A stretch of 63,089 nt of DNA from a virus, in IMG/VR virus record IMGVR_UViG_3300015198_000001, positions 1 to 63,089 of that record, one strand, 5' to 3'. The translations under genes were made by a program, and so were the position numbers. This document shows, piece after piece, positions 1 to 63,089 of this stretch. Each line of letters starts with the position of its first letter. Positions within the stretch are counted from its first letter, which is position 1. Below the pieces are notes generated by a model. The model saw only the letters and a program-made list of their open reading frames with translations, was not told where the DNA came from and ran no database searches.

Positions 1-1441
1 GGGTCATAGGCCCCTTAGACGGATCATAGCCTCCATTGATCATGTCCATTGCATGAGCTACCGCTAACTCCTGAACGGGCACGCCCTCGTTAGCTGAGAA
101 AAAACCTAGTAGTGAGGCAAGCATAGCTACACGGGGTGGAGTCTGCTTCTGCGTCATCAAGTCATTAACGTTCTGCCAGTTAGCTACAGCATGCTCATGT
201 GGTACAGTTACGGAGGGGTCATCCATCAAGTTTTTGAACTCTTCACCCGGAATATATATTTTGTGTAGCTTACGTGGAGAAGGCTCTTTGCCGCCAGAGG
301 CAGGTACATTAAGAGTGCCTGAGTCGTCGTGAAACCATGGCTCGTCAGCCGGCAGATGAGCTAGTAATTGCCGAGGTGACTTTAGCCCAATAACAGCAGG
401 AGCCTTAATAGCCTCGGGCTTGGCGGTCTTCCCTTTAACGTCATTGGGTGGGGAGGTCAAGGCCTTGGTTAGTTCATTGTCTGAAGCCTCTGTCTTCTTA
501 ACCGAATACTCACTGACTAGCCTTGCAAAAGTATCAATAAACTCAGGATCAGCCTCGGGAAGACGGTGCTTTAGAAATGCTTTAAGATCCCCATGGTCTT
601 CTTTACGATAGTCACGACACACGGCCATGACCTGATTCTTAAAACGAGCTTTGTGCAGGTTGCGGTCTTCCACTTGCAACGCTGCACCTTGGGTAAGGGA
701 ACCGGGCGCAGCATTGTAGTTGCCTGCGGTAATTGCCTTCTTGATTGTTTGTAGTTTTAGGTAGGCATTAGCTCGAAGTGTGTCTGAGTCAAGCTCAAGC
801 TCTTCCATCTTGCAGATTGGGTCACACTCCAATTCCACGCTGCCCCCCAGTTTACGATAACTGGGGTGCTCTTCTGCTTTACCAGTTTCCAGTGGATCTT
901 TTTCAGCTTCTGGTCCTTTTGGGGCTTTAGGATCTTCCAAGATGCCGGAATGACAAGACCTATTACACGGCTTGGTTGTTAATGCAACGCGCCTTATAAT
1001 CGATTTCTTGATCTTTTGACCGTCTTGTTCTAAGGTGGACCCCTCAATACTGTAACGTTGGAGCATCGGTAAACCGCGAGCTGCGTAGTGACGAAGCATC
1101 GCGGCTGCGGCTACGGCTCCAGGGTGCCCCTCCTCGTCGAATAGTTCGACCTGGATATAGATCATTGGAAGCTTGACTTGATTCCAAAATTTACGTTCAT
1201 CGTCGGTAGAGCAATCGCCTAATTTGAACAATTTCTTAGCGAAAATGATCCTACCAATGATAGAGTTAAAGGAGGCACCTTTATCTTTGTCATTGACATG
1301 TTCATAATTGAGTACACCGCGACCCTCTTCTAGGTCGCTAATATCTGCTCCTTCAATGTCCAATATCTCGCCACTGCTATCGATAGCACTACTAGCCGCG
1401 CACCCTGAGAGGATCAAGCCCTTCGGTATTTTATTTGTCAT
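1..1441 (-). CDS. Prohead protease-like protein (partial, C-terminus outside window)
   Basis: An open minus-strand frame starts at the ATG at 1441-1439 and stays open to the left edge, so at least 480 residues are present and the C-terminus is missing. The N-terminus (MTNKIPKGLILSGCAASS, then DSSGEILDIEG and GVLNYEH) resembles the prohead core proteases of large myophages, which cut scaffold and capsid precursors during head maturation. The second half (about residues 170-480) is charged and low in complexity, as expected of a scaffold-like tail. No strong ribosome site precedes the ATG, but a GCTATGGT stretch lies just upstream. It belongs with the minus-strand head genes yet is separated from them by the early island. 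I could not point to the catalytic triad, so the family call is moderate. Confidence 0.55.
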   Translation of the reverse strand, partial: MTNKIPKGLILSGCAASSAIDSSGEILDIEGADISDLEEGRGVLNYEHVNDKDKGASFNSIIGRIIFAKKLFKLGDCSTDDERKFWNQVKLPMIYIQVELFDEEGHPGAVAAAAMLRHYAARGLPMLQRYSIEGSTLEQDGQKIKKSIIRRVALTTKPCNRSCHSGILEDPKAPKGPEAEKDPLETGKAEEHPSYRKLGGSVELECDPICKMEELELDSDTLRANAYLKLQTIKKAITAGNYNAAPGSLTQGAALQVEDRNLHKARFKNQVMAVCRDYRKEDHGDLKAFLKHRLPEADPEFIDTFARLVSEYSVKKTEASDNELTKALTSPPNDVKGKTAKPEAIKAPAVIGLKSPRQLLAHLPADEPWFHDDSGTLNVPASGGKEPSPRKLHKIYIPGEEFKNLMDDPSVTVPHEHAVANWQNVNDLMTQKQTPPRVAMLASLLGFFSANEGVPVQELAVAHAMDMINGGYDPSKGPMT

Positions 1442-1531
1442 TTGACACGTACCATAGCTGCCTATCTCGTGGATCAAAAGGCCTGTAAAGAATGAAAGTT
1501 GGAGTCATCTACCTAAGATTACGCTTTGGGC

Positions 1532-1560
1532 TTGACAGTGCCGGGGTAGCCGGGGTAATG
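1532..1560 (+). promoter_or_regulatory. Possible sigma-70 promoter (upper of two)
   Basis: TTGACA at 1532-1537 is followed after 17 bases by GTAATG at 1555-1560. The -10 box is weak. It lies about 55 bases above a second TTGACA promoter for the same gene. Confidence 0.4.
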
Positions 1561-1586
1561 TGTGAAATCAACGAGTGAATAACAGC

Positions 1587-1616
1587 TTGACAACGTTACC
1601 AGAAACGAGGTAACAA
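1587..1616 (+). promoter_or_regulatory. Sigma-70-type promoter with inverted repeat in the spacer
   Basis: TTGACA at 1587-1592 is followed by TAACAA at 1611-1616, an 18-base spacer. The spacer and -10 contain GTTACC-N8-GGTAAC (1595-1600 and 1609-1614), a perfect inverted repeat where a repressor could block polymerase. Transcription would start near 1623, just before the CGGAGG ribosome site at 1626-1631 and the ATG at 1637. Confidence 0.55.
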
Positions 1617-1636
1617 TAGACTTCACGGAGGAACAC

Positions 1637-1891
1637 ATGGAGAACCCAATGGATGAGACGGAAGAGTACCGGCGTGCACGAGTAGTCCAACTTGCAGCCG
1701 AATCCAACACGCGCCAGGAGCTGGAGGGCCGCTATGGGCAGGTCTGGAACACGGAGGAGCTACGCGCAGAGTTCGCTGTGACCGGCTTCATGGCCCCTTA
1801 CGTGGTGGTTACCCGGAGTGGTGATGGGGTTGTTGGCTCCCTCGAATTCACCCACAACCCGCGTTTTTATTTCAACTGGCGGGCTGATTAG
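1637..1891 (+). CDS. Hypothetical early protein (84 aa)
   Basis: First gene of the early island. The start ATG at 1637 follows a good CGGAGG ribosome site and a TTGACA promoter. The product is soluble and mixed in charge. The N-terminal half (residues 1-50) is predicted helical and Glu/Arg rich; the C-terminal half is likely beta (APYVVVTRSGDGVVGSLEF). No known domain was recognised. Its position suggests a host-takeover or accessory role, but nothing in the sequence shows the function. Confidence 0.6.
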   Translation: MENPMDETEEYRRARVVQLAAESNTRQELEGRYGQVWNTEELRAEFAVTGFMAPYVVVTRSGDGVVGSLEFTHNPRFYFNWRAD

Positions 1892-1900
1892 CGCTATAGG
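1891..1900 (+). promoter_or_regulatory. GCGCTATA-class promoter candidate
   Basis: GCGCTATAGG overlaps the stop codon of the upstream gene. The TATAGG box ends nine bases before the ATG of the 26-codon gene at 1910, which has no Shine-Dalgarno sequence. Confidence 0.35.
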
Positions 1901-1909
1901 AATTTACAT

Positions 1910-1990
1910 ATGAACCCACAGACCGAGAGCAGCACTGCAATGTCTACGAGTAGCGACGCCGCCTACGCGGCGCTGGAGAAGAAGCCATGA
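1910..1990 (+). CDS. Small protein (26 aa), Ala-rich tail
   Basis: A short open frame starting MNPQTESSTAMSTSSD and ending AALEKKP. It overlaps the next gene by ATGA (1987-1990), the coupling seen at every junction of this run. Its end resembles the ends of the following genes (LEPKP type). It follows a GCGCTATA motif and has no ribosome site. It could be a leader peptide rather than a functional protein. Confidence 0.4.
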   Translation: MNPQTESSTAMSTSSDAAYAALEKKP

Positions 1991-2445
1991 GAGTGTGTAC
2001 TGATTGTGGTATGGACATGGATAATGGTGATTGTCGATGCTCAGTCCATCGCATCGCCTTGGCACGCGAGAAGAGCAAGATGGCCGACCTGCGCGAGGAC
2101 TGGCTCGCGGCAGAGCGAGAGCAGACCGAGCAGCGGAAGCGTGCCTGTGCCGCCGAGCAGCGCGCGGAGAAGGCAGAGCAGGAGAGGGACGACTACAAGC
2201 GGCGATATTCCGACATGGAGGATGCGGACGAGCGCGCAGCCACCGCGATTGCCGACCTTAAGCCATTGGAAGCTGCGCTCGGGCGGATGATGGATCAGCG
2301 TGACGCCGCGCGCATCGCGTTGCGCGAGATATCGATCGGGAAGGTCCGCGCCGACCATGAGCATCCGATGGGCGAATGGGCCTCGATGGCCGCTAGGTTC
2401 CTGACTATCGCCCGCGCTGCGCTGAAGCCGGAGAAGAAGGGATGA
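1987..2445 (+). CDS. Zinc-ribbon plus coiled-coil protein (152 aa)
   Basis: The N-terminus has a CTDCGMDMDNGDCRC cluster (residues 4-18), a likely small zinc knuckle. A long Glu/Arg/Ala-rich coiled coil follows (about residues 25-110, EQRAEKAEQERDDYKRR) and then a helical tail ending AALKPEKKG. The start overlaps the upstream 26-codon gene (ATGA) and the end overlaps the next gene by four bases, so the run is translationally coupled. Proteins of this build are common in phage early regions and have no assigned function. Confidence 0.6.
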   Translation: MRVCTDCGMDMDNGDCRCSVHRIALAREKSKMADLREDWLAAEREQTEQRKRACAAEQRAEKAEQERDDYKRRYSDMEDADERAATAIADLKPLEAALGRMMDQRDAARIALREISIGKVRADHEHPMGEWASMAARFLTIARAALKPEKKG

Positions 2446-2684
2446 GCGCGATGAGAATAGTCCCGCTCGCCATGCTCCTCCTCGCTGGCTGCAATTTCGA
2501 GATGGCCAGCGCGAGCCCGCGTGCGCAAGAGGCAGCAGCCAATACCATCTCGACATGCCGGAATGTCTGCCCGGCAGGAACGGCGGCTATGGCCATCACG
2601 ACGTTCGACTCCAGCATGAGCACTCATTGGACCTGCGGCTGCCTCGACCTCAGCGCGACCAGGAAGCTGGAGCCCAAGCCGTGA
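2442..2684 (+). CDS. Putative small lipoprotein (80 aa)
   Basis: The N-terminus is a signal peptide with a lipobox: MRIVPLAMLLLAGCNF, predicting cleavage before Cys and attachment to a membrane lipid. The mature part has four more cysteines (CRNVC and CGC), suggesting disulfides outside the cytoplasm. An alternative start lies three codons downstream at 2451. It ends RKLEPKP and overlaps the next start by GTGA. Possible roles are an outer-spanin-like protein or a superinfection-exclusion lipoprotein; the sequence does not decide. Confidence 0.5.
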   Translation: MSAMRIVPLAMLLLAGCNFEMASASPRAQEAAANTISTCRNVCPAGTAAMAITTFDSSMSTHWTCGCLDLSATRKLEPKP

Positions 2685-2923
2685 CGTGCCCTGATTGCGA
2701 GCGACTTACGGCACGCGCGGAGAAAGCTGAACGAGAAACGCTTGCGAAAGCTCGGGGCGCCCCGACAGCAGAGGCGCTGGAGCAAACGTTAGCGCTAGAG
2801 GAGGCGGCACTATCGCTGGAGTCTATTGCGCGCGCCGGGGGGCGCGATCTTGATGCCCGCAGTCGAGCAAGGGTTGTTCGCACCATCGACGCAGTTCGAG
2901 CCGCGCTGGAGCCCAAGCCGTGA
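2681..2923 (+). CDS. CPDC-motif coiled-coil protein (80 aa)
   Basis: GTG start at 2681 overlaps the upstream stop (GTGA). A longer frame is open upstream, but it would overlap the lipoprotein gene deeply, so the GTG was chosen. It begins VTCPDCERLTARAEKAE, a two-cysteine knuckle and a helical arm, and ends AALEPKP. Its first 15 residues are nearly identical to the short gene at 3171, so the two are duplicates. Function unknown. Confidence 0.5.
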   Translation: MTCPDCERLTARAEKAERETLAKARGAPTAEALEQTLALEEAALSLESIARAGGRDLDARSRARVVRTIDAVRAALEPKP

Positions 2924-3174
2924 ACGATCCGATTTATTTTAGATTCGGCGACTGGAGTGCCCTGAACCCGACCCACGAGACGCTACTCACGGCCCTGTGG
3001 ACCGCGCGCTACTCGTTGGCAACACTGACTCAATCTCAGGCTGTCACGATCTGCGAGGCTGCCGAAGCGTATCGGCACTACGCGGCGCACCCAGCAGGAA
3101 CTGAATCGGTCGTCGCGCAGTTGAGGATCCTGCGCCGTGGCATTCGCGACGCCGCGCAGGAGCCCAAGCGATGA
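2920..3174 (+). CDS. Hypothetical protein (84 aa)
   Basis: GTG start at 2920 overlaps the previous stop (GTGA). The product is predicted all-helical (residues 18-80) after a short N-terminal strand (DPIYFRFGDW). It ends AAQEPKR and overlaps the next start by ATGA. No family recognised; it is one of five coupled genes with related ends. Confidence 0.5.
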   Translation: MNDPIYFRFGDWSALNPTHETLLTALWTARYSLATLTQSQAVTICEAAEAYRHYAAHPAGTESVVAQLRILRRGIRDAAQEPKR

Positions 3175-3287
3175 AACCGTGCCCTGATTGCGATCGACTT
3201 ACGGCACGCGCGCGGGAGGCTGAGCAGGAGGGGGACGAGGCGCACGACGCGCTAGAGGCAATGATAAAGCAAAGGAACGTATTTTAG
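3171..3287 (+). CDS. Short CPDC-motif protein (38 aa), truncated paralogue
   Basis: Begins MKPCPDCDRLTARAREAEQE, matching residues 2-18 of the gene at 2681 in both DNA and protein, then diverges and stops after 38 residues. It overlaps the preceding gene by ATGA. It looks like a partial duplication that kept the zinc-knuckle head and lost the tail; it may be decaying. Confidence 0.4.
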   Translation: MKPCPDCDRLTARAREAEQEGDEAHDALEAMIKQRNVF

Positions 3288-3305
3288 CTGCTATGACGAA
3301 AACTC

Positions 3306-3334
3306 TTGACAATTAAAAACGGGCGTGGTAAAAT
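3306..3334 (+). promoter_or_regulatory. Strong sigma-70 promoter
   Basis: TTGACA (3306-3311), 17-base spacer ending GTGG, TAAAAT (3329-3334). It is the best match to the host consensus in the window and belongs to the repeated early cassette. A GGAG ribosome site and ATG 3356 follow. Confidence 0.75.
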
Positions 3335-3355
3335 GTCTCTCAATCGGAGAACACC

Positions 3356-3550
3356 ATGCTCTTAAATGACAACAGGGTCGTCGTCAGTGCCTCGGACCAG
3401 ATGACGCTGGAGGCTATCTTCATGGAGTCCATCTTTATTGCCTCTGACCTGCGCACGGGACAGATCACCCAGGTACAGTACGACAAGGCACTGCGACAGC
3501 TACAAATAGAGCAAGCAGGGGTCTACGCAAGATACAAGGAGCAAAGTTAA
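3356..3550 (+). CDS. Hypothetical early protein (64 aa)
   Basis: Small helical protein (residues 14-64), with GGAG at 3346-3349 and a strong promoter directly upstream. It is followed after two bases by the next gene, so the pair plus the metallophosphoesterase form one operon. No motif recognised. Confidence 0.6.
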   Translation: MLLNDNRVVVSASDQMTLEAIFMESIFIASDLRTGQITQVQYDKALRQLQIEQAGVYARYKEQS

Positions 3551-3552
3551 AA

Positions 3553-3786
3553 ATGGCCACCTATAAGCTGATTCATCTATCCAAGGACGAGGCGGCAGCG
3601 GTCAAGGTAGCGATTGACTTGCTGACCACTACCGTCAACAATTCTTTCTATAAGCGGCTCCCTGTGCTGGAGGGTAATGACCTGCTTATGACCACAGACT
3701 CGATTACTCGATCGGACTTCCTTTCGTACCTCGAAAGCCGGTCGAGTACCGCCCATGCTCACATTAAGAAAGAACTAAGCTTGTGA
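3553..3786 (+). CDS. Hypothetical protein (77 aa)
   Basis: Middle gene of a three-gene operon between 3356 and 4481. Two predicted helices (residues 10-35 and 55-75) flank a loop. Its stop overlaps the GTG start of the metallophosphoesterase (GTGA), suggesting coupled translation. No family recognised. Confidence 0.55.
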   Translation: MATYKLIHLSKDEAAAVKVAIDLLTTTVNNSFYKRLPVLEGNDLLMTTDSITRSDFLSYLESRSSTAHAHIKKELSL

Positions 3787-4481
3787 TCCGAAAAGTACTC
3801 CATATCAGCGACTGGCACACGCAAAACATTGAAGGAATGCTTTCAAAATACCAGAGTGCTTGGGGGCCTGACCTTATCCTCGTAACAGGAGATATGGTTA
3901 AGGATATGCCCGGCTTCCTCACCAAAAAAGACAGTGAGGAAGGGCGCGCCGAGATGGGGAAGTGGCAGCGGGCTATCTGGGTGTCCCAAGCACAGTCCAT
4001 CGGGCGCATTTTCCCCGGTGTGCCGATTGTTGCAGTACCCGGTAACCATGATTTTTGTGACTATTCCATCGACGGACTTGTTCAGTCGTTTGATGACGGT
4101 ACACAAACTTTTGTAGTTAACGATATCCGTATTACCGGTTTTCGTGGTGTGCCATATATTTGCAACTGGTGGTCGTACGAGCTGGAGATGAAGGCCTTCA
4201 AGAAGTTGATCAGGGAATTGGATCCTAAGGCCGACATCCTTGTCACACATTCACCCCCATTTGGTGCCCTCGATATCGTCGAAAGACGGGAAAAGGGGGT
4301 GCGTCCGTTTTATATCCACGTTGGCATCGAGGGCCTCAAGGAATGGCTTATAAAGCACCCTACTGTTCAGCTGCACGCCTTTGGGCACATCCACAATTCG
4401 GGTGGCAAAACCGAGCAGTGGTACGGGACTACCCTCTCAAACGCCTCCTGCTCTCTCAACGAAATCCTGATCGACGTGTAG
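3783..4481 (+). CDS. Calcineurin-like metallophosphoesterase
   Basis: A 232-residue enzyme with the metallophosphoesterase signature in order: SDWH near the N-terminus (residues 9-12), VTGDM, PGNHD, a later THSPP, and GHIHN close to the C-terminus. These supply the two-metal centre that hydrolyses phosphodiester or phosphomonoester bonds. It lacks the extra DNA-binding domain of SbcD proteins, so it is probably a small phosphodiesterase or 2',3'-cyclic phosphodiesterase type; the substrate is not visible. The start is GTG, overlapping the upstream stop. It is one of three metallophosphoesterases in the window. Confidence 0.85.
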   Translation: MIRKVLHISDWHTQNIEGMLSKYQSAWGPDLILVTGDMVKDMPGFLTKKDSEEGRAEMGKWQRAIWVSQAQSIGRIFPGVPIVAVPGNHDFCDYSIDGLVQSFDDGTQTFVVNDIRITGFRGVPYICNWWSYELEMKAFKKLIRELDPKADILVTHSPPFGALDIVERREKGVRPFYIHVGIEGLKEWLIKHPTVQLHAFGHIHNSGGKTEQWYGTTLSNASCSLNEILIDV

Positions 4482-4485
4482 TTGC

Positions 4486-4514
4486 TTGACAAGTCTCAAG
4501 AAGCGTGGTAGGAT
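4486..4514 (+). promoter_or_regulatory. Sigma-70 promoter, early cassette
   Basis: TTGACA (4486-4491), 17-base spacer ending GCGTGG, TAGGAT (4509-4514). It lies just after the metallophosphoesterase stop and drives the gene at 4551, which has an AAGGAG site. Confidence 0.7.
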
Positions 4515-4550
4515 CCACTCAAAGGCTGACACCTAGCCAAGGAGCAACAC

Positions 4551-4925
4551 ATGTCGAAGGTCGCAAAGAAGACGGTTCTCCCCATCACTGTGCGCTCGCT
4601 GGAGCTGGCGAGCATCGAAACCGAGCGAACCTCGGTCGCAGAGGCCGAAAAGGCCCTCAAAAACCGAAAGGCAAGGTTGGAGGGCCTGGAGAAGGACGTG
4701 ATCACCCGGCTCGTTGCAGGAGCCGAGGTAGAAGGCCCCTGGAAGGCGACCTGGGGCTGGGTGACCGGTGACTGCCGCCCCAAGTGGAAGGATGCCCTCA
4801 AGGCCCTGGCGACAAGGATGAGGCTCAACGCAGACCAAGAGGTTGCTGCGGTCCAGAGCAATACCAGGGTTCCCCAGCACCGTGAGCTGACAATCCTGGT
4901 GCCTGGAACGCTAAGCGAAACGTAG
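4551..4925 (+). CDS. Hypothetical coiled-coil protein (124 aa)
   Basis: Stands alone between its own promoter and a terminator. Residues 20-60 form a charged coiled coil (ETERTSVAEAEKALKNRK). The C-terminal half is mixed with two tryptophans close together (WKATWGW). AAGGAG ribosome site upstream of ATG 4551. No family recognised. Confidence 0.6.
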   Translation: MSKVAKKTVLPITVRSLELASIETERTSVAEAEKALKNRKARLEGLEKDVITRLVAGAEVEGPWKATWGWVTGDCRPKWKDALKALATRMRLNADQEVAAVQSNTRVPQHRELTILVPGTLSET

Positions 4926-4941
4926 ACCGTGAACGACTCTC

Positions 4942-4975
4942 AGGGCTGGGCGGAAACGTCCAGCCCTTTTCTTTT
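4942..4975 (+). terminator. Rho-independent terminator
   Basis: AGGGCTGG (4942-4949) pairs with CCAGCCCT (4960-4967) around a GCGGAAACGT loop, followed by TTTCTTTT. It closes the single-gene unit at 4551-4925. Confidence 0.8.
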
Positions 4976-5058
4976 GTGCTGTAAGGTGGTCTACATGCCG
5001 ATCTTCTACCGGCTGTTATCGTTTACGACTTATGGTTAAACCACAAACGGAGACTACC

Positions 5059-5376
5059 GTGATCAACTATCTCTCGATTGGGTCTACTCCATGCAACGAG
5101 CCCTGCCAGCAGCTTGGGGCACCTACCTACGACGAAGTGGAGGCTAAAAAGGAGTGTGCACGCTTCCGTGACCTGATCCGCAAGAAGCTCGGGGCCGAGC
5201 CGGTGGGGGCCCGCCTCGTGATCAAGGGGCACAGCCACGACTTTGGAACCTACTATGAGCTGGAGTGCCAATTCGACCCCGAAAACGACCACGCGACCAC
5301 GTATGCTTTCCTTTGTGAGTCGAAAGCACCGCAGGACTGGGAGGAGCAAATTGAACCAAAAAGCTTGACAAGTTAA
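5059..5376 (+). CDS. Hypothetical protein (105 aa)
   Basis: Start chosen as GTG 5059 because a CGGAG site lies nine bases upstream; an in-frame ATG at 5032 has no ribosome site and is the alternative. The product has three cysteines near the N-terminus (residues 11-40) and a likely alpha/beta core (GARLVIKGHSHDFGTYYEL). The -35 box of the next promoter lies inside its last codons. No clear promoter of the TTGACA type was found above it. Function unknown. Confidence 0.5.
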   Translation: MINYLSIGSTPCNEPCQQLGAPTYDEVEAKKECARFRDLIRKKLGAEPVGARLVIKGHSHDFGTYYELECQFDPENDHATTYAFLCESKAPQDWEEQIEPKSLTS

Positions 5377-5393
5377 ACAAGCTGCTGTAAAGT
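5365..5393 (+). promoter_or_regulatory. Sigma-70 promoter, early cassette
   Basis: TTGACA (5365-5370), spacer AGTTAAACAAGCTGCTG (17), TAAAGT (5388-5393). The spacer is nearly the same as in the promoters at 5801 and 6419. AGGAGG and ATG 5426 follow. Confidence 0.75.
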
Positions 5394-5425
5394 GCCCTAC
5401 AAGTTGCCCTAACAGGAGGCACAAA

Positions 5426-5794
5426 ATGTTCAGCGCAGACTACAAGACGGTCCTTGCCCACTCCACCACAATCGCGGAAAAAATTGCGTCCGAGTTAGAC
5501 GCGAACGGATTCGTCGATGGGCCCTACAACATCAAGAAGCTTTTGCCCTTGAACAACCAAAACAGCATCGAGGGAATGCTGCAACTGTTACCTGTCATGC
5601 GTGCAAAGCTGTTCGAGCGAGTGCGGGGGGCGAGCGGGATGACCGAAGGGGAAATCGTCTGCCTCAGCTACATCTCAGAGCTTTTTGGGGTCCTCAAAGC
5701 GCTCTTTGTGTTGCCCACCATCGAGCACCCCGACGCGGCCAAAATCTTCCCCCTGGAAGCGACCGATGGGATCCGCAAGATCGAGATGGACTGA
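5426..5794 (+). CDS. Hypothetical early protein (122 aa)
   Basis: Mostly helical soluble protein behind a strong promoter and an AGGAGG site. It is a single-gene transcription unit like its neighbours. No signal peptide, membrane segment or motif was recognised. Only a host-directed early role can be suggested, from position. Confidence 0.6.
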   Translation: MFSADYKTVLAHSTTIAEKIASELDANGFVDGPYNIKKLLPLNNQNSIEGMLQLLPVMRAKLFERVRGASGMTEGEIVCLSYISELFGVLKALFVLPTIEHPDAAKIFPLEATDGIRKIEMD

Positions 5795-5800
5795 AAAGTC

Positions 5801-5829
5801 TTGACAAGTTAAACAGGCTGTGGTATTTC
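5801..5829 (+). promoter_or_regulatory. Sigma-70 promoter, early cassette
   Basis: TTGACA (5801-5806), spacer AGTTAAACAGGCTGTGG (17), TATTTC (5824-5829). Shares its spacer with the 5365 promoter. Confidence 0.65.
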
Positions 5830-5858
5830 TGTTAGCACACTGAGCGGGGGAACAAAAA

Positions 5859-6422
5859 ATGGCTACCCACAAGATCCTCTTCAAGCAATTGGGCGAGAAC
5901 GCCACCACGCCGCGCGACCCGGTTGCCGTGTTCCTTGCCGCCTGTGATCTTGACTTGACCACGATGGTTGTCTGCTGCCGTGGACCCGACGATAACGGGC
6001 TCGTGCGTGTCCCGCTCTACGAGGTGGGTGATGTTACCTTGCCCGATTTCCTCCCTCCCGAAGAGTGGCTGCGCAATGTGATCGCCTGGAAGTACGCCTG
6101 GGGTTTCGGTTGCGACAAGAGCTGGTCACCCGGTGTCCAGAGGGCTCTCGCCTACTGCACGTTCAGCGAGGTCGTGCGGCTGGCTATCGTTAAGCTGCTC
6201 AAGACCAAGACTTTTCGCTCTGACCGCCGTAAGGCGCTGCGCGATATGTTCGTTGTTTGGGCAGATGGCGACACCGACACCCGTGGCCCCTACCCCTACA
6301 CCCGTGGAATGTTGGAGCTGCTCGCCAACAGCGTACACCTTGCGCGGGAAGCGCGCAGGCTGGGAAACTCTCTGTACTACTCGGGGCGCTATCAGGCAAA
6401 GGTTTCTTGCGAAGAAACTTGA
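5859..6422 (+). CDS. Hypothetical early protein (187 aa)
   Basis: Starts at ATG 5859 after a G-rich ribosome site near 5845. Residues 30-60 look alpha/beta; residues 70-180 are helical with an Arg-rich part (KTFRSDRRKALR). The end overlaps the -35 box of the next promoter. No family recognised. Confidence 0.6.
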   Translation: MATHKILFKQLGENATTPRDPVAVFLAACDLDLTTMVVCCRGPDDNGLVRVPLYEVGDVTLPDFLPPEEWLRNVIAWKYAWGFGCDKSWSPGVQRALAYCTFSEVVRLAIVKLLKTKTFRSDRRKALRDMFVVWADGDTDTRGPYPYTRGMLELLANSVHLAREARRLGNSLYYSGRYQAKVSCEET

Positions 6423-6448
6423 CAAGTTTAACAGAGCCGTGGTATCCT
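6419..6448 (+). promoter_or_regulatory. Sigma-70 promoter, early cassette
   Basis: TTGACA (6419-6424), 18-base spacer beginning AGTTTAACAGAG and ending GTGG, TATCCT (6443-6448). Same cassette as at 5365 and 5801 with one extra spacer base. Confidence 0.65.
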
Positions 6449-6490
6449 CCCTGTAAGATGAACAAAGAAAGCCGCCACATGGAGACAGCA

Positions 6491-6892
6491 ATGACATCAA
6501 TGACCCCCCATCTTAGCGCCATCGTTGAGAAAACCGAGAAGTCGGTCATTCTCACTCTGATGTGGAAAGGTGTCGGCCTGAAAGAGACGCGGACAGAAAT
6601 GCTCATCATCTCCCAGGAGGTATGCTGGGACTGGCACACCAACCGCCTCGCGCGCTCCGGCGAAGCTGCCATCGGCCAGCCACTCCATCCCCTGCTCGAC
6701 GACCTTGGCAAAATTTTTGGTACCGAGGTGAGCGCCGAGGCTGCCGTGCCGGTCAAAAGCAGCGACGGTTTTGTGCTCGGCTACCAGTCTCCTGGCTGGA
6801 CGGCGCGCATTACCATCCTGGCTACCGAACGGGATCAGCTCGACATGGCACGAGATGTGCTTGAGAAGGCAGCTCTGAACTTTACGTACTAA
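6491..6892 (+). CDS. Hypothetical early protein (133 aa)
   Basis: Start placed at ATG 6491, five bases after GGAGA. The frame is open further upstream (ATG 6458 and 6479), but the promoter's start point near 6455 excludes still longer versions. The product has a predicted alpha/beta fold (SVILTLMWKGVGL; ARITILATERDQLDMARDVL). It is followed by the promoter of the DUF932 gene. Function unknown. Confidence 0.55.
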   Translation: MTSMTPHLSAIVEKTEKSVILTLMWKGVGLKETRTEMLIISQEVCWDWHTNRLARSGEAAIGQPLHPLLDDLGKIFGTEVSAEAAVPVKSSDGFVLGYQSPGWTARITILATERDQLDMARDVLEKAALNFTY

Positions 6893-6906
6893 GCCTTAGT
6901 AGACGC

Positions 6907-6935
6907 TTGACAGATTCAAAAAGTTAGTGTAGGGT
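6907..6935 (+). promoter_or_regulatory. Sigma-70 promoter for the DUF932 gene
   Basis: TTGACA (6907-6912), 17-base spacer, TAGGGT (6930-6935), then AAAGGAG and ATG 6968. Confidence 0.65.
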
Positions 6936-6967
6936 CTTTTTATAAACGCAGCAAAAGGAGAACACAA

Positions 6968-7957
6968 ATGCCCGCAAATGTCGAAACGATGATGTACACG
7001 GGATCGAAGCCCTGGCATGGTCTGGGAGTTGCCGTCGAGGGAGCCCAGCACGCAGCCAGCGCGATCAAGGCGGCTGGGCTGGATTGGAACGTCGAGAAGC
7101 GCGACCTGTACGCAGCTGGAGCGGCGGGTCAGACTGCACAGCTGGTCGGGGACTACAAGGCAATTGTCCGCGTCTCGGACGAGAAGGCCCTGGGCATCGT
7201 GGGGAAGCGGTACCAGCCTTTCCAAAACGTTGAGGCCTTCGACTTTTTCGACGGCGTGGTGGGCGAGCATGCGGCAATGTACGAAACGGCTGGCAGCCTG
7301 GACGACGGTCGGCGCATCTTTTTGCTCGCCAAGCTCCCCTCCTCGATCAAGGTGACGCGGGATGACGTGGTGGACAAGTACCTCCTCCTGTCCAATACCC
7401 ACGACGGCAGCGGTGCGATCCGCATGCACTACACCCCGATCCGGGTTGTGTGCCAGAACACCCTGAACGCGGCGATGCGCGGTTTCAACACCAAGGATGG
7501 TGTGTCCATTCGCCACACCAAGAACGCCCGCCAGAAGATCGACGAGGCCAAATCGGTGCTTGGGCTTGCCAACAGGTATTACGATGTTCTTGGCGAAACT
7601 TTCAAGGCCCTTGCGCAAACCAAGTACACCGTCAAGCAGTCAATCGCACTGGTCAATCACCTCTTCCCCAGCTCGGAGGAAGAGATCGCCACCCGCACCA
7701 AGAACAACCGAGAAGCAGCCCTGAATTTGATGGAGAACGGCGTGGGACAGAAGAAGATCGAAGGAACGGCGTGGGCGGCTTACAACGGGATCACCGAGTA
7801 CTCTGACCACCACCGCTCCACCCGCGTCAGCGAGGGTGGCAACGAGGCCGAGAGCCGCCTGACCGCCAACTGGTTTGGGTCGGGGCGGGTGCTGAAGCAG
7901 AAAGCCTGGGATTTTATCGCGGAGCAGACCGGGCTGAAGCTTCAGGCGGCTGCCTAA
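6968..7957 (+). CDS. DUF932 phage/plasmid-like protein
   Basis: A 329-residue protein of the DUF932 (TIGR03299-like) family found in phages and plasmids. The family opening is clear: MPANVETMMYTGSKPWHGLG (residues 1-20), then VGDYKAIVRVSDEKALGIVG, RYQPFQN, and LSNTHDGSGAIRMHYTPIRV with VCQNTL. The biochemical role of the family is unknown; in plasmids such proteins sit near replication or anti-restriction genes. It is the largest gene of the early island, has its own promoter and AAAGGAG site, and is closed by a strong terminator. Confidence 0.85.
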   Translation: MPANVETMMYTGSKPWHGLGVAVEGAQHAASAIKAAGLDWNVEKRDLYAAGAAGQTAQLVGDYKAIVRVSDEKALGIVGKRYQPFQNVEAFDFFDGVVGEHAAMYETAGSLDDGRRIFLLAKLPSSIKVTRDDVVDKYLLLSNTHDGSGAIRMHYTPIRVVCQNTLNAAMRGFNTKDGVSIRHTKNARQKIDEAKSVLGLANRYYDVLGETFKALAQTKYTVKQSIALVNHLFPSSEEEIATRTKNNREAALNLMENGVGQKKIEGTAWAAYNGITEYSDHHRSTRVSEGGNEAESRLTANWFGSGRVLKQKAWDFIAEQTGLKLQAAA

Positions 7958-7993
7958 AAAAAAGGGGGCTGGGAAAACTAGGCCCCCTTTTTT
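7958..7993 (+). terminator. Rho-independent terminator, probably bidirectional
   Basis: Starting one base after the DUF932 stop, AAAAAAGGGGGC (7958-7969) pairs with GCCCCCTTTTTT (7982-7993) around a 12-base loop. The A and T tracts on both sides allow termination in either direction. Confidence 0.9.
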
Positions 7994-8035
7994 AGCACTT
8001 CTCAACCACGCTTATTCATACAAAAAGGACTTGAC

Positions 8036-8299
8036 ATGGGGAGACATAGTTTGGACGGTATGATCGAGCTGACTGACGAAGACACCGCCTTGCGCTGGCA
8101 CCTGTCTCACAATCACTACCCGGCGCTTCCGCTGACCCTCCTGCCCGTCGCCAAAGCAGCCATCGAAGCGGGGCGAGAAGACGACTTCGACCGCCTGATC
8201 AAGCTGCCCGGTGGCATTACGTGGCGCGGTGGACGATCTAGCGTCGAGGCAGGTAAGCTCATCGAGACAATGCACCTAGACAGTTTTTTGGGCGGATAG
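8036..8299 (+). CDS. Hypothetical protein (87 aa)
   Basis: ATG 8036 follows an AAAGGA site. First gene of a four-gene run (8036-9315). Contains a helical centre (residues 38-68) and a GGITWRGGRSS turn. A TTGACA overlaps its start but cannot be its own promoter. No family recognised. Confidence 0.55.
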   Translation: MGRHSLDGMIELTDEDTALRWHLSHNHYPALPLTLLPVAKAAIEAGREDDFDRLIKLPGGITWRGGRSSVEAGKLIETMHLDSFLGG

Positions 8300-8307
8300 G
8301 CCATTAA

Positions 8308-8577
8308 ATGGACAAGCTAAAAGTACCTACCGTTTTCGACCCCGATGAAACCCTAGCGTTAAAGGTGGCGGCAGCAAAGATGATCTATGCGCTAGCCATT
8401 AACACAGATAACAAGCAAATTAACGAAGCCCTAGAAGTAGCACTTCTACTCGCTGACACGGTATTGATGTTCAACCAACACTTGACGCAGGGTGGCAAAC
8501 TGCCCAAGAAGTGGCGACGTGATAAGCGTACAGCCAGAGCCCGAGCAGACGCCGACGCTGGCATAGAGCTGGACTAG
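8308..8577 (+). CDS. Hypothetical helical protein (89 aa)
   Basis: Eight bases after the previous gene. Residues 15-60 are amphipathic helices (Ala/Leu rich) and the tail is basic then acidic (WRRDKRTARARADADAG). It could bind nucleic acid through the basic patch, but there is no recognised domain. Confidence 0.55.
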   Translation: MDKLKVPTVFDPDETLALKVAAAKMIYALAINTDNKQINEALEVALLLADTVLMFNQHLTQGGKLPKKWRRDKRTARARADADAGIELD

Positions 8578-8591
8578 AAAAGGAACACAAG

Positions 8592-8903
8592 ATGACTGAC
8601 GAAGAAAAGAGAGCTACTGAAGCGCTGTTCCTGGGTGGCTTGATACAGGAGGAAGCAAAGAGCAGAGGCATGACCGTTCCTGAGTTTTTCCAGGCGCTTT
8701 GCCTTCCATGGACCAGGAGGAGGCGGCATGTATGCGATATCAAGGAGCGGGAGCTGTACGCACGGGCAGTGGCTAAGGCAGAGCAGGATCTATTTTCTCA
8801 GCCTCTGGCCTACAAGTGCAATAGCTGTCCCATGGTATTTGCCACTAGTGACAAGCGCAACGCACACAGCGCAACGCACGGGGTCCAAGATGGACCGACG
8901 TAA
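8592..8903 (+). CDS. C2H2 zinc-finger protein (103 aa)
   Basis: The C-terminal part holds one classical finger: YKCNSCPMVFATSDKRNAH then SATH (about residues 74-96), with exact C-X2-C-X12-H-X3-H spacing and the conserved aromatic and Phe positions. The hydrophobic Leu position is Arg. The N-terminal 70 residues are helical with a basic stretch (PWTRRRRH). A single finger plus basic arm suggests DNA or protein binding, perhaps as an early regulator. It overlaps the next gene by 14 bases. Confidence 0.65.
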   Translation: MTDEEKRATEALFLGGLIQEEAKSRGMTVPEFFQALCLPWTRRRRHVCDIKERELYARAVAKAEQDLFSQPLAYKCNSCPMVFATSDKRNAHSATHGVQDGPT

Positions 8904-9315
8904 ACTTTTTGGGGAAGAGCGGGCGGCGCGGGGTCCAAGGGGACTAGCTCACCTTGAGGTGAAAGAGAACGACAAGACCGCGATCCATGGCCCCGACCTA
9001 AGAAGGCTCTGGCGTTGGCTGGCTCTCCTCCAGGAACAGGGTACTGTGCGTAGCCCAGCTGGTAAATTTATCCTCGTGGTACTCGACACGAAGGACGAGA
9101 TCCTGGTATCGGGAACAAAGACGGTTGACGGGTTCCGGTTTTTTACCTGTACTCGTTGCCCTGCGGCGACTACGGAACACGGCAATTCCAAAATGCTAGG
9201 TGCGTGGCCCCCTCCTGCTGGCTGGTCCATGATGGCAGCACCGGAAGCAGCCAAGCCCATGCGGCTTAGACACTATAACATCTTGGCTCTAGTTTGTAAA
9301 AACTGTGTCCCCTAA
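8890..9315 (+). CDS. Hypothetical zinc-ribbon-like protein (141 aa)
   Basis: ATG 8890 overlaps the end of the zinc-finger gene; the frame is open upstream, but that would be in the shadow of the upstream gene. Two cysteine pairs (FTCTRCP around residue 80 and VCKNC at the C-terminus) could form one zinc site. The centre is alpha/beta (KFILVVLDTKDEILVSGTK). It ends 14 bases from the stop of the minus-strand GH5 gene, and no terminator was seen between the two convergent genes. Confidence 0.5.
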   Translation: MDRRKLFGEERAARGPRGLAHLEVKENDKTAIHGPDLRRLWRWLALLQEQGTVRSPAGKFILVVLDTKDEILVSGTKTVDGFRFFTCTRCPAATTEHGNSKMLGAWPPPAGWSMMAAPEAAKPMRLRHYNILALVCKNCVP

Positions 9316-9329
9316 GCCGTGAGCGCCGA

Positions 9330-12239
9330 CTAGGGAACGGGCTGGCTGTCCAGTCTTTTATCAAGCAGCCATTGCCGGGTCGCCGTGCCAAAATTAGTAG
9401 GCTGGGTGAGGGCTGCATCGCTGAACAGATCGGGCGACCACGTTTGGGTCTGAGCCCAGGCAAACCAACCAATAGGCGGATGCAGAGAGCCTTCGCTTGG
9501 CTCCAGTAACTGCCGCAGGGAGGGTGGGGTCGAGGTGGTGGTGGCCCAGGTATTGGTGGCACTGGAGGGGTCGGTGTTATCGCCCCATTCAGTCATCATA
9601 ACTGCCTGCCCGCTGGCGAGACCTTGGCTGATCTGGTCCCGATTTGAAGAATAAGATTCCCACTGACTCCGATAGGCGTGAAGTGCATAGGCCAGATTGG
9701 TGCCAGTCAATGGGCTCGCCGTTGCCTCGCCTACCCAGGCGCTGTAAAAGGGAGTTGGCACAACGACGATATTGTTAGCTCCGGCTGCTCGAATAGCGTT
9801 GACCGTCTCCTGAATGATCGGCTTTTGAACTGCCCACGACCCAGATCCACCCGCGTAGGGGCCAACGTCTTCGCTTTCATTCCACAATTCAAAGATCACC
9901 TGTGGATGGTTTGCCCACTGCGAGCGCGCCATCCTAGACCAGAAATCAAGCATGCGTGCGTGACGCAAAGGGTGTTGCGCGGGGCCGAAGTCAAAGTCAG
10001 TGACTACTACGTAGAGCTTGGCGTCTACCGCAGCCTGAATAGCAGGATCCATAACCTTAGATTTCCAGTCGTTGAAGTTGCTCAGCGCCTGGGCGGGCGT
10101 GTAATCGATACTCATATATTGCCACCAGAGAAAGTTGTCCGGGTAAACAGCACCAACACTATAATCAGTCACGGTCGCGCCAGTGAATGGCTGAGTGCTG
10201 CCGCTGGTCCCGAACTCGCCAATGTAAAGCCACTGATTGCTCATTGCGTCGGTTGAAGGAACGGTCAAGCTAGTTCCAGATGGCCCGCCATTCCACGTGT
10301 ATGACGGTCCAGCGCCTGAAGCAAATGTATTGCGATAAAGGTGCATATCGTTGCCATTACCGTAACCAGAAACCACGTCACCAAGCGCGTAGGTGCCTAG
10401 ATTCCAAGCGGCCCCACGATCTGCGCGCCAATTGATCTTTACCGCACGGTAACGACTCCCGCCAAAAGTAGCTACTGCACCTTCAATCGATACGGCATTA
10501 GCCATCCAGGCACTGAAGGTGACGGTGTCAGGCATTGCGTATGGCCTGTTTTCGATTGTGTAAAGCCGTTTCGGGTCTACACAGGGGAAACGCTCGAACG
10601 CAAGGCGGATTGCAGTTGGATACCATTTGTTGCCGGTAGCGTCAGTCTGCGAAGCCAGATGTACATATTGTGGCACCGTCATCGGCAAGTAAGTACCTGG
10701 GTTGGCCTTATCGCCATAAACCATTCCCATCCCCATTGTAGCGACTCCGCGCAGTATTACTTTATTGCCATGTGGATCGAGCAGCATGCCACCAGTGATC
10801 TGAAGTGCTGGCGGGCCGAGACCGCCAACGCTAGCTGAGGCTGTAACGGTGACAGAGACAGAGGCGGTCTTAGTGGCGTCTGCCCGACTGGTCGCAACAA
10901 CGTGGCAAGTGGCCGGATTAGGCACCATTAACGGCGCTGTGTACTGACCACCCGAGCTAACTGCGCCGCATACAGGTCCCTCCTGTAAAACCCAGTTAAC
11001 GGTAGTGTCGGAAGAGCCGCTGACGAGAGCACTAAATTGTAACGCTGCCCCAGCAATGATATTAGGTGAGATTGAAACGGAAACAGCGGGTGGCGGTGCA
11101 CTCGCAACCTCAACGAATCGCCATAACCCGGCGAGGCCATTAGGAGAAACAATCACGTAGTTCATTCCATCAAAGGTGACCGCAGTGTGCTTAGCTCCAT
11201 TGCTCATTGTAGCGGGGATCGGGTCTGTGATCCACGTCTTATCGTTGCTGACCGCCGCATGGGCGAGTGCAGCTCCCCAGCTGCCATTAGTAGCCCAACC
11301 AAACGAGGTGTAAAGAGTGCTCGGCGTTCCAACTACGCCATTTTTATTGCCGCCGAGAATGTTGCTCCATGTCGCCCCGCCATCTGCCGTTTTATAGACG
11401 CCCCCGGTCGCACCAATATAAGCTACGCTATTGCCTGCATTGAAGAGCTGAGAGTTACCGTGGAAATGCTCGAAGGTGGCAGCCTGTGTCCAGCTCGCTC
11501 CCCCGTTTGAAGTGTGCCAAACACCTTTGGTGTTGCTAGTCCACTGAGAAATAGATACCCAATTAGTCCGTGTCGTAGCTGCAACGCCGGTATCAATGAA
11601 GAAAAGGTATAGCGAAGTGCCAACTCCAGGAGGTGTAGGCACGATCTTCCAGGTGCTTCCGCCGTCGATTGACTCAGCAGCCTCAGAGGTACCGTGGAAT
11701 CCAGTGATGAGGTGTGTACCGTCATATGGATCTACTTCAAGGCTGTAAGGATCCTGGCCATTAAGATAGCCATCGGCAAAATACGGGAACGATGTTTTTA
11801 CCCAGTTAACGCCACCATCAATGGACTTAAAAATGCCGGTCTGAGTGCCATAGCCGGAGACGGTCCACAGTGTTGGCGCTGTAGCTGGATTGCGCGCTTT
11901 GTTGGTGTCGATGGCCAGCGCCCAGGGTCGGCCAAAATCAAGGACAGTGCCGTTAGTTCCTGTGCTGATTTTGCTCCAGTTAACGCCGTAGTCGGTTGAT
12001 TTCCATATTCCCTGGTAATCAATTGAAGCGTATAGATCGCTCTGACGGGCCGGGTCCACAACGACAACCTGCACGCCGTAGTTATTGTTGGTTCCACCAA
12101 AATTGGGGCTGAGGTTCATCCCTGCCGGGGTCACATTTGTCCAGACACCCACCGGGGTGCTGGTCGATGCGGGAGAAGCGGGGGCAAATAGGCTTGTGGC
12201 AGAGATAGCAACTGCTAGTAGAAAAGAACGTAATGTCAT
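9330..12239 (-). CDS. Secreted GH5 cellulase-like protein with BNR propeller and Ig-like domain
   Basis: 969 residues in four parts. Residues 1-24 are a signal peptide (LLAVAISATSLFAPASPAS). Residues 30-375 hold sialidase/sortilin-type propeller blades with repeated S-X-D-G-G-X-X-W boxes (SIDGGVNW, SIDGGSTW, TSNGGASW, TADGGATW). Residues 380-470 are an Ig-like module with a SSGGQYTAP turn. From about 480 there is a GH5-like (beta/alpha)8 domain interrupted by a probable small binding module. The likely catalytic glutamates are E788 (ELWNE, acid/base) and E884 (MMTEWG, nucleophile). It probably cleaves beta-glucan or host exopolysaccharide outside the cell. AAGGAG precedes the ATG. The signal peptide argues against a virion tail protein, although a virion role is not excluded. 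Confidence 0.75.
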   Translation of the reverse strand: MTLRSFLLAVAISATSLFAPASPASTSTPVGVWTNVTPAGMNLSPNFGGTNNNYGVQVVVVDPARQSDLYASIDYQGIWKSTDYGVNWSKISTGTNGTVLDFGRPWALAIDTNKARNPATAPTLWTVSGYGTQTGIFKSIDGGVNWVKTSFPYFADGYLNGQDPYSLEVDPYDGTHLITGFHGTSEAAESIDGGSTWKIVPTPPGVGTSLYLFFIDTGVAATTRTNWVSISQWTSNTKGVWHTSNGGASWTQAATFEHFHGNSQLFNAGNSVAYIGATGGVYKTADGGATWSNILGGNKNGVVGTPSTLYTSFGWATNGSWGAALAHAAVSNDKTWITDPIPATMSNGAKHTAVTFDGMNYVIVSPNGLAGLWRFVEVASAPPPAVSVSISPNIIAGAALQFSALVSGSSDTTVNWVLQEGPVCGAVSSGGQYTAPLMVPNPATCHVVATSRADATKTASVSVTVTASASVGGLGPPALQITGGMLLDPHGNKVILRGVATMGMGMVYGDKANPGTYLPMTVPQYVHLASQTDATGNKWYPTAIRLAFERFPCVDPKRLYTIENRPYAMPDTVTFSAWMANAVSIEGAVATFGGSRYRAVKINWRADRGAAWNLGTYALGDVVSGYGNGNDMHLYRNTFASGAGPSYTWNGGPSGTSLTVPSTDAMSNQWLYIGEFGTSGSTQPFTGATVTDYSVGAVYPDNFLWWQYMSIDYTPAQALSNFNDWKSKVMDPAIQAAVDAKLYVVVTDFDFGPAQHPLRHARMLDFWSRMARSQWANHPQVIFELWNESEDVGPYAGGSGSWAVQKPIIQETVNAIRAAGANNIVVVPTPFYSAWVGEATASPLTGTNLAYALHAYRSQWESYSSNRDQISQGLASGQAVMMTEWGDNTDPSSATNTWATTTSTPPSLRQLLEPSEGSLHPPIGWFAWAQTQTWSPDLFSDAALTQPTNFGTATRQWLLDKRLDSQPVP

Positions 12240-12279
12240 AAAAAGCTCCTTGTGGTAGGCTTTGATTTTCTTTGTTTTC

Positions 12280-12546
12280 TTAAGGTGCGGGCTCGCCCGG
12301 CTTGGCGTTGGTCAAGATGGCTGCTTTAATACCGGCCCAGCCAGTACCGTTGGCTACAGACTCAAACGTCCCCTTCAGCGCTTGCCCGGTCGATGCCATC
12401 ATTATGAACATACACAACGAACTAAAAGCAGTTGCTACCTCAGAAGTCATGCCAAAATGAACTGCGTAAAGAAAGCCGCTCAGCATCATAAAACATGCAA
12501 TGAGTACGGTTAAAACGGTTCTCCAAGCGGTCGGAACAGGGGTCAT
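12280..12546 (-). CDS. Small two-helix membrane protein, possible holin
   Basis: 88 residues with two hydrophobic segments (about residues 10-28 and 36-54) and a polar C-terminus ending KPGEPAP. This is the build of class II holins. GGAGAG lies upstream of the ATG. It is just upstream of the GH5-like gene on the same strand. No endolysin was found in the window, so the lysis role is inferred only from shape. Confidence 0.45.
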   Translation of the reverse strand: MTPVPTAWRTVLTVLIACFMMLSGFLYAVHFGMTSEVATAFSSLCMFIMMASTGQALKGTFESVANGTGWAGIKAAILTNAKPGEPAP

Positions 12547-12619
12547 AGGTTTCTCTCCAAGTCAAAAGATTAGGATGGAGGGCTTCCCGGCTCGTCAGGA
12601 GCAAAAAAAATCAAAGATC

Positions 12620-12648
12620 TTGACATCTAAAACCAGCTGGGCTATACC
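12620..12648 (+). promoter_or_regulatory. Sigma-70 promoter giving a leaderless start
   Basis: TTGACA (12620-12625), 17-base spacer ending GGGC, TATACC (12643-12648). Six bases separate the -10 box from ATG 12655, so transcription should begin at or next to the start codon. The GGGCTATACC part also resembles the phage motif GCGCTATAMT. Confidence 0.65.
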
Positions 12649-12654
12649 TTGTGC

Positions 12655-12852
12655 ATGACGACGACGGTGGAAGTGACCAACATGACGCTGGCAGCTGGAA
12701 CGGTCTTCTACACCGAGGCTCCAGATGGCACCCTGGAGCTGACCGGCCCGATGGTTTACGATACCAAGGTCGAGGTCGTCGCCTGTGGCGAAGTTTGGAA
12801 CGTCTACACCAGCAACGGTGTGCTCATCTACGTCAAAGCAGAGGAGGAGTAA
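12655..12852 (+). CDS. Hypothetical small beta-rich protein (65 aa)
   Basis: Likely leaderless; in-frame TTG 12649 and ATG 12682 are alternatives. The sequence alternates hydrophobic and polar residues (TTTVEVTNMTLAAGTVFY; VEVVACGEVWNVYTSNGV), consistent with a small beta-barrel. It ends KAEEE, where AGGAGG for the next gene overlaps. Function unknown. Confidence 0.5.
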   Translation: MTTTVEVTNMTLAAGTVFYTEAPDGTLELTGPMVYDTKVEVVACGEVWNVYTSNGVLIYVKAEEE

Positions 12853-12854
12853 CA

Positions 12855-13277
12855 ATGTCTCAGCCATCCTGGGTGCTGCTCGATGCGACTGACTTTTACG
12901 CCATCTTCCATGACTCGACCGGGATCTACACGGAAGAGGCTGAGATCACTGAGGAGAGTCGGGCACGTAGCTTTACTGTGTACCGTTTTCCACTTGACAG
13001 GCTCAAGCTTGTCGGTGGGCACCTCGTCAGTGAGAAATATAGTCGTGACTGGCCCCATTCACTGGCAAGCTATACGGAGTGGTTTGCCGGGAGTTTGTCG
13101 GTGGTTGCCAAGTCAATCGGTGGCGAGAAGAGCAAGCTGATTGAAGCGCTGTGCAGCCCTGATCCGTTCAGGCGTTTTTGGGCATATCACGCAATCGGTG
13201 GCTACCACGGGTTTACCAATTTTGACAGCTACCCGATCCAAAGAAACGAACGAGAGCTGGGAAAGCGATGGAGCTAA
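12855..13277 (+). CDS. Hypothetical protein (140 aa)
   Basis: ATG 12855 follows a GAGGAGGAG site at the end of the upstream gene; the frame is open further up but in its shadow. Mixed alpha/beta, with several aromatic residues towards the C-terminus (FRRFWAYHAIGGYHGF). Second gene of a three-gene plus-strand island between minus-strand structural genes. No family recognised. Confidence 0.55.
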   Translation: MSQPSWVLLDATDFYAIFHDSTGIYTEEAEITEESRARSFTVYRFPLDRLKLVGGHLVSEKYSRDWPHSLASYTEWFAGSLSVVAKSIGGEKSKLIEALCSPDPFRRFWAYHAIGGYHGFTNFDSYPIQRNERELGKRWS

Positions 13278-13279
13278 AA

Positions 13280-13639
13280 ATGAGCCACGAAGACAAGGTC
13301 TTTACGCTGATCACCTATCACCCTTCTGTTATCTACTTCCGGCGCGAGAAGTTTCGCGACTCAAGGTTTGAGTACCGGGAAGGGCTTACATTTGCTGAGG
13401 TAGAGCTAGATGTTATCGCCACCATGTTGAACGGCAAGGATGAGGAGAGCCCCCGCTTTATCATCCAGTACCAGGGGAGGGCAATGGCATCGCACAATAG
13501 CGATAGCGGTGAGGGCTACAACGGACCAGACTCACGCTTTGATCTGGAACCCGAAGATCCCGGGCATAATGCCGCTATGGAGGCACTTGCGACGGACCTT
13601 GATCTGATTTTTGCTCGTGGAAAAGAGGCTGTCGCTTGA
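13280..13639 (+). CDS. Hypothetical protein (119 aa)
   Basis: ATG 13280 lies six bases after GGAG; ATG 13268 is an in-frame alternative. Predicted alpha/beta (KVFTLITYHPSVIYF) with an acidic C-terminus. Its last 65 bases overlap, tail to tail, the end of the minus-strand head-morphogenesis gene. No terminator is visible between the convergent genes. Confidence 0.5.
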   Translation: MSHEDKVFTLITYHPSVIYFRREKFRDSRFEYREGLTFAEVELDVIATMLNGKDEESPRFIIQYQGRAMASHNSDSGEGYNGPDSRFDLEPEDPGHNAAMEALATDLDLIFARGKEAVA

Positions 13640-16235
13640 TAGTTTGATCAGAAACAACCGGCACATGGGTATAACCCGCCTCTATAGCGGCTGCTAGCCG
13701 GTCGTGTCCCTCCACAACATCGTGCATAATGTTACCACCACCCAGATCTACTGGGGTGGCACGTATCGGTGCGACCTTGTGCGGCATCTTGTTGAACATA
13801 TCACGGATCTTGCCGAGTTTCCAGCTGTCGGCAGGAGCCACAGGAAGCCCTGAGACGTGCGACAGTGGCACATGGGTAAAACCGGGCGCTTCTGGGGTCC
13901 ACGTCTTCACAGCGGGCTCTGAGGGGCCTTCTACGTGCCCTGCGGCTTGGTACAGGGGAAGAAACACGGGATCCGCCTCGTTAGGCTTAAAGTGCGGTCT
14001 AGGCTGGCGGATAAACTTCAAGCCGCCCTGCCCACTGTATTTGCGCACCATTTGGTCATCCATGACACCGTCGAGGTGCTTCTGTTGGATAGGAACGGTG
14101 CGACCTGACTCATGTACAAGCTTGGTAGGGTGACCGCCAATACCTTTATTGTCAGGCTTCCAGCCAAACGGTTTCATGTAATCAGCTAGCTCTGAGAAGC
14201 GCAAGCCCTTAATGAGATCGTCTTCGTATTTCTGTAACTTCTTGCCATTACGCTGAGCCTTTAGCTCATCATGCTTTGGTGAGATATAGGTTACCATGCC
14301 ATCGTTGGTGAACCCATACCCTTGCATAAGCGTTACCATAGTACAGTTATGCGATACGATCCCTTGAATTACAAAGCTGGCATCATCCTCGACAGTAATA
14401 TCGTACAATCTAGCCAACCTTGAAACCTTCCCTTTAGGGACCTTAACAACACGTAGTATGGGCACGCTCTGGAACGTATATCCATCCATTGAATTTAATG
14501 CGACACGGCGAATATCAGTGAGTACAGAGGCGGACCCGGACTCCTCCGAATAACGTAGTACATGCCATCCTTGAGAATGCATGTACTCGTCACGCAACCT
14601 ATCTTCATCCTCTTTCTGTTCCCTTGTTTTCTTTCCCTTATATACATCCATCCAGTGACCGCCTCCGTCCCACTCAATGACTGTCTTGACTGACGGGATA
14701 GCGATATCGCCAAAATACTTACCAATTCGGTATTCCAATTCGGCGTCCATGTATTGTGACTTGACAAGATCAAACAGACTACGCTGGTCTTTACTTGGAC
14801 CGCCGCCATTAGCATAGAGCGCCTTGCGCGCTTTTTCGATACCAGCTGGCGTACGTGCCCCCGAGCGATATTGTTCAAGCATAGATTCGCGGTTTTTGTT
14901 CGATACAGCTACACGATGCTTATCGGATTCCCACTGAGCAGCCGAAAGTCGCTTACTATGACACGACCGCGAGCAGGTATCGGGGATTTTATATCTTTGA
15001 ATCCATCGCCCTGACTCGCTTCGGTAAGCCGATTGCCATGTAAACGGACTGTGACACACACTACAGGTCAGGGCGCTCGTGAGCGTGCCGCTCCTATTTT
15101 TTTCTTCGTTCGTGACACGGATACTCTCAGTCCGTCGTTCTCGCTCCATAGCCCCAACTACCCGCCCCTTTGCAGGTCCGGGCTTCCCAACATGGGAAGA
15201 TCCTACACATCGAACGGAACAAAATCTTTTATTTGGCTTTTTGATATCGTGAGGAAAGGGGGTATGGCAATATTCACACTCCTTAAATAGATATTGGAGG
15301 CTATCCGAAGGTTCAAGTCCGTCCGCTCTGACCCAACCTCGTTGAGTCAACAGTAGATGGTCACCTGTCACACGCAATTTATGGATCCTATCTTGCGGAG
15401 TTTTGAATTCCACCCTAAACAAATCTTCATTAGACGGAATACCGTATTTCCCAAAAGTAGATAACACCCTCTTAAATTTACCTGTATGGGTCAATACGCG
15501 GTCGCCAACTACCACATTTTTTAGTGAGACAGTACCCCGCTCTGTAAGTACAGGTGCGCTCCCGTCATACACGCACCTACAGTGAGGGTGTAGCCCGCCT
15601 AGCTTGGGGTTGTCTTCACCCTTCTTGTGGTAACCGTGTCCTAGCTCGCTTACCTTCCATACACGAGGAGTCACTTCGTCGGGCAACAGATGTAGGCGTT
15701 TGCACTCATTACAGAGTGCTCCGTCGTGCACCACGATAAAGTACACAACTGGGTCTTCGATACCTACTGACTGATTAACCTTGATAATGCCATCGAGTAC
15801 AGATACGTTCTTAGCGGTAGCAGTCTCTGAAGTAATAATACGCTCGACATTGGATGTAATGTCACCCCATAGGTCTGCGATCTTGCCGCCCAGTACGGTC
15901 TTCCAATCAGTATCGATACCATTGACCGAGGCATCGGATAGGAATTGGCGTATCTCAGCTAAAGTCTTAGCCTTGGCCGAACCCTTGACTGCATCCAGGT
16001 AGGAGTCGGCAATATCGATGAGTCCATTAAGGGTATCTACGTTAGGTTTGGCACCTTCCTCAGTTGCGGCTGCCTCGAAGACACCCGGCAGGCTGAGAGG
16101 GTGCTGATAGGATACCTGGATACGGCTTTCCACCGACTGTGGACCGAGGAATCTAGTCTTAGCACGGTTGAATAACTCGTCAATCGCGGCTGAGATCTCC
16201 TTGACCGCTTTACGACTCAGATTGTGCTTTGGCAT
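13575..16235 (-). CDS. Head morphogenesis protein (Mu gp30/SPP1 gp7-like) with intein
   Basis: 886 residues as translated, 476 after removal of the intein (residues 221-630). The N-terminal half has the minor-head-protein motif: HDGALCNECKRLH, then GGLHPHCRC, the cysteine/histidine cluster of the Mu F/SPP1 gp7 family, whose members sit with the portal and help assemble the head. The intein is inserted exactly in this cluster, between R220 and C631. The C-terminal 130 residues carry a ParB/Srx-like segment (EGHDRLAAAIEAGYTHVPVV), often fused to such proteins. The gene starts three bases downstream of the portal stop. The ATG at 16235 is the only sensible start. Confidence 0.8.
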   Translation of the reverse strand: MPKHNLSRKAVKEISAAIDELFNRAKTRFLGPQSVESRIQVSYQHPLSLPGVFEAAATEEGAKPNVDTLNGLIDIADSYLDAVKGSAKAKTLAEIRQFLSDASVNGIDTDWKTVLGGKIADLWGDITSNVERIITSETATAKNVSVLDGIIKVNQSVGIEDPVVYFIVVHDGALCNECKRLHLLPDEVTPRVWKVSELGHGYHKKGEDNPKLGGLHPHCRCVYDGSAPVLTERGTVSLKNVVVGDRVLTHTGKFKRVLSTFGKYGIPSNEDLFRVEFKTPQDRIHKLRVTGDHLLLTQRGWVRADGLEPSDSLQYLFKECEYCHTPFPHDIKKPNKRFCSVRCVGSSHVGKPGPAKGRVVGAMERERRTESIRVTNEEKNRSGTLTSALTCSVCHSPFTWQSAYRSESGRWIQRYKIPDTCSRSCHSKRLSAAQWESDKHRVAVSNKNRESMLEQYRSGARTPAGIEKARKALYANGGGPSKDQRSLFDLVKSQYMDAELEYRIGKYFGDIAIPSVKTVIEWDGGGHWMDVYKGKKTREQKEDEDRLRDEYMHSQGWHVLRYSEESGSASVLTDIRRVALNSMDGYTFQSVPILRVVKVPKGKVSRLARLYDITVEDDASFVIQGIVSHNCTMVTLMQGYGFTNDGMVTYISPKHDELKAQRNGKKLQKYEDDLIKGLRFSELADYMKPFGWKPDNKGIGGHPTKLVHESGRTVPIQQKHLDGVMDDQMVRKYSGQGGLKFIRQPRPHFKPNEADPVFLPLYQAAGHVEGPSEPAVKTWTPEAPGFTHVPLSHVSGLPVAPADSWKLGKIRDMFNKMPHKVAPIRATPVDLGGGNIMHDVVEGHDRLAAAIEAGYTHVPVVSDQTIKRQPLFHEQKSDQGPSQVPP
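14346..15575 (-). mobile_element. Intein with Vsr/DUF559-like nuclease (in head morphogenesis gene)
   Basis: 410 residues from Cys221 (CVYDGSAPVLTERGTVSL) to VSHN at residue 630, with Cys as the +1 residue. Splicing blocks are visible: the N-terminal Cys, block B-like VTGDHLLLT, RLYDITVEDDASFVIQG near the C-terminus, and final His-Asn. There is no LAGLIDADG pair. Instead there are two Cys zinc motifs (CEYC...CSVRC near 320-343 and CSVC...CSRSC near 391-425) and a nuclease core VIEWDGGGHW with RDEYMHSQGWHVLRYSE (about 519-565). This matches DUF559/Vsr-type PD-(D/E)XK enzymes. It inserts into the conserved HPHCRC site. Confidence 0.85.
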
Positions 16236-16238
16236 TGC

Positions 16239-19200
16239 TTAGCTCTTTGGTACAAAGTGCTCAACGGTATCCATAAAGGATTTTAGGGTGGCATCTCTTT
16301 CTTCATGCCACTTGTCCATAGTCGATTTAACAGTCTTACGCTGTTGTGCAAGTACTCGGCGCTTAGAGGGAGTTAGTTGTTTCTCTGTTTTAGTTAGCAA
16401 TCCCATGAGCTGATCTAGACCACGAGTCAAGTCTGACTCTTCCTGCTGAGGAGGCTGAGCTTGCCCTTGACCGCCCTGGGGAGGCGCACCGCCTTCAGGA
16501 GGTTGACCTTTGCCGTCAGGGCCCTGGCTTGGCTGACCACCCTGAGCCGCTTGGGCTTGGGCTTGCTGAGCTTGCGCTTGCATCTGCTGTTGTTGCATAA
16601 GGTTATTAACCTGACTGAACCAGTACTGATCTCGACGGTATGCCAGAGAGGGGTCCTTGCTTGCCCCTTCTCGTCCGCAGAATTTTTCCAGTATTTCCCC
16701 TACTGTAAAGAGGGAGTTTATGTATTCCCAAATAGTAGGGTTAAGTGGTAAGTCGCCTGCCCATTCTTCACCTAGCGGATCCTTCTCAACTCTTTCACGT
16801 ACCTCGTCGTAGGTCATGTGAATAACCATGTCCTGCTGAAGACGTACTGACTCCTTCTCGGCTGTTTCCGCGTCAAGACCAACTAGCTTGATTACACACA
16901 GTTTTGCTAGGTTTTCGTCAATAAGTGGGAAAATGCGTGAGTTGAGGAAGTCCTGGAACTGGCTAATGAGTGGCCTTATGCCTACATCGCGATGGGCCTC
17001 AAGTTTGTATTCATTGTTGCTGTTATGTACTTGAAATCCTTGAAGAATTTGCGCGTGCTCTTTGTCGAATACCTCAACATCAACCATGGGCACTACGGAG
17101 CCATGTACAACTAGCTCAGTGACAGGCTCGACGTGATAGTCACACATCCACGCAGGAACTTGTCCAATTTCAGATAAAAACTCCTGAAGCTTATTAAATG
17201 AAACAGTACGCTTCCCTTGAATAATTCCCTTAATATTATCCCTAGTCCTTTTTCCCCAAGACTTAAACAACGTAGTCTCAATTAAAGGTCCCAGTAGGCG
17301 AGCGGCTAAGGTAGTGGGGGCAGCGCCTAAGCTCCATTTTTGGTCACGGCGACGTGCCAGTTTGTGAGATTGAATAAACCCAATCTGTTCCCAGAACAAG
17401 TTTTTATCTTTGACATACAGCTGTTTCTCTAGTTCTTTATCTCCAAAAGAACATCGCACGATCCCATTACAAGCAAGCGTCCTGATTCCCAGCCCGAGCA
17501 ACATCTGTCCCACCTGTTCCCGAGTACTATCAGCCTGCATGGTCAGCACTATGGCCCCTTGCTTAGTCGCGTGTCCATCGGCAGAAAAAAGCCCCTTCAA
17601 GAAAGCCTTACGGTATTCAATTGGTAGCACATGGAAGACAGCAGGGATAGACTTGTCCCTAGAGCTAAACGAAAAACCGATCTCTTTCAAAAAAGCACAA
17701 AACTCATTACTATAAATGGTGTTGGTAATACGTGTTTTGGCGACAGTCTTAAACCCGTATTCAGATTTGAGCTTAGTTGCTTCTTCTTCCGTAACAACAC
17801 GCTCGTGCTGCTTAACGTCAAACCCAAAGTCCGTCAATGTTTTTGCGTGGCTCTCCCAAATGTCGCGTTCCTTGTCATGGTGGTAAAACAACTTGAGCCC
17901 GCCACCATGAACGTTTGCTACCGGTTCGATTAAAGTACCGTCACCAATTGACCAGCCAAGAACCTCCATCATGGCAGGGGTAAACACTTTACCCCTGAAC
18001 ATTGGAATTTTAGAGGCATCACCGGGTACAGGTTTTGCATTGACAACCAACAGGTCGCCTACACGTAACTTTTCTTGACGCTTCCAGGCTAGGTCCCCCT
18101 CATCCGTCAACACTCGAAAGCGATGGTCGGGGCTTGTTTTTAGGGTTAGGTTTCCTGCACGAGTTTCGCATAGGATTTTATCGCCTGTGCGGAATAGGCG
18201 AGCAGCTGTGTATTCCGTTCCGGTCCAGACGCGAACCGGCACTTCGTTTTTGATGTTACCTAGTAGGTCCTTCGCTGACACCGCGCCATTGTCAGTCCAA
18301 AGTATGCTATCCTCTTGAAAACACTCTGACAATGCTTGGTTATTGGTACCTCTAGAAAGGTGAGCGTAGCCCGGAAGCTCTTCCGGGCTCATCTGGAATG
18401 CTGACAGAATCACCCGTGCATTGCTATCAGACAGATACTGAAACTCCATGTCTCGCGAGCTATTATCAATAGGAGCCCATGTGATCTCATCTTGGGGACC
18501 AATACCAAAGACAGGCATACGCCATGCGTTGTTTACGCTATTGATAGAGGCATTAAACTGTTGACGAATAGTAGCTACAATGGCTGGACTAACGTCTTCT
18601 GACTTGATGATAAGCATGCCACGTGCTGCACGGCCTGCTTGGAAGTAAAGCTTATTATGGGTAACGATATTGATGTGGGTAGTAACTGCCGCAATCATTG
18701 TGTCGATTGGGGTAAGTGGGTAGCCACACAGTTCCACGTCCGTGACTGGGTATACGTTATGAACTACGCATTCATCTGGAGTAAAGGCCTGAACTGGGCG
18801 ACCTTCGATCACCTGAACATGGGCATACTCGCCATGCTCCATCTTGTCTGGAATGAATTTTTCGTTCTTCAGTTGTTCAAGTAACAGACGAGCCTGTTTA
18901 CGTACCTGCTCGGCAGCTTTCGTTTGTGGAGTGGCTTTATAGATAGTGCCTGCATCGATAGGGCGGAAAGAGTGAAACTTTTTTTCACCATCCTCAGTTA
19001 CATGGATAATTTCCGTAGCAAAGCGTCCTACAATAACTGCATTGCGTGTTTGCTGGTATAAGAACTGGGAAAGGGTCATGCGGTCAGCATCTGCCCACCC
19101 AGCTACACGTCCACACATAGAGAGGCAGTCGCGGGCCTTCTCAATACGACTCTGGATCTCATCTTTATAGTTCTTTTCTTTGTCATTCAAGACACCCGGC

Positions 19201-19619
19201 TTAGGTTCAATCTTGAAACCGGTTGAGAAACGGTCAGGTTGAGGGCGTCCAAAGGCTGCTATCTGATTGCTACGTACACCTACGATAGCGGCTACTAGGT
19301 CGTCCTGAATTGCGATACGCTTAAGCACTGAATCGGGTAGGAGTCGAGTTTTGGTATAGAACAGCGCCTGGAATTCATTGGTGACAGTAGGGTCACGTTC
19401 AAAGGCCAAACGCTCAATCGAGTCCTGTGCATCACCGTTGAGCACATTCATAATGCTCTTCAGTAAGGGGCTCTCTGCGCCTGCGGCGGCACCAGTACCA
19501 ATAGACTTGGTCAACTTGGCTATATTGGTACTGTTAGGATCAGCTACGCTAATCATAATGGTCTGTTTGGCGCTAGCGCTTTTATTTGAGAGCGCTTGGC
19601 TTAGGGGTGATTTAGCCAT
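16239..19619 (-). CDS. Portal protein with intein
   Basis: 1126 residues as translated, about 692 after splicing out residues 433-866. The exteins match large-phage portal proteins: YQQTRNAVIVGRFATEI, HGEYAHVQVIEG, NKLYFQAGRAARGMLIIKSED, SRDMEFQYLSDSNARVILSAFQMSPEELPG and LSRGTNNQALSE. After the intein come YKLEAHRDVGIRPL and a Gln/Gly/Pro-rich stretch (about 1010-1060). The portal forms the ring through which DNA enters and leaves the head and to which the terminase docks. The TerL gene lies one gene upstream on the same strand, the usual order. Confidence 0.85.
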   Translation of the reverse strand: MAKSPLSQALSNKSASAKQTIMISVADPNSTNIAKLTKSIGTGAAAGAESPLLKSIMNVLNGDAQDSIERLAFERDPTVTNEFQALFYTKTRLLPDSVLKRIAIQDDLVAAIVGVRSNQIAAFGRPQPDRFSTGFKIEPKPGVLNDKEKNYKDEIQSRIEKARDCLSMCGRVAGWADADRMTLSQFLYQQTRNAVIVGRFATEIIHVTEDGEKKFHSFRPIDAGTIYKATPQTKAAEQVRKQARLLLEQLKNEKFIPDKMEHGEYAHVQVIEGRPVQAFTPDECVVHNVYPVTDVELCGYPLTPIDTMIAAVTTHINIVTHNKLYFQAGRAARGMLIIKSEDVSPAIVATIRQQFNASINSVNNAWRMPVFGIGPQDEITWAPIDNSSRDMEFQYLSDSNARVILSAFQMSPEELPGYAHLSRGTNNQALSECFQEDSILWTDNGAVSAKDLLGNIKNEVPVRVWTGTEYTAARLFRTGDKILCETRAGNLTLKTSPDHRFRVLTDEGDLAWKRQEKLRVGDLLVVNAKPVPGDASKIPMFRGKVFTPAMMEVLGWSIGDGTLIEPVANVHGGGLKLFYHHDKERDIWESHAKTLTDFGFDVKQHERVVTEEEATKLKSEYGFKTVAKTRITNTIYSNEFCAFLKEIGFSFSSRDKSIPAVFHVLPIEYRKAFLKGLFSADGHATKQGAIVLTMQADSTREQVGQMLLGLGIRTLACNGIVRCSFGDKELEKQLYVKDKNLFWEQIGFIQSHKLARRRDQKWSLGAAPTTLAARLLGPLIETTLFKSWGKRTRDNIKGIIQGKRTVSFNKLQEFLSEIGQVPAWMCDYHVEPVTELVVHGSVVPMVDVEVFDKEHAQILQGFQVHNSNNEYKLEAHRDVGIRPLISQFQDFLNSRIFPLIDENLAKLCVIKLVGLDAETAEKESVRLQQDMVIHMTYDEVRERVEKDPLGEEWAGDLPLNPTIWEYINSLFTVGEILEKFCGREGASKDPSLAYRRDQYWFSQVNNLMQQQQMQAQAQQAQAQAAQGGQPSQGPDGKGQPPEGGAPPQGGQGQAQPPQQEESDLTRGLDQLMGLLTKTEKQLTPSKRRVLAQQRKTVKSTMDKWHEERDATLKSFMDTVEHFVPKS
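17022..18323 (-). mobile_element. LAGLIDADG intein in the portal gene
   Basis: 434 residues from Cys433 (CFQEDSILWTDNGAVSAKDL) to FQVHN at 866, with Ser867 as the +1 residue. Blocks: N-terminal Cys; LKTSPDHRFRVLT (block B); VLGWSIGDG and FLKGLFSADG (two dodecapeptide motifs of a LAGLIDADG endonuclease); VDVEVFDKEHAQILQGFQVHN at the end. The exteins rejoin as NQALSE-SNNEYKLEAH. It is probably active for splicing because both terminal residues and the +1 nucleophile are present. Confidence 0.9.
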
Positions 19620-19625
19620 TATAAT

Positions 19626-20621
19626 TTACTCCGCACTCATAATGGAGACGGACATAGGTGCAGCGGAACGGTTAACCACACTCAAGCTCCAAGCAGGTCC
19701 CCACTGTTCCATCCACCCCATACTCTCAGGGTCGCCCGCCACAAGAGGCGAGATACGATGTAGCTGACCTGTGTCTCCATTAGTCTGTACAGCAGCTTCT
19801 TGATCACATTCAACACGCAAGAAGCGCTTTGAAAACTTGTATATCTGTAAACCAGCCGCACCCGGTAAAATAGCTGCTTCAAGGGCGAGAGGCAGGGTGC
19901 TTACGACCTCGAAATAGGTAGGAGTAATGTTGTTGATTGTATAAGACCTTTGAGTAGACTGCGAAAACCCAGCTGAAATCTCTACCTTGTCGTTAATCTG
20001 TGAGCCAAAGGCGCTGAAGGCGCTGAATTGGATATTGGAAGTAACCGCTGCTACTTGATTGGCGCCCGAGAAAATCTGATTTGGAGGGCGCGCGAGCATT
20101 AACACACGGGTAGCAACTCCTAGCACAATCCATTGCCCGCTGTTCATCGGGTCAAATGGGCTAGTAACGTCACCTGTGACTAAACCAGGAACAAGTACCG
20201 TATCTCCTACCTGGACTGCCGCGAAAATAGTAGATACCACCTCTGGCGAGGCAGTCACGCTGACAGAACCATTGCTGTTGACCGCGAAGGTCAAAGAAAC
20301 GGCCCCCGCCACGTTGAGAGCACGATCGGTCCTAAACCCAGGAGAAGTGCCAGCCGTGACCGTAAAACGATAAATAGAGGGGTCTAGGGGGCTCTGGGTG
20401 ACCGCGAAGGCCGTGGTGCCATCACTAGTCAAAGTCCTTGAGCCGTTAAAGATACTTAGTGTACTTGACGGGTCTATCGTGTACTGCTCCGACTTTGGGT
20501 TATTGACTACAATGCCCTGAAAGTTACGCGACCAGTCAAAGAAGCGTCTCTTCGGCGCACTAGTAGCAACCGAATCGCCGTATGCGACCGCTGAAGACAA
20601 AAGATTGAGGATACCGATCAT
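19626..20621 (-). CDS. Predicted virion structural protein (331 aa)
   Basis: Lies between TerL and portal. The sequence is rich in Thr, Ser, Val and beta-strand patterns, with no enzymatic motif. The first residues (MIGILNLLSSAVAYGDSVA) look weakly hydrophobic but not like a clear signal. Position suggests a head, neck or decoration protein. Short repeats of the kind (T/S)V(S/T)VT occur. The family was not recognised. Confidence 0.5.
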   Translation of the reverse strand: MIGILNLLSSAVAYGDSVATSAPKRRFFDWSRNFQGIVVNNPKSEQYTIDPSSTLSIFNGSRTLTSDGTTAFAVTQSPLDPSIYRFTVTAGTSPGFRTDRALNVAGAVSLTFAVNSNGSVSVTASPEVVSTIFAAVQVGDTVLVPGLVTGDVTSPFDPMNSGQWIVLGVATRVLMLARPPNQIFSGANQVAAVTSNIQFSAFSAFGSQINDKVEISAGFSQSTQRSYTINNITPTYFEVVSTLPLALEAAILPGAAGLQIYKFSKRFLRVECDQEAAVQTNGDTGQLHRISPLVAGDPESMGWMEQWGPAWSLSVVNRSAAPMSVSIMSAE

Positions 20622-20660
20622 TGGAAGGCCTTAGGTAAGGGTCTGATGAGAAGATTGTGT

Positions 20661-22613
20661 TTAACTGAAGTCAAAAACCATGGAGCCGGTCTTAACCATT
20701 CCACCTGGGGGTGAAAGATCGTCGGATACCTCCGTTTGACCGGTGAGTAAATCAATCTGTTTCTTCATCCAATCTTGCTGAGTTGGGGATCGCGAGGAAG
20801 GAGCTAGTGTTTGGGTGAGCACCTTGTCTGGTGCCGTTGTCAGTCTACCCTTTAGGTCAAATAGACTAAGCATCACATAACGCAATGCATCCAATTCATC
20901 ATCGTCATCTTCGTCGGGAATATCGGTAGGCTTACCGGCTGCATCTATTTTCCAGTGGTATGCACCAAAACGTTTTGCCAGCAATTCACAACCGTCATCA
21001 CCCCTTAGAAAGAACAGGGAAGGGTTACCAGCGGATGGCATCAACTTGCGACGAATAATCTCAATACCCGCCACCACGCTTCCCGCATATTTATTTACAG
21101 TCTTTACTCTATACCCTTTACGACGAAAAGTGGCAATGTCTGCGGCGGCTTCTGGATCGGGGTAAACCGTTCCATTTAGATGCTTGATGCGTGCATCACA
21201 AACTGCTACTTTTTGTTCTAGTTCTAATTCTGCCATTGAGATGACATCGAAGACGTAAAAGTTTTGTCCGTCAAGCGCTCCAGTATCTACAGCAAAATTA
21301 TGCGTGTAACCAAAATCCATACCAGAATGGAACGATACTTGTCGTCCCTTCATCAACTGGAGAAGACCCGGTTTATCTAGTGTCTCTGGGATGTGTTCAT
21401 CTGGCCCTAGGATCCTACGAGCCATCTGATAGGCGGTGAGCATATGGATAGCTGCGTTGAAGTTAGGGAACACAAGGCCTTCTTGTGAAGCCTTACGACA
21501 GAGAAGCTGTGCATTCGCCATCTGGGCCGACATACTCTTGAATTTAGATACAACGTCGGCAAGCGGCTTGAGCAATTTACTTGTGCTAGTCTGATTAGGT
21601 AGGCGACCCCGGCAGGCTGCGAAAATGGTGCAATTCTTTAGGCAGCCAGCAAACCCTTCGGTTTGGATAAACTCAGACTTAGACTGTGGATCAAGTAAAT
21701 CGTAGTTTGGTTTATCAATAGCTTTTAACGTATCGTCATTTACGAAAATGGGGATATTCGGTTCTTCAGGGAGGTGACGAGTGGTGGGGCATCGGCTCGT
21801 TACATCTATAATGTTCCAATGCCTAATGTGTAGTGATGGAGAGCCCGTATTGGGGTCATTGTACGCAGCGTCAATCTCTTTCTGTACTAATCCGAATGAA
21901 AACTTACGGGTGGAGGTAAGAAGGGTAATTGGTGGCATCCCGTTGATGGCACAGGGGATCGCCTTTGCTTCTTCGTATGCCAGCTTGTCCTCAACAATAT
22001 CTATTTCGTCCAGTACGAAGAAGGGGGCGTGGAGGCCGTTCGCCCCCTGAAGGGTTGCTACCACGATCTTGATGTACAGATTGATCTCTACGTGCCGATC
22101 TTTGGCGTCAGGTGCCAATACGGCGTATTCAACCTGATTAAGGATAGAACCGTCAGGTGCGTCAAACCATAGAAGCTCTACCTCTGTTTCATTCTTCTTG
22201 GAAACAAAGTCACGAAGGAATGGTTTATTGAGGAAATTTTTGACATAACGCTGACAGATTTGAGACTGCGATTTAATGGCAGCCATGTGACCCACCGAGC
22301 GACGACAATGGAAGACGGATAGAATCTCTAGGATAGATGCACCAAGCGTCTTAAACGAGTCACGGGAAGCGTAGGTGAGCACTCTGGTGAATTCAGGTCG
22401 ATCCCCTTTGAGTAGAGCGGAATAAAGCTCCCACATTGCGCTCATAGGACTGGCGGTGCTGTCTGGATCAACAATACCGTCAGGTATATCGACACCAAGA
22501 TACACGTTTACCCAGCGGTGTAGGCTGTCCTGATCCTTGCATGGAACAAACAGTGCCTTACGCTTAAGCTCTTCGATGGTGGGTAGCAACTTACTCATAT
22601 CATTACCAGCCAA
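20661..22613 (-). CDS. terL: Terminase large subunit
   Basis: 650 residues. The N-terminal ATPase has a P-loop-like ASRDSFKTLGAS (residues about 82-93; it departs from the usual GKT ending) and a Walker B FFVLDEIDIVED. The C-terminal nuclease half has the RNase-H-fold opening GMDFGYTHNFAVDTG and a later acidic DDDDELDALRY. Together they cut concatemeric DNA and pump it into the prohead through the portal. The C-terminus ends MVFDFS. The start overlaps the end of the upstream 98-residue gene by 11 bases. Confidence 0.85.
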   Translation of the reverse strand: MAGNDMSKLLPTIEELKRKALFVPCKDQDSLHRWVNVYLGVDIPDGIVDPDSTASPMSAMWELYSALLKGDRPEFTRVLTYASRDSFKTLGASILEILSVFHCRRSVGHMAAIKSQSQICQRYVKNFLNKPFLRDFVSKKNETEVELLWFDAPDGSILNQVEYAVLAPDAKDRHVEINLYIKIVVATLQGANGLHAPFFVLDEIDIVEDKLAYEEAKAIPCAINGMPPITLLTSTRKFSFGLVQKEIDAAYNDPNTGSPSLHIRHWNIIDVTSRCPTTRHLPEEPNIPIFVNDDTLKAIDKPNYDLLDPQSKSEFIQTEGFAGCLKNCTIFAACRGRLPNQTSTSKLLKPLADVVSKFKSMSAQMANAQLLCRKASQEGLVFPNFNAAIHMLTAYQMARRILGPDEHIPETLDKPGLLQLMKGRQVSFHSGMDFGYTHNFAVDTGALDGQNFYVFDVISMAELELEQKVAVCDARIKHLNGTVYPDPEAAADIATFRRKGYRVKTVNKYAGSVVAGIEIIRRKLMPSAGNPSLFFLRGDDGCELLAKRFGAYHWKIDAAGKPTDIPDEDDDDELDALRYVMLSLFDLKGRLTTAPDKVLTQTLAPSSRSPTQQDWMKKQIDLLTGQTEVSDDLSPPGGMVKTGSMVFDFS

Positions 22614-22899
22614 CAGACTTGTAAACTGCCCTTAGCTTTTCTTTGCCAATGTCCGAATGAGCTTGACAGAAGGTAGCGTGAATGGCAGGCTTAGAGGCGA
22701 CTACAGTTCCCTGCTCGTTGGTATACTCCATTTGACCAGCAGATATCTGATAGAATTCTAATGAACCAACACAGTCGGCTGGATCGTACATCTGAAACTT
22801 GGCGTAACAAGCATAAGGCTTAGCTGAGTCATCGTCGCATGACTCGCCATCTTGCCCGATCGCCTTCGTGGAAAACGCTTCCATAGTAGTCTTTACCAT
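22603..22899 (-). CDS. Hypothetical protein (98 aa)
   Basis: Small soluble protein between the probable TerS and TerL genes, overlapping both by one to eleven bases, so probably co-translated. Four cysteines (residues 17, 25, 35, 83 approximately) and a mostly polar sequence. It may be part of the packaging machinery, but the evidence is position only. Confidence 0.5.
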   Translation of the reverse strand: MVKTTMEAFSTKAIGQDGESCDDDSAKPYACYAKFQMYDPADCVGSLEFYQISAGQMEYTNEQGTVVASKPAIHATFCQAHSDIGKEKLRAVYKSVGW

Positions 22900-23543
22900 T
22901 ATTTTTTCTCCTTGACTGAAATCAACTTGAGCACTTCAGCTGCCTGATCTTGTGTCCAGATGGCGTTCTTTGTCTCTATTTCTGTGACTGTAATTGTCTT
23001 GGGATCGCCATTGATTACGACTTGAGTAGCAGTTGCATCTTTATCCTGACCAGTAAGCTTCATAAATAGCTCGACAGTATCTTTGTAGGCCTTGAGGCTA
23101 GTAATCTTTAGGTCGCCTAGTTCTGACTCGTCACCTGACTGGAGAAATTTACGGATGCGTTCGCCGTGTAACTTATGGGCAGCCGCAAGGAGGTCGGAAG
23201 AAAAAATGATTGTCTCCAACTGTGTCTGACGTACCCGATCGCGGACGCTTCCCATAAGGAAAGCTACGTGCTCATTCTTTTTATTATCCCACTCAAAATC
23301 AATACGTGCACGTACAACCTCACCAAGCGGCATCTTGTTAAGGTTGGCAATTTCTTCGGCTGACTTCCCGTTTAGGAACAACTCAAATAATTGTGCTTGG
23401 CGAGCGGGACTAAGCGGATTGTTTCGGACTGCTGTCCAATAGGCTGCTCTCTCCTTGGGATTTAAGGAGGTCCTTATTAGCTCTTGTTTTAAGTCTAAGT
23501 GCGGCTGCAAGGTTAGAGTGCTGGGTTCCGGTAGCTTTTCCAT
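22899..23543 (-). CDS. Probable terminase small subunit
   Basis: 214 residues. Residues 48-82 form a helix-turn-helix (SPARQAQLFELFLNGKSAEE then IANLNKMPLGEVVRARI), followed by long helices suited to ring formation and a beta-rich C-terminus (TQVVINGDPKTITVTEI). This domain order and the position above TerL fit the DNA-recognition subunit that loads the packaging motor. An AAAGGTGAT ribosome site precedes the ATG. Its first 134 bases overlap the end of the upstream gene in another frame. Confidence 0.6.
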   Translation of the reverse strand: MEKLPEPSTLTLQPHLDLKQELIRTSLNPKERAAYWTAVRNNPLSPARQAQLFELFLNGKSAEEIANLNKMPLGEVVRARIDFEWDNKKNEHVAFLMGSVRDRVRQTQLETIIFSSDLLAAAHKLHGERIRKFLQSGDESELGDLKITSLKAYKDTVELFMKLTGQDKDATATQVVINGDPKTITVTEIETKNAIWTQDQAAEVLKLISVKEKK

Positions 23544-23859
23544 TGTATATCACCTTTTTATCCAAAAGTACCTGGACAGTCCACCAGCTACCTAAAAGCT
23601 CTTTAACTGCTTCATCGAGTTTTTTGAGTCGGTCCTGTTGATTCTTGGGGGCACGTAGCCCCCTTTTCTTAAACATTGAAAACTGGATTGAGCTAGACAA
23701 CCAATTTAGGTCAACCTGCCCGGCTGTCTCTTTTGCCTGTGGAAGAGCCAGGATGGGCCATAGGCGCAGCTGAAGCACCTGAGCTTCATGTAGTGTCTGT
23801 GTCTTGTTGGAGAGGTCCCTGAGCGCGATCAGCTGCTCCCATGCGTCTTTTTCAAGCAT
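23410..23859 (-). CDS. Hypothetical protein (149 aa)
   Basis: Helical, basic C-terminal half (KTRANKDLLKSQGESSLLD). It overlaps the SbcD gene by eight bases at its start and the probable TerS gene by 134 bases at its end. The long overlap makes either the C-terminus of this protein or the N-terminus of TerS an unusual dual-coding region. Function not recognised. Confidence 0.5.
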   Translation of the reverse strand: MLEKDAWEQLIALRDLSNKTQTLHEAQVLQLRLWPILALPQAKETAGQVDLNWLSSSIQFSMFKKRGLRAPKNQQDRLKKLDEAVKELLGSWWTVQVLLDKKVIYNGKATGTQHSNLAAALRLKTRANKDLLKSQGESSLLDSSPKQSA

Positions 23860-24850
23860 TGACGTGTAACCTCTCTGTTGCTAATTTTCTCAAAACCGAG
23901 GCAGGAGTTCCCATAGGTGCCTTAAACACGTCCAAGTACTTATCCCAGGCTACAGAGATGCCCTCGCTCTCTTTTACCTTAATGACTATAGTGTCGGTGT
24001 TAAAAGTACGTACACGACCTATACCGCTCCACAAAGCTTTACGCTGTTCAATAAAGGCAAGGGGCCCTTTAATATCGACTGTGTAGCTAGTGTTCGGGCT
24101 TGGGTCTAGGATCAAAGGAACAGCGGGTGTATCTTCAAGATGAATAATCTGGCAACACACTTTGCCGGTTGGAATCGCAACCGTATCATACAGGAAACCT
24201 TTTTCGTCGTGCGTCATTACCCATATATTACGTACCGTATTGGCATCGGATACTGTTCGCCAGCGCGGAGCCCCAAGGTACCAAACTTTTTGATATGAAC
24301 CGTCTACAGCCGTACCAACAAGTTCCTGAGGTCGATGAATATGGCCACTGATAATTAGCCCCTGGTGGAGCAAGGAGGGGTTGAAGCCATCTTCACATGG
24401 AAAACCATTCTCATACATTGCCCCAAAGAAGCTCTGGTGAGCTACTACCACTTGTGACTCCACCTTACACGCTTCTACGAATTCTTTTTCAGAAGCCATG
24501 TAGGGTACGTACAAGATTCCGTCTAGTACAGTAGGTGTGTCTATAACTGTAATGTTAGGGTGAGCCATCATTGCCGTGTTACACGACCCATCTCCAGGCA
24601 TGTCATGGTTGCCTACAAGAGCCAGGACTTCAAAACCTGCGTGACGTAACTTCTTGAAGTTACGTTGCCAAAAAGCCATTACCTCAATATGCATCAAGGC
24701 GTGGTTATTGTACTGATCGCCTAGAAAGTCGATTCTCTTTACCTTGTGCTCGATAGCAGTCTCTAGGACTAGGTTCAACAAAGCCTGACAATCGGACAGG
24801 GCGTCTACAGTGACGTGAGGATCCCCAACCCTCAAGATTTTAGTAATCAT
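23852..24850 (-). CDS. SbcD/Mre11-like nuclease subunit (T4 gp47-type)
   Basis: 332 residues. Metallophosphoesterase motifs in order: GDPHV (residues 9-13), FLGDQYNNHA, VGNHDMPGDG, VAHQSFFG, ISGHIHRP. The additional C-terminal domain (about residues 230-332) fits Mre11-type nucleases better than plain phosphatases. The likely partner is the SbcC/Rad50-like protein at 31874. Such complexes process double-strand ends for recombination-dependent replication. It is in the minus-strand operon below the GroES-like gene, away from its partner. Confidence 0.8.
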   Translation of the reverse strand: MITKILRVGDPHVTVDALSDCQALLNLVLETAIEHKVKRIDFLGDQYNNHALMHIEVMAFWQRNFKKLRHAGFEVLALVGNHDMPGDGSCNTAMMAHPNITVIDTPTVLDGILYVPYMASEKEFVEACKVESQVVVAHQSFFGAMYENGFPCEDGFNPSLLHQGLIISGHIHRPQELVGTAVDGSYQKVWYLGAPRWRTVSDANTVRNIWVMTHDEKGFLYDTVAIPTGKVCCQIIHLEDTPAVPLILDPSPNTSYTVDIKGPLAFIEQRKALWSGIGRVRTFNTDTIVIKVKESEGISVAWDKYLDVFKAPMGTPASVLRKLATERLHVNA

Positions 24851-25247
24851 AGTTACCTAACTTCGTGCCTCCAACCGTGAAGGCCGGATGAATCCCTCCG
24901 ACCAGAGCCTTGGGGACCGCGCGGGCATTTGTTCCCTCGGGTACCCCCACGAGTTCGCGCTGGAGAGGTGCGAACTCGATAGAGGGATTAAAAATACGTA
25001 CCTCTGACTCTGGAATCAAGATAAAACTAAGACCATTTAGCTCATAGACCTCACGAGCAAATTGCGTCACGTGGACAGAAGAGGAAACCCAGACATGACC
25101 TCCTGGAAACTTCTCCGATCCAAACAAAATTGGTAACATAGTCAAAGTATTCTTTTGCTTGATAGTAGCAAAACCGTTACTAGTTTTAGCCTCAATCCCC
25201 TTATCGGGAAAAGGCCCTACCGCTAAATAACCGTTACATGTTCTCAT
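24840..25247 (-). CDS. GroES-like co-chaperonin candidate
   Basis: 135 residues, somewhat longer than the usual 95-110. The layout follows GroES: an N-terminal strand (YLAVGPF), IEAKTSNGFATI where GroES has its E-K-(S/T)-x-x-G entry to the mobile loop, GGHVWVS where GroES has its G-x-V strand, and YELNGLSFILIPESEVRIF matching the Y-x-x-x-G-x-x-(hydrophobic)3-x-E-S-(D/E)-(I/V) ending. About 40 residues of unknown tail follow. It would cap the phage GroEL at 29401. It has its own GCTATAAT promoter and an AGGGGG site. Identity below database certainty; T4 gp31-type divergence is expected. Confidence 0.55.
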   Translation of the reverse strand: MRTCNGYLAVGPFPDKGIEAKTSNGFATIKQKNTLTMLPILFGSEKFPGGHVWVSSSVHVTQFAREVYELNGLSFILIPESEVRIFNPSIEFAPLQRELVGVPEGTNARAVPKALVGGIHPAFTVGGTKLGNYDY

Positions 25248-25263
25248 AAGATACCCCCTATGG

Positions 25264-25273
25264 ATTATAGCGT
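25264..25273 (-). promoter_or_regulatory. GCTATAAT-class promoter
   Basis: On the minus strand TACGCTATAAT has its TATAAT box at 25269-25264, 16 bases before the ATG of the GroES-like gene. It lies inside the end of the sigma-factor gene. Confidence 0.6.
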
Positions 25274-26323
25274 AATTCCACTCATCTTGAGCAATTTTTG
25301 TTCAATAATCGATAACTGAACGATTGCACGGCTCGTTACCTGACGAGCCTCTGTCTCTTCAAACCTGATATCTGGTTGGCTTGAGCTATCAGCAGCGAAA
25401 CGGTTTATAGCCGACATTTCTTCTTCTTCACCATGCATATACGCTCGGGTTGCACAGTGAGCCGATACACAAGAAGCGGCTGACATAAGGTCTGCTATCT
25501 CGGAGGCGTTGGTGTTCACCCCTCCCGCACCGGGCCATTCATTTACCCCCCTGGCTAATTGCTCATAGTTTACAGTAACGTCTACCTGATTTTTGATTAG
25601 CTTGTTCGCCCTATACAACTTACGCTTGTCGGATGGGTAAAAATGCACAAGTGTCTCGCTGTAGTTTTCGATGCAGTTTCCTAGTATCCTACCTATAGCA
25701 ACGTGACGAAAGGTCTGGCTATAGGGCAGGACAAACTTGTCAATAGCCGCCATCAATCCTTCACAGGAAATCTGTACAAGGTCCATGTAGGTCAAATGGG
25801 CTCTGGGTGTACCACCCCAGAAGAGGCGTGCCCTGGCGATGGCAAGCGGCATGTTCATTTCGACCAATTCTATTCGCAGCTCCGCTATCTCGGTAGCTAG
25901 CTTGCCAAGCTTTCCATTCACGGGCCAAGGTCGGGCTCTCATTGCAAATAAGACAAACTGGTAATTAAAGTGAAACTTGTATAAGCTTACGTCAGCTCTT
26001 AGCTTCAATGCCTTAGCTATCTCTTTTGTAAAAATTGGCTGGCGTTCACGGAAGAAGGGCCGGGCAGCTAAAATGTTTCGCTTTTCATCGCAGATCATGC
26101 GTACAAATTTACGGTAGACGCCTGGGCCCCAGTAATGCTTTATCAGGGTGTGACGGAAGGTCGTTTCCAGCTCCACCAGCTTCTCCACCTGACGCTTCTG
26201 GCGCTCTACTAGGGTTTCCTCATTCAAGTCGCCATAACGGGCTATAGCTCGTTCTAGGGACGTTGCAAATTTTCTGAAGTAGTCGTCTGTAATTACATTA
26301 CGCTTATTTCTGATTATAGCCAT
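25265..26323 (-). CDS. Divergent sigma-70-like RNA polymerase sigma factor
   Basis: 352 residues from ATG 26323, chosen because GAGG lies just upstream; the frame is open to 26392 inside the helicase gene. Residues 156-222 form sigma region 2: MNMPLAIARARLFWG (2.1), YMDLVQISCEGLMAAIDKF (2.2, matching the D-L-x-Q-x-x-x-x-G-L-x-x-A-x-x-K-F core) and TFRHVAIGRILGNCIENY (2.3-2.4). The C-terminus (SRAIVQLSIIEQKLLKMSG) is a reduced region 4. It would direct host core polymerase to phage promoters, most likely the GCGCTATAMT class. It is second in the operon after the helicase, whose promoter has that motif. Confidence 0.75.
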   Translation of the reverse strand: MAIIRNKRNVITDDYFRKFATSLERAIARYGDLNEETLVERQKRQVEKLVELETTFRHTLIKHYWGPGVYRKFVRMICDEKRNILAARPFFRERQPIFTKEIAKALKLRADVSLYKFHFNYQFVLFAMRARPWPVNGKLGKLATEIAELRIELVEMNMPLAIARARLFWGGTPRAHLTYMDLVQISCEGLMAAIDKFVLPYSQTFRHVAIGRILGNCIENYSETLVHFYPSDKRKLYRANKLIKNQVDVTVNYEQLARGVNEWPGAGGVNTNASEIADLMSAASCVSAHCATRAYMHGEEEEMSAINRFAADSSSQPDIRFEETEARQVTSRAIVQLSIIEQKLLKMSGITL

Positions 26324-26336
26324 AGTAACCTCTGTG

Positions 26337-28868
26337 TCAATTCCATTGTACACTCTCAACCGGCCCGTAAATATCATTGTAAATATCGACACGAGCCAGA
26401 GCGTGTTTTTTAAGTTTCGGTATGTTAGTTACATTAAAATCAAAAACGTTACATTCCGTCTTACCCTCGAAGAGGCGGGTAACCCTGCCTACACTCTGCT
26501 TTACTTCTACTTCACTTTTGCCGCCACGTAAGTAAATCATACAGCGAACTGCTTGTATGTCCGTACCAATAGCTATACAAGAAGTGCCGACTAAGATGGG
26601 CAGCTTACCTGCATTAAATTCAGCAATTAACTCCTTCGGATCACTTTTGTGGTAAATGACTGGTACATTCTTCCTATTTTCGGCAGTTAGACCACCATGG
26701 GCAAACTTGGTGGCATGATTTAGGTATGGCATCAAATGTTTGATTTGCTCCACCTCTTCAACTAGGATTAAAGTAGGGTGACCAAGAAGGGAGACTGATT
26801 TGTTGGCTATGTCAGCTGCAATCCTGTTAACACGATTGTTGTAATACAAGTGTTGACGGGTTAATTCATTACTGTCACCGGTTGCACTGCTGTCGCTATT
26901 GGTCTGTACCATATGAAAGATAGGCCTTGAGAGATAACCTTGATCTACCCCTTGTCTTACCGTCATTGTGTACACAATCTTATTGGTAATGCCTTCCAGT
27001 AACATGTCAGCGCCATCTCCTCGTATTTGAGTACCAGAAAAGAAGAACCTATACGGGGCAGAACGTAGCAGACCAAAACATACTATAGCTAAGGTCTTTG
27101 CTGGACAGAGATGAGATTCATCCGCTAAAAAGACCTTGGCTTGAGAAAGATATTTGTACGCTTCTGAATCAGCAGCTACTCTAGCTAGAGAAGCTGCTAC
27201 TGCAATTACAAATAGCTTCTTGTACTCCTTGGTTCCGTCAAAGTAAGCACCAACATTCTTACGACCAAAATGGTATTGAAAGTCTTTGTGCATTTGCTGA
27301 GCAATAGAGACTGAAGGAGTCATAACAACTGTGCGTAATCCGTAATGCTTAGCCAAGTTACGAATAATGGCGCTCTTGCCCAGTCCTGTATTGTGCGTTA
27401 CCAAAAAGCTATCTGTCAAATATAAGTGATCAGAGTCTAGAATAAACCCAAAATACTCTTCATATTCAGATACCTGGGTAACCGAAAACCCAAAGCTAGT
27501 ACAATCTTTTTTTTGTTTTCTTGGTTGCAGTTTTTTCCTAGGCAAACGTACGGGTAGCTGGGATAAGTTACCAGACAGCGTTACTCTGTGATATTCCCCC
27601 TCAGTACCACGTTGCGACTTTTTGGTACATAGTGCCATACTGGCTCGAAAGCCCAAAGAGCGCGCTAGATACACTACGTCCGTAGATAGCTGCTTCGACT
27701 TTGAAATAAAATCATAACAGCCCTCAGCGGCACTGCCATCCGTATCGATTAAACCCGCCAAAAACTGCATTCTAGTTTCGATAGAGCCTGTCAGATATAT
27801 AAATGGAATGTACTTTGTACTACACGTAACACTTCCTAACCCTAAATGTCTAATAATCTCCCAGACAGGGTTCTCCTGTTGGGTTCCCACATTACGAGAA
27901 ATTCTGTAATGTGGGGCTGTTTTTTTTATACCAGCAATACTGACTTTACAGTTAAATTTGGCGGCAGTATCATAAATCACATCCACAATCTCCTTGTCCA
28001 TCGTGGTCAAGGCTGGAGCAGCAGAATCGCCATCCCCAAGCCATGCCCCCAAAAAATAAGGGTCTAGTGGAACGGGTTTGGGATCCGGGAACACAATAGG
28101 CCCCGGTGAAAAGGTTTTGTATAGATGCTTATACTTTTTACTTTTGTTGAGATAGTGCTCTACGGTAACAAAGTCGATAGGATTAGTCCCCCTGTAATCT
28201 GAGCGCTTTTTTTGTTTTTTGGGGGTAGTTGTACCACGATTGGTACGACGAAGAGCTAGAAGATGGTGACCATTTACATACATAGTCTGCCCGTTGACCG
28301 TCTTAACACAAAACATTTTATCAAAGCCATTCCTTAATTCTAGGACTGTTCTAGGCTTAGAGTCAGGTCCCATAAGCCTATCACCTACCTCCACTTTCTC
28401 AGCACCCTTGATAGAACCATCATACATGAGAATTCCATCACCACGTCTATGACAACCTATCTCAACTGCACCATGATTAACTGCAATCAATTGTTCAGCA
28501 GCCTCATCCTGGAAATACCGGTTCTTAAACTTTGGTATGTTATGCCATGGCATAGATTCTGGAGAAGGGTAAACTACCTTGTTTACGATCTGATCCTGAA
28601 ACTGAGAAGCTAGCAGATGACCTAGCCCAGATGGTATTGTTTGATCTGGATAAAGTAAACACTTCTCCCTAACAGCCCTTAATTGATCAAGTTTTTTTTT
28701 CCATTCTGCTTGGCCGTATTTATTGAGAAACCAACTTGAATTACGGTGCTTCTTAATTTCATAGTCAACGCTAGTATCAACGTATGTTAATACGCCTTTA
28801 GCCTGCTCAAGGCGCTTACCTTCGTAGCCGCTTAGTTTGATCAGCGTTGGTTCAATAATATTTAGCAT
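26337..28868 (-). CDS. SF2 helicase (UvsW-like) with intein in the P-loop
   Basis: 843 residues as translated, 488 after removal of residues 139-493. The exteins give YFQDEAAEQLIAVNHGAVEI followed by GTGLGKSAII (motif I restored by splicing), VVMTPSVSIAQQM (Ia), FLADESHLC (II, DESH), FFFSGTQIR (III) and the C-terminal RecA domain with SVGRVTRLFEG (VI). It resembles T4 UvsW-type branch-migration helicases that process recombination intermediates. A CCGCTATACT promoter and CAGGAG site precede the ATG. Without splicing it cannot bind ATP. Confidence 0.85.
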   Translation of the reverse strand: MLNIIEPTLIKLSGYEGKRLEQAKGVLTYVDTSVDYEIKKHRNSSWFLNKYGQAEWKKKLDQLRAVREKCLLYPDQTIPSGLGHLLASQFQDQIVNKVVYPSPESMPWHNIPKFKNRYFQDEAAEQLIAVNHGAVEIGCHRRGDGILMYDGSIKGAEKVEVGDRLMGPDSKPRTVLELRNGFDKMFCVKTVNGQTMYVNGHHLLALRRTNRGTTTPKKQKKRSDYRGTNPIDFVTVEHYLNKSKKYKHLYKTFSPGPIVFPDPKPVPLDPYFLGAWLGDGDSAAPALTTMDKEIVDVIYDTAAKFNCKVSIAGIKKTAPHYRISRNVGTQQENPVWEIIRHLGLGSVTCSTKYIPFIYLTGSIETRMQFLAGLIDTDGSAAEGCYDFISKSKQLSTDVVYLARSLGFRASMALCTKKSQRGTEGEYHRVTLSGNLSQLPVRLPRKKLQPRKQKKDCTSFGFSVTQVSEYEEYFGFILDSDHLYLTDSFLVTHNTGLGKSAIIRNLAKHYGLRTVVMTPSVSIAQQMHKDFQYHFGRKNVGAYFDGTKEYKKLFVIAVAASLARVAADSEAYKYLSQAKVFLADESHLCPAKTLAIVCFGLLRSAPYRFFFSGTQIRGDGADMLLEGITNKIVYTMTVRQGVDQGYLSRPIFHMVQTNSDSSATGDSNELTRQHLYYNNRVNRIAADIANKSVSLLGHPTLILVEEVEQIKHLMPYLNHATKFAHGGLTAENRKNVPVIYHKSDPKELIAEFNAGKLPILVGTSCIAIGTDIQAVRCMIYLRGGKSEVEVKQSVGRVTRLFEGKTECNVFDFNVTNIPKLKKHALARVDIYNDIYGPVESVQWN
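27390..28454 (-). mobile_element. LAGLIDADG intein in the helicase P-loop
   Basis: 355 residues from Cys139 (CHRRGDGILMYDGSIKGAEK) to LVTHN at 493; Thr494 is the +1 residue. Motifs: VEVGDRLMG, VNGHHLLALRR (block B), FLGAWLGDG and FLAGLIDTDG (two endonuclease dodecapeptides), GFILDSDHLYLTDSFLVTHN. The insertion falls inside Walker A (EIG / TGLGKS), one of the most frequent intein sites in phage ATPases. Confidence 0.92.
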
Positions 28869-28883
28869 GTTACTCCTGCTATG

Positions 28884-28893
28884 AGTATAGCGG
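28884..28893 (-). promoter_or_regulatory. GCTATACT-class promoter of the helicase-sigma operon
   Basis: CCGCTATACT on the minus strand (28893-28884), 15 bases before the ATG of the helicase gene, with CAGGAG between. No TTGACA at the expected -35 place. Confidence 0.6.
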
Positions 28894-28935
28894 ATCTATT
28901 CAATATGTTTACGATTTATTTTTCCCTAGACATAA

Positions 28936-29114
28936 CATTAGTCGCTGCTTGCCTTACGGCGCAGCTCTATTGTAAAGTAAACATAAAGTAAACATTAGTC
29001 GCTGCTTGCCTTACGGCGCAGCTCTATTGTAAAGTAAACATAAAGTAAACATTAGTCGCTGCTTGCCTTACGGCGCAGCTCTATTGTAAAGTAAACATAA
29101 AGTAAACATTAGTC
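28936..29114. repeat. Three perfect 57-bp tandem repeats (candidate origin/iterons)
   Basis: Copies at 28936-28992, 28993-29049 and 29050-29106 are identical; eight bases of a fourth follow. Each unit holds a hairpin, GCTGC-TT-GCC, loop TTAC, GGC-GCAGC, and two direct copies of the 11-mer AAAGTAAACAT (the second runs into the next unit), six in all. No gene is present between 28869 and 29192. The array lies between divergent operons, one replicative. It could be an origin, a regulator-binding array or a processed non-coding RNA. Confidence 0.9.
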
Positions 29115-29139
29115 TAGCAGGTCCTAGTATTTCGCGCGT

Positions 29140-29156
29140 GATACCTACTAGGTATC
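29140..29156. promoter_or_regulatory. Palindromic operator candidate
   Basis: GATACC-TACTA-GGTATC, a perfect 6-bp inverted repeat with a 5-base centre, ends 24 bases upstream of the TATACT box of the plus-strand promoter, so it covers the -35 region. The neighbouring HTH gene could encode its ligand. Confidence 0.5.
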
Positions 29157-29176
29157 TGAAGGGCCATCCTGGAGTT

Positions 29177-29186
29177 GCGCTATACT
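29177..29186 (+). promoter_or_regulatory. GCGCTATACT promoter, leaderless
   Basis: GCGC at 29177-29180 and TATACT at 29181-29186. Exactly six bases later is the GTG start at 29193, with no ribosome site, predicting a leaderless mRNA for the HTH-GroEL operon. Confidence 0.7.
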
Positions 29187-29192
29187 TAGTGT

Positions 29193-29441
29193 GTGACACT
29201 ACTGCCTAACGAAAAGACGCTGTTGTCCTTGGTGGAGCACGGGTTGGGTAGAGCTACCAACCATACCCTGGCAGCCCAAGTCGGGGTTAGTCCCCGACAG
29301 CTGAAGAGATACCTTGCTCGTCTTCGAGACTTGAAATTGGTAACTATTACCACTCATAAATATCCCTGCTACGGAGCATGGGTGAATCAAAGGAAAATCA
29401 ATGCAATACAAGAAGGTTCAGTCAGTCTCAAAGGTGGTTGA
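29193..29441 (+). CDS. Small winged-helix/HTH protein (82 aa)
   Basis: GTG start at the predicted transcription start. Residues 8-55 form a helix-turn-helix of MarR/LexA-like winged type (LVEHGLGRATNHTLAAQVGV and SPRQLKRYLARLRDLKLV) followed by a short wing (TITTHKYPCYG). It probably binds DNA and may regulate the divergent region directly upstream. Its last 41 bases overlap the GroEL gene in another frame. Confidence 0.6.
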   Translation: MTLLPNEKTLLSLVEHGLGRATNHTLAAQVGVSPRQLKRYLARLRDLKLVTITTHKYPCYGAWVNQRKINAIQEGSVSLKGG

Positions 29442-31173
29442 AGTTAAAGGCAAAACCCTTTCGGTCAAGGTACTGGATACCATGGCTAAGATCAGCTCTA
29501 TCGTAGGTGCAACCCTCGGGCCCGGTGGCTCACAGGTCTTGCTCGAACGCCAGGAGAACGGAATGGCCCCTGCTTTGACCAAGGATGGGGTCACCGTATT
29601 CAGGTCGCTGGGCTTCAAAGATCCCATTGCCCATAATATCATGGAGGCAGCTCGTGACGCCTCTGTACGCACGGCTAATGAGGCAGGAGACGGCACCACA
29701 ACGGCTACCGTACTTTCTGAAGCGATTGTCCGCCTAATGGACGGGTATGTACGCAAAAACCCGAAGGTGAGCCCCCAGAAAATTGTACGTCGCCTTCTGG
29801 CAACGTTCACTTCTGTCATTGAGCCAGCCGTACATTCGTCTTCTTATCATGCCGACCTTACCACCGACGAGGGCCGTGCGCTTCTTATGTCCGTAGCTAA
29901 AGTGTCAGGTAATGGTGACGCTGAGCTAGCCGATGCAGTGCTGAAGTGTTTCGACCTAGTCGGGGATGACGGCAATGTAGCTATTAGCGAAGTGTCCGGC
30001 AGTACAGGGTATGAAGTTGAAAAGATCAAGGGGTACCCAATTGGGATTGGGTACGAGGATTCATGTGGAAAGTTTTACCCACAATTTCTAAACAGCAATT
30101 CACAAAAGACTATACTTGATAATCCACAATTTGTTATCTACCACGGCAGGATCACGGACATTGGGACACTGATCGCGGCAATGGAAAAGGTGGGGCAGGC
30201 CTGGAATGAGAGCATGCTACCCCAGTACGAAGGGCCTATTGTGCGGCATAATGTAGTTCTTGTTGCAACAGGCTTTAGCGAATCGGTCCTTGCTCAGCTG
30301 TCGGTTAACTTCTCGTCTGCTAATACTATTAACGTCTTCCCGCTTCTCGCACCTCAGTCACCCCTCCCCCAGGGACAGCTTGATTTTCTACTAGATATTG
30401 CAGCTGTTACCAATGGATGTGTTTGGGATCCTATAAGCGATCCCCTAGAGCGTGCAGACATTAGCGACTTTGGTACAGCGGACCAGTTTGAGTGTGGTCG
30501 ATACCGTTCAACCATTTTTGGTTACGCTAACGAAGGAGTTTTGTTTAAGCGAGTAGACGAACTGAAGGCACAGAACACTCAGTTTGATGGAGCCATCTTA
30601 GAGCAGAGCATTTTGGGTGAGCGCATTGCAAAGCTGGCGGGAGGTATTGCCAAGCTTAAGGTGCGTGGCTCTTCCAATGGAGAGCTACGTGAAAAGCGTG
30701 ATAGAGCTGAAGACGCGGTGTGTGCAGTACGTGGTACCATTAAGCATGGGTGTCTGCCGGGCGGCGGTTGGATGCTTGTTAATCTAGCTCGTCTAATCGA
30801 CCAACAGAATGACGTGATGCTATCTGAAGTGCTTGGCGCAGCCTTACAGGTGCCCGTCAAGGTTTTGCTGCACAATGCAGGTTACAACGCCGATGAGATA
30901 GATGAAATTATTGGTACTATTTACGTGTCCCAAAAAACTGACGTATACGATGCACTTGAAGGCAAGTTTGTACCATCTTTTAATGTATTAGACAGCACTC
31001 CAGCAGTATTGGAAGCCATTCGTAACTCCATCTCAATTGCTTCTCTACTGGGCACTTTGGGTGGTTGTGTAGTTTTTGAAAGAGACGCAGAATTTGAGCG
31101 ACGTGAAGCAACCGAAACTAACCAGTTCTTACGCGACGCAGGCGCAGAAGACCCTGCAAATGAAAGAGCCTAA
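29401..31173 (+). CDS. groEL: Phage-encoded chaperonin GroEL
   Basis: 590 residues, longer than bacterial GroEL (about 548). Equatorial-domain motifs: GATLGPGGSQVLL (residues 36-48), ALTKDGVTV, and NEAGDGTTTATVL with the ATP-hydrolysis Asp at residue 97. SGNGD and the apical VEKIKGYPIGIGYED follow, and KHGCLPGGGWML is the C-terminal nucleotide-binding loop. The usual GGM tail is absent. It folds substrate proteins in a double ring with ATP and would need a co-chaperonin (host GroES or the candidate at 24840). AAAGGA precedes ATG 29401. Confidence 0.93.
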   Translation: MQYKKVQSVSKVVEVKGKTLSVKVLDTMAKISSIVGATLGPGGSQVLLERQENGMAPALTKDGVTVFRSLGFKDPIAHNIMEAARDASVRTANEAGDGTTTATVLSEAIVRLMDGYVRKNPKVSPQKIVRRLLATFTSVIEPAVHSSSYHADLTTDEGRALLMSVAKVSGNGDAELADAVLKCFDLVGDDGNVAISEVSGSTGYEVEKIKGYPIGIGYEDSCGKFYPQFLNSNSQKTILDNPQFVIYHGRITDIGTLIAAMEKVGQAWNESMLPQYEGPIVRHNVVLVATGFSESVLAQLSVNFSSANTINVFPLLAPQSPLPQGQLDFLLDIAAVTNGCVWDPISDPLERADISDFGTADQFECGRYRSTIFGYANEGVLFKRVDELKAQNTQFDGAILEQSILGERIAKLAGGIAKLKVRGSSNGELREKRDRAEDAVCAVRGTIKHGCLPGGGWMLVNLARLIDQQNDVMLSEVLGAALQVPVKVLLHNAGYNADEIDEIIGTIYVSQKTDVYDALEGKFVPSFNVLDSTPAVLEAIRNSISIASLLGTLGGCVVFERDAEFERREATETNQFLRDAGAEDPANERA

Positions 31174-31175
31174 CC

Positions 31176-31571
31176 ATGATTAAGATGACAGTTGTTTCCA
31201 AGACCAGTGAGCAGCAGGCAACAAGTAATTCTATCAAAAACACGATAGAATTCAAAGTCGAAACCCAAATTAGTAACCCAGGGAATATCACTAATATCCA
31301 CAGCTTTGAGGTGGATGTTTCTACATTTAACGCTTACAAGGTTGGGGTAAGTTATGAACTTGTGTTGGCCTTGACAGGTATTCCACAACCCTTGACAGGT
31401 GTGGGTGTTGTTCTCCCACATCGGTGGTGTAACTGCGGCCAAACTCCCCTCTCCGCTTTCTCTTGTCCTCAGCACGGTTGGCTAGGAGGTCAGCTAAATT
31501 ACCCTATACAGTCCCCAGTAGTCCCCACACCAACATACACAGACGTTCCAAATGGCTATTTTTCATTTTAA
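31176..31571 (+). CDS. Hypothetical protein with Cys/His cluster (131 aa)
   Basis: Three bases after GroEL. The N-terminal two thirds is beta-rich (TIEFKVETQISNPGNITN) and the C-terminal third has CNCGQ and CPQHG (residues 88-109), a likely zinc site, then a Pro-rich tail. An alternative start is ATG 31185. It overlaps the next gene by 20 bases. It is not GroES-like. Function unknown. Confidence 0.55.
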   Translation: MIKMTVVSKTSEQQATSNSIKNTIEFKVETQISNPGNITNIHSFEVDVSTFNAYKVGVSYELVLALTGIPQPLTGVGVVLPHRWCNCGQTPLSAFSCPQHGWLGGQLNYPIQSPVVPTPTYTDVPNGYFSF

Positions 31572-31845
31572 GTGTTCTTGGTGTGGTGTACGTTCACGTC
31601 TTCTCTTGGAGGGGTACAAAAATAATGACGCTTTTTTTTGCCTGAACCCCACCTGTTTTAGCCCGCACGTAAGGCCGGGTGAGATGGGGCAGTTATTGAT
31701 ACGTACACCCGAGCCCCCCTCTGCTTCAGTCAAGGAACGGCTTGACAACGGATTGCAGGCTAGGGTAGTAGAGAGGATCGCAGACGCAGAGCGGATTTTT
31801 CGGGAACGTTCCAAAACAAGTGAAGAATTGAAGGAAAAGTATTAG
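31552..31845 (+). CDS. Zinc-ribbon protein (97 aa)
   Basis: N-terminal four-cysteine ribbon: FKCSWCGVRS and FFCLNPTC (residues 7-36), followed by a linker and a helical coiled tail (residues 60-97). The layout resembles small FmdB/Ogr-type zinc ribbons that bind nucleic acid or transcription proteins. It is the last gene of the GroEL operon. Confidence 0.55.
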   Translation: MAIFHFKCSWCGVRSRLLLEGYKNNDAFFCLNPTCFSPHVRPGEMGQLLIRTPEPPSASVKERLDNGLQARVVERIADAERIFRERSKTSEELKEKY

Positions 31846-31857
31846 TTTTGGGCTTTC

Positions 31858-31867
31858 CCGCTATACT
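31858..31867 (+). promoter_or_regulatory. CCGCTATACT promoter, leaderless
   Basis: TATACT at 31862-31867; six bases (CATCAC) then ATG 31874. No ribosome site and no TTGACA at -35. Confidence 0.7.
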
Positions 31868-31873
31868 CATCAC

Positions 31874-33964
31874 ATGGGCACGATCTTTTTACAGAAAATG
31901 GTGGTACGTGGCTTTCGCAGCTTAGCTGAGGAGGCCACGGTCGTTTTTGATAAGTCAGGTATGGTTCTAGTACGTGGTTTCAATCGAGACACACAGGGCT
32001 CCTCGGGCTCGGGCAAGAGCAATGTGCTGCTCGCCCTTGCCTACGCTTTTGACTACTGCCCTCTTACCTCCAAGGAAATTCAGAATTGGGATTTACCTTC
32101 TCCACCTAATGTGGAGGTGTGGTTTACAGTAGATGACATACCCGTCTACCTTCAGCGTGGCCCCAAGCCTCTTCTGATTGAGGCTGAAAAAGAAACAACT
32201 GGCGCACGTGCTGTTAATGCACGCCTCCAAGAAGTGCTCGGTCTAAGTACCGACCTGCTCTCTGCCCTTACCTTTCGTCAGCAGAAAGCACGTGGCCTAT
32301 TCCTATCCAAGAAAGACATTGAAAAGAAAGAATTTCTTACTACTCTTTTGAGACTTGGTGAATTTGAGTCTGAGTATGACAAAGCTACCAAGGCTACCTC
32401 GGCCATCTCTACTAAGCTGGAAGTTCTGACAAGCAGAGAGCAATTGCTTGAGGAACAGTACACCGTAGCCAAGGGACGTGTAACACCGCTTGTATTGCTA
32501 GACGAAGTCCCACTACTTAAAGAGCTGAGTGCGGCTGAGGTAGTATGTTCCGCTACCTTGTCGGCTAAGCTAACAGCTCAACAAGACCTTGACCTATTCA
32601 ACAAAAAGTCCTTGGGGTGGGTAGCCAACAAAGAGCTTACCTCCTCCATTGCTGCTTTTAAGGCTGAATACGAGAGCCGTAAGTCTCAAGCGCCAAGGTA
32701 TATCCGCAACGAAACCGAAGTCAAAGAGTTGAGCGCTCTTTACAGTGAAGTTTGTGCTAGGCTCCACGCCTCTGACAAGAACATAGGGACATTACACCAA
32801 AGCCATCGCGACCTGTCTAATATAGTTCGTTCCAAAGAACGGTTACAGGGAGAACTTAGTAAGGTTAAGTCACAAATAGCAGCTCTCAACGCCGCTATTT
32901 GTCCAGAGTGTGAACGCGCCTGGGACTCCCCCCAGCGACTTGCCGTGAAAATCAAAGAAGCAGAGGCGCTTGAGTTTCGACTTACTCAAGTCAAGGAAGC
33001 CGAATTGGGCTTGGTAGAGCTTGAGAAGCTCCAGGCAGAGGAAAGTGGTACAGCGGCCCTTCTAGCCAACGTAAGTGGGGAGATTAAGGGGCGACTTGAA
33101 GAAGCAGACCGCCGTTTGGATCTTGAACAATCAGAGCACGAGATAGCAGCTATCAATGCTCTTCATGGCTTGACGCAGAGCGTTGCGCAAGCTGAAGCCA
33201 TTCTACGCGAAGAAAGAGCCACTTGGGAGGCTTCCATCACCAAGAACAAGGAAATCTACGGGAAAAAGCTAGTCGATGCTGTAGAGGCCTCCTCTGACTC
33301 CAAAACGGCCCTCCTTGATGTAGAACGCTGCCTCGAACGGCGACGATCCCAAAACAGCGCTATAAAATCAGAGGCAGACAGAAACTTACGTGCAGCGGAG
33401 GAAGCCGAGGCGAGGTGGAGGGTAGCATCTACTGAATATAAGGTAGCTCATGTCGAGTATGCCAAGGAAGTGGATTGGGCCAAAGCGATCAAGGGATTTC
33501 TGGGTAGTGTATTCGATGAATCCCTAGCTGCTATTGCTGATGAATCAAATAAACTACTTGCCTTATTACCTAACACGGCTCACGTCACCTTATCTTTCAA
33601 AAGTGAAGGCATAACGCTCAAGGGGAAGATAGAACATGAGATTAAGTTGGTCGTTTCAGTCAATGGACACGAGACGACCCTAGCTGGGTGCTCTGGTGGC
33701 CAGACAACCTCGATTGAGCTAGCCGTAGACCTAGCCGTAGCGATGGTGGTGCAGGAGCGTACCGGCACCGCACCTGGATGGATCATATTAGACGAGACGT
33801 TCGAGGGCTTGGATGAGATCACTAAAGAGTCGTGCATGGAGCTGTTGAAACAATACGCTACCAAAAGGCTTGTGCTGGTAGTTGACCATTCCTCAGAATT
33901 CAAAGAGCTGTTTACTAGTTTTATAGATGTGGAATTTACTCGTGGCAAGTCAACTATTCTTTAG
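31874..33964 (+). CDS. SbcC/Rad50-like ATPase (T4 gp46-type)
   Basis: 696 residues with the SMC-like order: Walker A GSSGSGKS (residues 42-49), a long coiled coil (about 150-570) broken by the CPEC zinc hook at residues 343-346, ABC signature CSGGQTTS, and Walker B GWIILDETFEGLDE. With the SbcD/Mre11-like nuclease it resects DNA ends for recombination and replication restart. It starts at the predicted 5' end of its mRNA and is followed by a GCGCTATAAT motif. Confidence 0.9.
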   Translation: MGTIFLQKMVVRGFRSLAEEATVVFDKSGMVLVRGFNRDTQGSSGSGKSNVLLALAYAFDYCPLTSKEIQNWDLPSPPNVEVWFTVDDIPVYLQRGPKPLLIEAEKETTGARAVNARLQEVLGLSTDLLSALTFRQQKARGLFLSKKDIEKKEFLTTLLRLGEFESEYDKATKATSAISTKLEVLTSREQLLEEQYTVAKGRVTPLVLLDEVPLLKELSAAEVVCSATLSAKLTAQQDLDLFNKKSLGWVANKELTSSIAAFKAEYESRKSQAPRYIRNETEVKELSALYSEVCARLHASDKNIGTLHQSHRDLSNIVRSKERLQGELSKVKSQIAALNAAICPECERAWDSPQRLAVKIKEAEALEFRLTQVKEAELGLVELEKLQAEESGTAALLANVSGEIKGRLEEADRRLDLEQSEHEIAAINALHGLTQSVAQAEAILREERATWEASITKNKEIYGKKLVDAVEASSDSKTALLDVERCLERRRSQNSAIKSEADRNLRAAEEAEARWRVASTEYKVAHVEYAKEVDWAKAIKGFLGSVFDESLAAIADESNKLLALLPNTAHVTLSFKSEGITLKGKIEHEIKLVVSVNGHETTLAGCSGGQTTSIELAVDLAVAMVVQERTGTAPGWIILDETFEGLDEITKESCMELLKQYATKRLVLVVDHSSEFKELFTSFIDVEFTRGKSTIL

Positions 33965-33970
33965 GTACGG

Positions 33971-33981
33971 TGCGCTATAAT
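33971..33981 (+). promoter_or_regulatory. TGCGCTATAAT promoter motif overlapping a start codon
   Basis: TATAAT at 33976-33981 contains the first bases of the ATG at 33980. A transcript from here would begin after that ATG, so this site can serve the later genes (34387 onward) but not the full gene at 33980. Confidence 0.45.
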
Positions 33982-34387
33982 GAAAGTAAAGGATCAAAAA
34001 AAGCTAGTTGAGGTCTGGGAAGAGCTAGATAAAACAGACGAGGTTTTCCTAGTCAAGACAGACGAGGGTTGTTTCTATGTGGAAAGCCCCGACGATCAGG
34101 GCTTGACAGTCCACGAAGTGCAAGAAACCCTTATGAGGGTTTTTCTAAACAAGGAAGAGGCATCTTTTTATAAGGACGTGATAGGTGGCTACATTGGTCT
34201 AAAAGCCTCTCACCTTGTAGCGATGGGTATGAGCTTACCTCAGCTCTTTAAGGCATATCCAAATATCAGTGAGAATACCAAAAAAGAGTATAGCTGTCCA
34301 TTGAGGGTCGAGATTTGTTCATGTGAGAAAGAAGAGTTTCCAGAAATACTAGACACTTTAATCACTAATACGGTGGTACACAACTAA
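33980..34387 (+). CDS. Hypothetical protein (135 aa)
   Basis: Acidic, alpha/beta protein (DEVFLVKTDEGCFYV; LFKAYPNISENTKKEYSCPL). Because the promoter motif overlaps its ATG, it is probably translated from SbcC readthrough. The end joins the next gene by TAATG. No family recognised. Confidence 0.55.
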   Translation: MKVKDQKKLVEVWEELDKTDEVFLVKTDEGCFYVESPDDQGLTVHEVQETLMRVFLNKEEASFYKDVIGGYIGLKASHLVAMGMSLPQLFKAYPNISENTKKEYSCPLRVEICSCEKEEFPEILDTLITNTVVHN

Positions 34388-34485
34388 TGAAGAAACTATA
34401 TCGGTACTACGAAGACTTTGGGCGTAATAAGACTCTAACTGGCCCATTTGTTGCTGAAGTAAACAATCAATCAGGAGAAAAATAA
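34387..34485 (+). CDS. Small protein (32 aa)
   Basis: MKKLYRYYEDFGRNKTLTGP and twelve more residues, joined to the upstream gene by TAATG and to the next by a one-base gap. The AGGAG site of the next gene lies within its last codons. Tight packing suggests it is translated; function unknown. Confidence 0.45.
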   Translation: MKKLYRYYEDFGRNKTLTGPFVAEVNNQSGEK

Positions 34486-34486
34486 C

Positions 34487-34939
34487 ATGGGACGACCTAA
34501 GGGTAGTGGGAAAGATCCGTTTGACGCATTGGATGAGGCTTGGAAGAATAGCGTTGCAGGTATGTCACCGGAAGACATTGACAAGTCGATTGCAGGTATT
34601 GCCAAGGCTCAAGCAGAGAACAAGAAGAACCAAACGAACGATCTACAGGTGCGCGAAGCTTCGTTTGAGTACAATAACGCTACGGCTGGCTATAAGCAGA
34701 AGTCACGTAAGAATGACTTAGCTCAGCGTATTGGGATTGCCAAGAGCAACGATACTGAGATCACCAAAGCCGTGAAGGCTGAGGCTGTGAACCAGAATGA
34801 GAAATCAGAGGATGAAGTCGCCGCCACACTCAAGCTGACTCTGGGCGAAGCCAAGGCGCAGTATTCGGAAGCCACCAAGGCCAACAAGCTAAAGATCAAG
34901 TGGTGTATGCGTGTTCTTGGTGACAAGGGTAAGGTATAG
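34487..34939 (+). CDS. Hypothetical DNA-binding-like protein (150 aa)
   Basis: Begins MGRPKGSGKDPFD, an AT-hook-like motif (GRPKGSGK), followed by helical Lys/Glu/Ala-rich sequence. AGGAG precedes the ATG. It may bind AT-rich DNA, an inference from the motif alone. Confidence 0.5.
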   Translation: MGRPKGSGKDPFDALDEAWKNSVAGMSPEDIDKSIAGIAKAQAENKKNQTNDLQVREASFEYNNATAGYKQKSRKNDLAQRIGIAKSNDTEITKAVKAEAVNQNEKSEDEVAATLKLTLGEAKAQYSEATKANKLKIKWCMRVLGDKGKV

Positions 34940-34943
34940 ATAA

Positions 34944-35249
34944 ATGTACACGTCTACATATCCACCCAAGACAGACGCAACAGAGGCCGAGCTGTTTAAG
35001 GTTATTGACTTTTTGAACGAAAAGCACAATGTCAAGCAACACCTGTTTGAGGGTGGGATTGGGAGGCGCTTGCGCTGCATGGCTACTTCTTATACCTGCT
35101 CTGCCCCTGATTGTTCTAGACGAGCGTCTAGCTGGTCTATTGACAAGAAGAAGCAGGCACCCAAATGCGTAGCGCACGGGGTCGGTAGCCTGTTTATGGA
35201 AGATCGACTGGAAGACTATGTCTGTGAACTTCGATCTAGTCGTTATTGA
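34944..35249 (+). CDS. Hypothetical Cys-rich protein (101 aa)
   Basis: Helical N-terminus (residues 10-35), then a cluster YTCSAPDCSRRASSW and KCVAHGVG (residues 50-82), a probable zinc-binding site of C-x4-C...C-x2-H type. The end overlaps the next gene by 32 bases. Confidence 0.5.
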   Translation: MYTSTYPPKTDATEAELFKVIDFLNEKHNVKQHLFEGGIGRRLRCMATSYTCSAPDCSRRASSWSIDKKKQAPKCVAHGVGSLFMEDRLEDYVCELRSSRY

Positions 35250-35571
35250 GTCACCATTCGCTGGTGACATTGCAAAGAACCTCAAGTATCTGCGTGCGGC
35301 TATGGCAGATTGCTTGAGTCGTGGGGAGGCACCCTTTGCAAGTCACGCACTTTACACGCAGCCCGGTGTTCTTGACGATACTAAGGAGTCAGAACGGAAG
35401 AAAGGGATGGAAGCTGGTTTTGAGTGGGCCTTCATGGCTGACAAGTCGGTGGTCTATACTGACTTGGGGATCTCGAAAGGTATGGAGGCTGGCATTCAAC
35501 ACGCTATTGCACATAATCGAGATATTGAATACCGAAGTCTTCCTGGCTGGGATACTAGCCAGCTAAAGTAA
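35218..35571 (+). CDS. DUF4406/DUF7768-like nucleoside-deoxyribosyltransferase-fold protein
   Basis: 117 residues. Typical features are VVIESPFAGD at the N-terminus, NLKYLRAAMADCLSRGEAPF, ASHALYTQPGVLDD, and a C-terminal DLGISKGMEAGIQHA. Small phage proteins of this type share the fold of nucleoside 2-deoxyribosyltransferases, but an enzyme activity is not established. It closes a transcription unit just before a strong terminator. Confidence 0.7.
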   Translation: MSVNFDLVVIESPFAGDIAKNLKYLRAAMADCLSRGEAPFASHALYTQPGVLDDTKESERKKGMEAGFEWAFMADKSVVYTDLGISKGMEAGIQHAIAHNRDIEYRSLPGWDTSQLK

Positions 35572-35578
35572 GGTAATG

Positions 35579-35617
35579 GCAAAAGCTCTGAGGCCTTGGC
35601 TGGCTCAGAGCTTTTGC
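35579..35617 (+). terminator. Terminator hairpin overlapping a promoter
   Basis: GCAAAAGCTCTGAG (35579-35592) pairs perfectly over 14 bp with CTCAGAGCTTTTGC (35604-35617) around an 11-base loop, with the T run in the descending arm. The last bases are also the start of the GCGCTATAGT promoter. Confidence 0.75.
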
Positions 35618-35625
35618 GCTATAGT
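35616..35625 (+). promoter_or_regulatory. GCGCTATAGT promoter
   Basis: TATAGT at 35620-35625; ATG 35638 follows after 12 bases with no clear ribosome site, giving a leader of about 6 nt. Confidence 0.6.
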
Positions 35626-35637
35626 ACAGGTACACCT

Positions 35638-36291
35638 ATGAGGATTCTATCACTTGACATTAGCACCAAGACGGGGTTCGCAGTACTCGAAGGTGAGCGC
35701 GACACCGTCCCCAGTCTCCTCGAATATGGGACTATTGTAAACCACCAAAGCGTATTCAAGTACGGTGGCTACCCTTTCAGTTACCTCTTTGCCGTGGAAG
35801 ATGTTATAGCTAGAGTGATGGCTGTGGTGGTGCGCGTTAAGCCAGATGTAATAGTGGTGGAAGAGACGAACGCGGGCAAGCTCTCTTCCAGGTATTCCCA
35901 AAAAGTTTTAGAATACCTACATTGTACTTTTCTGCGTCGTTTTCAAGAAACCTTCGTTGAAAATCACCATAATATCGGTTGGAAGCCAGAAGTCTACTAT
36001 ATCTCCAGCTCAATGTGGCGCTCTGCCCTACACCTACAAATGACTAAGGAAGATAAAAAAAACAATCAGCTACTTTCAAAGGGCAAGCGCCTTGCGGAAG
36101 AAAACGGCACAGTCTTTGATAAAGCTACTATCGGCGTCAAGGGAAAAATTAGCAAGAAGCATCTTTCAGTACGATACGTAAATGCCACCTTCAACAAGTC
36201 TTTCAAGATGAAAGACAATGATGTGACTGACGCTATTTCTTTGGGTACCTCGTATCTATGTGGCGCTAAAATCTGTGACGGAGTAATGTAA
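35638..36291 (+). CDS. RuvC-like Holliday junction resolvase
   Basis: 217 residues from ATG 35638; a TTG 14 codons up is in frame but lies in the terminator hairpin. RNase-H-like acidic residues are seen in MRILSLDISTKTGFAV (D7), VIVVEETNAGK (Glu pair) and DNDVTDAISLG near the C-terminus, the order of the RuvC catalytic tetrad. It would cut four-way junctions produced by recombination before packaging. It directly precedes the RNR gene. Confidence 0.75.
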   Translation: MRILSLDISTKTGFAVLEGERDTVPSLLEYGTIVNHQSVFKYGGYPFSYLFAVEDVIARVMAVVVRVKPDVIVVEETNAGKLSSRYSQKVLEYLHCTFLRRFQETFVENHHNIGWKPEVYYISSSMWRSALHLQMTKEDKKNNQLLSKGKRLAEENGTVFDKATIGVKGKISKKHLSVRYVNATFNKSFKMKDNDVTDAISLGTSYLCGAKICDGVM

Positions 36292-38151
36292 ATGAATACT
36301 AGCAATAAGCTTCTAAGTGATATCGTAGCCTTTCGCACTTACGCACGACACCTCCCCTCGCTCGGTCGTCGCGAATCTCTTGAGGAGACTATCAATCGTA
36401 ATATGAACATGCACCTAGATCGCTTCCCAAAGCTGTCCAAGGATATTGTGCGGGCGTACTCCCATGTACACGAGCATGAGGTTATGCCTTCAATGCGAGG
36501 TATGCAGTTCGCTGGACAGGCTGTGGTCAAGAATAATGCCCGCCAGTACAACTGCGCTTATTTGCCGATTGACGACGCACGTGCCTTTGGAGAGGTACTT
36601 TTCCTACTTCTTTCGGGTACTGGAGTAGGGTTCTCCGTTCAGGGAGCCCATATCAACAAACTACCTCATATCCAGGAGCCGCGTGAAGAGGGAGCTTTCC
36701 TGGTGCAGGACTCTATTATTGGTTGGGCCCAAGCCCTAGACGTTCTATTTGAGGCATACGCCTTTGGTCGAGTGCGCCCACTATTTGACTTCTTTCAGAT
36801 CAGAGCCAAGGGCTCCTTGCTGGTCACTACTGGTGCACGCGCACCAGGGCCAGAGCCACTGAAGCACATGCTTATCGAGGTCGAGAAGCGCCTACGAAAG
36901 GCGATCGGGCGTCACCTAACTGATATTGAAGTACACGACATTATCTGTATCATCTCAGATTGCGTTTTAGCTGGCGGTATTCGACGTGCTGCACTGATTT
37001 CCCTTTTTGATCGTGACAGTGATGCGATGCTTCACGCAAAGAGCGGAGAATGGTATACCCAGCACCCTTATCGTGCTCGGGCAAACAACAGCGCGCTTCT
37101 GCCACGTAGCAAAGTAACCAAAGAGGAGTTTGAGTATATTTTCAACATTACTCGTAATAGTGGAGCCGGAGAGCCGGGCTTCTCCTGGTCCAACGACCCT
37201 GACATGGGATTTAATCCGTGTCACGAAGTGAGTTTACAGGCAAAGCAGTTCTGCAACCTGACCACAGTTAATCAGACTGGTATCGTAAATAAGAGTGACT
37301 TCCTAGCCCGCGTACAGTCGGCTGCCTTTATTGCCACTCTTCAGGCAGCCTACACCGATTTTCCGTACCTACGACCTGACTGGAAAGTGGCTACTGAGTC
37401 TGAGTCATTGATCGGTGTATCCTTTACCGGTATTGCTGACAGTGGAAAGGCAATAACCGCAGAATGGTTACGTGAGGGTGCACAGCTCGTACTTGACACC
37501 AACGCCCGCTACGCTAAACGTGCTGGTGGCATCAATTTGGCTGCCCGTTCTACCGTACTTAAGCCAGAGGGCTCTTCTAGTGCCGTCCTAGGCTCTGCAA
37601 GTGGCATCCATGCACGACATGCCCCCTACTACCTACGCAGGATCCGTATCAATGCAGATGACGCAGTAGCAAAGTACCTAAAGACGATTGTGCCGGGTCT
37701 AGTTGAAGAGGCCAAAGCCGAAGCCAACACAGTCATCATTACGATCCCACAGGAATCGCCAGTGGGAGCTATCTGCCGTAAGGATGAAAGTGCTATTGAC
37801 TTGCTCAGTCGCGTAGTAATGTACAATAAAAACTGGATTGCTCCAGGCCACCGCTCTGGTGCCAATATGAACAATGTATCCGCCACTGTCTCCGTCAGGG
37901 AAGATGAGTGGGACGCGGTAAGTAACTTTATGTGGACCAATCGTGACCATTATACGGGTATCGCATTACTGCCATATGACGGTGGGAATTATATCCAGGC
38001 TCCCTTTCAAGATTGTACCAAGACGGAATTTGAAGATATGTCTAAATTGGTAAGCGAGATTGACTTGCGGCAGGTTATCGAGGTCGATGATAATACCACC
38101 AGAAGTGATTTAATTGCTTGTGGATCGCTCGGCGGCTGCGAAGTACGGTAA
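36292..38151 (+). CDS. nrdJ: Class II (adenosylcobalamin) ribonucleotide reductase
   Basis: 619 residues, resembling monomeric RTPR-type enzymes. The first redox Cys is C88 (NCAYLP). C310-x-E312...C321 (NPCHEVSL, QFCNLTT) has the spacing of the thiyl-radical Cys, catalytic Glu and second redox Cys of the Lactobacillus enzyme. The C-terminal C610/C616 pair (CGSLGGC) is the swinging disulfide. It makes deoxynucleotides from ribonucleotides with vitamin B12 and without oxygen or an NrdB partner. It is about 120 residues shorter than the Lactobacillus enzyme, with part of the loss between C88 and C310, where the effector-binding insertion lies. Confidence 0.88.
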   Translation: MNTSNKLLSDIVAFRTYARHLPSLGRRESLEETINRNMNMHLDRFPKLSKDIVRAYSHVHEHEVMPSMRGMQFAGQAVVKNNARQYNCAYLPIDDARAFGEVLFLLLSGTGVGFSVQGAHINKLPHIQEPREEGAFLVQDSIIGWAQALDVLFEAYAFGRVRPLFDFFQIRAKGSLLVTTGARAPGPEPLKHMLIEVEKRLRKAIGRHLTDIEVHDIICIISDCVLAGGIRRAALISLFDRDSDAMLHAKSGEWYTQHPYRARANNSALLPRSKVTKEEFEYIFNITRNSGAGEPGFSWSNDPDMGFNPCHEVSLQAKQFCNLTTVNQTGIVNKSDFLARVQSAAFIATLQAAYTDFPYLRPDWKVATESESLIGVSFTGIADSGKAITAEWLREGAQLVLDTNARYAKRAGGINLAARSTVLKPEGSSSAVLGSASGIHARHAPYYLRRIRINADDAVAKYLKTIVPGLVEEAKAEANTVIITIPQESPVGAICRKDESAIDLLSRVVMYNKNWIAPGHRSGANMNNVSATVSVREDEWDAVSNFMWTNRDHYTGIALLPYDGGNYIQAPFQDCTKTEFEDMSKLVSEIDLRQVIEVDDNTTRSDLIACGSLGGCEVR

Positions 38152-38156
38152 CATCT

Positions 38157-38166
38157 ACGCTATAAT
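38157..38166 (+). promoter_or_regulatory. ACGCTATAAT promoter
   Basis: TATAAT at 38161-38166; GAGG at 38173-38176 and ATG 38182 follow, so the transcript would begin at or next to the ribosome site. Confidence 0.6.
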
Positions 38167-38181
38167 AGCTGTGAGGTGACT

Positions 38182-39039
38182 ATGCCGTTTGACTTTAACA
38201 AAAACAGCGAAGAATTCGACAGTCAAGTAGACGAAAACGTAGAACCAGAGCTACAAAACGTTCAGGGTGTCATTAACAGTTTAGACTCAAATTTTGAAGA
38301 GGAAGAGCTAAATGACGATCTTACGGAAATTGAAAAACGGCTTGAGGTGGCTAGCTATTACAATTGTCTACTCAAGGATTCTGTATTCGGAGCGGACCCC
38401 TCTCATGCAGCTCGGGTGGTCACGTATCGTATTAAAAAGTTCGTCAAAGGAGAGCTGAGCGAATTGGTAGGGCTCACACTACCTAAATCGGTAGCTTCAG
38501 TCCAGCCTCTTTTTTCGGACGCAGAGATTGCGGCGCTTAAGGCTTTAGCTGCTAAGGTTATTGGTAGGCCATCAGTTATGGATGGCCCCCTAACAAAGGG
38601 ACCTGTACTGAATACGGTGGTAAAGCCGAATCCGAGCCACACACTGCCAGTGGCAAGACCCAATATCCCAACACTTAAACACGTTGCTACACCGAAAACT
38701 TCTGTAGCGGGTCAGGATAGCCTTGGTATCAAACAACAAATGACTGGCGCTCGCCAGCTAGTAAAGAAACAAACAAACACGAATGGCAAGAAGCGTTTTG
38801 TTGAAATCCCACATCCAATGGTTTCTGGGGAAACCATTCTAAAAGACGTGTCATCTCAGTCCCAGCCAACGGGAGCCCTAAAGCCGCTCCCTATGCCCCA
38901 GGGCACTCAAATGACAATGGTTACTGAGCAGCAAGCTCAGTTGAATATCGCTAATCCAGGTATTGCCAACGCAGATCGTTCAGATGCAAGTCAAGTCAAG
39001 AATCAAATTTCCGCAGCAATAAGCCTAAGCCTAAAATAG
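38182..39039 (+). CDS. Hypothetical protein (285 aa), partly disordered
   Basis: ATG 38182 has GAGG five bases upstream; GTG 38176 is in frame. The N-terminus (1-45) is very acidic, residues 45-135 are helical, and 140-285 is Pro/Thr/Gln-rich and probably unstructured. No family recognised; position between RNR and DnaE suggests a replication accessory protein. Confidence 0.55.
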   Translation: MPFDFNKNSEEFDSQVDENVEPELQNVQGVINSLDSNFEEEELNDDLTEIEKRLEVASYYNCLLKDSVFGADPSHAARVVTYRIKKFVKGELSELVGLTLPKSVASVQPLFSDAEIAALKALAAKVIGRPSVMDGPLTKGPVLNTVVKPNPSHTLPVARPNIPTLKHVATPKTSVAGQDSLGIKQQMTGARQLVKKQTNTNGKKRFVEIPHPMVSGETILKDVSSQSQPTGALKPLPMPQGTQMTMVTEQQAQLNIANPGIANADRSDASQVKNQISAAISLSLK

Positions 39040-39048
39040 GAGTATACA

Positions 39049-39591
39049 ATGTCAAATAATATCGCAAGCAAGCTAAGTCTTCGTCAACGCACCAAGGATT
39101 CTGCTAGCAAGATCGACCTGCTAGAGCAGGATCTAATGAAGGTCGTTAATGGTATTAACGAGGTTTTTGGTAAGTTTCAGAACCAGCTCGACGGGCTCAA
39201 GGAGCTAGCTTCTTCGGTTGTTGAACTACTAGGCGTAGATACCGTTAGCGCTGTAGTCGAAAAGCGGAAGCTAGATCGGGAGACTAAGGAAGCGGACTCA
39301 GCCAAGACGCAGGTTGACAAGCTAGTTCTTGAGGGTGGACTTGTGGCGGTTGAGAAGGTCGAGTCAACCTCGTTCATTGTTGGTCGTGAATTTACCAAGG
39401 AAGGCACCCTACGGCACCCAGGACGAGTCCAGGTTCAATTCAAGGATCTACGTCTAGAGTTTCAGCCGAAGTTTGAGGGGCAGCCGGTGGGTGTCTCTAT
39501 CGAGACTGAAGACCTGGGTCGATTTGAGATCCAGGAGATTTATTCAATTGTAGATGTGCCCGTTACCTCAGAAATAACAGAGACGAAGTAA
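39049..39591 (+). CDS. Hypothetical protein with coiled coil (180 aa)
   Basis: Residues 15-90 form a coiled coil (DLLEQDLMKVVNGINEVFGK). The C-terminal half is beta-rich (RVQVQFKDLRLEFQPKFEG). Last base shared with the next start (TAATG). Function unknown. Confidence 0.55.
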   Translation: MSNNIASKLSLRQRTKDSASKIDLLEQDLMKVVNGINEVFGKFQNQLDGLKELASSVVELLGVDTVSAVVEKRKLDRETKEADSAKTQVDKLVLEGGLVAVEKVESTSFIVGREFTKEGTLRHPGRVQVQFKDLRLEFQPKFEGQPVGVSIETEDLGRFEIQEIYSIVDVPVTSEITETK

Positions 39592-40724
39592 TGAGTAAGT
39601 CCAAGGCTAAGCAAGAGCAAGGGGCTGAAGAAGACCGACTTTACGAAGAATTCCGAGCCAGGGGCTCTCTTGATCAGCAAAAGCTAAATCACGGCAAGGC
39701 CCAGAAGGTGAACTTGGGCCTTGCTCGTGACACCTACAAGATTGACACTATTACCGAGAAAATCGGTAAGGTAATGTCTAGTATCAAGTGGGGCTCACCC
39801 AAGGTAGAGAAGCTCAAGCATCACTCTATCGAGCGCCAAATCAATTTAATCATTAGCGATACGCACTTTGGGGCTAACCTAGACGGCAAAGACACCCCTC
39901 TCGTTTATGGCCCTCACGAAGAGGCGCGACGTTTTGGTAGAGTCATTGTAGAGACAGGTGATTTTAAGTCACAGTACCGTAACGAAACCTCTCTTAATGT
40001 GCACCTGAATGGTGACATCATTCAGGGTATGTTGCATGATGCCCGTGATGGTACTACGATGGCGGATCAGGTAGCGGCTTCGATACAGTATATTACCCAA
40101 GGTCTGATTTACCTTGCTGCGCGTTTCCCACGCGGTATCTCAGTATATTGTGTAACAGGCAACCATGGACGACGCAAGGATCGGCACGCAGGTCGAGCTA
40201 TTAAGGAGAAGTGGGACAGCTATGAGACAATGGTCTACCTTAGCGTTAAGGCTAGTACCGCCCATCTACCTAACGTAAAAGTAATTATCCCTAAGTCGTC
40301 TTTTTACGTATACCCCATCTTCAAGAATTTTGGTTTTGCAACACATGGAGATACCGCACTCAACCCAGGGAATCCAGGCAGTGCTATCAATACCAAATCA
40401 ATTGAAGGTCAGATCAACAAAATCAATTCCGCTTTTGTTGCATCTGGACAAAAGCCGTGTAGTGTATTTACTACTGGTCATGTCCATGTCAGGTCGGAGG
40501 CTCGCTTCCCAGGAGCTGTATTTATGACCAATCCGTGCCTAATCCCACCTGACGCTTTCTCTGTATCTATCGGTATCCAGGCAAGCGCTTGCGGCCAGAC
40601 CATCTGGGAGAGCACTGCCGCTCATGTGGTAGGTGACCTACGCATTATCACCGTAGATTCTACCACCGATGCCGATGCTTCTCTAGAAAAGATCATTTCT
40701 CCTTACGAAGGGTTTGACCTTTAA
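39591..40724 (+). CDS. Metallophosphoesterase (377 aa)
   Basis: Calcineurin-like motifs: LIISDTHFGA (about residue 85), LNGDIIQGM, CVTGNHGRRKDRHAG, FATHGDTAL, TTGHVHVRSEA. The basic N-terminal extension (1-80) and the RRKDRHAG loop fit a nucleic-acid phosphodiesterase, possibly an exonuclease working with the replisome. In other large phages such enzymes occur next to DNA polymerase genes, as here. Coupled by TAATG with both neighbours. Confidence 0.8.
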   Translation: MSKSKAKQEQGAEEDRLYEEFRARGSLDQQKLNHGKAQKVNLGLARDTYKIDTITEKIGKVMSSIKWGSPKVEKLKHHSIERQINLIISDTHFGANLDGKDTPLVYGPHEEARRFGRVIVETGDFKSQYRNETSLNVHLNGDIIQGMLHDARDGTTMADQVAASIQYITQGLIYLAARFPRGISVYCVTGNHGRRKDRHAGRAIKEKWDSYETMVYLSVKASTAHLPNVKVIIPKSSFYVYPIFKNFGFATHGDTALNPGNPGSAINTKSIEGQINKINSAFVASGQKPCSVFTTGHVHVRSEARFPGAVFMTNPCLIPPDAFSVSIGIQASACGQTIWESTAAHVVGDLRIITVDSTTDADASLEKIISPYEGFDL

Positions 40725-41128
40725 TGGATACATTGGATGGGCTGGAACGCAAATTCAAGGACGGCAAGGAAGTACTGAGCAAGGTAAGGTCTGAAATTCG
40801 GGGTGCCCAAGCAAATGTAACAAAACAAAAAGAGGCGCTTCTCACGATTGAAGCAACTAAAAAATACGCGATTGAGCAATTAGCCTTCTTACGTAGTACC
40901 AAAAAATGCGTCATCTTCCTTGAGTATAAGAACCTCAAGGAGATGGCCATTGTCAACCTTGAACTTTATAAGAATGCCACCAGTGAACTGCTCAAACATG
41001 AACGCCTCATTGCAGCGGCTAAGGCGACTGTCGCCTTAGTTGAAGCTAACCTAAGGTCTGTTAAAAAGCAAATTGAGGAGTTTGACAACCTATTTCTTTT
41101 GGAAGACTTCCAAGATGACGACAACTGA
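40724..41128 (+). CDS. Coiled-coil protein (134 aa)
   Basis: Almost entirely helical and Lys/Glu-rich, with heptads from residue 5 to 120; ends FLLEDFQDDDN. It starts in the stop of the metallophosphoesterase gene. It may dimerise or bridge partners; no family recognised. Confidence 0.55.
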   Translation: MDTLDGLERKFKDGKEVLSKVRSEIRGAQANVTKQKEALLTIEATKKYAIEQLAFLRSTKKCVIFLEYKNLKEMAIVNLELYKNATSELLKHERLIAAAKATVALVEANLRSVKKQIEEFDNLFLLEDFQDDDN

Positions 41129-41336
41129 GACGCTTAAAAAAATCAATAACGACCTTGACTTTATTGCCATCAAGCGTTACAAGTATTCTCTGAAACGCTT
41201 GATGGAGCGCTACCCTGAGGGGTGCCCCAATCGAGTTATTGCAGCTGCGTTAATGATCACAGAAGAAGATGTGGCAGCTCAATATACACAAGTAGTGGCA
41301 AAGCTCCAGGCACTAATCGGGGTATCAGATGAGTGA
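41115..41336 (+). CDS. Hypothetical HTH-like protein (73 aa)
   Basis: ATG 41115 chosen because GGAAG precedes it; the frame opens earlier inside the upstream gene. Helices at residues 5-35 and 38-60 (CPNRVIAAALMITEEDVAAQ) suggest a small helix-turn-helix. It is the last gene before the DnaE promoter region. Confidence 0.5.
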   Translation: MTTTETLKKINNDLDFIAIKRYKYSLKRLMERYPEGCPNRVIAAALMITEEDVAAQYTQVVAKLQALIGVSDE

Positions 41337-41386
41337 GCCATCGGAAGAAGGCGGCAGCTAGCGCAGCTGGGCTTACAATACCTTTT

Positions 41387-41396
41387 GCGCTATAAT
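41387..41396 (+). promoter_or_regulatory. GCGCTATAAT promoter for dnaE
   Basis: GCGC (41387-41390) and TATAAT (41391-41396), a perfect match to the class. It leaves a leader of about 95 nt before GTG 41498; a second box, TACTAT at 41483-41488, would give a nearly leaderless transcript. No gene was seen in 41337-41497. Confidence 0.6.
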
Positions 41397-41497
41397 AGTT
41401 GTTTATAGACTTGATCGTGTTACATTCTGGGCATGTGCGATAGGGCTTCTCCTAACGTGCAGGATTAAGTCGCTAATTTTGTTACTATGGTGTTCAT

Positions 41498-44400
41498 GTG
41501 AAAGAATTTCTCAACTTCCCGAGCCCCCACTGTCACGTACAATCACTAGACTCAGGTTCTTCACCTGAAGCATTCGCAGCACGAGAGATAGAGCTAGGCA
41601 CAGGGGCTATCACGGTCACAGACCACGGCAGCCTTTCTGTTTGTCGCAAGGTTTATGATCTAGCGCTCAAGAAGAAGTTGACCCCTATCCTAGGACTCGA
41701 AGCTTACTTCCGAGACGATAAATGTCCCATTCTCACCAAAGAGGGGCTTGTTAAAGACGCCAAGGGTACCTTTACTCCCTACGTCAAGTACATGCACCTT
41801 ACTATGCATGCGCTCGACCAGGAAGCGTACGAGACACTCGTGCGCCTTACCTCGCATGCTAAGCTGCATCGCACCGAGAAGCATGGCAGCGAGTACAAGC
41901 CTCTCTTTGCATGGGAACAGCTTGAAGAGCTTGGCTCCAAAAACATCACTATGACATCTGGGTGTCTTATCGGGATGGTTCAGCGCCATCTGATGAACGA
42001 CCGGCCCGAGCTAGCTATCCAATACTATGAACGTCTGCGCTCCATAGTCAAGCCCGGCAACTTCTACGTAGAGATGTTTCCGCACCGCTGTGACACTTTT
42101 TGGTGCGACAAAGTATTCGTTGGCTTGGAAGACGGCACCAAGATTTCTTACTACGACGGCAAGACCGTACGTACCGATGCAGGTGAAATCAAGCTAGAGG
42201 AGCTAGTAAAGAGCTTTGGTAAAGAAAACAACAAGCATACCAAGCTACTCGCTGTTAAGCATAAGCGGGAATGGCAAGAACTGGACGCCAAACAGATTGT
42301 TAGCGCTGAAAAGGTTGAAGGCTTCTTGCCGAATGAGTGCAAGCCATGGGCCCCTGACGGAGACTATCAAAAGGGTACCAACCTTTTCATGCTTGAGCTG
42401 GCCCACAGCTATAACGACCCCTGCCTTATTAGCGACGACAGTCATTTTGCTAAACCTGAGGAAAAGATCGTTCAGGATATTAAGTTGCGTGCCGGTGGAG
42501 GAAGCTGGCGCTTTGCTACCTCTTATCACAGACAGTCTAGTGACGAGGCGTTTGAATACTTCAAGGATATCGGGATCAGTGCCGACAAATTTAATGGCTG
42601 GATCAAGAACAATAAGGAATGGGCTGAACGCTTCAAGGACTTTCATTTCAAAGATCGTATCTCCTTGCCCACCAAGTTTTACCCCGAGGATACTCTTGGT
42701 CACCTAAAGGCGTTGATCGATAAGCATGGTCGCATGGATTGGACCAGTTCGGCCATGCTTGAACGGCTGGGGTCGGAGATTAACCTTCTGAACCAGAATA
42801 AGACATTAGACCTACTTCCCTACTTTTTCTTAGCCGAGGAGGCATGCAGTAAGTATGAGGAGGCCGATCTGTTGTCTGGTCCTGGACGCGGCTCAGCAGC
42901 GGGCATGCTATCATCCTATCTTCTTGGTATTACCCATGTTGATCCACTTCGATACAAGCTATCGCAAGACCGGTTTTTGACGCTTGACCGTATTCGGACA
43001 GGTAAGCTTCCTGACATTGACTTGGACTTCCCCAACCGCGATATCCTTATCGATCCCGAAAAAGGCTGGCTGAAGACCAGATTCGGGGACCACTACGCCC
43101 AGATCAGCGTAGACACCACGTTAAAGCTCCGTAGCTCCATCAAGGACGTTGCGCGGGTGCTACATGACGGAATTGTCCCACCTGCCATCAACAAGCTCGC
43201 AGGGGCCCTTCCTAATGCTCCACAGGGCATTGCAGACCGCGACTTCGTATTTGGATATAAAGGCGGGGATGGGACCTGGGAAAAGGGCATTATAGAGTTT
43301 GACGCACCTCTTAAAGAATATATTAAACTGTACCCTGACGAGTGGGAGATTGTGCAGCGCTGTCTTGGAGTAACAAGACAGAAGAGCCGTCACGCTTCCG
43401 CATATGCCATCTGCAACGAGTCGGTGTCTAACTTCATTCCTACCTTGGACATTTCAGGTGTGGTCTGCACTGACTATACAGCAGCTAGTGTAGAGGCTTC
43501 CGGGGGTATTAAAATGGACTTCCTCGGCCTAGACGCCCTTGCTCGGCTATCCACCGCTGTCACCCTTGTCCAAGAACGTAATGGGGGTAAGCGAGTAGAC
43601 GGTATTATCATAAACGACAAACTGGTTCCGCGTATTAGGCGGGTTCCGTTTCAAGGACAAGACCATGACATCTGGGACTTACCTATAGACCAAGCTGTTT
43701 TTCGTGATATCTGTGAAGGCTTGACGGAGACGGTTTTTCAACTTAACAAACCGGCTGCACAAATTGGATTAAAAGAATTCGATTTTGTTAAGTCGGTAGA
43801 GACAGACGGCACGGTGCATAAAGGTATAGATTCTATTGAAGCACTGTCTGCTTTTACGGCACTCGATCGCCCCGGCCCTTTAGATGCCTATGTAATGGAT
43901 AGCTATGGAAAAAAGCACAACATGTTGGTAGAGTTTGCCAATAGGTCGCGCGGGGGCGAACGCATTGGAGCATTCCCAATTCTTGACAAAATGTTTCCAG
44001 AGACTCACGGCATTTTTGTCTATCAGGAACAACTTCAGCACGCCTTCCAGGTGATTGGCAAGGCAACGGGTATTGAAGCAAATAATTTCAGGATGCACGT
44101 TGGCAAGAAGCAAATGGCTGAAGTGTTCAAGGATCGTATCATCTTTATGAAGGGAGCAGTGGAGTCACTAGGTGAAGCACAAGCGGCTAAGCTGTGGGAA
44201 TCGATGGAGACCTTTGGGCAATACGGCTTCAACGCCAGCCACGCCGTCTCGTACATGGTCATCACATATGCCTGTGCATTCCTTAAGCGCCATTATCCAC
44301 TTGAGTGGTGGACTTCCGTCCTACGTAACGAAAAAGATCGTAACAAAATTGACTCTGAACACTGGCGTTTTTGTCGTCACCTAGTCAATATGCCTGACAT

Positions 44401-45313
44401 CAAGCTATCAGGGGACGGTTTTCAGATTGTTGGTGATCGCATCCAGGCACCCCTTAGCCTACTGCATGGAATTGGTGAGAAGGCACATAGCGAAATACTA
44501 AAGATTCGTCCCTTTAATGATGTGACCGAGATGTGCCAGAAGATCCGTGGTCTACGTGTTGCAGCTGCAAAGCCAGCGATTGACAAGAAAACGGAACTAC
44601 CAAAGGTGGACAAAAAAGGCAACCAAGTACTGAGGCTTGGGAATAGTGCCTTGAACAAGGGCATCGTCTCCACCCTAATTGTTTCTGGGGCTGCCTCAAG
44701 CCTATTTCCTCAGGGCTCAGGGGTGTACGAACAGCTTATGGAATACGAAACGGAAAAGGCAAAGGTCAATGGAACCAAAGCAAAGCCTATCGATCAAAAA
44801 TACGCGAACGTTACTCCCTTAACGCGCTTTCAGATGAAGAAGCACATCCTCCCGGCTTGGAGCGAGTCACTTGATTCAATAATTAGTAATATGAAGATTG
44901 CTGGGCTAGTCAGGGACCCCATTCTGCGCTATACTACTTCCGGGGGTGAATACCCTATATGCCATTTTGAGCACATTGAGGCGATTGAGGCGATCAAGCT
45001 GTTCCCCGATCAGGTCATTCGAGTAGCCGCCCCCTGCTACATTGTAAGCGATGAGCGCAAAAAGTATCAGGGAAACAAAGATATGGCCAAGCTTCAAATC
45101 GACGTGGACGGTGGGCGCCTGGAGCTGGTGAAGTGGCCAAACAGGTCAGGAAATTTACCTCACTTGTTCGAGCAACCACTTACGGGCAGTGTATGTATCG
45201 TATTACTCAGCAAATTTTCAGCAAATAAGCCCTTTGCTATTGACGACCTTATCTTGATTCAGAAGCCACTTGGCGAAATGGAAGTATCACCCGAACCAGA
45301 GGAAATAACATGA
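41498..45313 (+). CDS. dnaE: DNA polymerase III alpha subunit (DnaE-like)
   Basis: 1271 residues, GTG start. The N-terminal PHP domain keeps a full metal set: H11, H13, D18, H43, E68, H100, C156, D314, H316. The polymerase core has GPGRGSAAGML, PDIDLDF (D506, D508) and IKMDFLGL (D674), the three catalytic aspartates of C-family polymerases. A helix-hairpin-helix region and an OB-like C-terminal domain follow. No separate 3'-5' exonuclease domain is fused. A segment of about 95 residues (196-290) is inserted in the PHP domain. It is the replicative polymerase, so the phage copies its genome independently of host PolIII alpha. Confidence 0.93.
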   Translation: MKEFLNFPSPHCHVQSLDSGSSPEAFAAREIELGTGAITVTDHGSLSVCRKVYDLALKKKLTPILGLEAYFRDDKCPILTKEGLVKDAKGTFTPYVKYMHLTMHALDQEAYETLVRLTSHAKLHRTEKHGSEYKPLFAWEQLEELGSKNITMTSGCLIGMVQRHLMNDRPELAIQYYERLRSIVKPGNFYVEMFPHRCDTFWCDKVFVGLEDGTKISYYDGKTVRTDAGEIKLEELVKSFGKENNKHTKLLAVKHKREWQELDAKQIVSAEKVEGFLPNECKPWAPDGDYQKGTNLFMLELAHSYNDPCLISDDSHFAKPEEKIVQDIKLRAGGGSWRFATSYHRQSSDEAFEYFKDIGISADKFNGWIKNNKEWAERFKDFHFKDRISLPTKFYPEDTLGHLKALIDKHGRMDWTSSAMLERLGSEINLLNQNKTLDLLPYFFLAEEACSKYEEADLLSGPGRGSAAGMLSSYLLGITHVDPLRYKLSQDRFLTLDRIRTGKLPDIDLDFPNRDILIDPEKGWLKTRFGDHYAQISVDTTLKLRSSIKDVARVLHDGIVPPAINKLAGALPNAPQGIADRDFVFGYKGGDGTWEKGIIEFDAPLKEYIKLYPDEWEIVQRCLGVTRQKSRHASAYAICNESVSNFIPTLDISGVVCTDYTAASVEASGGIKMDFLGLDALARLSTAVTLVQERNGGKRVDGIIINDKLVPRIRRVPFQGQDHDIWDLPIDQAVFRDICEGLTETVFQLNKPAAQIGLKEFDFVKSVETDGTVHKGIDSIEALSAFTALDRPGPLDAYVMDSYGKKHNMLVEFANRSRGGERIGAFPILDKMFPETHGIFVYQEQLQHAFQVIGKATGIEANNFRMHVGKKQMAEVFKDRIIFMKGAVESLGEAQAAKLWESMETFGQYGFNASHAVSYMVITYACAFLKRHYPLEWWTSVLRNEKDRNKIDSEHWRFCRHLVNMPDIKLSGDGFQIVGDRIQAPLSLLHGIGEKAHSEILKIRPFNDVTEMCQKIRGLRVAAAKPAIDKKTELPKVDKKGNQVLRLGNSALNKGIVSTLIVSGAASSLFPQGSGVYEQLMEYETEKAKVNGTKAKPIDQKYANVTPLTRFQMKKHILPAWSESLDSIISNMKIAGLVRDPILRYTTSGGEYPICHFEHIEAIEAIKLFPDQVIRVAAPCYIVSDERKKYQGNKDMAKLQIDVDGGRLELVKWPNRSGNLPHLFEQPLTGSVCIVLLSKFSANKPFAIDDLILIQKPLGEMEVSPEPEEIT

Positions 45314-46053
45314 TAAAAATTAAAGAACAAACACTCGAACAAATTGAGACGCGACTCAGTGCCGCACTCAAATTATCAAATGCCGATCTGTCAGGATGGG
45401 ATCCACGCACTCGCCCCTCAATTGAAATAGCTAAGCGTCAAGCAGGAGATGATGTAGCAGGTCTTAAGCTACAATACGAAGTTGCCTTTACCCGAGGCGC
45501 TGTAGCTATCTTCCTGGCTGGCTCTGAGGCAGATCAGAAGGAGTTTGCTGAGCTTGCTGAGACGGAGGGTGGAACGGTAACTGTAGATGGGAAGGCAATG
45601 TACAGGCGCATCTCGGCCAAGGTACTACCCACCATAGGGGGAGACAAGCAATTTGGAACTACACAATCCTTTATTTTCATTATGGAAATGCAGGACATTA
45701 TGAGGGAGCTGAACATTTCTGATTGGGTAGCTCCAGCCAGTACACAGCCAGCCACTATTAACAATGAAGCGGACATGCTTCAGCTAGCATCTCAGTTGGT
45801 TGGCAAGATTGGCGGGGCTGCAACCCTTAAAACGTTTATTGTAAAACAGGCTACCGAGCAGGCGATACAACTGCGCTATACTAAGGGTGTGAATGCGGTT
45901 GTTATAACCGGCCTTGGTGAGCCTGAACGTGAAGCGCTAAAAGGCTTAGTATTCACAGGTGATAACATTGTCGTAGAACTGCCAGAAGGTAAGCAAGTAA
46001 ACACAGACACAGTAATCAAAGCATTTATTCAGTTGAAGAAAACCAAGAAGTAG
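45310..46053 (+). CDS. Hypothetical replication-region protein (247 aa)
   Basis: Coupled to DnaE by ATGA. Helical N-terminus, central beta (GGTVTVDGKAMYRRISAK) and an alpha/beta C-terminus (NAVVITGLGEPEREALKGL). A perfect GCGCTATACT lies inside (45873-45882), followed six bases later by an in-frame GTG (45889) that could start a 54-residue C-terminal form. It may be a polymerase accessory protein; the family was not recognised. Confidence 0.55.
   Translation: MIKIKEQTLEQIETRLSAALKLSNADLSGWDPRTRPSIEIAKRQAGDDVAGLKLQYEVAFTRGAVAIFLAGSEADQKEFAELAETEGGTVTVDGKAMYRRISAKVLPTIGGDKQFGTTQSFIFIMEMQDIMRELNISDWVAPASTQPATINNEADMLQLASQLVGKIGGAATLKTFIVKQATEQAIQLRYTKGVNAVVITGLGEPEREALKGLVFTGDNIVVELPEGKQVNTDTVIKAFIQLKKTKK
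45873..45882 (+). promoter_or_regulatory. Internal GCGCTATACT promoter candidate
   Basis: Perfect motif inside the gene at 45310; six bases after TATACT is an in-frame GTG (45889). It can also supply transcripts for the SSB-like gene at 46101. Confidence 0.45.
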
Positions 46054-46100
46054 TTACTAGACCCACTAACCCCAAAAGCAACAAAACGGAGATAAACTAT

Positions 46101-47195
46101 ATGGTTACAGAAGCAGAAGTTCTAGCGCAATTTGGTCAGGCCCGTGTCGGTTCCACCAGTGAACGTAACTATTGGTACGTAAAAGAAGACGAGGATAATA
46201 TCTATCGTATCCTTCCTCCTATGAAGGACCAGCAAGACAGTGGCAAGTTTGCGGTCTTTCATGGAAAGCACTGGGGGTTTAAGGTACTCGATCGCGTCAC
46301 GGGCAAGGACTCGCATCGTCACTTCCGTTGCCCCCAGCGTAGGGGCAAGGACAAGCAGATCCTTGTAGAGTGTGCCGAGTGCACGGTCATTGCTGATAAG
46401 AAGGCTCTCGCAGAGCGCACTACCCTTGCTCTGAAGGCAGAAGGCAAGACGGATACAGAGATCGAGGACTTTCTCTTTCCGCTGAATACTTGGCTAAAGT
46501 CTCATAACTTGGATAAGAAGTTTTATCTGAACGTTATGAATGAGAAAGGCGAGTTTGGGGTACTCGCAATTGCATCCACCCAGTTTCAGAACCTGGAAGA
46601 TGCACTTAAAGAACTGAAGAAGAAGAGCCCTACCGTAGAGGCTATCGGAGCCAAGAACGGTCTTTGGTTCAATTTTCGTCGCAGTGGTAAGGGCCGAGAC
46701 ACGAAGCACCCGGTGGCTATCTTTACTGAAGAGGTTATGGTCGGCGGCGAGGCCCTCCAAAAGAACAAGCAGGCTCCTCTCACTATGGAGCAGCTCACCA
46801 AGGCATTAGCCCTACCTGAGTTGTCCAAGGTAGTGCGTGCTCTGACTGTGGAACAGGTCAGAGCCCTAGCTCTTTCTTCGGGAAGCTCCGAGGAAGTTGA
46901 GGCAATCTTCAAGTCTATACAAGAGCCTGTCGTTGCAGCCCCGACCCCAGTTGCGGCACCTGTTGCAGCCCCAGTTGCGGCACCTGTTGCAGCCCCTGTT
47001 GCTGTGTCTGCGGCACCTGTTGACGACATGGCAGAGCTTCGGCGCAAGCTCGCTGAAGCAGAGGCTCGATTTGCCGACGCAGCCACCGCCGCTCGCGCCG
47101 CCCCCGCCGTCGCGCCTCTAGGTGTTCAGCCAGCGCCCACAAAGCTGTCAAACCAGGACTTTATTGCTCGTTACGGTGGCAAGAAGACGGCCTAA
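46101..47195 (+). CDS. Probable single-stranded DNA-binding protein (gp32-like)
   Basis: 364 residues. A Cys/His set (HFRCPQRRGKDKQ and VECAECTVIADKK, residues 74-99) fits the zinc site of gp32-type SSBs. An aromatic-rich OB-like core follows (KFYLNVMNEKGEFGVLAI). The C-terminus has a Pro-Val-Ala-Ala repeat (about 275-305), a flexible linker, but ends FIARYGGKKTA rather than in the usual acidic tail. CGGAG precedes the ATG. Position between polymerase and recombinase supports the role; a strong terminator follows. Confidence 0.6.
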   Translation: MVTEAEVLAQFGQARVGSTSERNYWYVKEDEDNIYRILPPMKDQQDSGKFAVFHGKHWGFKVLDRVTGKDSHRHFRCPQRRGKDKQILVECAECTVIADKKALAERTTLALKAEGKTDTEIEDFLFPLNTWLKSHNLDKKFYLNVMNEKGEFGVLAIASTQFQNLEDALKELKKKSPTVEAIGAKNGLWFNFRRSGKGRDTKHPVAIFTEEVMVGGEALQKNKQAPLTMEQLTKALALPELSKVVRALTVEQVRALALSSGSSEEVEAIFKSIQEPVVAAPTPVAAPVAAPVAAPVAAPVAVSAAPVDDMAELRRKLAEAEARFADAATAARAAPAVAPLGVQPAPTKLSNQDFIARYGGKKTA

Positions 47196-47204
47196 AAACG
47201 GAGC

Positions 47205-47239
47205 GGGGCTGCGCCCTAAGCCATAAAGGGCGCAGCCCC
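47205..47239 (+). terminator. Strong hairpin terminator after the SSB-like gene
   Basis: GGGGCTGCGCCCT (47205-47217) pairs over 13 bp with AGGGCGCAGCCCC (47227-47239) around a nine-base loop; ACTTTT follows. The next ATG (47247) is eight bases away, so it may also act on that gene's translation. Confidence 0.7.
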
Positions 47240-47246
47240 CACTTTT

Positions 47247-47762
47247 ATGAATATCGAAAACAGTGAGTTAACATACGAAGTTGCCAATGGTAATACACTT
47301 GTCGTAAATTTGCTAGACCTCAACCTTGCATTGTCTAGAATAGGTGAAATACAAGGAGTGACAAAGTTGAAGGCTCCTGAGCTTCTATCTACCTTCAACA
47401 AGGCATGGCGAGACGCCGCAGAGTCTATTGCGGTTGCCAGAGTAGCGCGTATCCAGGCACAACGGGCAGCTGACAGAGTAAGAGCAATCCTATTATTGGA
47501 CAAGATCCCCACAATTCTAAAAGAGAAGGGGCTTACTTCGCCTCGCTCGCCGGGTGGTAGCGAAGACCTACGGCAGGCGGCGCTTGATATAGACGAAGAG
47601 TACCAAAAAGCACTTGAGATAGGTGACAAGATAGATTGCGTAGTAGAACTACTACGCGGCAAGCAGAAGTCTGTAGAGATGGCATATTCAAGCGTTAAGA
47701 AGATTCTAGGCGATGGTGATGTCGGTTACTCGGATCATAAATACTCAGCTGGTGGAGAATAA
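47247..47762 (+). CDS. Hypothetical helical protein (171 aa)
   Basis: Lies between the SSB-like and RecA-like genes, five bases before the latter. Almost wholly helical (residues 25-160), with no motif. There is no ribosome site because the upstream hairpin ends next to the ATG. Position suggests a recombination mediator of UvsY type, which is speculation. Confidence 0.55.
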   Translation: MNIENSELTYEVANGNTLVVNLLDLNLALSRIGEIQGVTKLKAPELLSTFNKAWRDAAESIAVARVARIQAQRAADRVRAILLLDKIPTILKEKGLTSPRSPGGSEDLRQAALDIDEEYQKALEIGDKIDCVVELLRGKQKSVEMAYSSVKKILGDGDVGYSDHKYSAGGE

Positions 47763-47767
47763 AAATA

Positions 47768-48949
47768 ATGGCTAAAAGTAAGTGGATGAAAGAATTAAGT
47801 AAGATGGACAATGTACTTACCAGGGCAGGGGATCCTTATGCTAACCCGATTAGGGGGCATAGTCCTTCATTCAACTTTACATTTGGAAACTCTCAGGGGT
47901 TGCCACTGGGATATACAGTGGCACTATACGGTCCCGAGAAGTGCGGCAAGAGCGTGGTCGTCAATGACATGATTGGGCAGTTACACCAGTCCGATCCTAC
48001 CGCTGAAGTCATTAAATTCGACACCGAAATGCGAGACGAGGTGCAGATGACCGAGGCCGATCTACGGGTCTTTGGCGTAGACCCCGATCGCTACCTCACG
48101 TATCAGGTTAACTCACCAGACCTAGTTTTCGATGTTATCGCCAAGGAAGTGGCGGCTAAATGCCAAGAGGGTATGCCGCTGAAGCTACTCGTTATTGACT
48201 CAATTAACAATATCCAGGGTCGGCGTGGCATGGTTCAGACTACTATTATGACGCAACAGATTGGCGACCTAGCCCTGACCCTTCAGGAGGGCTTTAAGTC
48301 GCTACTTCAAGTGCAGAGAAAGTATAAGTTTTCTGTAGCGCTGATAGCGCAGGCCCGAGACGAGATGGATCCTGATCAGAAAATGAAGGGGAAGAAGTTT
48401 AAGATGGCAGCCTCGCGCGCCGTACGTCACTATGCCGAGTACTTTATGTGCGTAGAGAGGTTTGACAATAAAGGCGACAAAGAAGGTAGCAAGCTCAATG
48501 GCAGAGCGGACCTCTTAGGGCAGTCCCTACAGGATGACACCAAGGGGGACATGTTTGATAACGCAGAAAAGATCGGACACAAGATCAAGGTCACCATGAT
48601 AGACAGCAGCCTCGGCCCTAAGGGGCGCGTAGGTTTGTTTACGTTAGGGTACAAGAATGGCAAGCTGAGCGGGTTTATCAATACACACGAAGAGGTTTTC
48701 CTTCTGGGTGTTGGTCGAAATGTTATTACTAAGCCCAACCAGCTGTCGTACGCCTACAAAGATCGGAAATGGGTAGGCAAAGACAAGCTGATCAAAGACC
48801 TTGCTTCTGACAAGGCGCTATACGAAGCTGTTCTAGAAGACATTCGTATCTCCGATCTAAACTGTGATTACTCAAAAGAGTCCACCGCTGTCCCGGACAA
48901 TTTTGAGGAAATGACAAGAGAAGAGATCGAAGCTGAGGCTAATAGGTAG
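47768..48949 (+). CDS. RecA/UvsX-like recombinase
   Basis: 393 residues. Walker A GPEKCGKS (55-62), then VIKFDTEMRDE, Walker B LLVIDSINNIQGRR, and a later SVALIAQARDEMD that corresponds to the L2-preceding strand. It forms filaments on single-stranded DNA and pairs homologous strands, which phages of this type use for replication start and end repair. It is followed by a terminator. Confidence 0.85.
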   Translation: MAKSKWMKELSKMDNVLTRAGDPYANPIRGHSPSFNFTFGNSQGLPLGYTVALYGPEKCGKSVVVNDMIGQLHQSDPTAEVIKFDTEMRDEVQMTEADLRVFGVDPDRYLTYQVNSPDLVFDVIAKEVAAKCQEGMPLKLLVIDSINNIQGRRGMVQTTIMTQQIGDLALTLQEGFKSLLQVQRKYKFSVALIAQARDEMDPDQKMKGKKFKMAASRAVRHYAEYFMCVERFDNKGDKEGSKLNGRADLLGQSLQDDTKGDMFDNAEKIGHKIKVTMIDSSLGPKGRVGLFTLGYKNGKLSGFINTHEEVFLLGVGRNVITKPNQLSYAYKDRKWVGKDKLIKDLASDKALYEAVLEDIRISDLNCDYSKESTAVPDNFEEMTREEIEAEANR

Positions 48950-48955
48950 AAAAGA

Positions 48956-48984
48956 GGGGCGGCGCCAAGCCGCCCCTTCCATTT
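48956..48984 (+). terminator. Terminator after the recombinase gene
   Basis: GGGGCGGC (48956-48963) pairs with GCCGCCCC (48969-48976), loop GCCAA, then TTCCATTT. The next promoter begins at once. Confidence 0.75.
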
Positions 48985-48994
48985 AGGCTATACT
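48985..48994 (+). promoter_or_regulatory. AGGCTATACT promoter, leaderless
   Basis: TATACT at 48989-48994, then six bases (TAAACC) and ATG 49001. No ribosome site. Confidence 0.7.
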
Positions 48995-49000
48995 TAAACC

Positions 49001-49999
49001 ATGAGAAATGACTCAGTCGATACCGATGCCCTGCGTGGGTATCTGGTAGAGCATGACATCCGCTTCAAAGAAGGTGGACAATCCTTTATCATGGATTGTC
49101 CGAAATGCGGAAAGTACAACAAGCTCTACATCCGCAAGACCGATGGAAGGTTCGTGTGTTGGGTGTGCGCCGAAACGGATAACTTCAAGGGCAAGCCCGA
49201 GTACGCCCTAGTCGAGATGACCGGTGACTCGGTTGAGGTTGTCCGAAATATACTGTATGGGGATGCTATACCTCAGGCCTCTATTCACCTAGAAATTAAC
49301 CTCAGGGACTTCTGGGCTGAGGGGGAAGACGAGATTGTAGTTGTTGCTCCCCTGGTTCCCACCCGTTGGCCCTATGACTACTACCCGATTGAGCATCCCT
49401 GGAGCAAGGACGGTCTAGCCTATCTGGCAACGCGCGGCATCGATCTTGAGCTGGCGGTGAGGTACGGGCTTAGGTTTTGCCCATCTCGACGCAGGGTAGC
49501 CTTCCCCGTGGCTCAAAACGGCATCCTCTACGGCTGGCAGGACAGACTTGTGGTTCCGCACGAATGGACTAACTCAGAGACGCTCAAAAAAATCAAAATA
49601 CCCAAGGCTGTAACTAGTACAGGCTTAAAGAAAGAAAAGGTCATAATGTTTGCCGACCGCTTGACAGGCTCGGACCATTGTGTACTGGCCGAAGGTCCAA
49701 TAAGTGCAATGAAGGCCGATCTGTGCGGTGGTAACGTTGCTACGATGGGTAAAGCCGTCTCTTTGGCGCAGGTCCAGTTGATACGCAATAGCGGAGTGAA
49801 GAAACTCTACCTTGCTTTGGACCCAGATGCTGCCAAAGAGACGGCTTTGTTAGTACGCGAACTGGCTTCGGAAATGGAAGTCTACGACATGATCCCCAAG
49901 AAAGGCGACCTTGGAAATATGAGCCTTGAGGAGGTGCACCGACTATTCCTCCTCGCCCCTCGTGTCAACGCCGCCCATGTTTTCGTTCACCTTTGCTAG
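49001..49999 (+). CDS. DNA primase
   Basis: 332 residues. N-terminal zinc finger with C33, C36, C53 and C56 (DCPKCGKYN; RFVCWVC), as in DnaG/T7-type primases. A central region follows (PFPVAQNG-like FPVAQNGILYGWQDRLVVP), then a TOPRIM core: VLAEGPISAMKADLCGG with the catalytic Glu, and KKLYLALDPDAAKE with the D-x-D motif. It makes RNA primers for DnaE. Its last 57 bases overlap the end of the minus-strand gene. Confidence 0.85.
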   Translation: MRNDSVDTDALRGYLVEHDIRFKEGGQSFIMDCPKCGKYNKLYIRKTDGRFVCWVCAETDNFKGKPEYALVEMTGDSVEVVRNILYGDAIPQASIHLEINLRDFWAEGEDEIVVVAPLVPTRWPYDYYPIEHPWSKDGLAYLATRGIDLELAVRYGLRFCPSRRRVAFPVAQNGILYGWQDRLVVPHEWTNSETLKKIKIPKAVTSTGLKKEKVIMFADRLTGSDHCVLAEGPISAMKADLCGGNVATMGKAVSLAQVQLIRNSGVKKLYLALDPDAAKETALLVRELASEMEVYDMIPKKGDLGNMSLEEVHRLFLLAPRVNAAHVFVHLC

Positions 50000-51148
50000 T
50001 ATAGTTTGTGCTAGAACACATTCGACCACTAGACAGCCCTTGCGATGTGCCTTAATTTGACGCACCGCCTCTTTTCGCGATTCAAAGCAAAACGAAGGGT
50101 TTTGAGCTGCCTCGATGAGAACTTCCATACGTCGGTTGTGCGGCAAAGCTAATAGGTTCTGTGCCAACAGATCCGATGCCGACTGCCGTCGCTTGGCAAA
50201 TGAAGTTTTGTCAAGCTTATTGTTACGAATGACGTATTCAGGATCTTCCTCTTCCGCGATACGGGGGTCGCTGACATACGTTGCCCGTAGCGAATCGTAC
50301 ATAAAGCAAGGAGCTTGCCTATCGGAAGACTTAGCAGCGGGTGGTTGGTAAATGGTCAGAGCTGTTGCCAATGCGTCCTTTTCCTTGACCGGAGACCACG
50401 CCAGCTCGGATACTGCGTTATACGTGCTAAAGCGCTTGATCTCATTTACGCCTGCTACTCCAGTGTATAGCCCCGAGGTAACTACATCCAGGGCAGGGAA
50501 CCAACAAGACGCCTTTTTCCACAAAAGGGGGAAGAATTCGTTAAAGCGCTGTTTTAGGTAGGCGGTCAGTAGCTTTTGATTGTCATGGTCCCGTGCATCC
50601 TCGATCGTGAATTTGTGAATGTAGTTGGTGGTCCATACCAGCGCAAAAGTCTTCAGATCGCCATCGCTATATCCACATCTCTGCAACAAAGCTCTGTTCC
50701 CCGCCCTGTTGCCATAGTAACGCACTACGTTAGAGATGATAGTTTCGTATTGCTTGAATTTTTCCTTGCTGGGGTTGGGGGCGTGCCGAAAATCACAATG
50801 ACGCATTGCGACAAGCTCAAACTCGTTGTTGATGTTCAGCTTTTGATCAGGGTCGGGCCCCCGGTCGCTGGGCAAAGGGCGTCCATAGCCAGCAACCTCA
50901 GTGATCCTGTAAAATGCCTCCAGCGCATCCAGCTTTTTCGATGAGGCGAGTTGGCGAGCAGCAACGATAACGCAGCGCTCTACTGGGGTGGGGATCGAGT
51001 CATCGGCCTGGACAGCAACGTACAAAATCTCCCCGTCTTTCGACGTAACCTCGATGTCATAGCCCTTCTTTGTGCTCTTGGTGTGGGGGATCTTGGTCGC
51101 GGTGAGCCAGCTATTTGTGACACAGACGGCACGGGCGTTTTCGTTCAC
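49943..51148 (-). CDS. Unknown protein, possibly sigma-like (401 aa)
   Basis: The only minus-strand gene in the replication block. GTG start with AGGAA upstream and a TTGACA promoter. Residues about 140-215 show a pattern close to sigma region 2: NVVRYYG, GYSDGDLKTFALVWTTNYIH and KF, then DNQKLLTAYLKQRFNEFF. The C-terminus (LALPHNRRMEVLIEAAQN with SFCFESRKEAVRQI) could be helix-turn-helix. The N-terminal 70 residues are beta-rich (KGYDIEVTSKDGEILYVAVQ). A divergent sigma or other transcription factor is possible but not shown. It overlaps the primase 3' end and the DnaB-like leader lies divergent. Confidence 0.6.
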   Translation of the reverse strand: MNENARAVCVTNSWLTATKIPHTKSTKKGYDIEVTSKDGEILYVAVQADDSIPTPVERCVIVAARQLASSKKLDALEAFYRITEVAGYGRPLPSDRGPDPDQKLNINNEFELVAMRHCDFRHAPNPSKEKFKQYETIISNVVRYYGNRAGNRALLQRCGYSDGDLKTFALVWTTNYIHKFTIEDARDHDNQKLLTAYLKQRFNEFFPLLWKKASCWFPALDVVTSGLYTGVAGVNEIKRFSTYNAVSELAWSPVKEKDALATALTIYQPPAAKSSDRQAPCFMYDSLRATYVSDPRIAEEEDPEYVIRNNKLDKTSFAKRRQSASDLLAQNLLALPHNRRMEVLIEAAQNPSFCFESRKEAVRQIKAHRKGCLVVECVLAQTILAKVNENMGGVDTRGEEE

Positions 51149-51219
51149 TTGGTCTTTCCTCGCTATACTGTGAGAGGCGCTGCGCTGTTGAGGGTGTACG
51201 TTTCGTTCTGGCGAGGAAA

Positions 51220-51248
51220 GTTGTACCGCACGTCAAGATCAGTGTCAA
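51220..51248 (-). promoter_or_regulatory. Sigma-70 promoter of the 51-kb minus gene
   Basis: On the minus strand, TTGACA (51248-51243), 17-base spacer, TACAAC (51225-51220). Leader about 65 nt to GTG 51148. The rest of 51149-51332 has no gene apart from a plus-strand CGCTATACT motif at 51161-51169. Confidence 0.55.
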
Positions 51249-51332
51249 CCCTCAAATCGGTATTTTTTATTGTGTAGCTACCTACAGAAGCAAAAAAATA
51301 AGTAAATACTACAGTTTGCTAGGAGACACCCC

Positions 51333-52853
51333 GTGAGTGATGCGAACAACTCGCTGCCGTTCAGCGAGCCCAAACAGGATGCGATGCTCGGACACCTCCT
51401 GGTCAACGATCGGTTTTTTTTGCAAGCCCGCATGAGGGTAGAGCCTTCGTGGTTTGTCAATGTCTACAATTCTAAAATATGGAGGGCCAAGACAGACTTT
51501 CATGTTAGTTACGGGCGTGTACCCACCATGGCCGAGCTGAAGGAACAGCCCGCCTTCCTATCCGAAGAACAGATCGTCAAAGAAAAACTCTACCTTAAGT
51601 TAGGTTCTTGTATTGCTGCTAGCGCAGAGTTTGGGCTTGACACCATAACCCCTGAGTTAACCGACTGGCTGCATGCTCGTATCTACCACCGTATGGTAGA
51701 TGAAAGCTCTGGGCTCTTTAATAAACAAAAATTTCAAGCCGCCTACTCGGTGATGAAGGAGAAAATCAAAGAGATAGACCAGACCTCTTTTGCTAATGAT
51801 AACGAGGCCTCCTTCGAGAACATAGAGGAAGACCTTAAACAAGAGGTCTTGGATAGGAAGACCGCCCTCACCTTTGGGCTCACAGGCATGGACCGACTAC
51901 TGGTCCCTCCCCTGTACGACGACTACGGCAAAGAAGTTGCTACGGGTGGACTGTTAAGGGGTGACACCACCATGATCTTAGCTCCGACGAATCTAGGTAA
52001 GACGACCTGTCTTTTTACAATCGCTGCGCACAACATCTTACCACCTCAAAACAAGTCAGTGCTCATTGTGGCTCACGAAGACTCTGAGGGCGAGTTGAAG
52101 CAGAAACTGTTGTGTTCTGTACTTAATTGGTCACGCGCCCAACTGTACGAAGGATTCAAGACGGTCCATGGCCGAGAAGCCATTAGTTTTGCTACTGATT
52201 GCATTAAGCGTAACGTAGTCTATGTACACATGGCCAAGGCAGGTCTAACGGTAGAAGACGTTGAACAGGTGATTCGTCGCAAGCAAGACGCCCGTGCCTC
52301 AAAGTCAGAAACAGGGTTTAAGGGCTTTGATATGTTAATTGACGACTACCCACACAAGCTGACTAGCGTGATAGCTAGGGGTGGACATTGGGAGCAGAGA
52401 AACGTTGACGAGTATGTATACAATTATTTTGTTATGCTTGCGGTCGAATACAACTGGCACAGCCTATTGCCTATTCAAACGAACCGTGAAGGAGCTAAGA
52501 TCAATGCCCGCGTTAAGGGGTATGAGCGCCGCTTGATTATTCCTCAGGACGTTTCTGAGTCATGGGGTACAATGTGCATTGCGGACAATGTGATCTCCCT
52601 AAACCGCGATGAAATGGCCGAGGCAGGCGAGTACCTCACCTATTATGTTGGCAAAAGTCGATCCAATCGTAAGGGTTGGGCTGTACTTGCAAAGTCAGAC
52701 TTTGCGCATGGACGTACCCATGATGATGCCCTGGGATGCACTTGGTACCCAGGCTCTTCAACTATGACTAGCAGGGTAGACAGCCTATTGCAACAATATG
52801 GGCGTCCTGGGTTAGGGATGTCCATTCCCTCCACCGAGCTGATACATGACTAG
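51333..52853 (+). CDS. Replicative DNA helicase (DnaB-like)
   Basis: 506 residues, GTG start with AGGAGA ten bases upstream. The N-terminal domain (1-130) is helical and DnaB-like. Walker A is APTNLGKTT (K223, T224), Walker B MLIDDYPHK, with a Gln-containing VAHEDSEGELKQ between. SWGTMCIADNVISLNRDEM near the C-terminus is like the RecA-fold H4 region. It would unwind the fork as a hexamer with the primase. Confidence 0.85.
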   Translation: MSDANNSLPFSEPKQDAMLGHLLVNDRFFLQARMRVEPSWFVNVYNSKIWRAKTDFHVSYGRVPTMAELKEQPAFLSEEQIVKEKLYLKLGSCIAASAEFGLDTITPELTDWLHARIYHRMVDESSGLFNKQKFQAAYSVMKEKIKEIDQTSFANDNEASFENIEEDLKQEVLDRKTALTFGLTGMDRLLVPPLYDDYGKEVATGGLLRGDTTMILAPTNLGKTTCLFTIAAHNILPPQNKSVLIVAHEDSEGELKQKLLCSVLNWSRAQLYEGFKTVHGREAISFATDCIKRNVVYVHMAKAGLTVEDVEQVIRRKQDARASKSETGFKGFDMLIDDYPHKLTSVIARGGHWEQRNVDEYVYNYFVMLAVEYNWHSLLPIQTNREGAKINARVKGYERRLIIPQDVSESWGTMCIADNVISLNRDEMAEAGEYLTYYVGKSRSNRKGWAVLAKSDFAHGRTHDDALGCTWYPGSSTMTSRVDSLLQQYGRPGLGMSIPSTELIHD

Positions 52854-52856
52854 TTT

Positions 52857-52866
52857 GCGCTATAAT
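52857..52866 (+). promoter_or_regulatory. GCGCTATAAT promoter for clpP
   Basis: Perfect GCGCTATAAT; ATG 52886 follows 20 bases later with a weak GGGAG between. Confidence 0.6.
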
Positions 52867-52885
52867 AAGGGTGGGAGAATGACAA

Positions 52886-53455
52886 ATGACGCAAGCGGAA
52901 AGGCAAGAGCTTTTAGCCAATAGAATCGCACACACAATGTCTTTGGGTGTAGATGTTCCTGGTAGACGTATCTTTTTGTTCGGTGAGATTAATTCCGAAA
53001 TGTCCTACAGGATAGTAAGCGCTTTCCAAGTACTGGATTCTACCAAAGGACCAATCAACATTTCCCTTAATAGTCCAGGAGGTAGCGAGACGGACGGATA
53101 CGCTATTTACGATGTCATCAATATGTCTAAGAATAGGGTTACTATCGAGGCTTATGGAGCTGTGCAGTCAATGGCGGCTGCAATCCTTCAGGCAGCCGAC
53201 TATCGTCTTATTGCACCTGAATGTCGCTTTATGATTCACAACGGGTCGGTAGGCCTACACGGAGATATTGACGTAAATACAGTAGCGTCTTTGAACAAAG
53301 AGATTCAAAGCCATACTGCCAGATACCACAAGATTCTAGCTGAAAGGTCTGGGCAAAGCCAGAAGGAAGTAGAAAGGCTCTGTAAGCAAGAGACATTCTT
53401 TAATGCAGCTGAAACTGTTATTAATGGATTTGCTGATGAGGTTATACTACCATGA
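52886..53455 (+). CDS. clpP: ClpP-like serine protease
   Basis: 189 residues. The ClpP fold is clear: LNSPGGSETDG (oxyanion loop), GAVQSMAAAIL with nucleophile S95, and CRFMIHNGS with H118. At the place of the third residue, where ClpP has Asp, the sequence is KQETFF, giving Glu169. ClpP works as a tetradecamer with an AAA+ unfoldase; none was seen here, so it may use the host ClpX/A or process a phage protein. The stop is followed by an overlapping 22-codon frame. Confidence 0.85.
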   Translation: MTQAERQELLANRIAHTMSLGVDVPGRRIFLFGEINSEMSYRIVSAFQVLDSTKGPINISLNSPGGSETDGYAIYDVINMSKNRVTIEAYGAVQSMAAAILQAADYRLIAPECRFMIHNGSVGLHGDIDVNTVASLNKEIQSHTARYHKILAERSGQSQKEVERLCKQETFFNAAETVINGFADEVILP

Positions 53456-53506
53456 GCTTAAACAGCGTTGCCTGCTCCTGTAAAGCACACGAAACGATTG
53501 GATCAA

Positions 53507-54103
53507 ATGGACAAGATTAAGCAATACTGGAAATACGCCGTAGCCGCCTTGATTGCGCTTATTCTAGCTGCGTCGGGCGGCTACGTGGCGGGTTGGAAGA
53601 GCCATCCTTCAAAGGTGGAGCAGACTATTACCCGGATAGACGATAAGAAGATTAATACTAAGCTATTTGACAAGACAGACACGACGAAGACTCAACAGAC
53701 AGACAAGAAGATTGAAAAGGATGTTGTAAAGACCAAGATTACTGTGCAGAAGAAGGACGGTACAGTCATCATTACCGAGACTGAGCACGAGCATTCTGGT
53801 TCTCAATCAGAGACCAAGAAGAAGGTAGACGAAAAGAAAGATATTGTAGTAGAGAAGCAGGTAGTAGAACACACGACCGTCGAGACGCAGACCATTACTG
53901 AGTATTTCAACCCCACCTGGAATGTATCAATTCTTGCCCTAGCTACACCAATAGAGTCGTTCAACCCAAGCTCCCTTAAGTATGGCGTAATGGTACAACA
54001 TAAACTACCATTACTCCCTGTCTACGGTGGAGTAATGGTACTAACCAACCCAACCAGCCTCAGCGGAACCCAAGTAGGTATCTCGCTAGGCTTTTCGTTT
54101 TAG
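53507..54103 (+). CDS. Single-pass membrane protein (198 aa)
   Basis: ATG 53507 chosen; a TTG 13 codons up is in frame. Residues 9-30 form a transmembrane helix (YAVAALIALILAASGGYVAG), followed by a Lys/Thr/Glu-rich stalk (40-130) and a C-terminal domain ending GISLGFSF. Such N-in proteins with long charged stalks resemble inner spanins, but no outer partner lies next to it. A 22-codon frame (53452-53520) coupled to ClpP overlaps its start. Confidence 0.55.
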   Translation: MDKIKQYWKYAVAALIALILAASGGYVAGWKSHPSKVEQTITRIDDKKINTKLFDKTDTTKTQQTDKKIEKDVVKTKITVQKKDGTVIITETEHEHSGSQSETKKKVDEKKDIVVEKQVVEHTTVETQTITEYFNPTWNVSILALATPIESFNPSSLKYGVMVQHKLPLLPVYGGVMVLTNPTSLSGTQVGISLGFSF

Positions 54104-54116
54104 GAGAGATAATACC

Positions 54117-54275
54117 GTGATTGACGTAACGAAAACAGAGCTGCGCGAAGCTATCCGTAGTGTACTTGCTTCACGTTTCATTGAAAACGACGAAGAGTAT
54201 CTTGAAGATACCATTGACGAGATCGTGGCTGAGGTAGAGGGACTAGAAGGTCCTTACGATGAGACGGAAGAATAA
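54117..54275 (+). CDS. Small acidic protein (52 aa)
   Basis: GTG 54117 with GGAGAG upstream; IDVTKTELREAIRSVLASRF then a strongly acidic part (ENDEEYLEDTIDEIVAEVE). It overlaps the next gene by 17 bases. Acidic small proteins in phages often mimic DNA or inhibit host enzymes; there is no direct evidence here. Confidence 0.5.
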   Translation: MIDVTKTELREAIRSVLASRFIENDEEYLEDTIDEIVAEVEGLEGPYDETEE

Positions 54276-55011
54276 GCCTCGGCTAGGAGATACCACGACT
54301 CTTAAGGCCGAGGCCATGTGTTGGCTACGTTATGGTAAGAAGATGCCTATTGTCTGTACCGAGGCAGGCGCTGATGAATGGCCTGCCGACGTACTGGCGA
54401 TGAACAAGTCTACCTGTATTGAGGTAGAGGTTAAGATTTCCCGTTCAGATATTTTCAATGATTTTACAAAAAAAGAAGCCAAACATTATGCATACAAAAA
54501 CGCCACAGACCGAGCTTCCTCAACCTCCTGGGTGCCGAACTTTTTCTACTTCCTCGTCCCCGAGGAGTTGGCAAAGGAAGCCGTTGAGATCATCTCCCAA
54601 AAACAGCCCAAAGCCGGAATCATTGCCTTTTCGTATGACTTTGGTTTCCGAAACGGTCAACGAATTCGGCTCGTCAAGCCAGCTACCGAGCTTCACAATC
54701 TGAAGCCTTCTGCTAAATTGCGCGCAAAGGCTCTGTTGCGCATGGGTAGCGAGCTTTGCTGTAACAAGCTAGCTTTTGCCAAATTAGGAGAGAGTGAAGC
54801 AGTAATGAAAGCACAGACAGTTCCTGTGGGTATTCTAGACGTAATAGATCCCCAAAAAGAGCTGGAGGTACGTGCTTCGATATTGGCTAAGGCGCTTCAC
54901 GGGATTACGTGGTCAAACACTACCCCAGGCGAAAAGCTACAGCTCATATCGATGGTCAAAGCGTTATCAGAAGCCAGATTTGAAGAAGTGATTTATGAAA
55001 GAGACGGTTAA
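54259..55011 (+). CDS. PD-(D/E)XK nuclease-like protein (MmcB-like)
   Basis: 250 residues. Residues 12-70 carry the nuclease pattern: LKAEAMCWLRYG (Glu in the first helix), EWPADVLAMNKSTCIEVEVK with the D...E-x-K core, and a following SRSDIFNDF. This arrangement resembles MmcB and related DNA repair proteins. The C-terminal half is helical and unknown. The active-site D, E and K are present, so a DNA-cutting role is plausible. Confidence 0.6.
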   Translation: MRRKNKPRLGDTTTLKAEAMCWLRYGKKMPIVCTEAGADEWPADVLAMNKSTCIEVEVKISRSDIFNDFTKKEAKHYAYKNATDRASSTSWVPNFFYFLVPEELAKEAVEIISQKQPKAGIIAFSYDFGFRNGQRIRLVKPATELHNLKPSAKLRAKALLRMGSELCCNKLAFAKLGESEAVMKAQTVPVGILDVIDPQKELEVRASILAKALHGITWSNTTPGEKLQLISMVKALSEARFEEVIYERDG

Positions 55012-55020
55012 AAGAGCTCC

Positions 55021-55305
55021 ATGAAGAAAACTATCTCCAATGTCAAAATCGATAATGATAAAGTTCGTTCTCGTGTCAGAATCGAAGACGACGAATGCCT
55101 TGCTACTTCCCCCTTGTTTAGAATGGGGGCTTATCGGCTGTTACAAACAATAGTCGATAAGCCCGAGTTAACATTTTGTCTATTGTCACCATTTGAACGA
55201 CTAAGTGTTTACCACAATGGTAAATCATGGGTCGTTGACGCCGAAGCTATTCTAGAAGTACCTCCAGGGGGTATTTATGCCGAAGCAGCGTCAGACTCAA
55301 CATAA
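55021..55305 (+). CDS. Hypothetical protein (94 aa)
   Basis: Basic N-terminus, then mixed alpha/beta (ERLSVYHNGKSWVVDAEAIL). Starts nine bases after the nuclease-like gene and overlaps the next gene by 29 bases. Nothing recognised. Confidence 0.5.
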   Translation: MKKTISNVKIDNDKVRSRVRIEDDECLATSPLFRMGAYRLLQTIVDKPELTFCLLSPFERLSVYHNGKSWVVDAEAILEVPPGGIYAEAASDST

Positions 55306-55576
55306 GGCTCAAAGAGAAGAACAACGGGCCAAGGAGATGGTTGACCTGAAGAGGGACAACCAAAAGCTCCAGCGACAGGTAGCAAGGCTGAGGAAAGAGC
55401 TTGCTCGCCATGCTACCGAGCTACCAGAAGAAGTTGAGGTGGCCGGAGCATCACCTGTACCTGTACCTGACACCAAAGATGCCTGTCCTGGCTGTAACTC
55501 ACCACTAAAACGACTCAAACTTGGGCCAAGCACCTGGGAAGTCTGTTCTTCCTGCAAATTCACAAGGAAAACCTAA
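55277..55576 (+). CDS. Coiled-coil zinc-ribbon protein (99 aa)
   Basis: Basic coiled coil (residues 5-45, KRDNQKLQRQVARLRKELAR), Pro-rich linker, and a C-terminal four-cysteine ribbon (ACPGCNSPLKRLK and VCSSCKF). One-base overlap with the next start (TAATG). Probably binds nucleic acid. Confidence 0.55.
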   Translation: MPKQRQTQHKAQREEQRAKEMVDLKRDNQKLQRQVARLRKELARHATELPEEVEVAGASPVPVPDTKDACPGCNSPLKRLKLGPSTWEVCSSCKFTRKT

Positions 55577-55935
55577 TGGAATGTACAATCACTTTTTGCG
55601 ATCTATGTAACATTGACCAGGATGTAGAGAATTTTCAGCCTCTCCCAGGCCAGAAAGATGTGGAAGAACCAATTGGGCACATTCGTGGTGTTGTCCGTGG
55701 TACCTTTGCCCAGGCAGCGTATCAATACGGATGGGAAGAAACAGATACTGGCCATATTTGCCAGTGCTGCCTTGAAGATGAAGCTGTTCGCCTGAGCATG
55801 GAAGAGACTACAGAAACTATTTCTGGTTTTGTAGTATTACCTCAATATGAAACTTCCGCTATAGATGTTGTGCAGCCATCCCCCGAGCCCAAGCGGCGAG
55901 GCCGTCCCAAGAAGGTGAAAAATGTCTCAGTTTAA
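55576..55935 (+). CDS. Zinc-binding protein with AT-hook (119 aa)
   Basis: Cysteine pairs FCDLC (8-12) and ICQCC (about 71-75) could form a zinc site, and the C-terminus has PKRRGRPKKVK, a textbook AT-hook for minor-groove DNA binding. It overlaps the RNA ligase gene by 14 bases. Confidence 0.55.
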   Translation: MECTITFCDLCNIDQDVENFQPLPGQKDVEEPIGHIRGVVRGTFAQAAYQYGWEETDTGHICQCCLEDEAVRLSMEETTETISGFVVLPQYETSAIDVVQPSPEPKRRGRPKKVKNVSV

Positions 55936-57052
55936 GGTAGAGGTAGTTAAAGTAGGTGAGCTTGAGAGGCATCCCCAAGCAGATACACTGTCCATTACTA
56001 CAGCCCAGGGGTGTCCGCTCATTGTTAAGAGCGATTCCTTCTGGGCTGGGGATAATGCGGTGTATATCCCCATTGACGCAATGGTGCCTGTCGCACGTCC
56101 CGAATTCTCTTTCCTTGCCAACAAGGACAAGCCACGTACCCATGAGCGGATCAAGGCCAAGAAGCTACGCGGCATTTTCTCAATGGGCATACTGGTACCC
56201 GTCCCCAAGAAGCCTGCTCGCTTCTACGACAATTTCTTGGGCATTCACCGTGAGTACACAATCGGAGAAGACCTAGCTGGCGTACTTGGCGTAACCAAGT
56301 TCGAGGAAGAAGAAGAGGTACAGGAAACTGGCAGTCACTTTTCACGTCTATACCGTAAGTGGAAGTGGAAGCTCTTTGGTAAAAAGAGCGGGCCACGTGG
56401 AGCGGGTAATTCACATGGAATTGCAGCGGGTCCATTCCCCTACTACGACCTTGAGTCTGCACGTCATTATGGCTACCTTTTTGATGAAAACGAAGAGGTA
56501 GTGTTGACTGAGAAGGTGCACGGTCAGAATGGACGTTGGGGCTGGGTTGATGGCAACAAGTGGCTTGTTGCCAGTCATGGCTCCTACAAGGATCCAGAGG
56601 GAGACTCCAACTGGGCGCACGCTGCTCAACTCTACAACCTCAAAGAAAAGCTTTCTCACTACCCGAATGTCGTTCTATATGGAGAAGTTTTTGGTGTCAC
56701 TAAGAAGGGTGCTAACATTCAACACCTCACTTACGGAGCCAAGACTACCCAGCTCCGTATTTTTGACGTATACAACCTGATCACCCAGGAGTGGCTTTCT
56801 TATGACGAGATGGTGGCCTTTGTAGGGGCCATTGGACTCGATACTGTACCTGTCCTTTACCGTGGACCCTGGAAGGGGCTACCTGCTCACGAGGCTCTCG
56901 CAGAAGGCGAGAGCGCCATTGCCAAGCACATTCGCGAAGGATGGGTGGCTCGCCCTGCCTCAGAACGTAACGCGGATCACTTTGGGCGACTGGTACTCAA
57001 ATTTGTAGGGCAGGGTTATCTGCTTGGTAATAAACGCACAGAGAAACATTAG
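55922..57052 (+). CDS. RNA ligase (DraRnl/Rnl5-type)
   Basis: 376 residues. The N-terminal OB-like module (1-100, FKVEVVKVGELERHPQADTL) precedes a nucleotidyltransferase domain whose motif I is EKVHGQNGRW (Lys198 takes AMP). VVLYGEVFG (motif IIIa-like) and VARPASERN then GRLVLKFVG (motifs IV-V) follow. An N-terminal OB domain before the catalytic domain is the order of the Deinococcus DraRnl family, which seals 3'-OH/5'-phosphate nicks in duplex RNA. With RtcB downstream it suggests RNA repair. Confidence 0.8.
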   Translation: MSQFKVEVVKVGELERHPQADTLSITTAQGCPLIVKSDSFWAGDNAVYIPIDAMVPVARPEFSFLANKDKPRTHERIKAKKLRGIFSMGILVPVPKKPARFYDNFLGIHREYTIGEDLAGVLGVTKFEEEEEVQETGSHFSRLYRKWKWKLFGKKSGPRGAGNSHGIAAGPFPYYDLESARHYGYLFDENEEVVLTEKVHGQNGRWGWVDGNKWLVASHGSYKDPEGDSNWAHAAQLYNLKEKLSHYPNVVLYGEVFGVTKKGANIQHLTYGAKTTQLRIFDVYNLITQEWLSYDEMVAFVGAIGLDTVPVLYRGPWKGLPAHEALAEGESAIAKHIREGWVARPASERNADHFGRLVLKFVGQGYLLGNKRTEKH

Positions 57053-57059
57053 AAGAACC

Positions 57060-57275
57060 ATGACCATCAAAGAGCTTAAGGATATGCTAAGTAAATACGA
57101 TGAAAACACCGAGATTGGGATTTTTCACTCAGGAACCCATTTCGATTTTGTACAAAAAATTGCAGGAGTTCGTGAGTTTCAAACTACTCAAGCGGGCTGG
57201 GTACTTTATCCAGCTAGCGGATCAGCTTCTGACAAAATTTGTTTGGGGGTCTATTTTGGCTATACGGATTGTTGA
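57060..57275 (+). CDS. Hypothetical protein (71 aa)
   Basis: ATG 57060, AGAAG site. Begins MTIKELKDMLSKYDENTEIG, the opening of many small phage proteins of unknown function. Its end overlaps the TTG start of the GMP-reductase-like gene by 20 bases. Confidence 0.5.
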   Translation: MTIKELKDMLSKYDENTEIGIFHSGTHFDFVQKIAGVREFQTTQAGWVLYPASGSASDKICLGVYFGYTDC

Positions 57276-58248
57276 AAAGCTTGCCTATACTTTTGATGAC
57301 GTACTCCTCGTACCCGGTAAGTCCTTGCCAAGTAGATCAATGGCGAACACGAGCACCGAGATTGCAGGTATAAAATTAGCTAGCCCTATTATCTCGGCCA
57401 ACATGGATACCGTTACTGAGGTCAACATGGCTATTGCCATGGCTAAGTGCGGCGGTCTGGGGATCCTTCACAGATATGCTCTCCCTAATATAGTGGTAGA
57501 CTGGATTAAGAGGTTGTGCGAAGAAAACTTCTCTCCTATTCCATCTATTGGTGTCAGTGGCTTAGACTTTGACAACTCACTTTGGTATATGGAGGCAGGA
57601 GCAGAAGCTATTTGTCTGGACGTAGCTAACGCCTATTCAAACAAAGCGCTTTCCCGTATTAGGGCTTTGGTGGATAGCGGATTCAGGGTCATTGCAGGTA
57701 ACGTCGCTACGGTTGACGCTGCCTTTGCTTTGGCGGACGCAGGAGCTTGTGCCGTCAAGGTAGGCATTGGTCCTGGCTCGGTGTGCACTACTCGTATCGT
57801 TACGGGGCATGGTTTTCCACAACTGTCAGCCATTGACAATATTGCTGTAAAGATGGAGAGCCTGTTTCCGCACGTCAAAATCATTGCTGATGGTGGTATT
57901 AGAAATAGCGGAGACATTGTAAAGGCTATTGCGGCTGGTGCTGATGCAGTTATGATTGGTAAGCTGTTTGCTGGGTGTGACGAAGCACCACTTGGTAACG
58001 CCTACCGAGGCATGGCTTCTCACGAAGCACGGCATGGGAGGCTAAACGCTCAGGTTGCTGAAGGTGTTGCAACCGAGGTACCGACCACTGGCCCTGTCGA
58101 GGGAGTAGTAAGGGATCTGGTTGCAGGGCTTCGTAGCGGAATGAGCTACAGCGGGGCATCTACGCTATATGAACTGAGACAGCATGCAGAGTTTGTGGTA
58201 GTCACCCAAAACGCAGTCAAGGAGAACGGCCCGCACGGGCTAAGCTAG
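57256..58248 (+). CDS. GMP reductase/IMP dehydrogenase family enzyme
   Basis: 330 residues from TTG 57256, chosen because a GGGGG site lies eight bases upstream and the family alignment begins with AYTFDDVLLVPG; the frame is open to 57100 in the shadow of the previous gene. Hallmarks: ISANMDTVTE, KVGIGPGSVCTTR with the catalytic Cys, VTGHGFPQLSA (closer to GMP reductase than IMP dehydrogenase), IADGGIRNSGD and GADAVMIG. No CBS domains. It would convert GMP to IMP with NADPH, or run the reverse IMPDH step, and so shift the purine pool. Confidence 0.8.
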   Translation: MAIRIVEKLAYTFDDVLLVPGKSLPSRSMANTSTEIAGIKLASPIISANMDTVTEVNMAIAMAKCGGLGILHRYALPNIVVDWIKRLCEENFSPIPSIGVSGLDFDNSLWYMEAGAEAICLDVANAYSNKALSRIRALVDSGFRVIAGNVATVDAAFALADAGACAVKVGIGPGSVCTTRIVTGHGFPQLSAIDNIAVKMESLFPHVKIIADGGIRNSGDIVKAIAAGADAVMIGKLFAGCDEAPLGNAYRGMASHEARHGRLNAQVAEGVATEVPTTGPVEGVVRDLVAGLRSGMSYSGASTLYELRQHAEFVVVTQNAVKENGPHGLS

Positions 58249-58250
58249 GT

Positions 58251-58616
58251 ATGGATAAAAACAAAAAGATTGATCTAAGTAAGTGGGTTCCGGTATTTGA
58301 CTTTGCCAATGCGGGCAACGCACCTTTTGCTGTGATGGGCGATCCCCGCGTTAGCGAGGCTGAATTTACCATCAAGGACGTGGAGGAAGTAATTGCCGCC
58401 TCAGAAGGCTTTGGTGATCAGAGTTGGATTATTGTTGTCCTTCTCAAGGATGGGCGATATGCTTCTCTCAATGCTGATTACGATGGCGAGTGGAACGGAG
58501 ATGCTGCGGTAGCTTATTCTTTGAAGGATATTGTTAACTATGGATTAGACGACGACAACCGGGCACTTCTCGGTCTTCTCCCTGAAACGTACGGAGAAGA
58601 AGAAGAAGAAGAGTAG
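58251..58616 (+). CDS. Hypothetical acidic protein (121 aa)
   Basis: Two bases after the previous gene. Alpha/beta (DQSWIIVVLLKDGRYASLNA) with a run of Glu at the C-terminus (EEEEEE). No family recognised. Confidence 0.5.
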   Translation: MDKNKKIDLSKWVPVFDFANAGNAPFAVMGDPRVSEAEFTIKDVEEVIAASEGFGDQSWIIVVLLKDGRYASLNADYDGEWNGDAAVAYSLKDIVNYGLDDDNRALLGLLPETYGEEEEEE

Positions 58617-58624
58617 GTCCCGGT

Positions 58625-59047
58625 ATGAACATAAAGTGTAGCTTCCCACCGAATATCGAGGAGATCGCAGCCTCTCTGCCAGGGGCCTTGACACCGGGTG
58701 TCATCTTCTGCTACGGTGACACCATCTACAATCCATTTAATGTTCGTATTTCAACCCACCTCAGGGCACACGAAGCAGTACATTCTAGTCGTCAGGGCAA
58801 GACTGACGAAGAGATCAGGGCGTGGTGGCGTAAATATGTTTTTGATGCCAAATTTCGTTTGGAGGAAGAGGTTCCGGCCCACCAAGCAGAATACGCTAGC
58901 TTCCGCCGCCAGGAGAAAGACGCCCAGCTCCGTTTTCAGTTCTTGATTACATTAGCCAAGCGTCTCTCTGGGCTAATGTATGGACAAATTGTTACCTTCA
59001 ACGAAGCAAAGCTCTTGATCAAAGGAAATTTATGCCACTCAGTGTAA
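58625..59047 (+). CDS. HEXXH-motif (zincin-like) protein (140 aa)
   Basis: RAHEAVHSSRQG (H49, E50, H53) is an HExxH metal site. A third ligand could be Glu in the following helices (FRLEEEVPAHQAEY), as in minimal metallopeptidases found in phages. It overlaps the RtcB gene by 16 bases. Peptidase activity is inferred only from the motif. Confidence 0.55.
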   Translation: MNIKCSFPPNIEEIAASLPGALTPGVIFCYGDTIYNPFNVRISTHLRAHEAVHSSRQGKTDEEIRAWWRKYVFDAKFRLEEEVPAHQAEYASFRRQEKDAQLRFQFLITLAKRLSGLMYGQIVTFNEAKLLIKGNLCHSV

Positions 59048-60240
59048 TGCAGGGAGAGGTGGTTCCGGTCTGGCTCTGGGCCCCACTGGCTGAGGTTGAA
59101 CCCCAAGCTCTTGACCAGCTCAAAAACATTGCTGCGTTACCTTATGTCCATCACCACGTTGCGGTTATGCCCGACGTGCATCTCGGAATCGGAGCTACCA
59201 TAGGGAGTGTGATTGCTATGAAGGACGCAATCGCTCCTTCGGCAGTTGGGGTTGATTTGGGATGTGGAATGTTTGCCTATATGACCAACCTGCACGCCAG
59301 TGACCTCCCTGATAACCTTGATTCGATTCGAGGTGCTATCGAGAGTGCTATCCCGGTAGGCTTCAGTGGTCACATTAACGGCTTGGCTCACCCCAAGTCC
59401 TTCCCTTACTACAAGAATTTTACCCAGAAATTGTTCGCTGGCTATGAAACGTTGAATGCCCACCAGCTCACCAAGTTTCTTAGCAAACAGAAGGTTCATT
59501 CGCAGCTGGGGACCCTTGGCGGGGGCAACCACTTTATCGAGCTGTGCCTGGATCAAAACGACCCCGATCCGTTTGTTTGGCTCGTCCTGCACTCTGGCTC
59601 ACGCAACGTAGGTAAGGTGATTGCGGAGACGCATATCCATGTAGCCAAGCAGCTGGAGCACAACCTCCGTTTGCCAGACCCCGACCTCGCCTGCTTCTTG
59701 TCGGGCACTAAGGAAATGAAGGCATACCGAGACGACCTCATGTGGGCACAAAGCTACGCCTTTGCCAATCGTCAGGTAATGGCGGCTCTGTACTTGGACG
59801 TACTGACCGGATTCTTTCCTACTTTAGAGACAGTATTTGAGGTAAACTGTCATCACAACTATGTGAGCGAAGAGAACCACTACGGGGCAGACCTTCTCGT
59901 TACCCGCAAGGGAGCCATTAGCGCCAAGAAGGGCGAGTATGCCGTCATTCCTGGCAGTATGGGCACCAAGAGCTACATTGTGCGGGGTCTAGGCAACCCA
60001 GAGTCATTCACCAGTGCCTCACATGGCGCAGGACGGCGTTTGTCACGAGGCGCAGCCAAGCGCGCCTTTACAGTAGCCGACTTTGAGGAACAGACCAAGG
60101 GTGTTTCCTGCCGCAAAGACCTGAGTGTGCTTGATGAGATCCCAGCGGCCTACAAAACGATTGAGTCTGTGATGGAGAATCAAAAAGACCTAGTCGAGAT
60201 TGTTTACACGATTAAGCAAGTAATGTGCATAAAAGGTTAG
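59032..60240 (+). CDS. rtcB: RNA-splicing ligase RtcB
   Basis: 402 residues. Family motifs: HVAVMPDVHLGIGATIGSV, VGVDLGCGM (metal-binding Asp and Cys), TLGGGNHFIEL, LHSGSRNVGK, NCHHNYVSEENHYG, PGSMGTKSYIVRG and SHGAGRRLSRG. RtcB joins 2',3'-cyclic phosphate (or 3'-phosphate) ends to 5'-OH ends with GTP and Mn, repairing RNA cut by ribonuclease toxins. It needs no separate kinase. Confidence 0.92.
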   Translation: MPLSVMQGEVVPVWLWAPLAEVEPQALDQLKNIAALPYVHHHVAVMPDVHLGIGATIGSVIAMKDAIAPSAVGVDLGCGMFAYMTNLHASDLPDNLDSIRGAIESAIPVGFSGHINGLAHPKSFPYYKNFTQKLFAGYETLNAHQLTKFLSKQKVHSQLGTLGGGNHFIELCLDQNDPDPFVWLVLHSGSRNVGKVIAETHIHVAKQLEHNLRLPDPDLACFLSGTKEMKAYRDDLMWAQSYAFANRQVMAALYLDVLTGFFPTLETVFEVNCHHNYVSEENHYGADLLVTRKGAISAKKGEYAVIPGSMGTKSYIVRGLGNPESFTSASHGAGRRLSRGAAKRAFTVADFEEQTKGVSCRKDLSVLDEIPAAYKTIESVMENQKDLVEIVYTIKQVMCIKG

Positions 60241-60247
60241 AGTATTG

Positions 60248-60257
60248 GCGCTATAGG
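60248..60257 (+). promoter_or_regulatory. GCGCTATAGG promoter candidate
   Basis: TATAGG at 60252-60257, seven bases after the RtcB stop; GGAGA and ATG 60286 follow. Confidence 0.45.
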
Positions 60258-60285
60258 TAATGGTAAGGCTACCTTGGAGAGTTTA

Positions 60286-60681
60286 ATGTATTTAGTTCAT
60301 TGGCCAAGTCAATTCTGGGAACCTTCAGTCTGGGAAGTGGAAGTCATTGGTAAGGTGGCCGGTAACTTGCTTATCCCAAAAGCCGAGACGATGGAAGACT
60401 TACCTTACACCGTACTATTCCATCGTCTTGTTTGGACTTGTTCGGGGAAGCAACACCTTCCACCGCCCGTTGATGTTCCTTTTTTGTACTGTGCCCGTTT
60501 TTACTTTGATCTGGTTGATGCTTTTGAGTATGTTAGGGAACTCAAGTTTAAGTATACCTCTAAGGCACTCAAATCATTGGCTGTAGCTAAGGATAGCTTT
60601 GACAGGGCGTCCAAGACTCTGTCTGAGAAAGAGCGGGTTGCCGATGAGCTGCGCAGCATTAAGATCCCACTTCAGGTATGA
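60286..60681 (+). CDS. Hypothetical protein (131 aa)
   Basis: ATG 60286 with GGAGA six bases upstream; TTG 60274 is in frame. Aromatic-rich N-terminal half (WPSQFWEPSVWEVEVIG) and a helical charged C-terminal half. No family recognised. Confidence 0.55.
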   Translation: MYLVHWPSQFWEPSVWEVEVIGKVAGNLLIPKAETMEDLPYTVLFHRLVWTCSGKQHLPPPVDVPFLYCARFYFDLVDAFEYVRELKFKYTSKALKSLAVAKDSFDRASKTLSEKERVADELRSIKIPLQV

Positions 60682-60706
60682 TTGAGTGTACTGTTAGGTT
60701 CATTCA

Positions 60707-60868
60707 ATGAGAACAAGAAGAATCGCTAGGCGTGTTCGTGGGGTTTTGTACAGGCGGCACTGGCTCCAGGCCCAAGCTTTTTGTAGGAGTAGGCCTGTGG
60801 ACCTCACGGAGCCCTTTCCTGCTCCTAGTACTGACGCAGACCCGACACACACCCAATCTGCGCTATAA
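60707..60868 (+). CDS. Small arginine-rich protein (53 aa)
   Basis: MRTRRIARRVRGVLYRRHWL and 33 further residues. The basic N-terminus could bind nucleic acid. Its stop codon lies inside the GCGCTATAAA motif. There is no clear ribosome site, so the call is tentative. Confidence 0.35.
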   Translation: MRTRRIARRVRGVLYRRHWLQAQAFCRSRPVDLTEPFPAPSTDADPTHTQSAL

Positions 60869-60869
60869 A
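60860..60869 (+). promoter_or_regulatory. GCGCTATAAA promoter candidate
   Basis: TATAAA at 60864-60869, upstream of the 21-codon frame and the Dda-like helicase. Confidence 0.5.
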
Positions 60870-60903
60870 CAGGCTGACCTCAACACTAGAAAGGTGCGTT
60901 GGA

Positions 60904-60969
60904 ATGGATAAGTACATTGCAGTCTCGAACTTTATGGTAGAATTCGCAGATGAGAAGTCATGTCCTTAA
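60904..60969 (+). CDS. Leader-type small protein (21 aa)
   Basis: MDKYIAVSNFMVEFADEKSC plus Pro, overlapping the helicase ATG (60960) by ten bases. It may couple translation of the helicase, which lacks its own ribosome site. Confidence 0.35.
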   Translation: MDKYIAVSNFMVEFADEKSCP

Positions 60970-62207
60970 CCCCTACTGCCGACCAGGAAACGGCACTTGA
61001 AATGATTGGTAAGGGTTTGTCCAGTAACTGTGGTAAACCTTCTGTCACGGTCATCGCAGGGCTCGCGGGTACAGGTAAGACCAGCCTGCTCAATATCGTC
61101 TTTGAACGATACGGAGAAGGTATTGTAATCACACCCACTGGCAAGGCAGCGTTACGTGTTTTCGACGCAACTGGTATCAAGGCTATCACAGCTCATAAGT
61201 GGTTGTATCGCCCCATGATCAACAATCTGACCGGTGGTGTCTATTTTGATTCACGCCCTCCCGAGGCGATTGCTATCCCCGCCAATGGCGGTATCATCTT
61301 CGACGAAGCCTCTATGGTAGGCCCCGATTTATTTGAAGATGTATACGACATGGCTACCAAGCTAGGTATCAATATCATTGCAATTGGTGACAATTTCCAG
61401 CTTCCACCCATACAAAAGAACCCTAACGAAAAACCGTTTAACATTCTAGATCCTTCTTTTCGTTCTGACTATAGCTATCAGCTGAAAGAGATAGTGCGTC
61501 AGGCTGCTGGGAATCCTATTATTAAGGCTTCTATGGAGGTAAGGAATGGTAGGGCGATTGACGTGCTTTATAGCGGAGCATTTAAGCAAGTACACCAAAA
61601 GAACATAATCGACACCTCCATCGCGATTATCCAAAACGGTGGAGCAGTAATTTGTCACAAGAACGCAACACGGCAAATGCTAAACAATCAAATTCGTGAA
61701 CGCTTAGGGCATTCACCTAACGTTCTTGATCCAGGTGAGCCTTTAATGGTCATCCATAATAACTATGTTCTAGGTCTTTTTAATGGCGAGATCACACATT
61801 TTTCAGAATGGGAAAAAACCCCAGGCAAGCCAATACAGGTACTAGACAAGTATACCAAAAAGACGGCCCCCCTCACCTACGGACGAGGCAGCGTCGTTAC
61901 TTCGGATGGCATTAGGCCATGTGCTCTAACAACCGAAGAGGTTTTTGGGCAGATTGATTCTAAGATAACAACTCTTAGAACCATCTCGTTTAACTCAGGT
62001 GAGCAGTTTCAATCTGGGCTACCATATTTACACACCAATTTGGGGTATGCACTAACATGTCATAAATCCCAAGGAAGTCAATGGCCTGAGGTGTTAGTAG
62101 TTCTAGAAGACAGTATTAACCTCGGACGCCATGAAGGGCAACGATGGCTCTACACTGCAATGACCCGCGCAGTAGAGACAGTACAATTTTGTATTTACCG
62201 TGGGTAG
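60960..62207 (+). CDS. Dda/RecD-like SF1B DNA helicase
   Basis: 415 residues. Motif I GLAGTGKTSLL (about 33-43), Ia VITPTGKAALR, II IIFDEASMV, III IAIGDNFQLPPIQ, and near the C-terminus LTCHKSQGSQWPEV (V) and LYTAMTRAV (VI). T4 Dda-type enzymes start origin unwinding and remove proteins ahead of the fork. Start ATG 60960 sits inside the small upstream frame. Confidence 0.88.
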   Translation: MSLTPTADQETALEMIGKGLSSNCGKPSVTVIAGLAGTGKTSLLNIVFERYGEGIVITPTGKAALRVFDATGIKAITAHKWLYRPMINNLTGGVYFDSRPPEAIAIPANGGIIFDEASMVGPDLFEDVYDMATKLGINIIAIGDNFQLPPIQKNPNEKPFNILDPSFRSDYSYQLKEIVRQAAGNPIIKASMEVRNGRAIDVLYSGAFKQVHQKNIIDTSIAIIQNGGAVICHKNATRQMLNNQIRERLGHSPNVLDPGEPLMVIHNNYVLGLFNGEITHFSEWEKTPGKPIQVLDKYTKKTAPLTYGRGSVVTSDGIRPCALTTEEVFGQIDSKITTLRTISFNSGEQFQSGLPYLHTNLGYALTCHKSQGSQWPEVLVVLEDSINLGRHEGQRWLYTAMTRAVETVQFCIYRG

Positions 62208-62235
62208 GTAACTAAAATGGAGGCATGGTTAACAA

Positions 62236-62757
62236 ATGAGCGTAAATGGGTACTTTATGAAAACAAGTCTTAGTCAAATTTATCTTCCCTATTCCGACAA
62301 AACAATTTGCCCTGGGCAGAACAAAGTGCTTTGTCCGCTTGAGCTGACAACTCATCGAACCAGCCTGGGCCAGTTCGCATGTGATTCCCACGGTCACCCG
62401 GTAGTTGAGCGAGGGGTGCGCGTTTTTGTTCGTAATCACATAAACGGCAAAATTCTTGGCATCTCGACGAATGACAAAGTGCGTCTTCCAGGTGGCGCTG
62501 TCGATGTAGAGGACGACAGCGATTGGGAAGCAGCTATTAGAATTCTCAGAGAGGATACAGGTCTGGATCTCTTGTTCCCCACTCCTTTATTTACTGCCTG
62601 GGACACTTCTGTTCATGGCGCACCCAAGGTCATTACTACCTTTACCGGTAACTTCCAGGGTTCCACCGATGCATCTTGGTACTGGCCCAGTGAAATGGTA
62701 CAGGAGCACGGTTATGAGTACAACAACAAACTGTTTGGTCATATTGCTGTGATGTGA
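62236..62757 (+). CDS. Nudix-like hydrolase (173 aa)
   Basis: A Nudix box is visible but degenerate: LPGGAVDVEDDSDWEAAIRI then LREDTGLDL, where the consensus R-E-U-x-E-E-x-G-U has Ile for the first Glu and Asp for the last. The N-terminus has two cysteines near residues 25-34. The family cleaves nucleoside diphosphates linked to other groups, such as oxidised dNTPs or RNA caps. Metal binding may be altered by the substitutions. An 18-codon frame (62217-62273) overlaps its start, and ATG 62257 is an alternative. Confidence 0.6.
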   Translation: MSVNGYFMKTSLSQIYLPYSDKTICPGQNKVLCPLELTTHRTSLGQFACDSHGHPVVERGVRVFVRNHINGKILGISTNDKVRLPGGAVDVEDDSDWEAAIRILREDTGLDLLFPTPLFTAWDTSVHGAPKVITTFTGNFQGSTDASWYWPSEMVQEHGYEYNNKLFGHIAVM

Positions 62758-62777
62758 CCCTACCCAAAAGAATTTAG

Positions 62778-62806
62778 TTGACAACCGTAGTCCAATAGAG
62801 TTACTG
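62778..62806 (+). promoter_or_regulatory. Sigma-70-type promoter
   Basis: TTGACA (62778-62783), 17-base spacer, TTACTG (62801-62806); AAGGAG at 62827-62832 and ATG 62841 follow. It marks the return to an early-type region. Confidence 0.55.
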
Positions 62807-62840
62807 TTGCCGATACCAAACCTTGGAAGGAGCGCACGCT

Positions 62841-63089
62841 ATGAAAACCAACCCGGACGAGCTGAAATGGCCCAGTACGCAGCCCGATCCACGTACCACG
62901 TGGTCGGGGTGTCGGCCCGCAGCCTGGGCTCTAGGCTATCCAGACCCACAGGCCGCGCACGTGCGCGAGGTTCTCGGCGCATCCTCCTACGCCGCTGCCG
63001 CCTCCTCCTACGCCGCCAACATCGCCAACGACGCCAACGGCTACGCCATCGACGCCGCAGCCTACGCAGCCTCCTACGCCGCCTCCTCC
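62841..63089 (+). CDS. Ala/Ser/Tyr-repeat protein (partial)
   Basis: 83 codons reach the right edge. After a Trp/Pro-containing head (residues 1-45) the sequence becomes low-complexity with recurring SYAA and AYAA units (from about residue 50: SSYAAAASSYAANIANDANG). Codon use is narrow (mostly GCC, TAC, TCC), by eye unlike the main replication block but like the early island. It could form an Ala-rich helical or beta-solenoid protein. Function unknown; the end is outside the window. Confidence 0.6.
   Translation, partial: MKTNPDELKWPSTQPDPRTTWSGCRPAAWALGYPDPQAAHVREVLGASSYAAAASSYAANIANDANGYAIDAAAYAASYAASS

Follow-up and report, generated by a model that had tools for sequence, protein, structure and literature searches.

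The window, by which we denote the whole 63,089-nucleotide stretch of the viral record IMGVR_UViG_3300015198_000001 that was analysed, carries on its minus strand the gene of a MuF-type minor head protein that is interrupted by a long in-frame insert. The features of the locus are the following (a slash within a motif marks an insertion point throughout the text):

13575-16235, minus strand: ORF of 886 aa, MuF-type minor head / head morphogenesis protein
15576-16235, minus strand: N-extein of the MuF-type protein, ending HPHCR; 47% identity to the intein-free Mx1 protein with a gapless junction
14346-15575, minus strand: predicted intein of 410 aa, from Cys1 to Asn410, then Cys+1; homologs at the same site in L030, L003 and L086
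15288-15575, minus strand: N-terminal splicing half, residues 1-96, with Block A (Cys1) and Block B (TGDH, pattern TxxH); matched by Hint / Intein_splicing models and the Spl DnaX mini-intein
15207-15278, minus strand: zinc-like cluster 1, residues 100-123, CxxC...FCSxxC (FCS-like), predicted DNA-binding module
14961-15065, minus strand: zinc-like cluster 2, residues 171-205, CxxC...CSRSC, predicted DNA-binding module
14541-14795, minus strand: DUF559 / EDxHD (Vsr-like PD-(D/E)XK) nuclease domain, residues 261-345
14346-14414, minus strand: C-terminal splicing half, Blocks F and G (RLYDITVEDDASFVIQGIVSHN) with His409-Asn410; matched by TIGR01443
13575-14345, minus strand: C-extein, starting CTMVTLMQGYGF and running about 220 residues beyond the end of the Mx1 protein

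In gene direction the ORF reads ...GGLHPHCR, followed by CVYDGSAPVLTERG...VRVTGDHLLLTQRGW...RLYDITVEDDASFVIQGIVSHN and then by CTMVTLMQGYGF..., such that the enclosed 410 residues coincide exactly with positions 14346-15575. These are the coordinates that a first-pass annotation of this DNA had given, and they mark precisely the span from Cys1 to Asn410 between HPHCR and CTMV. The splicing residues are canonical (C1, TGDH, H409-N410 and C+1). For the intein C-terminus model TIGR01443 a score of 24.6 bits was found, exceeding the cut-off of 15.6, and the Pfam Intein_splicing model matched with an E-value of 2.3e-6 and 27.9 bits, under its curated cut-off of 35.8. The joined exteins aligned with the intein-free protein of Myxococcus phage Mx1 at 47% identity (5e-93) without a gap at the junction, which bears out the earlier placement of the insertion in the HPHCRC motif of a MuF-type head gene. 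The Mx1 protein comprises 258 residues, is uninterrupted at the site (HPHCRCSMTTLLPGFGF) and matches Phage_Mu_F (PF04233) at 20.1 bits, under the cut-off of 29.6. The gene order terminase, unknown, portal and MuF-type gene is common to Mx1 and the window. As the alignment with Mx1 indicates, removing the insert in frame restores a conserved head protein. Judged by its motifs and its seamless junction, the segment 14346-15575 is a class 1 intein predicted to splice in cis.

Introns are the setting from which EDxHD nucleases are best known (PMC3943268, PMC12350094), so that the insert might also be a group I intron whose ORF is in frame or, alternatively, a domain inserted permanently into the head protein. 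This we consider very improbable: the reading frame is open across the entire insert, the intein Blocks A, B, F and G are present, Cys/Ser1, His-Asn and Cys+1 are retained in distant relatives, and the insert interrupts a highly conserved motif. As far as sequence comparison and structure prediction tell, the locus very probably holds a class 1 cis-splicing intein of full length whose reading frame includes a DUF559/EDxHD homing endonuclease, in the MuF-type gene of a phage related to Mx1.

Further genes of the window were recorded alongside. In the portal gene, 17022-18323 (minus strand) is occupied by a 434-residue LAGLIDADG intein (NQALSE/SNNEYK), and the corresponding site is empty in the Mx1 portal. 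The third intein of the phage, of the PI-SceI-like (Hom_end) type and ending VTHN/TGLGKS, lies in a DEAD/ResIII-type helicase gene (26337-28868, minus strand), probably in its Walker A motif. Beside the head genes, 9330-12239 (minus strand) encodes a protein of 969 residues in which beta-propeller-like repeats, with a weak match to Sortilin-Vps10, precede a GH5 cellulase domain (66 bits); this protein is possibly a host-polymer depolymerase. A phage GroEL chaperonin (29401-31173, plus strand; PHROG 5725, 6.8e-75) and a sigma factor-like protein resembling FliA/WhiG, under the curated cut-offs (25265-26392, minus strand), are found as well.

Within the intein the two zinc-like cysteine clusters that had been pointed out earlier are present, with the spacings C100-x2-C103-x15-C119-x3-C123 and C171-x2-C174-x26-C201-x3-C205. 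All eight cysteines are invariant in the window intein and its same-site relatives L030 and L003, and the four of cluster 1 are retained even in L086, from which the nuclease is deleted. Cluster 2 of L030 matched the zf-FCS family (PF06467) at 20.8 bits, just short of the cut-off of 22.4. Zinc-type DNA-binding modules have been described for phage homing nucleases (PMC3943268, PMC12350094), and the CapR-like EDxHD enzymes combine zinc modules and a nuclease in a comparable manner (PMC12350094). By analogy, the two clusters together with the helical linker are most simply read as DNA-binding modules.

Both motifs on which the assignment of the nuclease had been based were found in the intein, VIEWDGGGHW at residues 299-308 and GWHVLRYSE at residues 336-344. 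The DUF559 model (PF04480) scored 26.0 bits, exceeding its cut-off of 20.6, which was also passed by L030 (33.5 bits), L003, L054, L087 and L091. The D, ExDG and GWxVLR motifs of the DUF559 family (PF04480; 3hrl) are common to the window nuclease. A profile built from the nuclease domains of six intein-borne relatives was searched against all PDB sequences and returned the DUF559 protein 3hrl (8.7e-9), I-Bth0305I (3r3p, 0.0032) and next AbaSI (0.72). From the same six-relative alignment the nuclease domain was modelled with AlphaFold2 at a pLDDT of 86.9, with the order alpha-beta-beta-beta-alpha-beta. In a Foldseek comparison of this model with the PDB, I-Bth0305I (3r3p) came first, with a probability of 1.00, a TM-score of 0.54-0.61 and a modest best E-value of 0.006, and 3hrl and Vsr (1cw0) were near the top. 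The window nuclease thus has both its predicted fold and profile-level sequence similarity in common with I-Bth0305I of the EDxHD family. Fold matches in a viral library were DUF559, restriction-type and homing enzymes. A model of the whole intein, computed from two sequences, reached a pLDDT of 33 and was discarded. The residues D290, E301, D303, D325 and D329 are invariant across the six intein-borne relatives, and D290, E301, D303 and H307 across the three same-site inteins retaining the nuclease.

The first-pass annotation had called the nuclease DUF559/Vsr-type. Its DUF559/PD-(D/E)XK part stands, given the score over the cut-off and the I-Bth0305I-like fold, whereas the Vsr part does not hold by sequence: "Vsr" is better replaced by DUF559/EDxHD, as the Pfam family of Vsr mismatch-repair enzymes gave no match at E<=1 in the window intein and is resembled in fold only. 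We thus describe the nuclease as DUF559/EDxHD by family and Vsr-like in its modelled fold, and by sequence not as a Vsr mismatch-repair enzyme. HNH or another common homing family, the outcome that had been named as speaking against the annotation, was not what the HMM search returned: DUF559 was over its cut-off, and the HNH and LAGLIDADG Pfam families had no match at E<=1 in the window intein. Two PHROGs titled "HNH endonuclease" do match, phrog_1271 in the zinc region and phrog_559 in the nuclease part. The HNH label of phrog_559 was dropped, as this family has been typed as a VSR endonuclease fold (PMC11878797). Taking the I-Bth0305I-like fold into account, an HNH or other common-family nuclease is scarcely credible, and this reading can be regarded as already refuted at the level of sequence and predicted fold.

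The same intein lineage occupies the same HPHCR/C site in three other viral contigs, where it is complete (L030), partial (L003/L098) or devoid of its nuclease (L086). The 169,567-bp record L030 contains a whole intein of 414 residues with 57% identity to the window intein; L003/L098 contain the 3' three quarters of an intein at 51-61% identity. The L086 intein has 205 residues and is 65% identical over the aligned part. Residues 149-355 or so are absent from it in frame, such that the splicing blocks and cluster 1 are retained while cluster 2 and the nuclease are gone. By sequence, L086 has the form expected of an intein that has lost its nuclease. Bacterial genome scans gave matches to the nuclease part only and revealed no relative of the window intein; a plasmid scan gave DUF559 proteins and one match to an intein N-terminus. 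The plasmid members are free-standing and lack a Hint domain, unlike the window intein. Among the other candidates, L004 and L022-L024 were chance matches and no inteins, L088, L093, L094, L096 and L097 resemble the splicing part only and are other inteins, and the nuclease relatives of Geobacillus virus E3 and Psychrobacillus phage Perkons were not seen within an intein.

Nuclease-deleted relatives, i.e. L086 and, at the neighbouring site, L089, raise the question whether the splicing part of the window intein works while its nuclease is a decaying or inactive remnant of an element that is now vertically inherited. A glutamine at residue 264, at the start of the nuclease helix where L030 has glutamate, would fit such a decay. 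However, L003 and L087 have glutamine at this position too, as have the free-standing phage enzymes L007 and L013. Compared with L003, the nuclease segment is moreover better kept (61% identity) than the zinc region (39%), and the acidic and His residues as well as all eight cysteines are invariant. We therefore regard an inactive remnant as unlikely.

Evidence for movement comes from a pair of contigs of the sister lineage, the occupied L098 (IMGVR_UViG_3300029908_001571) and the empty L099 (IMGVR_UViG_3300029922_000007, reverse complement). From the end of the fifth post-insertion codon onward the two differ by 1 mismatch in 9,154 bp, while the first 14 bp 3' of the insertion site hold 5 differences (TGCTCGTTATCTCAG vs TGTTCTTTGACGCAG). 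Where two sequences are otherwise almost the same, mismatches crowded next to an insertion are the signature that co-conversion leaves in double-strand-break repair. The pair thus bears, on the 3' side, what appears to be the signature of recent homing, in the sister lineage and not in that of the window itself. L098 starts inside the intein, therefore the 3' flank alone is visible and a chimeric assembly has to be considered, in which case recent mobility would be unproven. A join at shared k-mers poorly accounts for 5 differences in 14 bp followed by 1 in 9,154, and the MuF C-termini encoded by L098 and L099 are identical except for one residue, so that we judge a chimera to be quite unlikely. 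Near-identical contigs with and without the sister intein suggest that this intein family still jumps between phages.

Among 60 MuF loci taken from viral contigs, the HPxCRC motif was uninterrupted in 55 (45 of 49 clusters at 95%). Inteins occupy this motif at two positions, six bases apart. HPHCR/C is occupied in the window, L030, L003 and L086. HPH/CRC or HPN/CRC holds LAGLIDADG inteins in L016/L017 and L064; HPN/CRC also holds members of the broader lineage of the window intein, one, in a distant MuF gene, with Ser1 and a DUF559 nuclease of 28.8 bits (L087:5998-7002, 335 aa) and one with the nuclease lost (L089:6001-6684 / L090). The LAGLIDADG inteins of L016 and L064 lie two codons upstream of the window site and carry a nuclease of a family different from DUF559. 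Those in MuF genes (L016, L017 and L064) and in the window portal have class 1-like splicing residues, as does the window intein. The MuF gene of Gordonia phage Barsten has an intein ahead of CRC as well (HEVIN/CRC), in which no nuclease domain was found. The insertion in HPHCRC had been described as unusual; the insertion itself is confirmed, but the site is less unusual than thought because LAGLIDADG, EDxHD or nuclease-free intein lineages sit at HPH/CRC or HPHCR/C. The broader lineage uses both positions (HPN/CRC and HPHCR/C), which lie two codons apart.

Similar nucleases occur also in inteins of helicase genes. In L091/L092 a UvrD-like helicase is interrupted at VVDE/CQD by an intein of 299 aa, for which Intein_splicing (61.2 bits) and DUF559 (55.9 bits) are both over their cut-offs. 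The DExH-helicase inteins (DE/CHH) of six cultured phages (Vibrio CP-T1, 1.088.O, 103E44.1 and 159E43-1b; Pseudomonas MR14; Corynebacterium phi673) are overlapped in the +1 frame by a nuclease ORF that includes zinc-type clusters (L104 2093-2845, L105 2144-2884, L106 2213-2860, L107 2063-2854, L108 and L109 2171-2854), with DUF559 scores of 45-50 bits in the five that were scanned. In these inteins both frames are stop-free over 215-263 codons, and the third frame holds 15-24 stops. Synonymous shuffling of the nuclease codons introduced 5-14 stops into the intein frame, and zero stops were obtained in at most 0.15% of 2,000 shuffles. Between divergent phages the identity is 38-56% in the nuclease frame vs 22-42% in the intein frame. 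A further arrangement is seen in L054:5989-8084, where a MuF gene is broken at QFL/CDEC by a split intein. Its ORF1 comprises the N-extein, the N-half and, fused to the latter, a DUF559 nuclease (23.1 bits); the overlapping ORF2 begins with a 35-residue C-half ending GVINHN/C. This split arrangement comes from one contig, and a sequencing frameshift is a possible cause.

A tree of 17 nuclease sequences, with the 3hrl row taken from the profile-search alignment, was weakly resolved. The split between MuF-borne and helicase-borne nucleases had a support of 86/86, which is not firm, and suggests separate lineages. Tentatively, as a possibility that falls a little short of being evenly balanced, we propose that DUF559/EDxHD nucleases entered inteins repeatedly and are found there in at least four layouts. 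The nuclease is part of the intein reading frame in contiguous inteins (window, L030, L087 and L091), joined to the N-half in the split intein of L054, read from an overlapping +1 frame of an intact intein in the six cultured phages sampled, and secondarily lost in L086, leaving a mini-intein. On this view the window intein would mark the end of a capture route that turns a free-standing homing gene into a domain of an intein.

In 2009 Dassa reportedly described a Vsr-like homing family between the halves of split inteins (fractured genes), in group I introns and as stand-alone inserts. Such fractured genes share with the window the kind of nuclease and the location in phage genes, but consist of two ORFs and a free-standing nuclease where the window has one ORF. 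L054 comes nearest to this arrangement, except that its nuclease is fused to the N-half. Known EDxHD enzymes are intron-encoded, free-standing or, in fractured genes, located between the split-intein halves, whereas the window nuclease is fused in frame inside a contiguous intein. For the overlapping nucleases, the nearest published case that we found is the "hidden HNH" of ShiLan (PMC11855218), a homing nuclease that, as in the CP-T1-type helicase inteins, lies out of frame within its host gene. The ShiLan enzyme is, however, an HNH nuclease without a splicing domain, whereas the CP-T1-type ones are EDxHD nucleases nested in a recognisable intein. In passages of two reviews (PMC7765530, PMC8966425) LAGLIDADG is the commonest intein nuclease, and the EDxHD/Vsr-like kind is not among the intein nucleases of these passages. 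A DUF559-containing gene is listed without detail among cyanobacterial intein-containing genes (PMC9403480), and an EDxHD intein of the contiguous kind may have been reported before.

From these data the following cycle can be envisaged. The Hint domain (residues about 1-96 and 380-410) would excise itself via Cys1, Cys+1 and His409-Asn410, upon which the exteins would rejoin as HPHCR-CTMV and restore the head protein. The freed intein would bind the DNA of the conserved intein-free MuF allele through its two zinc clusters and the helical linker, and the PD-(D/E)XK-type domain would cut this allele. In a mixed infection, repair of the double-strand break from the intein-bearing genome would then copy the intein into the rival phage, along with a small number of neighbouring bases. 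For the individual stages, the architecture, the nuclease family, the seamless junction, the polymorphism in the sister lineage and the nuclease loss in a relative are read from sequence, while splicing, DNA binding, cleavage and repair are steps that we infer.

Different inteins use two sites, separated by six bases, in the HPHCRC motif of MuF proteins, which marks this motif as a hotspot of intein insertion. An in-frame EDxHD intein, its same-site relatives, a near-isogenic pair of occupied and empty contigs and a nuclease-deleted relative together make up an almost complete, testable homing cycle. This cycle would belong to a family of nucleases for which introns and split genes are the main known settings, and the enzyme of the window is possibly a compact nuclease that its zinc modules guide to a long target.
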